Made by a program: the position numbers and the translations under genes
Virus record (IMG/VR): IMGVR_UViG_3300030061_001034
Location: 1 to 30,364 of that record
DNA from: a virus
DNA length: 30,364 bases
Reading direction: 5' to 3' (one strand)
The notes under the pieces: generated by a model
What the model was told of the DNA's origin: nothing
Seen by the model: only the letters and a program-made list of their open reading frames with translations
Databases searched by the model: none
Part shown: piece after piece, positions 1-30,364 of the stretch
Layout of the letters: each line of letters begins with the position of its first letter
How positions within the stretch are numbered: the first letter of the stretch is position 1

Positions 1-1016
1 CAACAGGAACTGAATCAGTAGCTTCTTTATATAACTACGGTACACCACCTAATATAGCTTCTTATAGTGGTTTACAAGCTTGGTGGGAATTAGATGCTTC
101 AGCAACCTTTGATGGTTCAAATTGGAGTATTCCTGACGCATCAAGTAATTCTAACACAGGCACATCTTCAGGGATGACTGCTGCAAACCTTGTGCAATCC
201 GACCTTCTTATATCTGCCCCATATGATAGTTTTAGTTTACAGATGGATGGAGTTGATGAGTACATTGATTGTGGAAATAATTCAAGTTTAAGTTTTTCCA
301 GCGATATGTCTGCTTCTGCTTGGGTGAATACATCGCAAACAACGGTTGGAAATATTTTTAGTAAAACATATTATCGGCTTGAATTTGCTGCTAATGGCAT
401 TTTAAGTTGGGCAGTATATGAAACATCATCTTCAAGTACATTTGTATATAGTACAACTGCTATAAATGACGGTAAATGGCATCATATTGTTGTAACACAT
501 AAAGCAAACGGAAATCAAAATATTTATGTAGATGGACAACTTGAGGGAACAGCATCCGCCAACACAGGTATTCATACAACAACGCACGATTTTTTTATCG
601 GAAGAAGAAATGCAACACATTCACGAATAATGGACGGGAATTTATCAAACATTGCAGTTTGGAACACAGAATTAACATCGGCACAAGTAACTACTCTCTA
701 TAACAAACATAAACCTTTTGACCTTAACACTTTTGCAGTAACACCTGTATCTTGGTGGAGATTAGGAGCAGTAAATTCATCATTTGACGGCACAGATTGG
801 ACAGTTTTAGACGAAAATTCTACAAGTGCAAACAATGGAGTTTCAGCTAATATGGAACAAGCAGATTTAACTGACGGTGTAGGAGCCACAGGTTCAGGAA
901 CATCTTCGGGAATGTCAAGTGGAACGAACAAGGTGGGAAATAGTCCGTATTCTGAAAATAATGCCGTATCTTACAATCAAAGCGTTTTAGCTATATCAAC
1001 ATCAGTCCCAACATAA
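1..1016 (+). CDS. LamG-domain phage surface/tail protein, C-terminal part (5'-truncated)
   Basis: The reading frame (codons beginning at base 3) is open from the first base, so the gene starts outside the window. It encodes the tail end of one LamG/concanavalin-A-like domain, a spacer beginning SGLQAWWELD (about nt 80), a full LamG domain (nt ~228-715, with the family hallmarks FSLQMDGVDEYIDC, KWHHIVVTHK and NIYVDGQLEG), then a second WW spacer (VTPVSWWRLG) and a Ser/Thr/Asn-rich tail. LamG domains commonly bind carbohydrate, so a role in adsorption to host surface glycans is inferred. The gene at 29973-30364 encodes the N-terminus of a similar protein and may be the other part of this gene. 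It is followed by a small gene 18 bases downstream. LamG assignment is confident; the binding target is unknown. Confidence 0.85.
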   Translation, partial: TGTESVASLYNYGTPPNIASYSGLQAWWELDASATFDGSNWSIPDASSNSNTGTSSGMTAANLVQSDLLISAPYDSFSLQMDGVDEYIDCGNNSSLSFSSDMSASAWVNTSQTTVGNIFSKTYYRLEFAANGILSWAVYETSSSSTFVYSTTAINDGKWHHIVVTHKANGNQNIYVDGQLEGTASANTGIHTTTHDFFIGRRNATHSRIMDGNLSNIAVWNTELTSAQVTTLYNKHKPFDLNTFAVTPVSWWRLGAVNSSFDGTDWTVLDENSTSANNGVSANMEQADLTDGVGATGSGTSSGMSSGTNKVGNSPYSENNAVSYNQSVLAISTSVPT

Positions 1017-1034
1017 ATATTAAAATAAAATAAA

Positions 1035-1274
1035 ATGGCAACATACATAGTAATAGAATTAACAGAAACAAGCAAAGTAGATTACTCACAAGTTAATCAA
1101 ACATCTGCTCAAACAATGCGTAGAAACTTAGCAAACACACAAGGATTGCTTTCATACATTACAGAACCAAGTTTTGTAACAAGTGGAGCATTGCCAATTG
1201 TAGGTGATAAAATGAACCACGAAGAGTGTTTAGAATTAATGGCAACATCAGCGTGGAGTTCGCCTGACGAATGA
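1035..1274 (+). CDS. small hypothetical protein (79 aa) next to the LamG protein
   Basis: The start is preceded by an A/T leader (AAAATAAAATAAAATG) typical of translation starts in this window. The product is a soluble, Thr/Ser-rich protein beginning MATYIVIELTETSKVDY, with no membrane segment, signal peptide or recognisable catalytic motif. It lies directly downstream of the LamG protein, and its stop codon overlaps the start of the next gene (ATGA arrangement), so the genes are probably co-translated. The position suggests a virion-associated or host-adsorption accessory role, but this is inference from context only. Confidence 0.7.
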   Translation: MATYIVIELTETSKVDYSQVNQTSAQTMRRNLANTQGLLSYITEPSFVTSGALPIVGDKMNHEECLELMATSAWSSPDE

Positions 1275-1399
1275 GAGGCGGTTCTAAAATAGAAGCAACT
1301 CCTAAAAAAAAGCGTAAAGGCATACACGCTAAAAGTAAAATGAGTAAATTAAAGGGTAGTAAGAACTATTCTAAAAAATATAATGGACAAGGAAAATAA
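1271..1399 (+). CDS. very basic 42-aa protein
   Basis: This short ORF starts at an ATG overlapping the stop of the preceding gene and ends inside the start region of the next. The product is extremely Lys/Arg/Gly/Ser rich, with KKKRKGIHAKSKMSK in the first half and KNYSKKYNGQGK at the end, and almost no hydrophobic core. I recall similar short basic proteins from other Bacteroidota phages, but no function is known to me. The composition fits nucleic-acid binding or a disordered virion component. Tight overlap on both sides and biased composition support real coding. Confidence 0.6.
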   Translation: MRGGSKIEATPKKKRKGIHAKSKMSKLKGSKNYSKKYNGQGK

Positions 1400-1709
1400 T
1401 TTAATAATGGAAGACCACTCACTCTTAATGGTTATAACTTCGCTCGTTGGAGCTTTAGGTTTAAAATCTATATGGGATATAATCAAGAAAAAAATGGATA
1501 TTGCCGCTGCAAAAGAAAAAAGAGTTGACGGTCTATCCTTAAAAGTTATTGAAGAACTTAAAGACAAGATTAGCGAATTAGAATTAAAAATTGATGTGTT
1601 AATTACTGAAAACACACAGTTAAGAGTAAAATTAGCGAAAATGGAAGAAAGACTTATATTAAACGCTAAATCAAAAGCCTCAAGAAAGCGTCCAAATAGT
1701 GGAAATTAA
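1383..1709 (+). CDS. membrane-anchored coiled-coil protein of the lysis module
   Basis: The 108-aa product has one hydrophobic stretch near the N-terminus (LLMVITSLVGALGLKSIW) followed by a charged heptad-like helix (about residues 35-95, ending MEERLILNA) and a basic tail. One membrane anchor plus a coiled coil, immediately upstream of the DUF5675 and holin-like genes, suggests a lysis accessory such as a spanin- or antiholin-like protein; that is inference from position. Two starts are possible: ATG 1383, overlapping the previous gene by 17 bases, or ATG 1407 (MEDHSLLM), which is also preceded by an A/T leader. I keep the longer form without strong evidence. Confidence 0.65.
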   Translation: MDKENNLIMEDHSLLMVITSLVGALGLKSIWDIIKKKMDIAAAKEKRVDGLSLKVIEELKDKISELELKIDVLITENTQLRVKLAKMEERLILNAKSKASRKRPNSGN

Positions 1710-2157
1710 ACTCAAAAGAATAGCAGATAACGGAGACGCTTCAATCAGTCTATTTTATATAGATGATGAATTTCAATGCTTTGTAATAGAAGACGAGCAA
1801 AGAACAAAGAAAGTCTATGCTGAGACTCGAATCCCTGAAGGTGTTTATAATATAGACTTAAGAAAAGAGGGTGGTTTTCATAACAGATACTCTAAGAAGT
1901 TTAAAGACCATAAAGGAATGTTATGTTTATATAATAAACCAAACTGGACTTTAGAAAATAAAGGTTTAAAATTTCAATATATTTTAATACATATAGGAAA
2001 TACAGACGAACATACAGCAGGATGTTTATTGTTGAATGATGTTGTAGACGCTAAAAAGTTTACAGGCAGTTATTCAACACAAGCTTATAAAAGAATTTAT
2101 CCAATTATTGCAAATCATATCGAAGAGTGTGGAGCAATTAAAATAATAGTAGAATGA
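1699..2157 (+). CDS. DUF5675-family protein, lysis-module associated
   Basis: The 152-aa product carries the family signature HIGNTDEHTAGCLLL (around residues 98-112) preceded by RIPEGVYNIDL and a conserved WTLENKG segment, matching my memory of DUF5675 proteins, which are frequent beside holins in Bacteroidota phages and prophages. The His/Cys-containing motif recalls L,D-transpeptidase-like folds, so peptidoglycan processing is a reasonable guess, not an established activity. Translation must start at GTG 1699, which overlaps the previous gene by 11 bases, because no usable ATG precedes the conserved core. The stop overlaps the next ATG (ATGA), consistent with coupling to the holin-like gene. 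Confidence 0.75.
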   Translation: MEIKLKRIADNGDASISLFYIDDEFQCFVIEDEQRTKKVYAETRIPEGVYNIDLRKEGGFHNRYSKKFKDHKGMLCLYNKPNWTLENKGLKFQYILIHIGNTDEHTAGCLLLNDVVDAKKFTGSYSTQAYKRIYPIIANHIEECGAIKIIVE

Positions 2158-2600
2158 GCAAATTAAAAAACAGTAAATTAGGGAAGTTATTAGCTGAGAA
2201 AGCTCCAAAAGTATTAGATATTGTTGGCGACTTATTACCCGATAAAGGTGTTATGGGAGTAGTTAAGAACTTAATAGACTCAGACCCTGACTTAACACCT
2301 GAAGAGAAAGCACAATTACATCAACAAACAGTAGAATTATATAACTTAGAGGTTAAAGATAGAGATTCAGCGAGAAAGAGAGAAGTTGAATTGACTAAAA
2401 GTGGTGGTGTTGATTGGATGATGAATGTAACTGGTATTATTGGACTTGGTAGTTTTGTCTTTTTAATTATTGCAATTGTGTTTGTTACAGTTCCCGAACA
2501 TAATAGCGAGTTGATGATACACACAACGGGAATTGTTGAAGGAATTGTTTTATCTATTGTCGGTTATTACTTTGGCTCTGTTGCTAAAAAGCGCAACTAA
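2154..2600 (+). CDS. holin-like protein (GTA_holin_3TM type)
   Basis: The 148-aa product has an amphipathic N-terminal half, then the motif DRDSARKREVE, which I associate with the holin family described for gene-transfer-agent release, followed by two hydrophobic helices (IIGLGSFVFLIIAIVFVTV and GIVEGIVLSIVGYYFGSV) and a short basic C-terminus. Holins form lesions in the inner membrane that time lysis. Start ATG 2154 overlaps the stop of the DUF5675-like gene. The adjacent wall-active candidate and coiled-coil membrane protein support a lysis cassette. Family assignment is by motif recognition. Confidence 0.75.
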   Translation: MSKLKNSKLGKLLAEKAPKVLDIVGDLLPDKGVMGVVKNLIDSDPDLTPEEKAQLHQQTVELYNLEVKDRDSARKREVELTKSGGVDWMMNVTGIIGLGSFVFLIIAIVFVTVPEHNSELMIHTTGIVEGIVLSIVGYYFGSVAKKRN

Positions 2601-2605
2601 ACAAC

Positions 2606-3667
2606 GTGAAAAACAAAAAAGAAAGAGGAAGAGGTAGTGCTCGTTATCGTCTTAAAGAAGACGAGGAGGACATACTGTTTAAATACAGACGTATTAAAGA
2701 AGAGGCTGAGAGAGAGGGATTAGATGTTGAGTCAATACATAGCGGATGGATTAAGAACAAACACGCTTCTTTATATTTTAAACAACCTAACCCAAAAGAA
2801 AAAGACTTTTTTAAATTAACTCAAAATTTAATTGAAGACTTAAAAGAATTTTCTCCTAAATATCCTACTTTAGAAAGGGATAAGTTTAAAGACCCTCATT
2901 TATTTTTCTGTTCACCGTCTGACTTGCACATAGGGAAGCTCTGTAAGTCGTTTAATGCTGACCAAGACTATAATTCACAGATTGCAGTAATAAGAACGTT
3001 AGAGGGTGTAAAGTCTTTAATTAAAAAGGCTCAAGGCTTTAATATTGATAAAGTAGTCTTATTATTAGCAGGAGATTTACTTCACGTTGATAGCTTTAAA
3101 AATACTACAACGAACGACACCGCTCAAGATGTTTCAGGATTGTTTTCAGACAATTTTATGATTGCTAAAAGATTGATGGTTGAAGTAATTGAAACGCTTT
3201 TACAGGTCGCAGACGTTCATTGTATGTTTACGCCTGGAAACCACGATATGGTTAGCGGTTGGATGTTAGCTCAAATACTACAAACACACTTTAGACACAA
3301 CAAAAACACTTCTTTTGACGTTAGTTTAAGGATGCGAAAGTATTACAAATACGGTACTAATGAAAACGCTTCTTTAATTGGTAGCTGTCACGGTGACAAG
3401 ATTAAATTAGATACTTTGCCTTTAATAATGGCAGACGAGTGCAACGAGTGGAGCAGTTCTAAATTTCGTTATATGTTCACACAACATATACATCATAAAG
3501 TACAAAAGCAATTCCCAGGCCTGTGGGTCGAGTCTCTTATGTCACCTTCCGAATCTGACAACTGGCATCATAAAAGCGGCTATCAAAGCTCTAATAATAA
3601 AGGAATTGAGGGCTTTCTTATATCTAAAAATTACGGTCAAGTAGCACGTCTGACACATTTATTTTAA
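2606..3667 (+). CDS. calcineurin-like metallophosphoesterase
   Basis: The 353-aa product shows the metal-binding motifs of the family in order: SDLHIG (about residue 105), GDLLHVD (about 156), GNHD (about 211), CHGD (about 261) and HIHH (about 295). These supply the Asp/His/Asn ligands of a dinuclear metal site, so phosphodiesterase or phosphatase activity is expected; the substrate cannot be inferred. A charged N-terminal region of about 95 residues precedes the catalytic domain. Translation starts at GTG 2606, five bases after the holin-like gene. It is the last gene before the early promoter at about 3719. Confidence 0.85.
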   Translation: MKNKKERGRGSARYRLKEDEEDILFKYRRIKEEAEREGLDVESIHSGWIKNKHASLYFKQPNPKEKDFFKLTQNLIEDLKEFSPKYPTLERDKFKDPHLFFCSPSDLHIGKLCKSFNADQDYNSQIAVIRTLEGVKSLIKKAQGFNIDKVVLLLAGDLLHVDSFKNTTTNDTAQDVSGLFSDNFMIAKRLMVEVIETLLQVADVHCMFTPGNHDMVSGWMLAQILQTHFRHNKNTSFDVSLRMRKYYKYGTNENASLIGSCHGDKIKLDTLPLIMADECNEWSSSKFRYMFTQHIHHKVQKQFPGLWVESLMSPSESDNWHHKSGYQSSNNKGIEGFLISKNYGQVARLTHLF

Positions 3668-3718
3668 TTATTTTCTCGAAGTAGCTTAATTTTTTTTTAA
3701 AAAAAGTTTATATAAAGC

Positions 3719-3749
3719 TTGGTTTGTATTATATTTATATATATATTTA
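3719..3749 (+). promoter_or_regulatory. Bacteroidota-type promoter for the early operon
   Basis: TTG (3719-3721), a 20-base spacer, then TATATTTA (3742-3749) approximates the Bacteroidota consensus TTG/TTTG-N19-21-TAnnTTTG. An A/T tract (T9A7, about 3691-3706) lies upstream as at the 14163 promoter, and the leader ends AAAACAAACACAATG as at the 14626 promoter. A TTTG at 3723-3726 is an alternative upstream element but leaves only 15 bases of spacer. It would drive the gene at 3775 and the long co-directional run behind it. Confidence 0.55.
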
Positions 3750-3774
3750 CAATCATAAACTTAAAACAAACACA

Positions 3775-4086
3775 ATGAAACAAGAATTAAATACTAAAAT
3801 TAAATTAAAAAATTTCGATGAATTATACGCTTTAAATGCAGCAATTCGATTTGTATCTTCACCAGTAAATGGTTCTCCTCTTTGGAGTCATAATATTCAA
3901 GAAGCGTTATTAAAATTCCAACGTAAATTAACACTTATAAAAGAAAAAGAAAACGGAACTTATTGTTTTATATTTAACAAAGAACAAAAAGAAAATTTAT
4001 CTTTTGCACTTAATGAATGTAAATATTCTATTAATACTTATATGAGTTCACAATGTAGCGAAATATATAATAAACTTTTTAAATAA
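3775..4086 (+). CDS. hypothetical protein, first gene of the early operon (103 aa)
   Basis: I place the start at ATG 3775, directly after the leader AAAACAAACACA, rather than at an in-frame ATG 51 bases upstream that lies inside the promoter and would add a low-complexity Tyr/Ile stretch. The product is mostly helical-looking and charged (begins MKQELNTKIKLKNFDELY) with two Cys near the C-terminus and no membrane segment or known motif. First position behind an early promoter fits a host-takeover or regulatory role, which is inference. Confidence 0.65.
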   Translation: MKQELNTKIKLKNFDELYALNAAIRFVSSPVNGSPLWSHNIQEALLKFQRKLTLIKEKENGTYCFIFNKEQKENLSFALNECKYSINTYMSSQCSEIYNKLFK

Positions 4087-4094
4087 AAACAACA

Positions 4095-4187
4095 ATGAAA
4101 AAACTACTATTACAATCACTAACATTACTCGGAGCTATGTATGTAGCTTATAACTTAATAATATTAATAATTTTAAAATTAGCTTAA
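4095..4187 (+). CDS. 30-aa single-span membrane microprotein
   Basis: The ORF begins MKKLLLQSLTLLGAMYVAYN and is almost entirely one hydrophobic helix with a Lys-Lys N-terminus. It starts 8 bases after the previous stop behind an AAAACAACA leader and ends 2 bases before the next start. The compact spacing favours a real gene, although such a short hydrophobic ORF could arise by chance. Confidence 0.45.
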   Translation: MKKLLLQSLTLLGAMYVAYNLIILIILKLA

Positions 4188-4189
4188 CT

Positions 4190-4399
4190 ATGGAAAATGA
4201 TAAAAATATATACGTTCACGAAACACATACTTTATGGAGTGGTGATGGTGAAGTATATTTAGCGTGTGAAAACGGTACAATAGTATTTAATGCTGATTCA
4301 TTATTTAATGATATACCACACTTAGCAGCATTAGCACTAAAAGAAAGAAAAAAACAAGAAACTGAGATTCTTGAATTATTAACTAAAATAAACAAATAA
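4190..4399 (+). CDS. hypothetical protein (69 aa)
   Basis: A small acidic protein starting MENDKNIYVHETHTLWSGDGE, with a beta-rich N-terminal half and a charged helix at the C-terminus (ALKERKKQETEILELL). It contains no motif I recognise. It lies between two microprotein genes in the early operon, and its stop directly abuts the next ATG (TAAATG). Confidence 0.6.
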   Translation: MENDKNIYVHETHTLWSGDGEVYLACENGTIVFNADSLFNDIPHLAALALKERKKQETEILELLTKINK

Positions 4400-4537
4400 A
4401 TGGTAAGAACATTTTATATACCTGAAGACAAAAGAGAAACAATGACAAAATTTGTAGAGAAAGCTGAACAGAACGGAGTAAGCTATTCAAAACTACTTGT
4501 CAAATTTATGGAAGATTATATTAATAATAAAAACTAA
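4400..4537 (+). CDS. small ribbon-helix-helix-like protein (45 aa)
   Basis: The product begins MVRTFYIPEDKRETMTKFVE, a short strand then a helix, followed by a turn with NGVSYSKLL and a second helix. That pattern and length resemble Arc/MetJ-type ribbon-helix-helix DNA-binding proteins, which dimerise through the N-terminal strand. A role as a small early transcriptional regulator is inferred. It starts immediately at the previous stop codon and is followed 5 bases later by the next gene. Confidence 0.5.
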   Translation: MVRTFYIPEDKRETMTKFVEKAEQNGVSYSKLLVKFMEDYINNKN

Positions 4538-4542
4538 AACAA

Positions 4543-4740
4543 ATGGAAGCAACACCAACAAGAAGAACTTACAATTTTAAAGACCATCATACAGACGTTA
4601 AGGTTTCAATTGACAAAAGAGATGGCAACCCAACTATAATAGAGTTTACAAGCTTTAAAACTAATTATCATTTATTAGTAGAGACAGGAGAGTTTATGGA
4701 ACTATATAACATTATTAACAAAGTAAAAGAACTGTTATGA
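4543..4740 (+). CDS. hypothetical protein (65 aa)
   Basis: A small soluble protein beginning MEATPTRRTYNFKDHHTDVK, with predicted beta strands followed by a C-terminal helix (MELYNIINKVKELL). No recognised domain. It has an AACTAAAACAAATG start context, and its stop overlaps the next start (ATGA), so it is part of the same translationally coupled run. Confidence 0.6.
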   Translation: MEATPTRRTYNFKDHHTDVKVSIDKRDGNPTIIEFTSFKTNYHLLVETGEFMELYNIINKVKELL

Positions 4741-5072
4741 GTTGGAATACATATAGCGAATATCTTGAAGAGTGGGAACGATACGAAGCATCAAAAGACC
4801 TTTATGAAGAACTTAGATTTTTAGTAGTAAGAGTTAATTTTAACAAAAGACTTTTAGGCTCAAACACTTGGACACCATCAAAAAAAGATATAATAATACA
4901 CAAAGAACGATTTGAGGAATATCTCGAAATATTTAATGAAATAGATTATAAATTAAAATTAATTAATTATAATTACTTTCCTAAACGACTTAAAACAATA
5001 AAACAATCAATAGTTAAAATCAAAAATTATGACACGAAAAGAACAACTAAACAGACTCTTTATAGAGTTTAA
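4737..5072 (+). CDS. hypothetical helical protein (111 aa)
   Basis: The product is rich in aromatic and charged residues (starts MSWNTYSEYLEEWERYEASK) and looks largely helical; no catalytic motif is visible. It is coupled to the preceding gene by an ATGA overlap, and its last 44 bases overlap the start of the recombination gene at 5029, longer than the usual 1-20 base overlaps here. The C-terminus in the overlap is basic (KNYDTKRTTKQ). Function unknown. Confidence 0.55.
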   Translation: MSWNTYSEYLEEWERYEASKDLYEELRFLVVRVNFNKRLLGSNTWTPSKKDIIIHKERFEEYLEIFNEIDYKLKLINYNYFPKRLKTIKQSIVKIKNYDTKRTTKQTLYRV

Positions 5073-5406
5073 TTTAAACGAAGAGGACACGTTTAAACAT
5101 AATCATTATCACATTATAACAAGAAGTGGTATTGACAAAATTCAAGCAGATTCAGGCATTATAATTGAATACACTCTTAAACACTACAACCCCGATACTA
5201 AAACCTGTGTTATTAAAGCAATAGGACAACTAAAAGACGTTGTTATTGAAACATTCGGAGAGGCAGCTCCAGACAATAACAGAAACGCTTATCCTGTAGC
5301 AATAGCAGAAAAGAGAGCAATGTCGAGAATAGTCTTAAAATTATCAGGACTCTATAGTTTAGGAGTCTTTGGAGAAGACGAGTCTGACGACTTTAAAAAG
5401 AAATAA
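5029..5406 (+). CDS. candidate single-strand annealing protein / recombination protein
   Basis: The 125-aa product contains ITRSGIDKIQADSGIIIEY, a beta-rich middle (CVIKAIGQLKDVVIETFGEA) and a C-terminal YPVAIAEKRAMSRIVLKLSG helix. The AEKRA-type helix after a beta sheet recalls the compact core of Rad52/Erf-like annealing proteins, and the next large gene is a YqaJ-type exonuclease, its usual partner in Red-like recombination. I do not recognise a named family, so the function is inferred from context and faint motif similarity. A helicase or replication accessory is an alternative. It overlaps the previous gene by 44 bases. Confidence 0.55.
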   Translation: MTRKEQLNRLFIEFNLNEEDTFKHNHYHIITRSGIDKIQADSGIIIEYTLKHYNPDTKTCVIKAIGQLKDVVIETFGEAAPDNNRNAYPVAIAEKRAMSRIVLKLSGLYSLGVFGEDESDDFKKK

Positions 5407-5407
5407 T

Positions 5408-5566
5408 ATGAAAGACAATAAAGCAAACACAGAAGAAAACAACAATTTTTTAGAAGAATTATTTAATAAAATAGATTATGAAAGATTTCAAAATAAGATG
5501 TTCGGCAATAGGTCAGATAATGACGAACCCACAAAGAAAGACCGACACAATATCAAAAACGACTAA
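5408..5566 (+). CDS. small hypothetical protein overlapping the exonuclease start (52 aa)
   Basis: ATG 5408 follows the previous stop by one base and gives an acidic, Asn-rich product (MKDNKANTEENNNFLEELFN). The last 89 bases are read in a different frame from the exonuclease gene starting at 5478, which is unusually long overlap for this genome. The exonuclease N-terminus is clearly conserved in its own frame, so the C-terminal 30 residues here may be passive overprinting. An in-frame ATG at 5369 is less likely because it lies inside the upstream gene. Confidence 0.4.
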   Translation: MKDNKANTEENNNFLEELFNKIDYERFQNKMFGNRSDNDEPTKKDRHNIKND

Positions 5567-6128
5567 ATCATACTGTCAAGACTGGCTAAAAGAGCAAATC
5601 TACGGACGTAAAAAAGAGTTTAGCAGTAAATACACCGACAAAGGAAATAAAGTTGAACAAGAGTCTTTAAATTACGTTGCTGAAAACTTAGGTTATGAAG
5701 AACTAATTAAAAACGAAAAGAGCTTTGAAAACGACTTTTTAACTGGAACTCCTGACGCAATACTTACAGACCACTTAATTGACGTTAAAAATAGTTGGGA
5801 TTGTTATAGCTTTCCTTTATTCTTTGACTCAATACCTAACAAAGCTTACTACTATCAAGCACAGGGATATATGGCTCTAACTGGATTTGACAATTATAAG
5901 TTAATCTACACACTTATGGACACACCTGAAGAGTTGATTGAGAAAGAATATAAATTTAGTACTGCTGACAATTATGAGCTGTTTAGTCAACATTATAAGT
6001 ATAGTAGTTTTGACAGTAACTTAAGAATTAAAGTGTTTGATATTAAAAGAGATGACGCAGTTATAGAAAGCATTTATAAAAGAGTTATAGATTGCAGAAT
6101 GTACATAAAATTTCAATTAAATAAATAA
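5478..6128 (+). CDS. YqaJ-like phage exonuclease (PD-(D/E)XK)
   Basis: The 216-aa product has the PD-(D/E)XK nuclease motifs of the YqaJ/lambda exonuclease superfamily: GTPDAI (about residue 90) and LIDVKNSWD (about 101), followed by YYYQAQGYMALTG, where the Gln-rich motif IV helix lies. Family members degrade 5' ends of double-stranded DNA to expose single strands for an annealing protein. The N-terminus MKDFKIRCSAIGQIM is typical, which supports ATG 5478. With the candidate annealing protein upstream and the SSB-like protein downstream it forms a Red-like recombination set. Confidence 0.85.
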   Translation: MKDFKIRCSAIGQIMTNPQRKTDTISKTTKSYCQDWLKEQIYGRKKEFSSKYTDKGNKVEQESLNYVAENLGYEELIKNEKSFENDFLTGTPDAILTDHLIDVKNSWDCYSFPLFFDSIPNKAYYYQAQGYMALTGFDNYKLIYTLMDTPEELIEKEYKFSTADNYELFSQHYKYSSFDSNLRIKVFDIKRDDAVIESIYKRVIDCRMYIKFQLNK

Positions 6129-6131
6129 ATT

Positions 6132-6230
6132 ATGGAAGACGAAGAAAAAGATTTTTTTGACTTAATAGACGAGGAGTATGAAGAACTCGTTTACGATAGA
6201 TTAAATAACGGATATTATAAAAACAAATAA
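6132..6230 (+). CDS. acidic 32-aa microprotein
   Basis: A very short ORF starting MEDEEKDFFDLIDEEYEELV, strongly acidic with aromatic residues. It begins 3 bases after the exonuclease stop behind an ATAAATAAATT leader and ends just before a repeated AAAACAAATAA spacer ahead of the SSB-like gene. Acidic microproteins of this kind sometimes mimic DNA, but nothing beyond composition suggests that here. Confidence 0.45.
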   Translation: MEDEEKDFFDLIDEEYEELVYDRLNNGYYKNK

Positions 6231-6242
6231 AAACAAATAAAA

Positions 6243-6521
6243 ATGAAGAAAGAAGAAACAATCTACTGCGGAAGTGGTAAAGCAATGAACGACAAGTGGT
6301 TAAAAGTAACAATTAACCCTGCTAAAATTAAAGACTACATTCAGGAGTTTAACGGTAATAAGTTTATTAAATTAAATATAAACGTAAAAGACGAAACTGA
6401 CCAATACGGGAAAAACGTTGCTGTCTCTGTTGACACTTGGAAGCCTGACACAGAGCAAAAAGGACAGCCTGTTAAGCAAGAATCTGACTCTTGGGAGTCT
6501 TCAAACGATTTACCCTTTTAA
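6243..6521 (+). CDS. single-stranded DNA-binding-like protein
   Basis: The 92-aa product has a short beta-rich body (ETIYCGSGKAMNDKWLKVTI, then NKFIKLNINVKDETDQYGKN) and a disordered polar tail ending in SNDLPF. An acidic/hydrophobic tip of the form DLPF or DIPF is the protein-interaction tail of bacterial-type SSB proteins. The body is shorter than a standard OB-fold SSB (about 110 residues), so this may be a reduced or divergent form. Position after the exonuclease and before replication genes supports ssDNA binding. Confidence 0.65.
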   Translation: MKKEETIYCGSGKAMNDKWLKVTINPAKIKDYIQEFNGNKFIKLNINVKDETDQYGKNVAVSVDTWKPDTEQKGQPVKQESDSWESSNDLPF

Positions 6522-6538
6522 GTTAAAACAGATAATAG

Positions 6539-6820
6539 ATGAGTTTAATAAAAAAGAATTCGATATCGTTTTCAAGTCTTGTACAAGAATTACTAATTGA
6601 GGGATATACAATTCCTGAATTAGCAGAACAATGGAACTTAAATTCTGTTTATTTATGTCAATTGTATAAGCCTGTAAAAGTAAATCAAATACCAAATTAC
6701 AAAAGAGAAGCATATTATGACGAGGAGTGGGACTACGGTTCTACTCCGACTTATAAATGGGAAGACATAAGCAAAGAAGAAAAGTCTTTTTATTACGATA
6801 ACTTAAAAGCTAATAATTAA
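6539..6820 (+). CDS. small helix-turn-helix-like protein (93 aa)
   Basis: Residues about 12-42 (LVQELLIEGYTIPELAEQWN followed by a second helix around VYLCQLYK) read as a helix-turn-helix of the type used by small DNA-binding proteins. The C-terminal half is acidic and Tyr-rich (DEEWDYGSTPTYKWED). It may bind DNA during early transcription or replication, but no family is certain. Its stop overlaps the ATG of the following nuclease-like gene (TAATG). Confidence 0.55.
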   Translation: MSLIKKNSISFSSLVQELLIEGYTIPELAEQWNLNSVYLCQLYKPVKVNQIPNYKREAYYDEEWDYGSTPTYKWEDISKEEKSFYYDNLKANN

Positions 6821-7179
6821 TGGAGTTTAATAGTGATTTTAAATACGACTTAAAACTTGGAAATAAAGGAGAAAATTTACTTTCAAAAATACTTGAATTA
6901 AAAGGAAATACTATTGAAGTTAAAACAGACAGAGACGCTATTAAAAACAAATGTACTGGTAATCTTTTTGTTGAATATATGTCGAGAGGTAAACTAAGTG
7001 GCATAAGTACAACACAAGCGAAATGGTGGGCGTTTGTTATAAGCAATGAACAAATTATTTTAATTGAAACTGATAAGTTAAAAAAACTTTGTAAATTGAA
7101 AACCCTCAAAAAAGTCGCAGGAGGCGACAACAATACAAGCAAAGGTATATTATTGCCTTTAAAATACTTAATCAAATAA
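6820..7179 (+). CDS. PD-(D/E)XK-type nuclease-like protein
   Basis: The 119-aa product reads GNKGENLLSKILE, then IEVKTDRDA (Glu 33, Lys 35), a CTGNLFVEYMSRGKLSGIST segment and TTQAKWWAFVI. The E-x-K after a strand, and the downstream GNLFVE/RGK/SGI series with a Trp-Trp strand, are features I associate with small phage PD-(D/E)XK endonucleases. A role in DNA processing during replication or recombination is inferred; substrate unknown. Its start overlaps the upstream stop by one base. Confidence 0.65.
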   Translation: MEFNSDFKYDLKLGNKGENLLSKILELKGNTIEVKTDRDAIKNKCTGNLFVEYMSRGKLSGISTTQAKWWAFVISNEQIILIETDKLKKLCKLKTLKKVAGGDNNTSKGILLPLKYLIK

Positions 7180-7195
7180 ACTAAAACAAACAACA

Positions 7196-7612
7196 ATGAC
7201 AGACTTACCTTGGTTTAAATTTAACCCTAATCAATGGCTCACAGGAACAATAAGCTTTCTTAGTTTAGAACAACAAGGAGCGTTTATGAAAGTAGTATGT
7301 TACTACTGGAGCAAAGAGTGTAAAGTTCCTTTAGAACAATATAAAAGAATAATTCCAGACGATTATAAAAACCTTTTAGACGTTGGAATAGTAAAACAAA
7401 AAGGTAAAAAAATTGTTATAGATTGGTTAGATAATCAATTTAAAGAGCGAAAAGAATCTCACTCTAAAAGAGTAGAGTCAGGAAGAAAAGGTGGTAAGCA
7501 TAGCTTAAGCAATGCTCAAGCATTAAGAAAAGAAAAGAACAGAAAAGATAATTACGAAAACGACAACGTCTTAAAAGTATCTGAAGAGGTTAAAAAACTT
7601 CTCAATAAATGA
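7196..7612 (+). CDS. DUF1376-like replication initiator / replisome organiser
   Basis: The 138-aa product starts MTDLPWFKFNPNQWLTGTIS and continues with LEQQGAFMKVVCYYW, the winged-helix-like pattern of DUF1376/phage replication initiator proteins. The N-terminal DNA-binding domain (about residues 1-85) is followed by a basic linker (KRVESGRKGGKHSLSNAQAL) whose DNA carries 11-bp repeats (7497-7533), like the origin inside the lambda O gene. The C-terminus is a short charged helix. It sits directly before the DnaB-like ATPase (ATGA overlap), so it probably recognises the origin and loads the helicase. It has the leader ACTAAAACAAACAACAATG. Confidence 0.75.
   Translation: MTDLPWFKFNPNQWLTGTISFLSLEQQGAFMKVVCYYWSKECKVPLEQYKRIIPDDYKNLLDVGIVKQKGKKIVIDWLDNQFKERKESHSKRVESGRKGGKHSLSNAQALRKEKNRKDNYENDNVLKVSEEVKKLLNK
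7497..7533 (+). repeat. 11-bp iterons inside the initiator gene (origin candidate)
   Basis: Units begin at 7497 (AGCATAGCT), 7508 (AGCAATGCT) and 7519 (AGCATTAAG), spaced 11 bp, and are followed by a purine-rich strand. Bases 7503-7533 match 14539-14569 at 28 of 31 positions. Initiator genes of phages often contain the origin they act on, so this is a candidate initiator-binding site; that is inference. Confidence 0.6.
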
Positions 7613-8478
7613 TAGTAGAAGACGACAACGCACTAAAATATTTATACGACTATAAAGACGGTAAGATTAAGCAAGGTCTTAAGATTGATTGTAAACTGGA
7701 TGAACACTTAGTTTTAAAACGTGGAGAGTTTAACCTTTGCTTAGGGCTTGATAATGTTGGGAAGACGTTCTGGTTATTATGGTATTTTACAACACTTGCT
7801 AAAAAACATAAATTAAAGTTTATTATTTGGTCAGGTGAAAATAGGTCTTCACAATTAAAAAGAGACATCATTGAAATGTGGTCAGGCACTAAATTAAAAG
7901 ACTTAACGAAGTTTGAAATATTAAAATACAATAAAGAAATAAGTAAGCATTTTAAGTTTATTAATAATAGAAAACTTTACAGTCCTATTGATTTGTTTAA
8001 CATCTTTGCAAACTCTGACGCTGATGTGTGTGCAGTCGACCCATATACAGGATTAAATCACGACAGACGAGTTAATCAGTTTGATAGGAATTACAATTTC
8101 TGTAATAGTGCAAGAGAGTTCTGCAATAAGACAGGGAAGACTTTATTTGTTAGCATACACCCTATGACAGAAGCAGCGAGAAGAGTCTACCCTCCAGACC
8201 ACTTACTTAACGGACACATACAAAATCCTCGTAAAGCTGACTGCGAGGGAGGCCAGACGTTTCCCAATCGCGTAGATAGTCTATTCGTACTCCACCGTTA
8301 TATATCTCATAAAGAACTTTGGCCTTATACAGAAGTTCACGTTATGAAAATTAAAGACCGAGAATCAGGAGGAAGCTGTACAATGTTAGGAGAGCCTTTA
8401 AGATTTGATTTCAACAACGGTTTAGGCTTTACAATAGGAGGTATAAACCCACTAAAAAACACAGAGAATTATGGATGA
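7609..8478 (+). CDS. DnaB/RecA-fold replicative helicase-like ATPase
   Basis: The 289-aa product carries a Walker A-type loop GLDNVGKT (about residues 46-53), with Asn-Val before the GKT, and a Walker B strand DVCAVDPY (about 139-146), followed by SIHPMTE (sensor-like His) and an RVDSLFVLHR strand. This fits the C-terminal ATPase domain of DnaB-type helicases or RecA-fold phage ATPases. It lacks the DnaB N-terminal domain, being about 289 residues against 400-450 for full DnaB. The ATGA overlap with the initiator gene implies a functional pair in replication. Confidence 0.75.
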   Translation: MIVEDDNALKYLYDYKDGKIKQGLKIDCKLDEHLVLKRGEFNLCLGLDNVGKTFWLLWYFTTLAKKHKLKFIIWSGENRSSQLKRDIIEMWSGTKLKDLTKFEILKYNKEISKHFKFINNRKLYSPIDLFNIFANSDADVCAVDPYTGLNHDRRVNQFDRNYNFCNSAREFCNKTGKTLFVSIHPMTEAARRVYPPDHLLNGHIQNPRKADCEGGQTFPNRVDSLFVLHRYISHKELWPYTEVHVMKIKDRESGGSCTMLGEPLRFDFNNGLGFTIGGINPLKNTENYG

Positions 8479-8746
8479 GTTAGAATTATTACTTAGAAAG
8501 AACAAATTACATATCTTAATTATAAGAGCGATGCACAACATTGATAAGGGTAAACCAAAGAAAACTGAATTAGAAGCCTTAGACACGCTTAAAATAACAA
8601 TGGAAACACTTCACGAATTAGCTGAAAGCAATAGAAACAAATTAAAAGAGATTAGAAAGTTAAGACTTAATAATGCAGTACAGACAAAAGACATAATTGA
8701 ACTTAAGCTAAAAATTAGTAAATTAGAAGCAATAAACAATTTTTAA
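8471..8746 (+). CDS. coiled-coil hypothetical protein (91 aa)
   Basis: Nearly the whole product looks like two charged helices; the second (about residues 43-88, ETLHELAESNRNKLKEIRKL and onward) has heptad-like Leu/Ile spacing and ends SKLEAINNF. No enzyme motif. It overlaps the helicase-like gene by 8 bases, so it may be a helicase accessory or loader component. That is suggested only by position. Confidence 0.55.
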   Translation: MDELELLLRKNKLHILIIRAMHNIDKGKPKKTELEALDTLKITMETLHELAESNRNKLKEIRKLRLNNAVQTKDIIELKLKISKLEAINNF

Positions 8747-8749
8747 ATT

Positions 8750-8863
8750 ATGAATTATATATACTGCCTTTTATTTGTATCTCACTTTGTAGCAATACTT
8801 ACAGGAATGTTTTTACTAAGATTAATCGATATATATTTTAACGATGAAGAAAAGAACTCTTAA
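8750..8863 (+). CDS. 37-aa single-span membrane microprotein
   Basis: The ORF gives one hydrophobic helix (IYCLLFVSHFVAILTGMFLL) with a short acidic/polar C-terminus (FNDEEKNS). It starts 3 bases after the previous stop and its last 20 bases overlap the next gene. The short length limits confidence, but the topology (small N-terminus, one span, charged tail) is coherent. Confidence 0.45.
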   Translation: MNYIYCLLFVSHFVAILTGMFLLRLIDIYFNDEEKNS

Positions 8864-9014
8864 CGAATACAGACAAGTTAAAGACGCTGTTTACACTCAT
8901 ATTTACGAGGATGAGTTAAAGACAAATAAAATACTTAGTTATATATTAAAAAAGTATTGTGAGAAATACCCAAACGACAAAGACTTAGGACAACAAATAA
9001 GAAAACTAATATGA
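8844..9014 (+). CDS. hypothetical protein (56 aa)
   Basis: The product starts MKKRTLNEYRQVKDAVYTHI, is basic and helical, and ends in a Lys/Asp-rich segment (KYPNDKDLGQQIRKLI). It overlaps the microprotein gene upstream by 20 bases and its TGA overlaps the ATG of the Mom-like gene. The LNEYRQVKD opening recurs in small phage proteins I recall, but no function is known to me. Confidence 0.55.
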   Translation: MKKRTLNEYRQVKDAVYTHIYEDELKTNKILSYILKKYCEKYPNDKDLGQQIRKLI

Positions 9015-9664
9015 GCATTAAAGATAAATACTCTGTAAAATCAATAGATTCTTATTTATGTAAAGATTGGTTATTAAATAAACACTATGCTAAAAGAATA
9101 CCAAGTATTAGCTATTCCTTTGGGTTGTTTGATAAAAATTTAATTGGGATTTGTACTTTTGGAAGTCCACCTTCAAGGTCTTTGTGTGTTGGTGTATGTG
9201 GCGAAAAAAACGCACATAAAGTTTATGAATTAAACAGATTGTGTGTTAATGATAATTTAAAAAAAAATGTGTTAAGTTTTTTTGTTAGTAGTTGTTTAAA
9301 TTTATTAAAAAAAGATTTAATTATCGTAAGCTATGCTGACACATCCGTATGTCATAATGGTTATATCTATCAAGCAACAAATTGGATTTATACTGGTTTA
9401 TCAGCAAAAAGAACTGAACGATATGATATAAACAACCCTAATAAACACAGTAAATCTGTTACTGAAAAAAAAGGTGTAGATTATAAAAATTTAGCTATAA
9501 GAGAAAGACCTCAAAAACATAGATACATTTATTTTACTGGAAGTAAAAAACAAAAAAGAAAATTAAAAAAACAATTAAATTATAAAATACAAGCATATCC
9601 AAAAGGAGAAAACAAGAGATATGACGCAAGTTATAAACCAATAATACAAACACAACTATTTTAA
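9011..9664 (+). CDS. Mom-like DNA-modification acyltransferase (GNAT fold)
   Basis: The 217-aa product contains the series LNKHYAKRIPSISYSFGLFD, IGICTFGSPPS, VYELNRLCV, IIVSYADTSVCHNGYIYQAT and NWIYTGLSA, which I recognise from the phage Mom/adenine-modification family. In phage Mu, Mom modifies adenines to N6-carbamoylmethyl-type bases and shields DNA from restriction; the family belongs to the GNAT superfamily. The C-terminal 60 residues are very basic (SKKQKRKLKKQLNYK), plausible for DNA contact. No Com-like regulator is visible nearby. ATGA overlap with the upstream gene; a nuclease gene follows. Substrate chemistry is inferred from the family. Confidence 0.8.
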   Translation: MSIKDKYSVKSIDSYLCKDWLLNKHYAKRIPSISYSFGLFDKNLIGICTFGSPPSRSLCVGVCGEKNAHKVYELNRLCVNDNLKKNVLSFFVSSCLNLLKKDLIIVSYADTSVCHNGYIYQATNWIYTGLSAKRTERYDINNPNKHSKSVTEKKGVDYKNLAIRERPQKHRYIYFTGSKKQKRKLKKQLNYKIQAYPKGENKRYDASYKPIIQTQLF

Positions 9665-9666
9665 AT

Positions 9667-10026
9667 ATGAATGCTAATAAAAAAGGAAAAAGATTCGAGC
9701 TAAAAATAGCAAACGAATTAGCAAAAGAATTTAACTGTAAAATTAAAAGGACTCCGCTATCTGGCGGTATGGATTTTAAAGGAGACATTTTGTGCATTGA
9801 CGATAACTCTATTATGTCAGAGTTTTCGTGGGAGTGTAAGAATCAAGAGAAGCTAAATATATGGAAGGCTCTCGCTCAATCTCGTAATGACGCACCAAGA
9901 GGGACTATTCCTTTAGTTTGCTTTACGAAAAATTTTGAGTCTGAATATGTTGCTATTGAGTTCAACGACTTTGTTAATATTGTTAAAGAATTAGAAGAGT
10001 TAAGAAATGAAAGAAACACTAAATAA
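9667..10026 (+). CDS. Holliday-junction-resolvase-like PD-(D/E)XK nuclease
   Basis: The 119-aa product shows KGKRFELKIANELA (Glu about 11), then RTPLSGGMDFKGDI (Asp 40) and SWECKNQEKLNIW (E56-C-K58), the catalytic E...D...E-x-K pattern of small archaeal/phage resolvases and VRR-like nucleases. It probably resolves branched DNA during replication, recombination or before packaging. It starts 2 bases after the Mom-like gene, behind TTTTAAAT, and overlaps the next gene by 20 bases. Confidence 0.75.
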   Translation: MNANKKGKRFELKIANELAKEFNCKIKRTPLSGGMDFKGDILCIDDNSIMSEFSWECKNQEKLNIWKALAQSRNDAPRGTIPLVCFTKNFESEYVAIEFNDFVNIVKELEELRNERNTK

Positions 10027-10351
10027 AATTGCTAATATTATAGACGACTATAATACGACTGACATCTTTGACGGTCAGACGCTAAACAACCAATTGAAGC
10101 AACTAACGTCTATGTTGTACCACGTTGAGACCATAAGAACAAAAGCACACGAAGACTTTGAGTCTGTTATTCACAGTAAAGTAAAAGAGGGTTTTAGCGT
10201 AGCAAGGGCAACAAACGAAGCAAACGTTGCTGTTCCTGAGATGTACAGACTAAGACGTTTATTAGAATCTGGCTATCGTGTAGCTGACTCAATGCGAACT
10301 AATATAAGTTTTTTAAAGTCAGAAATGTATAATGTACAAAAAGATTATTAA
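10007..10351 (+). CDS. hypothetical helical protein (114 aa)
   Basis: The product (METLNK-like start reading MKETLNKIANIIDDYNTTDI) is predicted helical throughout, with FDGQTLNNQLKQLTSMLYHV and RRLLESGYRVADSMRTNISF segments. No membrane span or known motif. Its first 20 bases overlap the resolvase-like gene and it precedes the sigma-like gene by 9 bases. Function unknown. Confidence 0.6.
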   Translation: MKETLNKIANIIDDYNTTDIFDGQTLNNQLKQLTSMLYHVETIRTKAHEDFESVIHSKVKEGFSVARATNEANVAVPEMYRLRRLLESGYRVADSMRTNISFLKSEMYNVQKDY

Positions 10352-10360
10352 TTTTATAAA

Positions 10361-10849
10361 ATGAATGACAAGCTAATTAAGAAAATAGAAAATTTTATTT
10401 TGTTTATTGGTAGAGAGTACCGAGTTGTTCAAATAGAAGATTTTAAACAGGATATAATTCTACTCTTATTAGAAAAGGGTGAAGAGTTTATAATACAATT
10501 AGAAGACGAGAACAGTCTTAAGAAGTATATCTATAAGTTGTGTCTGTTTCAAATAATAAATAAAAGAGGACAGTATCAACGTAAGTATTATATCCCGTCA
10601 CACTTTCAAGACTTAAAAGATATTGAAACCTATTCAAATACTTGCTTTAAAGATGAGGTCTTAATTGAATTAGTCGACTCACTATCGGGATTAGATAAGA
10701 TACTTATCGAGCAGTTATTAATATGCAGAGGGATTAAGTCTTGTCTGTCTGAGAAAAGTAAGATATCAAACTCAACTATTAATTTTAAAATAGATGAGTT
10801 ATCAAAAAGAATAAAACAAAAATGGCAATTAAACGAATTTTATGGTTGA
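10361..10849 (+). CDS. sigma-70-like (ECF-type) transcription factor candidate
   Basis: The 162-aa product resembles a minimal sigma factor. Residues about 20-75 include VQIEDFKQDIILLLLEKG and LKKYIYKLCLFQIINKRGQY, matching the region 2 pattern (D-x-x-Q-D helix, then the -10 recognition helix). The C-terminal part has a helix-turn-helix-like SKISNSTINFKIDELSKRI. It could redirect host RNA polymerase to late genes, or act as an anti-host regulator. The resemblance is by eye, and an unrelated helical DNA-binding protein cannot be excluded. The next gene overlaps its end by 8 bases. Confidence 0.55.
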   Translation: MNDKLIKKIENFILFIGREYRVVQIEDFKQDIILLLLEKGEEFIIQLEDENSLKKYIYKLCLFQIINKRGQYQRKYYIPSHFQDLKDIETYSNTCFKDEVLIELVDSLSGLDKILIEQLLICRGIKSCLSEKSKISNSTINFKIDELSKRIKQKWQLNEFYG

Positions 10850-11048
10850 GATAATTTTAATAATAACATTAACAACAACTTGGACTGATTACGCTCGTCC
10901 AATGCTATATATATTAGACTACAAACCTTTTAACTGTAGTTTCTGTCTAACGTTCTGGATATCGATAATAGTTTTTTTTATAACTTTTAATCCGATAGTA
11001 TTGTCCAGTCCGTTAATTTTACGTATAATAGAAAGACGATTATTATGA
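10842..11048 (+). CDS. two-span membrane protein with CxxC motif (68 aa)
   Basis: Hydrophobic stretches at about residues 3-12 and 35-58 flank KPFNCSFCLTFW, a CxxC next to the second span. The C-terminus is basic (RIIERRLL), favouring a cytoplasmic tail. The Cys pair could bind metal or form a disulfide. Start overlaps the sigma-like gene, and the stop overlaps the next ATG (ATGA). Function unknown; a role at the host membrane is inferred. Confidence 0.55.
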   Translation: MVEIILIITLTTTWTDYARPMLYILDYKPFNCSFCLTFWISIIVFFITFNPIVLSSPLILRIIERRLL

Positions 11049-11320
11049 ACGCTAAACAAGTAATTAAAATATATAAGTTAACAAGTGCTTTTCCTTCAAC
11101 TATAGGAATAGACTTTTTAAAGAGTGAGTTAGAACCAATATTAAAAGAAATTAATCCAGAGATGCGAATTAGTTGGGCTTGTAATAGTTGTGTTAAAAAT
11201 CAAATGTCACAACTTTACGGTTGGATGTTAAGACAAGAAGAAACAGAAAAAAAAGTAGTAAAAAAGAAAACAGTTAAAAAGAATGTCAGAAAACAAACTC
11301 GAAAGAAAAGGGAAAGTTAG
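11045..11320 (+). CDS. hypothetical protein with CxxC and basic tail (91 aa)
   Basis: The helical N-terminal region is followed by ISWACNSCVKNQMSQLYGW, with a CxxC, then a long Lys/Arg tail (VVKKKTVKKNVRKQTRKKRE). The basic tail suggests nucleic-acid contact. It is coupled to the CxxC membrane protein upstream and overlaps the next gene by 38 bases. No family recognised. Confidence 0.55.
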   Translation: MNAKQVIKIYKLTSAFPSTIGIDFLKSELEPILKEINPEMRISWACNSCVKNQMSQLYGWMLRQEETEKKVVKKKTVKKNVRKQTRKKRES

Positions 11321-11504
11321 CTACGGGTATTTTATAGACGATGAAGGTCTATTTTATTACTCAGAAATGAACGGAGAGATATACGAAATGTTTGACATAA
11401 ACGGAGTCTCTTCAATGACATTAAACGACAACTACGATTTTAATATTTTAGAACTATCATATATATACGATTTAAATGAACTGGATAGAGAAGACGAACT
11501 ATAA
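11283..11504 (+). CDS. acidic hypothetical protein (73 aa)
   Basis: Starts MSENKLERKGKVSYGYFIDD and becomes strongly acidic and Tyr/Asn/Asp-rich (SYIYDLNELDREDEL at the end). It overlaps the basic tail of the preceding gene by 38 bases in another frame. It contains no known motif; a small beta domain is possible. Confidence 0.5.
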   Translation: MSENKLERKGKVSYGYFIDDEGLFYYSEMNGEIYEMFDINGVSSMTLNDNYDFNILELSYIYDLNELDREDEL

Positions 11505-11511
11505 ATTAGAA

Positions 11512-11652
11512 ATGATGAAACGAAGACTTACATATAACGGAAAACAAGTCTATATTAAAAAACTAAAAAGCAAATATGCTATAGTATCCCACCACAAAGA
11601 GGGAAACATAAAACAGTTTAAAGTTAATATAAAAGATTTGGCAGACATATGA
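11512..11652 (+). CDS. small basic hypothetical protein (46 aa)
   Basis: Tandem ATGs at 11512 and 11515 offer the start; the product (MMKRRLTYNGKQVYIKKLKS onward) is basic and beta-like. The stop overlaps the ATG of the next gene (ATGA), supporting translational coupling and a real gene. Function unknown. Confidence 0.5.
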   Translation: MMKRRLTYNGKQVYIKKLKSKYAIVSHHKEGNIKQFKVNIKDLADI

Positions 11653-11915
11653 AGCTAACAGAAAAGGAAATAAGAGAGCAAAAGAAAGAACACGGAGCAG
11701 AAGTAGTTAATTACTTTGTGCGCTTTATGGAAGCGAGAGAAAATTGGAAAGCATTACCTGAATATTTTATTAAACAAGTTATAGAGAATAGTGACGATAT
11801 TAGAACTAATAAAAATACTGGAGAAAGAATTACTCGAAAAGTCAAACGGAAAGTTTTGCACCAGTTGGCAAATAGAAAGACTAAAGATAGCACACGAAAG
11901 AAAGACGATGCCTAA
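11649..11915 (+). CDS. basic hypothetical protein (88 aa)
   Basis: A charged, mainly helical protein (starts MKLTEKEIREQKKEHGAEVV) with a basic C-terminal half (RITRKVKRKVLHQLANRKTK). It lies between a coupled small gene and the GNAT gene, near the end of the early region. The composition fits nucleic-acid binding but there is no recognisable domain. Confidence 0.55.
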   Translation: MKLTEKEIREQKKEHGAEVVNYFVRFMEARENWKALPEYFIKQVIENSDDIRTNKNTGERITRKVKRKVLHQLANRKTKDSTRKKDDA

Positions 11916-11941
11916 ATGGGTTAGAGATTTAATTAAGAAGT

Positions 11942-12484
11942 ATGATAAATAATATATTAGACTATCGTGTTATAAATGGAACTCCAACGATATTAAGAGA
12001 GGGAAATATTAAAGACTTTCTTTACGTTGACTCATTAAGAAAAAAAGAGGGAAAAGCACTTGGTTTTATACCTAAGTCTGTTTATGAAAGTATTTTACTT
12101 AAAAAAAAGGTAGCTAATAGAAATAGGTTTTTATATAGTCAAATTATACTTACAGTAGATAACGGTGAAAATACTGGTTTTTGTTATTTCACATACGCTG
12201 GACAAGATTTACACATTCAACAAATAGCTATTCAAAATGATGCAAGAAGATTACATAGGGCTTTAATGTTGTTAGATTATGTTGAAAAAATAGCAAAACA
12301 AAAAGGTAAAACAGCTATAACTTGTAGGGTAGCAATTGACTTAGAATCTAATAAATTTTGGTCTGCCTGTGGTTATAATATACAAGCCACAACAATAAGT
12401 ACTTTTTTAAATAGAAAAGAAAGCAAAAGTAAAAGACCACTACATTATTATATAAAATATATAAATTCATTATTTAATGTCTAA
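11942..12484 (+). CDS. GNAT-family N-acetyltransferase-like protein
   Basis: The 180-aa product has a GNAT-like topology: LREGNIKDFLYVDSLRKKEG at the start, GFIPKSVYESILL, a beta strand with GFCYFTYAG, then HIQQIAIQNDARRLHRALML, in which the QxxAIQxxARRxHxA region corresponds to the acetyl-CoA-binding loop and helix, and KFWSACGY near the C-terminus, the common GNAT signature N-x-F/W-W-x-x-x-G-F/Y. It is next to the terminase genes and about 2 kb after the Mom-like gene. The substrate is unknown; DNA-base or protein acylation are both possible. Confidence 0.7.
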   Translation: MINNILDYRVINGTPTILREGNIKDFLYVDSLRKKEGKALGFIPKSVYESILLKKKVANRNRFLYSQIILTVDNGENTGFCYFTYAGQDLHIQQIAIQNDARRLHRALMLLDYVEKIAKQKGKTAITCRVAIDLESNKFWSACGYNIQATTISTFLNRKESKSKRPLHYYIKYINSLFNV

Positions 12485-12947
12485 AAAGCTAACACCTAAA
12501 CAGAGAAAATTTGCTGAAGAGTATGTTAACACAGGCAACGCTTCAGAGGCTTACAGACGGGCTTATGATGTTAGTAAAACAACGTCTAATGATGTTATAA
12601 AAGTAAAGGCAAGTGAACTTCTTAAAAATGGTAACATATCGGTAACAGTCAAGGAGTTACAAATACAACAGGCTAACAAGTACGAAATAACACGCAAGGA
12701 AGTAGCTGAGGGCTATTTTAAGATGATTAAATCGTGGGAGTATCTTATGGACTTAGCCTCAAAAGAAAACCTCACTAAGGAGCAGAAATCAAAGTTCTAT
12801 TTATTAAAGGAAATGGTTAAGGGTTCTGACTATCGAGGTGCTTACGATTCTATTGCAAAGATGTTCGGACTCAACGCACCAGACAAACAAGAAATAGAAC
12901 AGACTGTTCACAATATCAACATCAACATAAAGCGTGGAAGCGACTGA
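12477..12947 (+). CDS. terS: terminase small subunit
   Basis: The 156-aa product starts MSKKLTPKQRKFAEEYVNTG followed by NASEAYRRAY and VKASELLKNGNISVTV, the N-terminal helix-turn-helix pattern of the Terminase_2 family that recognises the packaging site. A middle helical oligomerisation region follows, and the C-terminus (TVHNININIKRGS) overlaps the large subunit start by 14 bases, the usual order for terminase genes. It overlaps the GNAT gene by 8 bases. Confidence 0.9.
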   Translation: MSKKLTPKQRKFAEEYVNTGNASEAYRRAYDVSKTTSNDVIKVKASELLKNGNISVTVKELQIQQANKYEITRKEVAEGYFKMIKSWEYLMDLASKENLTKEQKSKFYLLKEMVKGSDYRGAYDSIAKMFGLNAPDKQEIEQTVHNININIKRGSD

Positions 12948-14112
12948 AATCTTTGAACGCAATTACGATAGCGAATCTAAAATCGTAGTTAATCGAGGAG
13001 GTACTCGTAGCTCTAAGACTTGGTCTTTAAATCAACTGTGTGCTTTATGGTTAATAAGTGGTAATTATGGAGACGGTCAATATTGTTATGAGGGTGTGTG
13101 GACTACAGTACGTAAATACCGTACGAACTTAGACGGAACAGTTGTCAGAGACTTTGAGGATATATTGAAAGCTGAGGGTTGGTATAATCTTGTTAATCAT
13201 AATAAGACTAAGAAACAATATAGAGTTGGTAAACGTCTTGTTGAGTTTATAGGAGCAGATGACGAACAGAAGCTGAGAGGAGCTAAAAGAAATATCTTAT
13301 ATTGTAACGAAGCAAACGAATTAGAATACAAACAGGAGTTCTTCCAGTTGTTAATGAGGACAGAGAATAAAATCTTTATTGACTTCAACCCTGACGATGA
13401 GCAAGTATGGATTAATCAGGAGATTGAAATTAAACGTTCTAATGAAGTCGGAGATGTTGAGGTAATAGTATCTAACTATAAAAACAACTCATTCTTACCT
13501 AAGTCATTAATTAAAGAAATAGAATATCTAAAGCAAACAGATAAAGAGTTCTGGAAGATATACGGTCTTGGAGAGTATGGAAATATTAGTGGGTTAATAT
13601 ATGAGAATGTTAAATACGTTGACAGGATGCCTGACGCAAAACTGGTAGCGTATGGATTAGACTTCGGTTATAGCTTAGACCCTGCGGCTTGTTTAGCTGT
13701 TTACAAAAGAGATAAAGATTTGTATTTAAAAGAGATAATTTACGAGAAAGGTTTAACCAATCAAGACCTTGCTGAACGTCTTAAACCTATTGTCAATCGT
13801 GATGAGGTTATTTGTGATAGTGCTGAACCTAAGTCAATAGAGGAGTTGTATAGATTAGGCATAAACGCAAAGCCTGCTGTCAAAGGTAGAGATTCAATAC
13901 TAAACGGAATAGACATACTTAAACGTTACAATATAAACGTTGTTAATAGTAGTAATTTAAAAAGAGAGTTCAGGACTTATAAATGGGCGACAGACAAAAA
14001 CGGTAACAGTTTACAAAAGCCAATCGGCTTAGACCACTTAATGGATGCTTTGCGATACGTTGCATTGATACATTTAAAAGAACATAATAGAGGTTGGTAT
14101 TCAATTAGATAA
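12934..14112 (+). CDS. terL: terminase large subunit (PBSX/Terminase_3 type)
   Basis: The 392-aa product is an ATP-driven packaging motor and nuclease. The Walker A-type loop is GGTRSSKT (residues 22-29) and the Walker B region NILYCNEANE (about 119-128). The nuclease domain shows acidic residues in GLDFGY (about 243), CDSAEPKSIEEL (about 293) and DHLMDALRY (about 367-375). Start is GTG 12934 inside the small-subunit gene. The length is typical for this family. The small cassette genes that follow are preceded by their own promoter, so the terminase probably ends the early/middle transcription unit. Confidence 0.93.
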   Translation: MEATEIFERNYDSESKIVVNRGGTRSSKTWSLNQLCALWLISGNYGDGQYCYEGVWTTVRKYRTNLDGTVVRDFEDILKAEGWYNLVNHNKTKKQYRVGKRLVEFIGADDEQKLRGAKRNILYCNEANELEYKQEFFQLLMRTENKIFIDFNPDDEQVWINQEIEIKRSNEVGDVEVIVSNYKNNSFLPKSLIKEIEYLKQTDKEFWKIYGLGEYGNISGLIYENVKYVDRMPDAKLVAYGLDFGYSLDPAACLAVYKRDKDLYLKEIIYEKGLTNQDLAERLKPIVNRDEVICDSAEPKSIEELYRLGINAKPAVKGRDSILNGIDILKRYNINVVNSSNLKREFRTYKWATDKNGNSLQKPIGLDHLMDALRYVALIHLKEHNRGWYSIR

Positions 14113-14162
14113 ATTAATTTACAGAGGTAGAATAAAATAATTTAAAAAAAAGTGTAAAATGT

Positions 14163-14193
14163 TTTGCTATTTATAAATATATTTATACCTTTA
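14163..14193 (+). promoter_or_regulatory. Bacteroidota-type promoter, first cassette
   Basis: TTTG (14163-14166), a 19-base spacer, then TACCTTTA (14186-14193) fits TTTG-N19-TAnnTTTG with one mismatch in the last base. An 18-base A/T core at 14170-14187 is identical to one in the second cassette promoter. The leader ends AAAACAAACATTATG at the next gene. Confidence 0.65.
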
Positions 14194-14227
14194 CATTATA
14201 ATTAACTAAAACATTAAAACAAACATT

Positions 14228-14398
14228 ATGAAAAATATTCAAAAATTAAACTGGATTTTAGAAGAAGAAAAAGAATCTTTAAATAACTTATTACAAAGAA
14301 TTCAGGATGGTGATTTAACCAGAAGAGCAATTGAAGATAGGATTAGAGAGCATATTAAGAAAAATGAATTAGCTCAAAAATTTGCTGAAAACTTATAA
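14228..14398 (+). CDS. 56-aa helical hypothetical protein, cassette 1
   Basis: The product starts MKNIQKLNWILEEEKESLNN and looks like two or three amphipathic charged helices (LLQRIQDGDLTRRAIEDRIR, then a Lys-rich end). No known domain. It has its own promoter (14163) and intrinsic terminator (14423), the layout of a moron gene inserted between the terminase and the tail module. That layout suggests independent expression, perhaps during infection or lysogeny, but the function is unknown. Confidence 0.65.
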   Translation: MKNIQKLNWILEEEKESLNNLLQRIQDGDLTRRAIEDRIREHIKKNELAQKFAENL

Positions 14399-14422
14399 TA
14401 CACAACAATAATAAAAAGAAAG

Positions 14423-14450
14423 AGCCACCGTAAAAAGTGGCTTTTTTTTT
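14423..14450 (+). terminator. intrinsic terminator, cassette 1
   Basis: Stem AGCCAC (14423-14428) pairs with GTGGCT (14437-14442) around an A-rich loop, followed by nine T. It ends the first cassette. Confidence 0.85.
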
Positions 14451-14510
14451 GCAAAAAAATATTTTGTCATTAGTGACTAAATTAAACACTTTTAAGCTCT
14501 CAACAGATAG

Positions 14511-14569
14511 AGCAATGCTAAAGCAATACTTAAGCAATGCTTAACCAATGCTCGAGCATTAAGAAGAGA
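14511..14569 (+). repeat. non-coding 11-bp iteron array, origin candidate
   Basis: Tandem units AGCAATGCT, AGCAATACT, AGCAATGCT and ACCAATGCT start at 14511, 14522, 14533 and 14544, exactly 11 bp apart, with a fifth degenerate unit at 14555. Bases 14530-14544 form an inverted repeat and 14547-14560 a perfect 14-bp palindrome (AATGCTCGAGCATT). A purine-rich strand and an A-rich tract (about 14570-14623) follow, suitable as an easily unwound element. Bases 14539-14569 match the initiator gene at 7503-7533 at 28 of 31 positions. The array lacks coding features and lies between two expression cassettes. Replication origin or initiator operator is inferred. Confidence 0.65.
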
Positions 14570-14625
14570 TAAGATAAGATAAGAAAAGAAGAGATAAAAA
14601 AAAATAAAAAAAAACTTAAAAAAGT

Positions 14626-14656
14626 TTTGTAGTTTATAAATATATTTATATATTAG
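14626..14656 (+). promoter_or_regulatory. Bacteroidota-type promoter, second cassette
   Basis: TTTG (14626-14629), a 19-base spacer and TATATTAG (14649-14656) follow the Bacteroidota pattern. Bases 14633-14650 are identical to the first cassette promoter core. The leader ends AAAACAAACACAATG as at 3775. Confidence 0.65.
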
Positions 14657-14682
14657 CATTGTAATTAATTAAAACAAACACA

Positions 14683-14853
14683 ATGAAAAGATTTAGTAAA
14701 AGTAAAACTTATTTAGATAAAGATAATAATAGATATTCGTATGATGGTAAATATAGGGGTTATTGGCATTTTTATAAATTTGAAGAAACATCCTCATCTT
14801 TTAAAACTTATTCTGAAACACAAGTTTTAGATTTACAATTAAAAGAAAAATAA
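14683..14853 (+). CDS. 56-aa aromatic-rich hypothetical protein, cassette 2
   Basis: The product starts MKRFSKSKTYLDKDNNRYSY and is rich in Tyr, Lys, Asp and Trp (YDGKYRGYWHFYKFEE), probably a small beta domain with a charged C-terminus. No recognised family. It has its own promoter (14626) and terminator (14862). Its length equals that of the cassette 1 protein, but the sequences do not look related. Confidence 0.6.
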   Translation: MKRFSKSKTYLDKDNNRYSYDGKYRGYWHFYKFEETSSSFKTYSETQVLDLQLKEK

Positions 14854-14861
14854 AAAGAAAG

Positions 14862-14888
14862 AGCTACTTTAACGAGTAGCTTTTTTTT
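14862..14888 (+). terminator. intrinsic terminator, cassette 2
   Basis: AGCTACT (14862-14868) pairs with AGTAGCT (14875-14881) across a 6-base loop, followed by a T8 tract. It ends the second cassette. Confidence 0.85.
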
Positions 14889-14889
14889 G

Positions 14890-14897
14890 TATCTTTG
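14890..14897 (+). promoter_or_regulatory. perfect -7 element (TATCTTTG) before a leader terminator
   Basis: TATCTTTG matches TAnnTTTG exactly, but no clear TTTG lies 19-21 bases upstream, because that region is the preceding terminator. If active, the transcript would begin near 14904 and meet the terminator at 14924-14960 within about 55 bases, giving a short RNA or an attenuated leader to the structural operon. Confidence 0.4.
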
Positions 14898-14923
14898 TTT
14901 TGAATGTTTTAGTCAATGAATTA

Positions 14924-14960
14924 GGGAAGGTCGGCAAAAGAGCGTCTTCCCTTTTTTTTT
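14924..14960 (+). terminator. intrinsic terminator in the leader of the structural operon
   Basis: GGGAAG (14924-14929) pairs with CTTCCC (14946-14951), with a 16-base loop and nine T immediately after. No gene ends just upstream of it, so it acts on a leader RNA or as a second stop after the 14862 terminator. Confidence 0.7.
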
Positions 14961-14988
14961 GTCTTTATTGTAAATATTAAAAAATTTG
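14958..14988 (+). promoter_or_regulatory. candidate promoter for the structural (late) operon
   Basis: TTTG (14958-14961), 19 bases, then AAAATTTG (14981-14988) matches the TTTG half of the -7 element but lacks its TA. The overlapping 14-mer ATTTGTTATATATA (14984-14997) recurs exactly at 24227 before the scaffold gene, so a shared late signal is possible. Confidence 0.4.
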
Positions 14989-15002
14989 TTATATATAGTA
15001 TT

Positions 15003-15647
15003 ATGGAGATTACACTACCAACATCCTGGAACGATATAACGTTGCAAAAGTATATTAATTTAAGACCTGTAATAAACACCGAAATGAGTGAGATAGAGAG
15101 AGTCATTAATATTCTTTGTGTGTTAACAGGTGAAAAGAAAGAAGTAATTAAGAACATAAGTTTAGAACAGTATCATAAGATAAAAAAGAAATTAGCTTTT
15201 CTAAATACTGAACTACCTGAAACATTAGTTAACAAAAGATTTAAGATAGGTTCTCATTGGTATGAATTTAAGTTAAACGCTAATAAACTTTTATTTGGTG
15301 AGTACATTAACAATATGGAAATATTGCAAGACGCTCAAGATAATCAAGAAGTAATATTCAACAACCTTCATAAAATACTAACTACGATATGCCGACCAAT
15401 TGAGAAGAAGCGGTTTAGATGGAGAGACGTTGAAGTTACAGGAGAAGTCGTCAGGCAGACAGCGGACAACTTCTTAGAGAATATGCCTATATCTATAGCC
15501 TATCCAATCGGTGTTTTTTTTTACAATCACTTACCGAACTTAACAGCAGATATAAAAACCTCTTTGATGGAGAAAGTGGAGAAGATAATGAAAGAGTCAA
15601 AAGCGGAACTGGATTCGCTGAGCGTTGGGGATGGTGGTCAACATTAG
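15003..15647 (+). CDS. tail assembly chaperone-like protein, short form
   Basis: The 214-aa zero-frame product starts MEITLPTSWNDITLQKYINL, with ITLQKYINL and ERVINILCVLTG helices common in siphovirus tail chaperones, and includes IAYPIGVFF before a charged helical C-terminus ending SVGDGGQH. It opens the structural operon. A T9 run near codon 172 allows -1 slippage onto a 92-codon extension (entry at 15003-15799). The pair would correspond to the G and GT chaperone forms, which guide tape-measure folding and tail assembly. Family assignment is by pattern and architecture, not a database match. Confidence 0.65.
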   Translation: MEITLPTSWNDITLQKYINLRPVINTEMSEIERVINILCVLTGEKKEVIKNISLEQYHKIKKKLAFLNTELPETLVNKRFKIGSHWYEFKLNANKLLFGEYINNMEILQDAQDNQEVIFNNLHKILTTICRPIEKKRFRWRDVEVTGEVVRQTADNFLENMPISIAYPIGVFFYNHLPNLTADIKTSLMEKVEKIMKESKAELDSLSVGDGGQH

Positions 15648-15799
15648 ACAATCTTACAAATAGTCGGATTGACAAGTGGGATGAGATACTCGCTTGGGAA
15701 GTAATTAAAGCTTTAAATATAGTAGCTTACTATAGTGATAAACAAAAGATGGAAAGACAAGTACATAACGACTCAATGCAAAAACTAAAACGTAGATAA
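15003..15799 (+). CDS. predicted -1 frameshift product of the tail chaperone (GT-like)
   Basis: Slipping back one base at U UUU UUU (15515-15521) joins 173 zero-frame codons to 92 codons of the -1 frame, giving about 265 residues. The extension begins LQSLTELNSRYKNLFDG and continues through ERWGWWSTLDNLT, RIDKWDEILAWEVIKAL and YYSDKQKMERQVHND. Its frame is open from 15434 and has no start codon before a Met very near its end, so it is expressed only through the upstream frame. Its stop (15797-15799) overlaps the ATG of the next gene (TAATG), as other real gene ends here do. Programmed frameshifting in tail chaperones is well known; use of this site is inferred. Confidence 0.65.
15514..15522 (+). 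promoter_or_regulatory. T9 slippery site for -1 frameshifting
   Basis: Nine T in a row contain the canonical heptamer T TTT TTT in zero-frame phase (15515-15521), followed by TAC. Simultaneous slippage of two Phe tRNAs would place ribosomes in the long -1 frame. I see no strong stimulatory hairpin just downstream. Polymerase slippage on the T run would produce the same fusion. Confidence 0.6.
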
Positions 15800-16380
15800 T
15801 GAGTGAGAGTCCTTTCGATATAAATTCTTTTGACGTTTCTCAATTAGAGGAGGTTGTTATTGACAATCCTACAACAATGGGAGAAGTGATGAGCAACATA
15901 GCCGCTGAAATGGTTTACTGTTTAAAAGCAACTATTGACGAGAAAGGTGTTATATATAAGGGAAACTTAAAAGACTCTGTTAGGATGCCTATTGAGATGT
16001 TTGGGCAGAAGATGACAGCTACACTTTATATGGCTGATTATTACGACTATATTAATCAAGGTGTTAAGGGAATAGGTGGAACTCGAAAGAGTGGAACGAG
16101 AGAGAATGAACCATGGGAAATTAAAGCTCCAAACTCTCCTTATAGTTTTAAGAAAGGTCCTAAAGTAAGCCACATAAGAGAATGGTCTAAAAGTAAAGGA
16201 TTAAACGAGTACGCAGTTAGAGCGTCAATAGCTCATAAAGGAATTAAACCTCGTTATTTCTTTGACGACTGTATGAAAGAAACGTTTACAGGCGAAGCGT
16301 TTAGCAAGTTTAAAAAAGACATTAGAATTGTTACTACTAAGAAAGTAACTAAAGGAATGAAAAAGATATTTAAAAAATGA
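15799..16380 (+). CDS. tail completion / HK97 gp10-like protein
   Basis: The 193-aa product contains the YMADYYDYINQGVKGIGG segment seen in gp10-like neck/tail-completion proteins, a Gly/Lys/Arg loop and a C-terminal RYFFDDCMKETF before a basic tail. The protein probably acts in the tail tube-to-head junction. It is translationally coupled to the frameshift product upstream (TAATG), and its stop overlaps the next ATG (ATGA). Assignment rests on motif resemblance and position. Confidence 0.6.
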   Translation: MSESPFDINSFDVSQLEEVVIDNPTTMGEVMSNIAAEMVYCLKATIDEKGVIYKGNLKDSVRMPIEMFGQKMTATLYMADYYDYINQGVKGIGGTRKSGTRENEPWEIKAPNSPYSFKKGPKVSHIREWSKSKGLNEYAVRASIAHKGIKPRYFFDDCMKETFTGEAFSKFKKDIRIVTTKKVTKGMKKIFKK

Positions 16381-17720
16381 GTATAACAGTAAGCAACTTA
16401 CCGCAAAATTATAGAACCGTTTACAATCCTGTTGAGATTGTTGTCAAAGAGTCTGACGCAACAACGAGAGGATATGAAGGGTTTCAATATATTATTGATA
16501 TATACGAAACGACAGGCGTTGTTTTATTATCGAGATTAAAAACTCCTGTACGTTCTGACGGATTCGGAAGAGTCAATATGAATGGAGTAATGGAGTCTTA
16601 TGTTCAAAACGTATTAAGCGAAATAAATCAAACTAATCAGGAGGCTATGTTTGATAATTCAGAAGGTGCTAACTATTACGATGACGCTTCTTGGAGACAA
16701 TTTAAAATTAGATTTGGTTGGGAACATTATAACGGTGGAACACTAACACAGTCTTTAAATCAAACTGTTGCTTTTCCGAGTCCTTTAGAAGAGGCTAACT
16801 TTTACGACTTTATTGTTTTCAATAGTGCTTTACCTAACTACAGAGGTAACGTTTTAAACTTCTATGACTGGCAGGTTACAGACAAATTTAAAGATTATGT
16901 TGTCGGCTCAGGTGCGAGTCGTTCAGACTGGTTAACTAATCAACCAAATCAATTGTTAGCTAATAAAACTGGAAACGTTAAAGTCGAAATAACAGACGAG
17001 GGTTATCTATCTTTTTTATACGACCACGCTAACTATCCAATTGATAGAGTTATTATTGACGAGTACGATAGCGCAGGAGCTGTATTGTCAACGTCAGAGT
17101 TAAGAAAGCCGACAGGAGTCACAGAGCATCACGTTAGTGTTGCTTGTTCACCTCAAACGCTTAACAACGTAGCAGCGGCAGAGTTCTTGTCAGGTAGTCA
17201 GCCTGTAATATCAACAACAGCAACTTCTTATAGTGTAGCACTATATAACTCAACTACAATAAAGACTAAGAAAATGTTTTTTAATATTGAGTCTGAATGT
17301 AGATATGAGACAAGAAGATTAGAGTTTTTAAATTCGTTAGGTGGCTTTGATGGTTTTGACTTTACTAAAGTAAGCAAACGAAGCGAAGAGATTGAGAGAA
17401 AGTTTTTTAAACAGAACCCTGAAAACTTGTCGTCTGTTGGTGTTATTAATTACTCAATAAGTGATAGACAGAAAGTACAATACTATACAACGTCTAAGCC
17501 TAAAATGAAACTAACATCTGACTGGGTTGACGCTGATACCTTTAACTGGTTGTTAGAGTTGATTGAGTCGCCTGAGATATACTTACACGAAAACAATCAA
17601 AGGATTCCTATTAAGAATATAGAGGGCAATTGGGAAGAGAAAAGAAGTAAAGTAGATAAGTTATTTAATTTAGAAATCAGCTTAGAGTTTGGAGTTGATA
17701 ATTACAGACAAAGATATTAA
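16377..17720 (+). CDS. tail/baseplate structural protein (447 aa)
   Basis: A beta-rich protein (begins MSITVSNLPQNYRTVYNPVE) with a long middle domain and a C-terminal part (RRLEFLNSLGGFDGFDFTKV, then a W-rich DWVDADTFNWLLEL). The LNSLGGFDGFDF motif recurs in Bacteroidota phage structural proteins I recall, and the gene lies between tail completion and fibre genes. A distal-tail or baseplate role is inferred. The start overlaps the previous stop. Confidence 0.65.
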   Translation: MSITVSNLPQNYRTVYNPVEIVVKESDATTRGYEGFQYIIDIYETTGVVLLSRLKTPVRSDGFGRVNMNGVMESYVQNVLSEINQTNQEAMFDNSEGANYYDDASWRQFKIRFGWEHYNGGTLTQSLNQTVAFPSPLEEANFYDFIVFNSALPNYRGNVLNFYDWQVTDKFKDYVVGSGASRSDWLTNQPNQLLANKTGNVKVEITDEGYLSFLYDHANYPIDRVIIDEYDSAGAVLSTSELRKPTGVTEHHVSVACSPQTLNNVAAAEFLSGSQPVISTTATSYSVALYNSTTIKTKKMFFNIESECRYETRRLEFLNSLGGFDGFDFTKVSKRSEEIERKFFKQNPENLSSVGVINYSISDRQKVQYYTTSKPKMKLTSDWVDADTFNWLLELIESPEIYLHENNQRIPIKNIEGNWEEKRSKVDKLFNLEISLEFGVDNYRQRY

Positions 17721-17721
17721 A

Positions 17722-17835
17722 ATGGAAAACAAAGAAACTGAATTTGAAAAGATGCTTAGAGAATTGGAGAAGATGCCAGTTCCCGAACGTACTTGCAACA
17801 TAGATGACGACAATTGTGAAAGCTGTTCAGGATGA
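17722..17835 (+). CDS. Cys-containing 37-aa protein
   Basis: A short ORF (MENKETEFEKMLRELEKMPV and onward) ending NIDDDNCESCSG, with three Cys in the last 13 residues, one pair as CxxC. It begins 1 base after the previous stop behind AAA and its TGA overlaps the next ATG. Its position within the tail operon suggests a small structural or assembly factor; a metal-binding or disulfide role is only inferred. Confidence 0.5.
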   Translation: MENKETEFEKMLRELEKMPVPERTCNIDDDNCESCSG

Positions 17836-20800
17836 TAAAAGAAGAGTTATATATTGACGGTAAAACAATTGAGTTAATAGAGTCTTTAAACCCTAACTTA
17901 ACTTTTAATATTGCTGACATTGCAAAGCCTGACACAAGAAAAGCAGACTTTTCTAAGACGATAACAATACCAGGTTCTAAGAAGATTAATAAAATCTTTG
18001 AACATATATTTGATATTAACACGTCTTTACAGACTTTCAATCCTAACTTAAAGACAGACGTTGTTTACTTAGTAGACGGAGAGGTTCAAATTGACGGATA
18101 TTTACAACTAAAAAAAGTTAACAATACTGACGGTTTAATTTCTTATGAGTGTGTTATTATAGGACGCTTAGGAAACTTTGTCAACGCTTTAGGCGACAAG
18201 GAACTTGACGACGCTTCAATGAATTGGAGTACGTTAAATCACGACTGGACACAAGCCAATCAAATAGCTTCTTGGTCTGCTTCGTCTGGTTATGTCTATC
18301 CTATGATTGATTATGCTACAGGTGTTAATCTTTACGACTGGGGGGTTACTGAATTGTTTCCTGCTGCTTTTGCAAAAGACTACATTGATAAAATGTTTGC
18401 AGCTGCAGGATATACTTACACCTCAACATTCTTAACGTCAGACCCTTTTAACAAATTAATAATTCCTTTTAATGCAAAAGACTTTAAGTTTACAACATCT
18501 GAAATAAGCACACGAACTTTCTCAGCAACAACAGCACAATATCAGGCAACAAGTGCAACGAGTCAAAACTTAAATCTAAACGCAGGAGCAAGTTTTAATG
18601 GTGATTTAACTCACGATACTTATTCAATTAAGATGACTGTTGAGAGTGACCCTAATGCTGTTTATAACACATCTTTAGGCAAATACACTTGTAATAAAAA
18701 AGGAACTTACAATTTACAGTTCGAGATTGATTTAACAGGAACGTTTACACCTTTAGATTATTCAGGAGGTGCGCCAACTGTTAACGTTAAAGCGGTTGCT
18801 GCAATATTTGGAAGACTTGAAATGATAAGACGAAATTCATCAGGTACATTAACAGGCGGTTATACTTATATTGATTTATTAGGAAATACTGTTGAAACTG
18901 GAGTTTTATCTAATAAAGAGTTTTTAATAAATTATGATGAGATTAGTATTCCGTCAGGAACAGCAAGTATAACAACTTCAGGAGCTACTTATCCTGACAA
19001 CTCTTATTTAGAAGATTATCAAGACATTGAATATACAAATTTTACTTATGCAAATGGTCCATCAATTAAATACAGTCAGACTAATCCTGCAAGTGGTTCT
19101 TATCCAAGAGCTGAGGCAGTTCAACCTAACAAATATTGGCTTGTTGTTAACAATGTTGAGTTAGATGTCAATGACACTATAGAGACTAATTTAGTAAGTG
19201 AATTATATAACGAATATTTTCAGCTCAAAGAGTATAGCAATTTAATAGCAGGTGGAGCAAGTGTAAGACCTACAAATCCTTTATTTTTTAAACATCCTTC
19301 AGCTTCGGGAACTGCTGATTTATTTACTGGAACAATTGCTTTAAATGTTGCAAATGGTGTATTTAAAAATCAGGTTGCTAATAATAACTACATTGAGGGA
19401 GATACTATTGACTTTAACAATGTTATTCCTAAGAAGATAAAACAAAAGGACTTCTTTATGTCTATTGTAAAGATGTTTAATTTATATATTCAACCTGACG
19501 AAAACAACGATAAAAATTTATTGATAGAACCGAGAGAGGACTTTTATAATAATACTATTGTAGATTGGTCTGAGAAGTTAGACAACTCTAAGGTTATCGA
19601 GTCTTTGCCTATGGCGGCAATTGACTCAAAAGAATACTTATACAAATACAAAGACGATAAAGACTACTATAACGATTTATATACAGCTACTTGGAATGAG
19701 AGCTACGGTCAAAGAAAGCACGAAATTAATAATGAATTTTTAAAGAGTACAAACAAGACCGAAGTTATATTCTCACCTACTCCTTTAGTTGGTCAATTAG
19801 ACCAGGATAGAATTATACCGTCAATAAAGAAATATGACGAAAATAACGGACAAGCAAAAACAGAGTCAAATATTAGAATATTATATTACGGAGGATTAAA
19901 AAACTCTAACTCTATTTGGGAACATAGAAGCACTTTAGTAGCGTCAACTTATAACACAACTTATCCTTATGCAGGTCACTTTAACGACCCTTATACTCCG
20001 ACAATAGATATAAATTTCGCATTAACAAAAGAGGTTTATTATGACGATACTTTTCACGCTATAACGTTTACAAATAATAACTTATTTAATAAATATTATT
20101 CTAAGTTTATTGAAGAGATAACAGACGTAAATAGTAAAGTAGTAAACGCTTATTTCTATTTAACACCTGGCGACATAAAAACACTTTCATTTAAAAAACA
20201 ATATTATTTTAATGGTTCTTATTTTAGACTTAATAAAATAGAGAATTACAATCCGTCAAATCCTGTGACTAAGTGCGAGTTTTTAAAGATTAAATTAGCG
20301 ACTGTATTCACACCAACAACAGCAGTAATAAACGGAGGTGTTAGTTTATTAGTAGGAGAAGATACACCACTCTATCAAAGTGGAATGATACAACACTCAA
20401 ATAATAATATTATAAACTCTCAAAACGTAAGAGCATTAGGTTCTAATAATTACGTTGACGCTTCAGCCTCTAACGTTAGTATTATAGGCTCTAATAATTA
20501 CGTTACAGCAGGGAGTCAAAATGTAACAATTAATGGGAACAACAATCTCGTTTCAGGAGCTACAAATGTAAGTTTAATAAATACAGACAACACAGAGGTT
20601 TTAAATAGTAATATATCCTACATAAATAACGAGATACAAGGAACGGGAACAATAAGAACGGTTAACATAAACTCGAAAGTTTTGGAAAGTGTTCAAACAT
20701 ATTTAATTGATACTTCAGGCGGAAACGTTACAATGACATTTCCAACAACTGCGACTTATGGTAAAAAATGGATATTTAAAAAACTACAATCAGCTAATCA

Positions 20801-20924
20801 GGCAATAATAAGCGCACCAACAAACTTAATTGACGGAGCGACAACTTACACTTTGACATCAGCATACGATACAGTTGAATTACAATGGAATGGTGACACC
20901 TTTAACATTATAAGCACTAAATAA
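17832..20924 (+). CDS. large tail/baseplate fibre protein with beta repeats (1030 aa)
   Basis: The N-terminal part (KEELYIDGKTIELIESLNPN, then KPDTRKADFSKTITIPGSKK) looks like a tail-attachment domain of Bacteroidota phages. A long beta-rich middle follows. Residues 865-935 consist of 15-16-residue repeats of the type NVSIIGSNNYVTAGSQ, resembling left-handed beta-roll head or fibre modules. The C-terminus is a small beta domain (DTSGGNVTMTFPTTATYGKK, then WNGDTFNIISTK). Virion fibre and receptor recognition are inferred. It precedes the tape measure, with stop to next start two bases apart. Confidence 0.7.
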   Translation: MIKEELYIDGKTIELIESLNPNLTFNIADIAKPDTRKADFSKTITIPGSKKINKIFEHIFDINTSLQTFNPNLKTDVVYLVDGEVQIDGYLQLKKVNNTDGLISYECVIIGRLGNFVNALGDKELDDASMNWSTLNHDWTQANQIASWSASSGYVYPMIDYATGVNLYDWGVTELFPAAFAKDYIDKMFAAAGYTYTSTFLTSDPFNKLIIPFNAKDFKFTTSEISTRTFSATTAQYQATSATSQNLNLNAGASFNGDLTHDTYSIKMTVESDPNAVYNTSLGKYTCNKKGTYNLQFEIDLTGTFTPLDYSGGAPTVNVKAVAAIFGRLEMIRRNSSGTLTGGYTYIDLLGNTVETGVLSNKEFLINYDEISIPSGTASITTSGATYPDNSYLEDYQDIEYTNFTYANGPSIKYSQTNPASGSYPRAEAVQPNKYWLVVNNVELDVNDTIETNLVSELYNEYFQLKEYSNLIAGGASVRPTNPLFFKHPSASGTADLFTGTIALNVANGVFKNQVANNNYIEGDTIDFNNVIPKKIKQKDFFMSIVKMFNLYIQPDENNDKNLLIEPREDFYNNTIVDWSEKLDNSKVIESLPMAAIDSKEYLYKYKDDKDYYNDLYTATWNESYGQRKHEINNEFLKSTNKTEVIFSPTPLVGQLDQDRIIPSIKKYDENNGQAKTESNIRILYYGGLKNSNSIWEHRSTLVASTYNTTYPYAGHFNDPYTPTIDINFALTKEVYYDDTFHAITFTNNNLFNKYYSKFIEEITDVNSKVVNAYFYLTPGDIKTLSFKKQYYFNGSYFRLNKIENYNPSNPVTKCEFLKIKLATVFTPTTAVINGGVSLLVGEDTPLYQSGMIQHSNNNIINSQNVRALGSNNYVDASASNVSIIGSNNYVTAGSQNVTINGNNNLVSGATNVSLINTDNTEVLNSNISYINNEIQGTGTIRTVNINSKVLESVQTYLIDTSGGNVTMTFPTTATYGKKWIFKKLQSANQAIISAPTNLIDGATTYTLTSAYDTVELQWNGDTFNIISTK
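20424..20636 (+). repeat. beta-roll-type 15-16-residue protein repeats
   Basis: Residues 865-935 of the fibre show units NVRALGSNNYVDASAS, NVSIIGSNNYVTAGSQ, NVTINGNNNLVSGAT, NVSLINTDNTEVLNS and NISYINNEI. At DNA level TCTAATAATTACGTT (20442-20456) recurs at 20490-20504, a 48-base period. Conserved Asn and Ser/Gly at turns suggests a stacked beta-roll. Confidence 0.65.
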
Positions 20925-20926
20925 AA

Positions 20927-23020
20927 ATGGCAGAAAAGATAGCATTAGAATTAGACGTACAAACAGGTAAAGCTGTTAGTAATTTAGGTGATTTAGAAAA
21001 AGCAACTAAACAACTAAATAAAACTATAGATAAGTCTGAAAAAGAAACACAGACTTTACAGCAACAGTTTGACTCTTTAAATAAAGAAATAGAGGAAGCT
21101 CCCGTAAATATACGGGCAATGAATAAGCAAATTCAACAGTATCAAGCAATAGCCTTAGAAGCAGGAAGGACTTCACCTTTAGGAAAAGATGCAATTAGAA
21201 AAGCAGCTGCCTTAAAAGATAGATACATCGATATTCAAAACGAAGTTAATAGACTTGCAAATGACGGAGTTAAACTTCAGGCGGCTTTAGATATTGGAAC
21301 AACTGTCGTAGCAGGGTTTACAGCTTTTCAGGGTGTTATGGCTTTGAGTGGTGTTGAGAGTGAAGAGTTAAGAGAAACAATGGTTAAGTTACAAGGCGCT
21401 CAGTCTGTCTTAATGGGTGTTGAAACGTTAAGAAAGAATTTAGAGAAAGAAAGTACTATTATTCTCGTTGCTAAAAACACAGCAGAAAAAGCAAACCTTG
21501 CACTTGTAAAAGCAACTACAATAGCAAACAAAGCCTTAGGACTTTCGACAGACGCTACAACAAAGTCGTTTAAATTAATGAGAGGAGCTTTAATAGCTAC
21601 GGGAATAGGTGCTATTATTGTGTTGATAGGAACTTTAATTGCTAACTGGGATAAGGTCACTAAGGCTTTAAGTAGTACAACAGCAGCACAAGAAGCATAT
21701 AACGAAGCGTCAGCAAAAGCAATTGACAGCATTGGAAAAGAGTTAGACGCTGCTGACAAATTACAAAAAGTTTTAAAAGACGATACAAAAACGAGAGAGG
21801 AAAAAGTTCAAGCGGTTAAAGATTTACAAGAAGAGTACCCTGGATTATTAGACAACGTTGATGCTGAGAAAGACGGATTAATTGCAGTTAGTGAACAACT
21901 AACTAAAAACATTGAATTAATAATGATTAAGGCGCAATTAGAAGCGTTGGCAGAATTAAGACAGGAGAAAACAAAAGAGAATTTAAAATTAGAATTAGAA
22001 GCTCAAACTGGAGTTAATGTTGGTATAATGGACCATATTGCAACTTTACAACTTAGTATGACTGCTCAAGAAATGGCTGACGCAAAAACCGCCAATAGTG
22101 TTGAAGAAAATAAAAAGTTTATTGATAGTATTGATGATATGGTTGAAGCCTTAGAGGCTAAAAAGAAAGCATCACTTGAAGGAGGGTCAAGTGACGCAGA
22201 AGAGGCTAAAAAAGAAGCAGATAGATTAAAAGAATTAGAAAAGCAAAAAAAGGAAGCAACTAAAAAAGAAGCAAAAAGACTTAAAGAAATAGCAGCAGAG
22301 GAGAAAAAAGCAGCAGCCGAAAAAGCAAAAATGCAAAAACTTGCAGACGACTTAATGCTTACAGCGAGAAAAGAGATAAACAAAAGAAGAGTAATAGAGG
22401 AAATAGAAACAAATAATAAATTAAAAGAGGAAGAAAAATCTACACTTGAAACATTATCGGGATTTTATAAAGCTTATTACGATAAACAAAGAGAAGACGC
22501 AAAAAAAGAGTTAGAGAGACAAATAGCTTTAGAAGATGCAAAGTTGAGTTTGGCTGCTGACGGAGTAGGTGCTTTAATTAACTTAACAACAGCGTTTGCA
22601 AAAGATAACGAGAAGAGTCAAAAGAGAGCCTTTGAAATAAATAAAAGATTACAAATTGCACAGGCAATTATTCAAACTTATCAAGGTGCAAATGCTATCT
22701 TTGCTGCTCGTGCTGCAAGTCCAGAAACTATATTATTTCCCGCAGCTCCTTTTATAGCGGCAGGGATTGCAGTTGCTAACGGATTAGCAAACGTTGCTAC
22801 AATAAGTAAACAACAGTTTCAGAGCGGAAATCCTGGAGGTGGTGGAAATCAAGCTCCTGACTTTTCGGGTGGTGCAGGTAGTGCGCCTCAATTGTCGCCA
22901 GTTACAAATACGAGTACAATAGTACCACAAGAACCGACTCAAGTTTTCGTGACTGAGACGGATATTACTAACACACAAAATCAAGTGAATGTCATACAAG
23001 GACAAGCAACACTTAGTTAA
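20927..23020 (+). CDS. tape measure protein
   Basis: The 697-aa product has the composition of a tape measure. A long charged N-terminal coiled coil (ALELDVQTGKAVSNLGDLEK, then QTLQQQFDSLNKEIEEAP) leads to a hydrophobic segment (LIATGIGAIIVLIGTLIANW, about 222-241), a Lys/Glu/Ala helix (KEADRLKELEKQKKEATKKE, about 425-480), and a second hydrophobic region (FPAAPFIAAGIAVANGLANV). The Gly/Gln-rich end is flexible. It sets tail length. It is short, consistent with a small siphovirus. It follows the fibre gene rather than the chaperone genes, an unusual order. Its frame ends in a Gln/Val-rich tail. Confidence 0.8.
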   Translation: MAEKIALELDVQTGKAVSNLGDLEKATKQLNKTIDKSEKETQTLQQQFDSLNKEIEEAPVNIRAMNKQIQQYQAIALEAGRTSPLGKDAIRKAAALKDRYIDIQNEVNRLANDGVKLQAALDIGTTVVAGFTAFQGVMALSGVESEELRETMVKLQGAQSVLMGVETLRKNLEKESTIILVAKNTAEKANLALVKATTIANKALGLSTDATTKSFKLMRGALIATGIGAIIVLIGTLIANWDKVTKALSSTTAAQEAYNEASAKAIDSIGKELDAADKLQKVLKDDTKTREEKVQAVKDLQEEYPGLLDNVDAEKDGLIAVSEQLTKNIELIMIKAQLEALAELRQEKTKENLKLELEAQTGVNVGIMDHIATLQLSMTAQEMADAKTANSVEENKKFIDSIDDMVEALEAKKKASLEGGSSDAEEAKKEADRLKELEKQKKEATKKEAKRLKEIAAEEKKAAAEKAKMQKLADDLMLTARKEINKRRVIEEIETNNKLKEEEKSTLETLSGFYKAYYDKQREDAKKELERQIALEDAKLSLAADGVGALINLTTAFAKDNEKSQKRAFEINKRLQIAQAIIQTYQGANAIFAARAASPETILFPAAPFIAAGIAVANGLANVATISKQQFQSGNPGGGGNQAPDFSGGAGSAPQLSPVTNTSTIVPQEPTQVFVTETDITNTQNQVNVIQGQATLS

Positions 23021-23030
23021 AATTTATATT

Positions 23031-24194
23031 ATGGAAAAAAGCGAATTATTAGAATTAATTATTGACGAGGAAGATGAGTCAGGAGTTGACTATATAGCAT
23101 TGGTTGACAGTCCTGCAATTGAGTCAAATTGGATGGCATTTCAAAAACATCAGTTTGAAGAAACGTTTAACGACTATCCTGAGTCAGCGTCTAACAACGC
23201 AAAGAAAGCACTTAGATGGATTGACGAACATAAAGACGAAATAAACTGCAATTTTACAAGGGTTGGACTTTCAAGAGCCAATCAATTAAAAAATAAAAAT
23301 AATATCAGTTGGGAAACTATCGGTCGTATGGCATCTTTTAACAGACATAAAAAAAACGCTGAAGTTGACAAAGAATATAAAGACACACCTTGGAGAGACT
23401 GCGGTTATTTGGCCTGGCTTTTATGGGGTGGAACTTCAGGTGTTAACTGGGCGATTGATAAAATGAAAACAAAAGACAAATACAATGAAGCTTTTTCAAT
23501 TCAAGACGAAGAGAAAAGAATTGTAAGTGGTTACTTTATGAAAGCTGATTTACCTATTATCAGACTAAATGATAAAAACGAAAAATATTACGTTGTATTT
23601 CGTAGAGAGACAATTGAGAAAATAGTTAATAAATTCTTTAAGAACGGTCTAAACGCTAACGTCAATTTAATGCACGATAACAACTTACAGACAAAAGGTG
23701 TTTATGTTATAGAGTCATTAATAATAGATTCTAAACGAGGAACAAAAGCTCCTGAAGGTTTTGAAGACGCACCTGACGGAAGTTGGTTCGGTTCAATGAG
23801 AGTAGAAAACGATGAGGTTTGGCAAATGGTAAAAGACGGAACGTTCAAAGGATTTTCAGTTGAGGGTATGTTCGGACAAGATAAGACAGTTAAATACCCA
23901 ACTAACTTAATTAAAAAGATTAGAGAGGTAGTTAAGAAATATAAAAAGAAAAAAAACAATTTCGTTTCTATGTTAGTAGATGAGAACCACGCTATAATTA
24001 ACGACAGACTTGCTTATAGTACAAAAGAAAAAGCTGAAGAAATGGCTTTAAGTCTAAACTGCGAGGGTTATCATACACACGAATATGAAGGTAAGACTTG
24101 GTATATGCCTTGTGAAAGTCATTCAGAAATTTTATATGACGAAAAATGTCCAAAAGGATATAAAAAGAAAAACGGTAAATGTGTTAAAATTTAA
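23031..24194 (+). CDS. XkdF-like prohead protease with extra modules
   Basis: I start at ATG 23031 (MEKSELLELIIDEEDESGVD), behind an AAAATTTATATT leader; an in-frame ATG 42 bases upstream lies inside the tape measure gene. VDYIALVDSPAIESNWMAF opens an XkdF-type domain. Residues about 50-146 form a separate module (NNAKKALRWIDEH, RMASFNRHKKN, PWRDCGYLAWLLWGGTSGV). The peptidase-like part follows (RRETIEKIV, NLMHDN with the likely catalytic His, GSWFGSMRV, GTFKGFSVEG with the likely Ser). The C-terminus holds CEGYHTHEYEGKTWYMPCES and a CPKGYKKKNGKCV tail. Predicted role: scaffold/capsid maturation. Confidence 0.7.
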   Translation: MEKSELLELIIDEEDESGVDYIALVDSPAIESNWMAFQKHQFEETFNDYPESASNNAKKALRWIDEHKDEINCNFTRVGLSRANQLKNKNNISWETIGRMASFNRHKKNAEVDKEYKDTPWRDCGYLAWLLWGGTSGVNWAIDKMKTKDKYNEAFSIQDEEKRIVSGYFMKADLPIIRLNDKNEKYYVVFRRETIEKIVNKFFKNGLNANVNLMHDNNLQTKGVYVIESLIIDSKRGTKAPEGFEDAPDGSWFGSMRVENDEVWQMVKDGTFKGFSVEGMFGQDKTVKYPTNLIKKIREVVKKYKKKKNNFVSMLVDENHAIINDRLAYSTKEKAEEMALSLNCEGYHTHEYEGKTWYMPCESHSEILYDEKCPKGYKKKNGKCVKI

Positions 24195-24226
24195 AATAAA
24201 TAACATTTACGTTCAAAAATTAAATT

Positions 24227-24240
24227 ATTTGTTATATATA
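24227..24240 (+). promoter_or_regulatory. 14-mer ATTTGTTATATATA shared by two structural gene leaders
   Basis: This exact 14-mer occurs 38 bases before the scaffold gene and also at 14984-14997 before the tail chaperone. The TTTG in it could be the 3' half of a -7 element, with transcription starting shortly after, but the upstream element here is unclear. No gene lies in 24195-24264. Confidence 0.4.
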
Positions 24241-24264
24241 CTTAATATATAAAAAAGTTTTATT

Positions 24265-24948
24265 ATGAATGAATTAAAAGAATTGTTTAACGACATCAAA
24301 AGCATTTTCAAAAACGAAGGCGTTGAAGTTGAAACAGAATCTAACATTCAGACAGAAACCACCGAAACGGAACAAACGGAAGTAAGCGAGGAGGCTGTAG
24401 AGTCTACGACTGAAAAGTTTGAAGACGTAGTACTTGCAGACGGAACAGTCGCTCAAATTGAGCCTGAAGTAGTTGTAGGTGCTGCTGTTGTAGTTGAGGC
24501 AGAGGGAGAACTTTTACCTGCTCCAGACGGAGAACACGAACTTTCAGACGGTCGTAAGATTGTTACAGAAGCTGGTGTTATCGTTGAGGTTATGGAGGTA
24601 GAAGAAGAAGAAGCTCCTGAGGTTGAAGCTGAAGAGGAAGAGGAAGAAGAAATGTCAACACCTTTGTCTGAGTCTCAAGAAAGAGAAGCAAAGAAAATTA
24701 TTGAGAGTATTGTTACAGAAAGAGTTTTCGGAATGGAAGCTACACTTTCTGAAGAGTTCAACGAACTTAAAAACGACATTACTAACCTTAAGGAATCTTT
24801 CGCTAAACTTTTAGAGCTAACCGAAAAGCTTTTAGTCGAGCCAACAAAAGACGCTGTAAAGAAAAGAAATTCAGCGTTTAAAGCATTTAAAAAAGACACT
24901 AAAAAAGATATAATTAGTGTTTTAAAATCAAAAAAAATTATTAACTAA
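24265..24948 (+). CDS. acidic scaffold-like protein
   Basis: The 227-aa product starts with a short helix (MNELKELFNDIKSIFKNEGV), continues with a Glu/Thr-rich segment, two DG-x-x-type beta repeats (VLADGTVAQIEPEVVVGAAV and GEHELSDGRKIVTEAGVIVE), an extreme poly-Glu tract (about residues 117-130), and a long coiled coil (REAKKIIESIVTERVFGMEA and onward) ending in a basic Lys-rich tail. Acidic coiled-coil proteins just upstream of the capsid gene are usually scaffolds that shape the prohead and are removed by the protease. The basic C-terminus may bind the capsid protein. Confidence 0.75.
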   Translation: MNELKELFNDIKSIFKNEGVEVETESNIQTETTETEQTEVSEEAVESTTEKFEDVVLADGTVAQIEPEVVVGAAVVVEAEGELLPAPDGEHELSDGRKIVTEAGVIVEVMEVEEEEAPEVEAEEEEEEEMSTPLSESQEREAKKIIESIVTERVFGMEATLSEEFNELKNDITNLKESFAKLLELTEKLLVEPTKDAVKKRNSAFKAFKKDTKKDIISVLKSKKIIN

Positions 24949-24962
24949 AAAAAAATTGAATT

Positions 24963-25904
24963 ATGAGTTTTGATGTAAGTGCGCTTCCAGCGTATACAGA
25001 ACAGAACGCAATGGACATTATAGTAGCGTCTGTTGCAAAAGGTAGATTAGCTGAATATGCTAATATACAAGACGGTGTGAAAGGGCCGACCACAATTAAC
25101 ATTTTAGATACTGACGTTGTTTTTCAAGCAGACGGATGTTCAAGAAGTGCAAGTGGTACGACTACCTTAACACAAAGAACAATCACTCCTGGAGCTGTTG
25201 CAGTTCACGAGGATTTATGTATGACTGATTTAGCTGCTAAATATACAGCAGTTATGTTGAAACAAGGTCTTACTAACGAAAAAGAAGAAGTTCCTTTTGA
25301 AGAGATTTATTTCGCTCAAAAGATTGCTAAAGTTCAAGACGCTTTAGGTAAAGCATACTGGCAAGGAGACACCGCTTCAGGTGCTGCTAACTTAAGCAAG
25401 TTTGACGGATTAGATAAACAAATTTTAGCGGCAGGAACTGCTATCAACGGTAACCCTTCAGGGATTACTACAGGTACAGGATATACTTCAGCTAATATTA
25501 TTAGCATCCTTTTAGGAATGGCTGAATTAACTCCTGAAGCTATTGCAGGAGCAGACGATTTAAAATTGTTTGTTGCGCCTGCTCAGTTTTTATCTTACCA
25601 AAGAGCATTAGCTGACGGAAACTATTTCCATTATGTATCTGAAGGACAGACACAATCTATGCCTTTAATCGGTTTCCCAAATATTGAAGTTGTTTCAGAC
25701 CCAGGTCTAACTCAATCAAATAACAACATCTATTTAATGAGAGCGTCTAACGTTTTTATTGGTGTTGATTTACCAGACGAAGAGGCTAACGATGTGAGAA
25801 GTTGGTACGATGACAATGATAGAATATATAAAGTAACAATGGCTTTCAGAACAGGTGTGAACGTTGCGTTCCCTGACGAGATTGTTAGATTTGCTTTAGT
25901 ATAA
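24963..25904 (+). CDS. major capsid protein (HK97-fold candidate)
   Basis: The 313-aa product (MSFDVSALPAYTEQNAMDII and onward) is the size of HK97-type capsid proteins and matches my memory of Bacteroidota phage capsid proteins (ANIQDGVKGPTTINILDTDV, then AVHEDLCMTDLAAKYTAVML and FRTGVNVAFPDEIVRFALV at the end). It follows the scaffold gene by 14 bases and is closed by an intrinsic terminator at 25916, consistent with high-level expression. An unusual point is the absence of a long N-terminal delta domain, the role of which the separate scaffold would take. Confidence 0.85.
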   Translation: MSFDVSALPAYTEQNAMDIIVASVAKGRLAEYANIQDGVKGPTTINILDTDVVFQADGCSRSASGTTTLTQRTITPGAVAVHEDLCMTDLAAKYTAVMLKQGLTNEKEEVPFEEIYFAQKIAKVQDALGKAYWQGDTASGAANLSKFDGLDKQILAAGTAINGNPSGITTGTGYTSANIISILLGMAELTPEAIAGADDLKLFVAPAQFLSYQRALADGNYFHYVSEGQTQSMPLIGFPNIEVVSDPGLTQSNNNIYLMRASNVFIGVDLPDEEANDVRSWYDDNDRIYKVTMAFRTGVNVAFPDEIVRFALV

Positions 25905-25915
25905 GAATAAGAATT

Positions 25916-25940
25916 AAGGGAGTGTAAAAGCTCCCTTTTA
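25916..25940 (+). terminator. intrinsic terminator after the capsid gene
   Basis: AGGGAG pairs with CTCCCT (GGGAG 25918-25922 with CTCCC 25931-25935) around an A-rich loop, followed by TTTTATT. The T tract is short, so it may be partial. Confidence 0.7.
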
Positions 25941-25950
25941 TTAACCCAAT

Positions 25951-25967
25951 TGTTTGATTATCAAACA
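25951..25967. repeat. perfect 8-bp inverted repeat (TGTTTGAT-T-ATCAAACA)
   Basis: The 17-base palindrome lies between the capsid terminator and the next start, with flanks that extend the RNA stem to about 11 pairs (including one G-U). It could be a protein-binding site or an RNA hairpin protecting or regulating the downstream mRNA. No function can be assigned. Confidence 0.55.
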
Positions 25968-25986
25968 GTTATAAAAAAAATTAATT

Positions 25987-26502
25987 ATGAGTTGTCCATT
26001 AGCCACAGGATTTTCCAGAGATTGCTCCGATTCAATCGGCGGCATCGAAGAGATTCTTATATCAGAAAGGGATAATGTAACAGCGTTTACTTTAGCAAAC
26101 CACGAAATCACCGCCATCACTCAGGCAGGTGCTACAAACTTTTATAAGTACAATCTTAAAAAAGAATCAGGTTCGTTAACTTCAACGTCTACCATTGACC
26201 CTGTAGGTGGAACATCATTTTATGATAATGTTGCCGCCTTTACAATAAATAAATTATCAGCTGTTAAATCTAACGAGTTAAAACTTGCTATTTTAGCAAG
26301 AGTTTTCGTAATTGTTAAAGACAATAACGGAGTATACTGGTCGTTAGGAGCAGACGCTTTTGCTGAAGGTTCTTCACTTGTTGCACAAACGGGTCAAGCT
26401 TTCGGAGATGCTAATCAGTACCAAATTGAAATTACTGATAAGTCAAAATTACCTTGTTACGCTGTACAAGCGTCAGTTGTAGCAGGTTTAACTATTGCAT
26501 AA
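25987..26502 (+). CDS. probable major tail (tube) protein
   Basis: The 171-aa product begins MSCPLATGFSRDCSDSIGGIE, a Cys-containing N-terminus I associate with Bacteroidota phage tail-tube-like proteins, and is beta-rich throughout (GATNFYKYNLKKESGSLTST, then KLAILARVFVIVKDNNGVYW). It has its own terminator (26523) like the capsid gene, which fits an abundant virion protein. The assignment to tail tube rather than head decoration is uncertain, and its location among head genes allows either. Confidence 0.55.
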   Translation: MSCPLATGFSRDCSDSIGGIEEILISERDNVTAFTLANHEITAITQAGATNFYKYNLKKESGSLTSTSTIDPVGGTSFYDNVAAFTINKLSAVKSNELKLAILARVFVIVKDNNGVYWSLGADAFAEGSSLVAQTGQAFGDANQYQIEITDKSKLPCYAVQASVVAGLTIA

Positions 26503-26522
26503 TAGTTCTTTGTTGTTTGGAA

Positions 26523-26556
26523 GAGGGGATGTTTTAAGTAGCATCTCCTTTTTTTT
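26523..26556 (+). terminator. intrinsic terminator after the tail-tube-like gene
   Basis: GGGGATG (26525-26531) pairs with CATCTCC (26542-26548), one G-U pair, around TTTTAAGTAG, followed by eight T. Strong. Confidence 0.85.
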
Positions 26557-26569
26557 AAAAAATTAAGTT

Positions 26570-26707
26570 ATGATAAAAAAAGAATTTTTAGGTCACACAT
26601 TATTTATAAAAGGCTTTCAAGTTGAAGTTAAAGAAGAGAATATAAAACTACTGAAACAACTTGGTGCTGAACACATTTTTGAAGAAAAGAAAAAGTCTAA
26701 AAAATGA
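26570..26707 (+). CDS. small hypothetical protein (45 aa) in the head module
   Basis: The product MIKKEFLGHTLFIKGFQVEV (first 20 residues) with a helix (NIKLLKQLGAEHIFEEKKKS) resembles short proteins found next to head genes in Bacteroidota phages. The start follows the terminator A-rich leader, and its TGA overlaps the next ATG. A small structural or assembly role is inferred. Confidence 0.55.
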   Translation: MIKKEFLGHTLFIKGFQVEVKEENIKLLKQLGAEHIFEEKKKSKK

Positions 26708-27105
26708 TAGTGTTAAATAAGAACCAAACTACTAATTTTGTAGCAACACTTTACGAGCTGAGTACTTTAACAAATCCGAATTATTTGTTTAAATTTACAA
26801 GCGACCAAACTAAAGTAAGTTACTACACAATAATGACAGACATAAGCACCAATAAGACTCGTTATAATGAGTTTAATTTTATTGAAGGTGTGAACGATGC
26901 TGTTAATGGTAGTTTAATCCTTGGAAAAGGAGGTTTTTATTCTTATGAAGTTTATGAGCAAGTTAGCTCTACAAACTTAGACCCGTCAGGGTTAACAAAA
27001 GTAGAAGAGGGAAAAATTAAGTTATTAGATAGCACTTACACTCCGTCTTATACACAACACACAAATGCAACAAATACTAACGTAGTTTACAACCCTTCAT
27101 TATGA
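26704..27105 (+). CDS. putative virion protein (133 aa)
   Basis: A beta-rich protein starting MIVLNKNQTTNFVATLYELS, with TNPNYLFKFTSDQTKVSYY and a repeated GGFYSYEVYEQ strand region, ending in a Thr/Asn-rich tail. Short beta-sandwich proteins like this occur beside portals and may be head fibres or decoration proteins; this is inference. It is coupled to both neighbours by start/stop overlaps. Confidence 0.55.
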   Translation: MIVLNKNQTTNFVATLYELSTLTNPNYLFKFTSDQTKVSYYTIMTDISTNKTRYNEFNFIEGVNDAVNGSLILGKGGFYSYEVYEQVSSTNLDPSGLTKVEEGKIKLLDSTYTPSYTQHTNATNTNVVYNPSL

Positions 27106-28952
27106 GCGTAAAATTATTACCATTAGATTTTGGAGGTTATGAGCTACCTCAATTTAAAGAATCAAAGAAAGGCGACTGGTATGAATACGGAACAGAGCGA
27201 CCTTATAAAAATACATATCCTGATTACTTAACTAAGTTATACAACGAAAGCTCTAAGCATAATCAAATAATCAACTCTAAGGTTAAGTTTATAGTCGGTC
27301 AAGGGTTTAGTATAGAGGGCAATTTATCGTTTAAAGAGAGAGCTTATATTGATGGTTTCTTAAGGATGCCAAACGAAGACGAAAACTTAGACGACTTACT
27401 AACTAAATTAGCAAAGGATAAAAAAGTTTATGGAGGTTTTGCTTTACAGGTAAGAATGTCTAAAAATGGTAAGATTGCAGCAGTTAATCATATCGACTTT
27501 TGTGATATTCGTTGCGGTGTTGAAAATAATCTTTATTACTATACTGACGATTGGTCGGCAAGAAACCCACAAAATAACGAAGATTTTAAAGTATTAATGC
27601 AGTTCCCTTATGACGATACTGCAAAGAGTGAGGTTGACTACTTAATTTATTATAAAGAATATAGACCAGACGTAGGAGTTTATCCTTTGCCTGACTACGT
27701 TTCAGCAATACCTTATTTAGAGTCTGACGCACAGATTGCAAACTTTACGCTTTGTAATATATCTAACAACCTGAGTTCTGGCTATATAATTAGTTTTTCT
27801 AATGGTCAACCAACAGAGGAGGAGATGTCTGAAATTGAAAGACGATTTAAGAATTACGCTACAGGTCCTGACAATGCAGGAAAGCCTCTTTTATCTTTTA
27901 CAGACCAGGCTTCAGACCATCCTCAAATAATGCCTATTCCAGTTAACGGACAGGATGAGAGATTTATAAACTTAAACAACCAAATAAGAGAAGAAATATT
28001 CACAGCTCACGGAATAACGAGTCCTAAACTATTTGGTATAAAAGACAGTTCAGGATTAGGAAACAACGCTGACGAGATAGCAGTAGCAAGTCAGTTGTAT
28101 CAAAACTTACAAATAGACCCTGAGCAAAAGATATTTAACGAGTTAATTAACTCAATACTTAATTTTAACGGTGTTGTAGGTTCGCCTGTTCACATTGTTA
28201 AGATTGAGCCAGTACAAAGACAATTCTCAGAACAAACGGTTGTTAATGTAATGACACCTGACGAGATTAGAGAGAAGATAGGATTAGCACCTTTAGAAGT
28301 AGGGCAACAAGTGCAAATGAATAGTAGCGAAGATGAGATTATTCTAAGTCAATTAAAAGACACAGGTTACAACGAAACAGAGTTAGAGGTGTTAGACACC
28401 TATATTAACCCTATAACGTCTTTAGAAGACGCTAAAATGTATGAGGAGCAGATAAGAAATGAGTCTTTCGCTATAACAACAGTATTAAACGAGTTAGAAA
28501 AAGACGTTTTAAGTCTATTAATTAAGACACCTGACTTACCTATTACTGAATTAAGCAAAGGATTAAACGTTCCAATAAGTGATATTAGCGAAGCGGTATC
28601 TAACTTAGTTGACGCAAAAGCCTTAGACAAAGAATTTAAGCCAACAGCAGACGCAAAAGAAACAATACAAAAACCGAAAGAAGAGATTTTTATCGTTTAT
28701 CAGTATATTGAAAGACCAGACGCACCGCCACTAAAGACAGAAAGTAGACCTTTTTGCAGAAAAATGATGTTATTAGCAACAACTAAACGTTATACACTAC
28801 AACAATTAGAATTGTTAACTAACGATTTTGGTCAAACAGGAATATCAATTTTTACTAAAAGAGGTGGTTGGTATAATAACCCAGAGACAGGAAAGACGAC
28901 TCCGTTTTGTAGACACATTTGGCAACAACAAGTAGTAAGATTAAAAAGATAA
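27102..28952 (+). CDS. portal protein with C-terminal wHTH-like and MuF-like extensions
   Basis: The first ~440 residues form a portal: PYKNTYPDYLTKLYNESSKH, VKFIVGQGFSIEG, AKDKKVYGGFALQV, NHIDFCDIRCG, and the late NNQIREEIFTAHGITSPKLF typical of portal clip/stem regions. Residues about 462-510 (LEKDVLSLLIKTPDLPITEL, LNVPISDISEAVSNLVDAKA) form a winged-helix-like domain, and about 540-615 contain RPDAPPLKTESRPFCRKMML and TPFCRHIWQQQ, Cys/His motifs like the C-terminus of Mu F-type minor head proteins. The protein forms the dodecameric DNA channel. The extra domains are unusual. It overlaps the upstream gene by 4 bases. Confidence 0.8.
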   Translation: MSVKLLPLDFGGYELPQFKESKKGDWYEYGTERPYKNTYPDYLTKLYNESSKHNQIINSKVKFIVGQGFSIEGNLSFKERAYIDGFLRMPNEDENLDDLLTKLAKDKKVYGGFALQVRMSKNGKIAAVNHIDFCDIRCGVENNLYYYTDDWSARNPQNNEDFKVLMQFPYDDTAKSEVDYLIYYKEYRPDVGVYPLPDYVSAIPYLESDAQIANFTLCNISNNLSSGYIISFSNGQPTEEEMSEIERRFKNYATGPDNAGKPLLSFTDQASDHPQIMPIPVNGQDERFINLNNQIREEIFTAHGITSPKLFGIKDSSGLGNNADEIAVASQLYQNLQIDPEQKIFNELINSILNFNGVVGSPVHIVKIEPVQRQFSEQTVVNVMTPDEIREKIGLAPLEVGQQVQMNSSEDEIILSQLKDTGYNETELEVLDTYINPITSLEDAKMYEEQIRNESFAITTVLNELEKDVLSLLIKTPDLPITELSKGLNVPISDISEAVSNLVDAKALDKEFKPTADAKETIQKPKEEIFIVYQYIERPDAPPLKTESRPFCRKMMLLATTKRYTLQQLELLTNDFGQTGISIFTKRGGWYNNPETGKTTPFCRHIWQQQVVRLKR

Positions 28953-28955
28953 ATT

Positions 28956-29504
28956 ATGGCAGTTTTATTCATATCAGAAGCATACGTTAAGAACACAACT
29001 TTAATAGACGAAAATGTCGATATGAGGTTGATTTTACCGTCAATAAGAGACTGTCAGGAGTTAAGAATCCATCCAATATTAGGGACTCCTTTATATGACG
29101 ATTTAAAAGCAAAGATAACTGCAGGAACGTTAAACTCTGACGAGACTAATTTATTAGACAACTATATTGCTCCCGCAATGGGTCAATGGACTCTTTATGA
29201 GTGTTCAACGTCTATGTTGTTTAAATATAGAAATAAGTCAGTAGCAACAAAATCGAGTGAAAACAGTCAGCCTATAAGCTACCAAGATTTACAGTTTTTG
29301 CGTGATGAGTGGAAGAACAAAGCAGAAGAAAGAGAAGCAAGACTAATTAACTTTTTATGTGACAACGATAACTTATTCCCTAAATATAAAGAACATTCAG
29401 ACGATTTAAATCCGAGAAAGACAGCGTTTCAAACAAGTTACTATTTAGGTTCAGCAGGTTCTTCATATTGTTGGAGAGATGAATACAATAACTCTAAAAA
29501 ATGA
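28956..29504 (+). CDS. head-tail connector/adaptor-like protein
   Basis: The 182-aa product starts MAVLFISEAYVKNTTLIDEN, with IRDCQELRIHPILGTPLYDD and a helical C-terminal half (RDEWKNKAEEREARLINFLC), resembling the DUF6712-type adaptor proteins of Bacteroidota phages that sit under the portal. It follows the portal by 3 bases and its stop overlaps the next ATG. The assignment rests on context and remembered motif. Confidence 0.65.
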   Translation: MAVLFISEAYVKNTTLIDENVDMRLILPSIRDCQELRIHPILGTPLYDDLKAKITAGTLNSDETNLLDNYIAPAMGQWTLYECSTSMLFKYRNKSVATKSSENSQPISYQDLQFLRDEWKNKAEEREARLINFLCDNDNLFPKYKEHSDDLNPRKTAFQTSYYLGSAGSSYCWRDEYNNSKK

Positions 29505-29968
29505 TATTAACCTACAATCAAATATTAAAAGAATTTTCAGACTTTGCTTCAGCACATAAGCAAATACAGAATTTTGGCAATGGTGACCTGTGGGAGATTG
29601 TTGAACATAATCAACTTTTAGATTTTAACTATCCTCTGTTTTGGGTAGTCGACCAACCTGCAACGTTAGGAGAAGGGACTTTTACTTGGAACTTTAATGT
29701 TTTAGCAATGGACTTAGTGAAGAAAGACGAGAGTAACGAGAATGACGTTAAATCGGATATGTGTCAAGTGTTGCTTGATTTAGTAGCATATTTTGAACAA
29801 AAGACCTCAACGACAAATAACTCAGACTGGTTAAAAGTTCAGTTAGTACGTTCTTCAACTATGTCGAGTTTTACTGAAAGATTTGAAGACGAGTTGACAG
29901 GATGGGGAATGAATATCGGTCTTAAAATACCGTTTAACTATGACAATTGTAATTTACCAATAACTTAA
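29501..29968 (+). CDS. head completion / tail terminator-like protein
   Basis: The 155-aa product begins [20 protein letters not shown] and contains [20 protein letters not shown] with [13 protein letters not shown] strands and a C-terminal [18 protein letters not shown]. Its beta-helical pattern and its place between connector and LamG gene suggest a neck or tail-terminator protein. ATGA overlap with the connector gene. Confidence 0.55.
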
Positions 29969-29972
29969 AAAG

Positions 29973-30364
29973 ATGCCAGTAATATTTAACCCTAAAAAAA
30001 TAAACGGATTATTTTACATTCCATCAGGAGCAACTAAGTCAGAGAGTGCTGCTTTTAGTTATTCAAAAAGCAGTTACAGAGTTGACGAGTCTAATCCTAC
30101 ACCAACGATTACAGGAGAATCAGGCGGAACGTTTACAGCATCACCTGAAGGATTAAGTATAAACTCTTCAACGGGTGAAATAACTCTTTCTACATCAACA
30201 ATAAACTCTTATACAGTAACTTATACTTTACCGAGTGGAACGTTTGAAAATCGTTCTTTAGGTATAGAGGCCGCAGCGTTCACAAATACAAGAAGCTTTT
30301 CTTTTGATGGGGTGAATGACTATTTTGATGCTGATATAAGCGCTTTAAATAATGCAACTGCTTT
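29973..30364 (+). CDS. Ig-like/LamG surface protein, N-terminal part (3'-truncated)
   Basis: The gene starts at ATG 29973 and runs off the window end. The first residues ([20 protein letters not shown]) form an attachment-like segment. Residues about 45-85 ([20 protein letters not shown], then a TGEI strand and [10 protein letters not shown]) resemble a putative Ig-type repeat. Then [20 protein letters not shown] starts a LamG domain. This is the N-terminal arrangement expected for a protein like that at 1-1016. Direct joining of the window ends would not be in frame (392 bases from the ATG leave 2 over), so sequence is missing between them, or the genes differ. Confidence 0.75.

Follow-up and report, generated by a model that had tools for sequence, protein, structure and literature searches.

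A marine bacterial virus was found to carry the same replication-origin-like DNA module twice, once inside the gene for its presumed replication initiator and once in non-coding DNA just after its terminase genes, and relatives with other initiators carry matching variants, which suggests a genuine two-origin system and gives a likely role to DUF1376, a protein family of unknown function. The window, by which we mean the whole 30,364-bp virus record analysed, had been described in a preliminary description from its sequence alone as holding four 11-bp-spaced repeats that resemble part of the initiator gene some 7 kb away, and this observation was confirmed and proved stronger than first seen. 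The accompanying interpretation, that the repeats are an origin, or a decoy or operator, paired with a copy in the initiator gene, was supported by the comparisons below, although neither binding nor replication was assayed. Its further suggestion that the site was duplicated from the initiator gene is plausible, as four isolated phages have only the in-gene array, but the direction of change is not proven.

The two copies of the module in the window

Four tandem units at exactly 11-bp spacing lie on the plus strand at 14510-14553, being GAGCAATGCTA (14510-14520), AAGCAATACTT (14521-14531), AAGCAATGCTT (14532-14542) and AACCAATGCTC (14543-14553). The spacing is exact, whereas the sequences are not, with 0-2 mismatches to the consensus AAGCAATGCTT. 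The lag-11 self-match is 28/33, the best at any lag from 8 to 15 in the whole window, and 300 Markov simulations never exceeded 23 at lag 11 or 25 at any lag from 8 to 15, so that a chance repeat was rejected. The 14-bp perfect palindrome AATGCTCGAGCATT (14547-14560) noted in the preliminary description is real, but is perfect only in some relatives (L014, L024 and L026; L numbers denote related or compared loci throughout) and is a by-product of the near-palindromic unit. The array is followed by a AGCATTAAG anchor (14555-14563, plus strand), which is shared by the in-gene and post-terminase copies of most relatives, and by a conserved purine-rich tract with GATAA repeats (14561-14594, plus strand; 85% purine over 14554-14594). 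The purine and A-rich tracts first described were thus present, over 14561-14623, and a candidate DNA unwinding element at 14595-14654, the second least stable 60-mer of the window, overlaps the promoter of the next small gene.

The small-gene cassettes said to flank the site were also present (14116-14450 and 14592-14890), each with a strong AT-rich promoter, a 56-aa open reading frame (14228-14398 and 14683-14853) and a hairpin terminator, the promoters being 79% and the terminators 83% alike. In relatives other genes, including a methylase-like one, occupy this position, marking an insertion hot spot between the terminase and late genes. The landmark directly upstream of the site is the terminase large subunit gene (12934-14112, plus strand; PF04466 and PF17288), preceded by the terminase small subunit gene (12477-12947, plus strand; PF03592, 1.6e-15; phrog_51, 3.4e-20).

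The similarity first reported between 14539-14569 and 7503-7533, at 28 of 31 positions, was exactly right, and was found to run further, with 14531-14587 matching 7495-7551 at 47 of 57 positions (null maximum 36; blastn E 1e-11). The in-gene copy consists of two units, AAGCATAGCTT and AAGCAATGCTC (7496-7517), a AGCATTAAG anchor (7519-7527) read as part of codons Q-A-L-R, and a purine tract, AAAAGAAAAGAACAGAAAAGATAA (7528-7551), all on the plus strand. A DNA search of the post-terminase array region against known phages gave only weak hits to other parts of the query.

The gene holding the in-gene copy (7196-7612, plus strand) encodes a DUF1376-like presumed replication initiator of 138 aa, which matched phrog_29280 (5e-16) and PHROGs annotated as primosomal protein. 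Its score to PF07120 (DUF1376) was below the curated Pfam cut-off (20.7 against 30.1 bits), but comparison of profile with profile, against 12 PF07120 members, showed clear remote homology of the N-terminal domain (hhalign probability 96.7%, E 4.5e-10). In an AF2 model the N-terminal domain, winged-helix-like, is ordered (mean pLDDT 90 or more in the blocks covering residues 21-90), and the disordered tail has a low-confidence part, residues 101-123, which is where the module is encoded. Foldseek gave no hit under E 0.001, and structural matches to ORC winged helices, the DnaD N-terminal domain and solved initiators were weak (Z 3.8-5.5), so the fold is no proof, and the name initiator is an inference from the PHROG names, the neighbouring helicase gene and the in-gene array. 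The next gene (7609-8478, plus strand), which overlaps the end of the initiator gene, encodes a presumed replicative helicase/ATPase (phrog_18375, DNA primase/helicase, 8.7e-20). A RusA-like Holliday junction resolvase (9667-10026, plus strand; phrog_244, 7.2e-23), compatible with recombination-dependent concatemer replication, and a Mom-family DNA-modification gene (9011-9664; PF25680, E 4e-36) are also encoded.

Conservation and cognate variation in related genomes

Absence of the 11-bp spacing from relatives had been set out in advance as grounds for rejecting the idea, and the opposite was observed. Of 80 related terminase loci, about 70 have an 11-bp array within about 1.1 kb downstream of the terminase, in several unit classes (AAGCAATGCTT, AGCAAATGCTG, TATAGCATTAC and TTAAGTATGGC), with the distance varying because small-gene cassettes and methylase-like genes are inserted. 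Some loci without a hit carry weaker arrays of the AGC-every-11-bp kind (L087, L088 and L094). In a second lineage, whose terminase is only about 30% identical but whose initiators are related, the module sits within 20-50 bp of the terminase stop codon, for example in L020, L115, L118, L127 and L175.

The search for the same pair in related phages, likewise proposed beforehand as a check, showed that among 51 genomes with an initiator gene and at least 150 bp readable after the terminase, 30 carry the module in both places, 19 (clade B) only after the terminase, and 2 (L135 and L152) only in the gene, these two having less than 1.2 kb of downstream sequence available. In clade B no in-gene copy was detectable, the protein lacks in alignments the segment that would encode the module, and each locus, of up to 21 kb, has a single array of this unit. 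Clade B is one clade by initiator (97/92), but the root is unresolved, so loss in this clade is the simpler reading and not a proof. The same intergenic region of one clade B phage, L072, holds further 11-bp arrays with other units at 11579-11840 (AACGTTCGTTC followed by CATTAAGAATAAG, and CAAGTGGACTT followed by TCTATTCTATTC), the latter being found in L034 too, and these are possibly origins of other initiators, left over or borrowed.

To investigate whether array and initiator vary together, we compared in-gene units with post-terminase units in 10 representatives, and those of the same genome matched better than those of other genomes (p 1.5e-4). Examples are AAT centres in the window, AAAC/GTTT in L087, and GG/CC centres in L020 and L127. 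Over 29 genomes, the similarity of the post-terminase array correlated with initiator identity at fixed terminase identity (partial Mantel r 0.62, p 0.0002) far more than with terminase identity at fixed initiator identity (0.20, p 0.004). Relatedness is not fully removed by these permutation tests and inflates them. As examples, L157 shares 33% of its terminase but 82% of its array with the window, whereas in clade B (L030 and L046) about 90% of the terminase but 61-65% of the array is shared.

The in-gene copy was found to be constrained at the DNA level. In 62 initiator genes (1510 pairs at 45-85% protein identity), synonymous difference was 0.00 at most codons from L113 to K128 of the alignment (mean about 0.04 over these 16 codons), but 0.59-0.72 in the five codons before and 0.39-0.72 in the seven after. 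No synonymous change was seen among the 62 at the A-L-R codons of the anchor, with GCA for Ala118 and TTA for Leu119 each used in 62 of 62, and the constrained block runs through the KDK codons of the purine tract. As the block ends about ten codons before the stop, the ribosome-binding site of the next gene is unlikely to be the cause. A protein-level repeat was rejected, since 11 is not a multiple of 3 and the block lacks synonymous change.

Beside the post-terminase array, the weak duplex was at a median percentile of 99.6 in 47 loci, which is supporting evidence only, as intergenic DNA is AT-rich anyway. Beside the in-gene copy the median was 92.5, and in the window this copy lacks an outstanding weak-duplex neighbour, so that whether both arrays have an AT-rich unwinding element is left undecided by these values. 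GC skew, also named at the outset as a check, showed no switch at either site, but with nearly all genes on one strand this says little.

Tandem arrays in other DUF1376 genes

A strict pattern of three near-perfect units spaced 11 bp apart found nothing in viral contigs. A looser one, an exact pattern of three AGCAATGCT units at 11-bp spacing, hit eight viral contigs and two sites in bacterial genomes. Of the eight viral arrays from this blind search, five are in open reading frames, and all five records have a PF07120 match in that gene. The other three (L101, L107 and L108) are non-coding and lie in contigs where no DUF1376 gene was found, so the unit is not exclusive to this family. In L101, a 32.7-kb contig, the array (2917-2947, minus strand) is followed by GATTAGATTAG purine repeats and lies beside late/lysis-type genes. 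In L107, an unrelated contig, the array (near 1868-1898, minus strand) is upstream of a HTH regulator gene and is probably an operator, a reminder that the unit is not specific to origins. A search with the DUF1376 protein of L106 gave only three loci.

Among 38 PF07120 open reading frames in bacterial genomes, 20 beat codon shuffles, 12 of them at 11 bp and 6 at 12 bp, with many different unit sequences. In 47 DUF1376 genes the mean z was 2.56 at lag 11 and 1.63 at lag 12, whereas 90 control open reading frames showed about 0.1 (0.10 at lag 11). Four isolated Bacteroidota phages (Leeuwenhoekiella Arctus_1, Flavobacterium morran9-1, and Cellulophaga Nekkels_1 and phi19:1) have repeat arrays and a purine tract inside the DUF1376 gene. 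By eye these read in 11-bp units, but lag 11 beat codon shuffles clearly only in phi19:1 and Arctus_1. In phi19:1 the gene is gp031, at about 11,050 in KC821607. A self-comparison over 38-50 kb of each phage found no second copy outside that gene in any of the four.

Interpretation and comparison with known systems

The reading that we favour, with reasonable though not full confidence, is that the DUF1376-type protein encoded at 7196-7612 is the replication initiator and binds tandem 11-bp units (AGC-N3/4-GCT type), one helical turn apart, both inside its own gene and in the intergenic DNA after the terminase. In this view the post-terminase module would be a complete theta-type origin, at which the initiator array melts the adjacent AT-rich DNA and the helicase encoded next to the initiator is loaded, and the in-gene module would be a second initiator site, either a second or older origin or a place where bound initiator stalls forks. 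The sequences, their conservation, the constraint on the in-gene copy and the matching of array to initiator rest on direct analysis, whereas binding, melting, helicase loading and the division of roles between the sites are inferred. The features of an iteron-type origin, namely tandem repeats in helical phase with an adjacent purine/AT-rich stretch of low stability in a genome with a matching initiator gene, were all observed, with the initiator role itself inferred and autonomous replication not measured. As clade B has only one copy, two sites are not obligatory, and our analysis did not establish which site fires first.

A site that only regulates transcription, or only stalls forks, is not excluded. 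An operator pair, through which the DUF1376 protein or another regulator would repress its own operon from inside the gene and switch the late genes from the promoter beside the post-terminase array, is suggested by a promoter-like sequence about 70 bp downstream of the array in the window, driving a small gene before the late genes, and by the similar units close to the regulator gene in L107. We consider this unlikely, as a promoter-like sequence follows the array in only 14 of 47 relatives while array, anchor, purine tract and weak duplex persist, so a promoter operator is not the shared role, and as the in-gene copy lies about 300 bp inside the gene and about 60 bp before the next one, in a block whose constraint includes the purine tract. 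A pac or cos packaging site read by the terminase, with the likeness to the initiator gene secondary, appears very unlikely despite the position after the terminase large subunit in nearly all lineages examined, because array sequence follows the initiator more than the terminase, and because the same module is inside the initiator gene and, in the four isolated phages, only there. A switch of the type proposed for Bacillus phage SPP1, where one site starts theta replication and initiator bound at the other blocks the fork and triggers the change to concatemer replication, the post-terminase copy being perhaps only the barrier, is a special case of the favoured reading, overlaps with it, and is held only tentatively. 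The layout and the presence of the resolvase and nucleases agree with it, but the post-terminase copy cannot be only a barrier in clade B, where it is the sole array, and the unwinding-element-like stretch is beside that copy.

The layout is like that of SPP1 oriL/oriR with the initiator gp38 (G38P), in which two sites of direct repeats plus an AT-rich region are found, one inside the initiator gene and one intergenic in a late-region segment with accessory genes and bracketed by transcription signals, with a helicase gene in the same operon and a resolvase encoded, and in which gp38 bound at oriR is thought to stall forks and start concatemer replication (PMC6316719, PMC3485210). An array inside the initiator gene and a second array of the same repeats in intergenic DNA of the late region were both found in the window, while fork stalling was not examined. 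Here the protein family is DUF1376-like, the units are 11 bp, the second site is next to the terminase and one clade lacks the in-gene copy. Homology to gp38 was not examined, and 1 of 32 relatives touched PF09681 (Phage_rep_org_N) at E 0.07. In phage lambda, iterons for the O protein lie inside its own gene, followed by an AT-rich, strand-asymmetric purine stretch, but lambda has a single in-gene origin with longer iterons and a different protein family, and has no second, intergenic copy; related work on Stx phages was found in the literature. In RepA_N plasmids such as pSK41, the origin boxes lie centrally in the rep gene and encode a dispensable linker beside a winged-helix N-terminal domain (PMC5703833). 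These are plasmid replicons for which the review, as far as consulted, describes no second site, and the matches of the AF2 model to solved initiators (4pql, 4pta and 4pt7, Z about 4) are too weak to claim homology. No published function for DUF1376, and no paper linking it to origins, was found among the open-access papers searched, so that what is new here is an SPP1-like layout in another, apparently different, initiator family, together with a relocation series not found in that literature.

A broader reading, which we judge somewhat more likely than not, is that DUF1376-family genes in phages and prophages are in general replication initiators whose own coding sequence contains their origin as 11-bp (sometimes 12-bp) iterons. 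The marine phages would then show a series of origin relocation, from in-gene only (isolated Cellulophaga, Flavobacterium and Leeuwenhoekiella phages), to in-gene plus post-terminase (window and relatives), to post-terminase only with the encoding segment absent from the protein (clade B), with the recognition sequence following the initiator throughout. This gives a testable function to the family, for which the isolated phages with in-gene arrays are amenable at the bench, explains the odd repeats in its members (SNAQALRK, NAEAMLEQC) as DNA sites read through all three frames, and shows how an origin could leave its gene by being copied elsewhere and then erased from the protein. The natural unit variants with their cognate initiators also form a ready set for working out initiator specificity. 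Another location for the site was seen in a distant relative, L022 (initiator 39% identical), which has a module ending in AGCATTAAGAAAAGAGAAGAATAAG at 5405-5490, in intergenic DNA between lysis-type and early genes and not after a terminase, and none in its initiator gene.

Follow-up and report, generated by a model that had tools for sequence, protein, structure and literature searches.

A conserved T9 run and a putative slippage-derived, tail-chaperone-like protein pair in phages of Flavobacteriaceae

A run of nine T residues lies within a gene of the virus record IMGVR_UViG_3300030061_001034, and the question it raises is whether a -1 change of reading frame at this run adds a second domain to the gene product. 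The window, that is, the whole stretch of virus DNA analyzed, comprises 30,364 nt. The original prediction proposed a programmed -1 frameshift yielding a tail chaperone pair of the G/GT type. The following features of the window are used throughout.

12934-14112, plus strand: large terminase (Terminase_3 / Terminase_3C), upstream neighbor, with the same order in relatives
15003-15647, plus strand: zero-frame gene, short product of 214 aa, conserved domain at residues 1-173
15514-15522, plus strand: T9 run, the putative slip site, with the in-phase heptamer T_TTT_TTT at 15515-15521
15515-15799, plus strand: -1-frame part of the predicted long product, Phe-Phe plus 92 aa with a WGW motif, stop codon at 15797-15799
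15003-15799, plus strand: composite coding region of the predicted 265-aa long product, collinear with a single-frame homologue in phage 23T
15799-16380, plus strand: next gene, 193 aa, whose ATG overlaps the stop codon of the extension; HK97-gp10-like by eye only
20927-23020, plus strand: tape measure protein (phrog_1538, tail length tape measure protein, E 2.7e-8)

The two reading frames and their conservation

The zero frame opens with the ATG at 15003 and closes with the stop codon at 15645-15647, and bases 15513-15524, in phase with this ATG, read GTT TTT TTT TAC. In the -1 frame, no stop codon occurs from 15434 until the TAA at 15797-15799, which overlaps the ATG at 15799, and the window holds no ATG between the last upstream stop of this frame and the WGW motif. 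The phase of the run, the extent of the open -1 frame, and the lack of a start codon ahead of the extension were thus as originally described. T9 runs as such are not unusual in the window, which has a G+C content of 33% and contains eight of them versus 11.5 expected from shuffling; the case for a slip site therefore rests on comparison. The run at 15514-15522 is the only sense-strand T9 within a called gene of the window. An intrinsic terminator at this position was ruled out: there is no hairpin at the run, and terminator-like elements are located upstream, for example at 14855-14888. In a profile search, the N-terminal domain of the short form matched phrog_32199, of unknown function (E 4.9e-6), and the AlphaFold2 model of residues 1-173, for which the isolate row was left out of the alignment, had a pLDDT of 92.5 and a pTM of 0.85.

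Conservation of the run in relatives had been named as a check, and it was found in all but one of the close relatives. These were collected from IMG/VR by a peptide-pattern search that is blind to the T run, which returned 54 sequences with 58-95% identity. The single exception (L048) has a T8 and broken frames and, like one further locus (L373), looks like a sequence error. In the close relatives with an in-phase T9, the -1 extension is likewise present and stops at base 797 of the gene. When the 27 non-redundant relatives were compared, about 11 consecutive bases at the run were invariant, versus 7% of the upstream third positions. The extension-only region of the same relatives was free of stop codons in the -1 frame and showed a pS of 0.64, a pN of 0.12, and a dN/dS of 0.09 in that frame, compared with dN/dS values of 1.0-1.4 in the other frames.

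Profile- and seed-based scans, together with further searches, extended the family to more than 450 loci, duplicate contigs counted, from IMG/VR, the isolate phage P12024L, and Flavobacteriaceae genomes. Essentially all of them depend on this -1 shift, at a T run that is in phase, and members with T9, T10, and T12 each have the matching phase. A DNA pattern combining T9 with the WGW codons gave the same frame relation, together with a long upstream open reading frame in the zero frame, in 105 of 106 among the matches listed. A scan aimed at single-frame fused forms returned frameshift types only. Elsewhere in these genes, TTT accounts for only 73% of the Phe codons (TTC for 27%) and a wobble T for 37% of the Val, Leu, and Ile codons, and codon usage therefore does not account for the invariable TTT TTT that follows NTT. 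Where hosts are known, they are Flavobacteriaceae, and a Flagellimonas genome is among the genomes of this family that carry the frameshift locus. On the basis of these comparisons, the frame change is almost certainly real and adds a hidden 92-aa domain.

Two variants were observed. In a subgroup within the set L596-L711, the slip site is lengthened by one Phe codon (CTT TTT TTT TTC TAY), which gives a T10 and adds one residue to both products. One IMG/VR locus (L355) has a T7, with TGA and TAA in the -1 frame right after the slip and the WGW extension intact further on; this is either an error or another route to the extension.

Ribosomal or RNA polymerase slippage as possible mechanisms

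We consider it likely that slippage at the T9 run generates a short and a long form that make up a tail-chaperone-like pair. One start codon would give two proteins: normal reading would produce the 214-aa short form, and slippage on a fraction of transcripts or ribosomes would shift reading by -1 after ...GVFF and produce the long form of 265 aa, with the WGW domain in its C-terminal 92 residues. Both forms would presumably be made in a set ratio. As to what slips, the frame change at the T9 run foreseen by the original prediction stands, whereas slippage of RNA polymerase agrees with the data about as well as slippage of the ribosome. From the sequence comparisons, the two mechanisms are judged about equal, each falling just short of an even chance.

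In the first mechanism, -1 frameshifting of the classical kind would take place on U_UUU_UUU, as it does in lambda G/GT with another heptamer. The in-phase heptamer T_TTT_TTT is present in 350 of the 350 loci that have both parts in the -1 relation, T8 members included, although phase is weak evidence, since a T9 will include an in-phase heptamer in any register. Known tail-chaperone frameshifts are described as ribosomal (PMC5009743), that of lambda being low-level, and frameshift efficiencies of 6-7% have been measured for an HK97-like cluster (PMC3711429). Two features fit this mechanism less well: a T is strictly needed at the last heptamer position, which is normally free, with long runs also needed, and no stimulator was found. 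A stimulatory stem-loop or pseudoknot downstream of the slip site is common, but not obligatory, in -1 ribosomal frameshifting. Across 146 members, pseudoknot-free folding showed no excess of downstream RNA structure (mean z of -0.14 and 0.02, versus -0.1 to -0.4 upstream), and the consensus fold of the downstream region in the clade of the window was empty in alifold.

In the second mechanism, RNA polymerase would insert one U at the T9 run in some transcripts, and the ribosome would then read the extension in frame. Bacterial RNA polymerase slips on T runs of at least seven, typically nine, residues (PMC6260861, PMC3711429) and prefers poly(T) (PMC6260861); Tn with n >8 is a known slippage signal (PMC3711429). 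The run of nine in Shigella mxiE (PMC6260861, PMC5009743) resembles the present one in that a T9 leads to an extended product; it differs in that mxiE is not a phage gene and in that polymerase slippage is a candidate mechanism here. Run length is in agreement with this mechanism. Among the loci found through peptide patterns only and having the normal frame relation (223, of which 104 are non-redundant), all 223 have at least nine Ts (190 T9, 31 T10, and 2 T12), as do 189 of the 193 non-redundant loci overall. T8 members nevertheless exist (L277/L291, L310, and L295). In addition, the preceding hydrophobic NTT codon and the Leu codon (TTR) of the shifted frame impose an amino acid constraint that partly explains the outer two Ts, which weakened the argument that a T9 rather than a T7 proves polymerase slippage. 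A compensation test, in which a next codon not beginning with T was expected to go with TTT as the previous codon, lost its support once relatedness was removed.

Polymerase slippage also draws support from the missing downstream structure, within the scope stated above, and from an absent sequence variant. The substitution T15521C leaves the encoded amino acids of both frames unchanged (TTT to TTC and TTA to CTA) and keeps a heptamer, T_TTT_TTC. A targeted scan found this form in none of the family members, even though TTC makes up 27% of the Phe codons of the domain, and the same scan returned 87 members with T10 before C. Its absence indicates a requirement for an unbroken T run or, at a minimum, for UUU in the two slip codons; a ribosome needing UUU rather than UUC in the A site would yield the same pattern.

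Gene neighborhood and function

The order large terminase, frameshift gene, small tail- or neck-type genes, two large tail genes, and tape measure was found in all families checked. The original prediction considered the distance to the tape measure, four genes, unusual; three genes do separate the frameshift gene from the tape measure, which is the fourth one downstream, but the family as a whole normally has this layout. The product of the next gene (15799-16380) gave no profile match above the cut-off, and it appears to resemble HK97-gp10-like proteins.

Further observations were made in the surroundings. Between the terminase and the frameshift gene (14112-15003), there are two small units with 56-aa open reading frames (14228-14398 and 14683-14853). 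Both the segments upstream of them (85 nt, 79% identical) and their terminator-like ends (46 nt, 83%) are duplicated; direct repeats of 11 nt of the AGCAATGCTTA type are located at 14511-14554. The portal protein (27102-28952, 616 aa) has a winged-helix-like HTH_24 Pfam match, at the cut-off, in residues 462-505 after the portal domain. The open reading frame at 3-1016, which runs off the start of the window, contains a Laminin-G/concanavalin-like domain and is probably a host-binding tail protein.

We somewhat favor a G/GT-like tail chaperone role, in which the gene would act like G/GT and is not filed as a member of the G/GT family. By analogy with the chaperone pair of siphophages, the short form would coat the tape measure protein and the long form would recruit the tail tube protein. 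The proposed G/GT-like pair agrees with the frameshift, the location in the tail gene block, and one weak Foldseek match (E 0.018, probability 0.98) to a protein that carries the annotation "Tail assembly chaperone protein". It agrees less with the position beside the terminase and with the profile searches, in which neither part matched a known chaperone family in Pfam, PHROGs, NCBIfam, or the PDB. Structure searches of both models against the PDB were uninformative (best Z 2.9 and 3.4), and a DNA-level search of phage records gave no match. The T4 proteins gp26 and gp51 were rejected as relatives, their hhalign scores being at the level of shuffled controls.

The gene would share with lambda gpG/gpGT and other chaperone pairs of dsDNA phages (PMC5009743) two products from one start, a -1 shift late in a gene of the tail block, and an extension that lacks its own start and ends at the next gene. 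It differs in that no sequence similarity was found and in its longer N-terminal domain, with about 173 aa before the slip. The position is also different: G/GT genes lie between the major tail protein and the tape measure, whereas the present gene directly follows the terminase, and the tape measure is its fourth downstream gene. Finally, the slip site here is a T9 homopolymer in place of a heptamer of mixed bases, for example G_GGA_AAG.

A different role for the two products, such as head-tail joining or baseplate assembly, is the less likely reading. It would suit a gene placed after the terminase and before small genes resembling neck or tail-completion genes, away from the tape measure, and Foldseek lists a T4-type baseplate hub subunit without significance (E 0.32); the combination of a frameshift, short and long forms, and a tail block is, however, typical of chaperones.

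Homologues in one or two frames and significance

The locus is also present in an isolate. Nonlabens phage P12024L has a homologous gene of 25% identity with CTT TTT TTT TAT at the matching place, a T9 in the same phase, followed by a WGW extension, and its layout matches that of the window. In GenBank, the locus appears in P12024L and P12024S (Inhavirus) as two separate hypothetical proteins (gp40-gp41 and gp38-gp39, respectively), unlike the single slipping gene proposed here. It is very improbable that the extension forms a gene of its own with a separate start, as gp41 is annotated, and that the T run is incidental. The annotated start of gp41 is an ATG within the extension and would omit most of the domain before WGW. 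Start codons are absent there in most members: in the -1 frame ahead of WGW, 77 of 96 diverse members lack ATG, GTG, and TTG alike, and the window lacks an ATG, so the extension cannot be accounted for by separate initiation. Moreover, the T run is where the conserved stretch starts and where the frames meet in every case.

Remote homologues of the whole long form occur in a single frame. When the models were compared with viral models using Foldseek, the N-terminal domain found matches among phage proteins of 230-270 aa, some of which were also matched, in their C-terminal part, by the extension model, so that the library probably contains long products encoded in a single frame. Flavobacterium phage 23T (ANB40982) and its relatives (Duneviridae), as well as several Flavobacteriaceae prophages, encode a homologue of about 290 aa in one frame; unlike the present gene, it has no WGW motif and no slip site, and only the long form is made. 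The profile of the joined protein aligned end to end with the 23T family over 237 columns (hhalign 98%, E 3e-13), with the slip junction FFLxFRxRL over LYFASFQKYL. The N-terminal domain alone also matched this family (E 9.5e-13); the extension alone gave no significant match to it, so homology of the C-terminal half rests on collinearity. Of all the evidence, this alignment argues best for the -1 product being the full-length protein. Together with the more than 450 loci, the coding evolution of the -1 frame, and the isolate genome, it strongly supports use of the site, a 92-residue domain that ordinary gene calling misses, and the view that no sequencing indel is involved. Since the Duneviridae-type homologue has the long form only, a short-to-long ratio is not needed by all relatives.

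That the true gene occupies one frame, broken by an indel from sequencing or assembly or by gene decay, is the least probable reading of all: long T runs are error-prone, the remote homologues are in one frame, and L048 and L373 resemble indel errors, but more than 450 loci share this -1 relation, with many independent metagenomes, an isolate, and bacterial genomes among their sources, and T9, T10, and T12 each come with the matching phase. Genes encoding both parts in a single frame, named beforehand as a sign of an indel, do exist, though only in the remote lineage, and do not point to one here. In Flavobacterium phage 6H (L469, KC959568; 10040-10927, minus strand), the homologue is 2 bases longer than those of its relatives; the gene is cut to 191 aa with the remainder unannotated, while phage 23T has one frame of 293 aa. 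Another frameshift in 6H was rejected, as the relatives show a 2-nt length difference in the 6H record.

Tail-chaperone frameshifts are already known; what is new here is that the slip site is a T9, that the gene is placed differently, and that polymerase may be what slips, and no report of this frameshift was found among open-licence papers. A conserved domain in hundreds of flavophage contigs is absent from gene calls and family libraries, and these tail genes are consequently split or truncated in databases. The doubly synonymous change T15521C would be a clean discriminator between ribosomal and polymerase slippage, and the single-frame sister family is a natural experiment on whether a short-to-long ratio is needed to build a tail. 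Tentatively, a very large group of marine Flavobacteriia phages may make a tail-assembly pair by polymerase rather than ribosomal slippage at an obligate run of T9 or longer, with a remote sister lineage that uses a single frame. If polymerase slippage is indeed the mechanism, transcriptional slippage would set the ratio of a phage tail chaperone.
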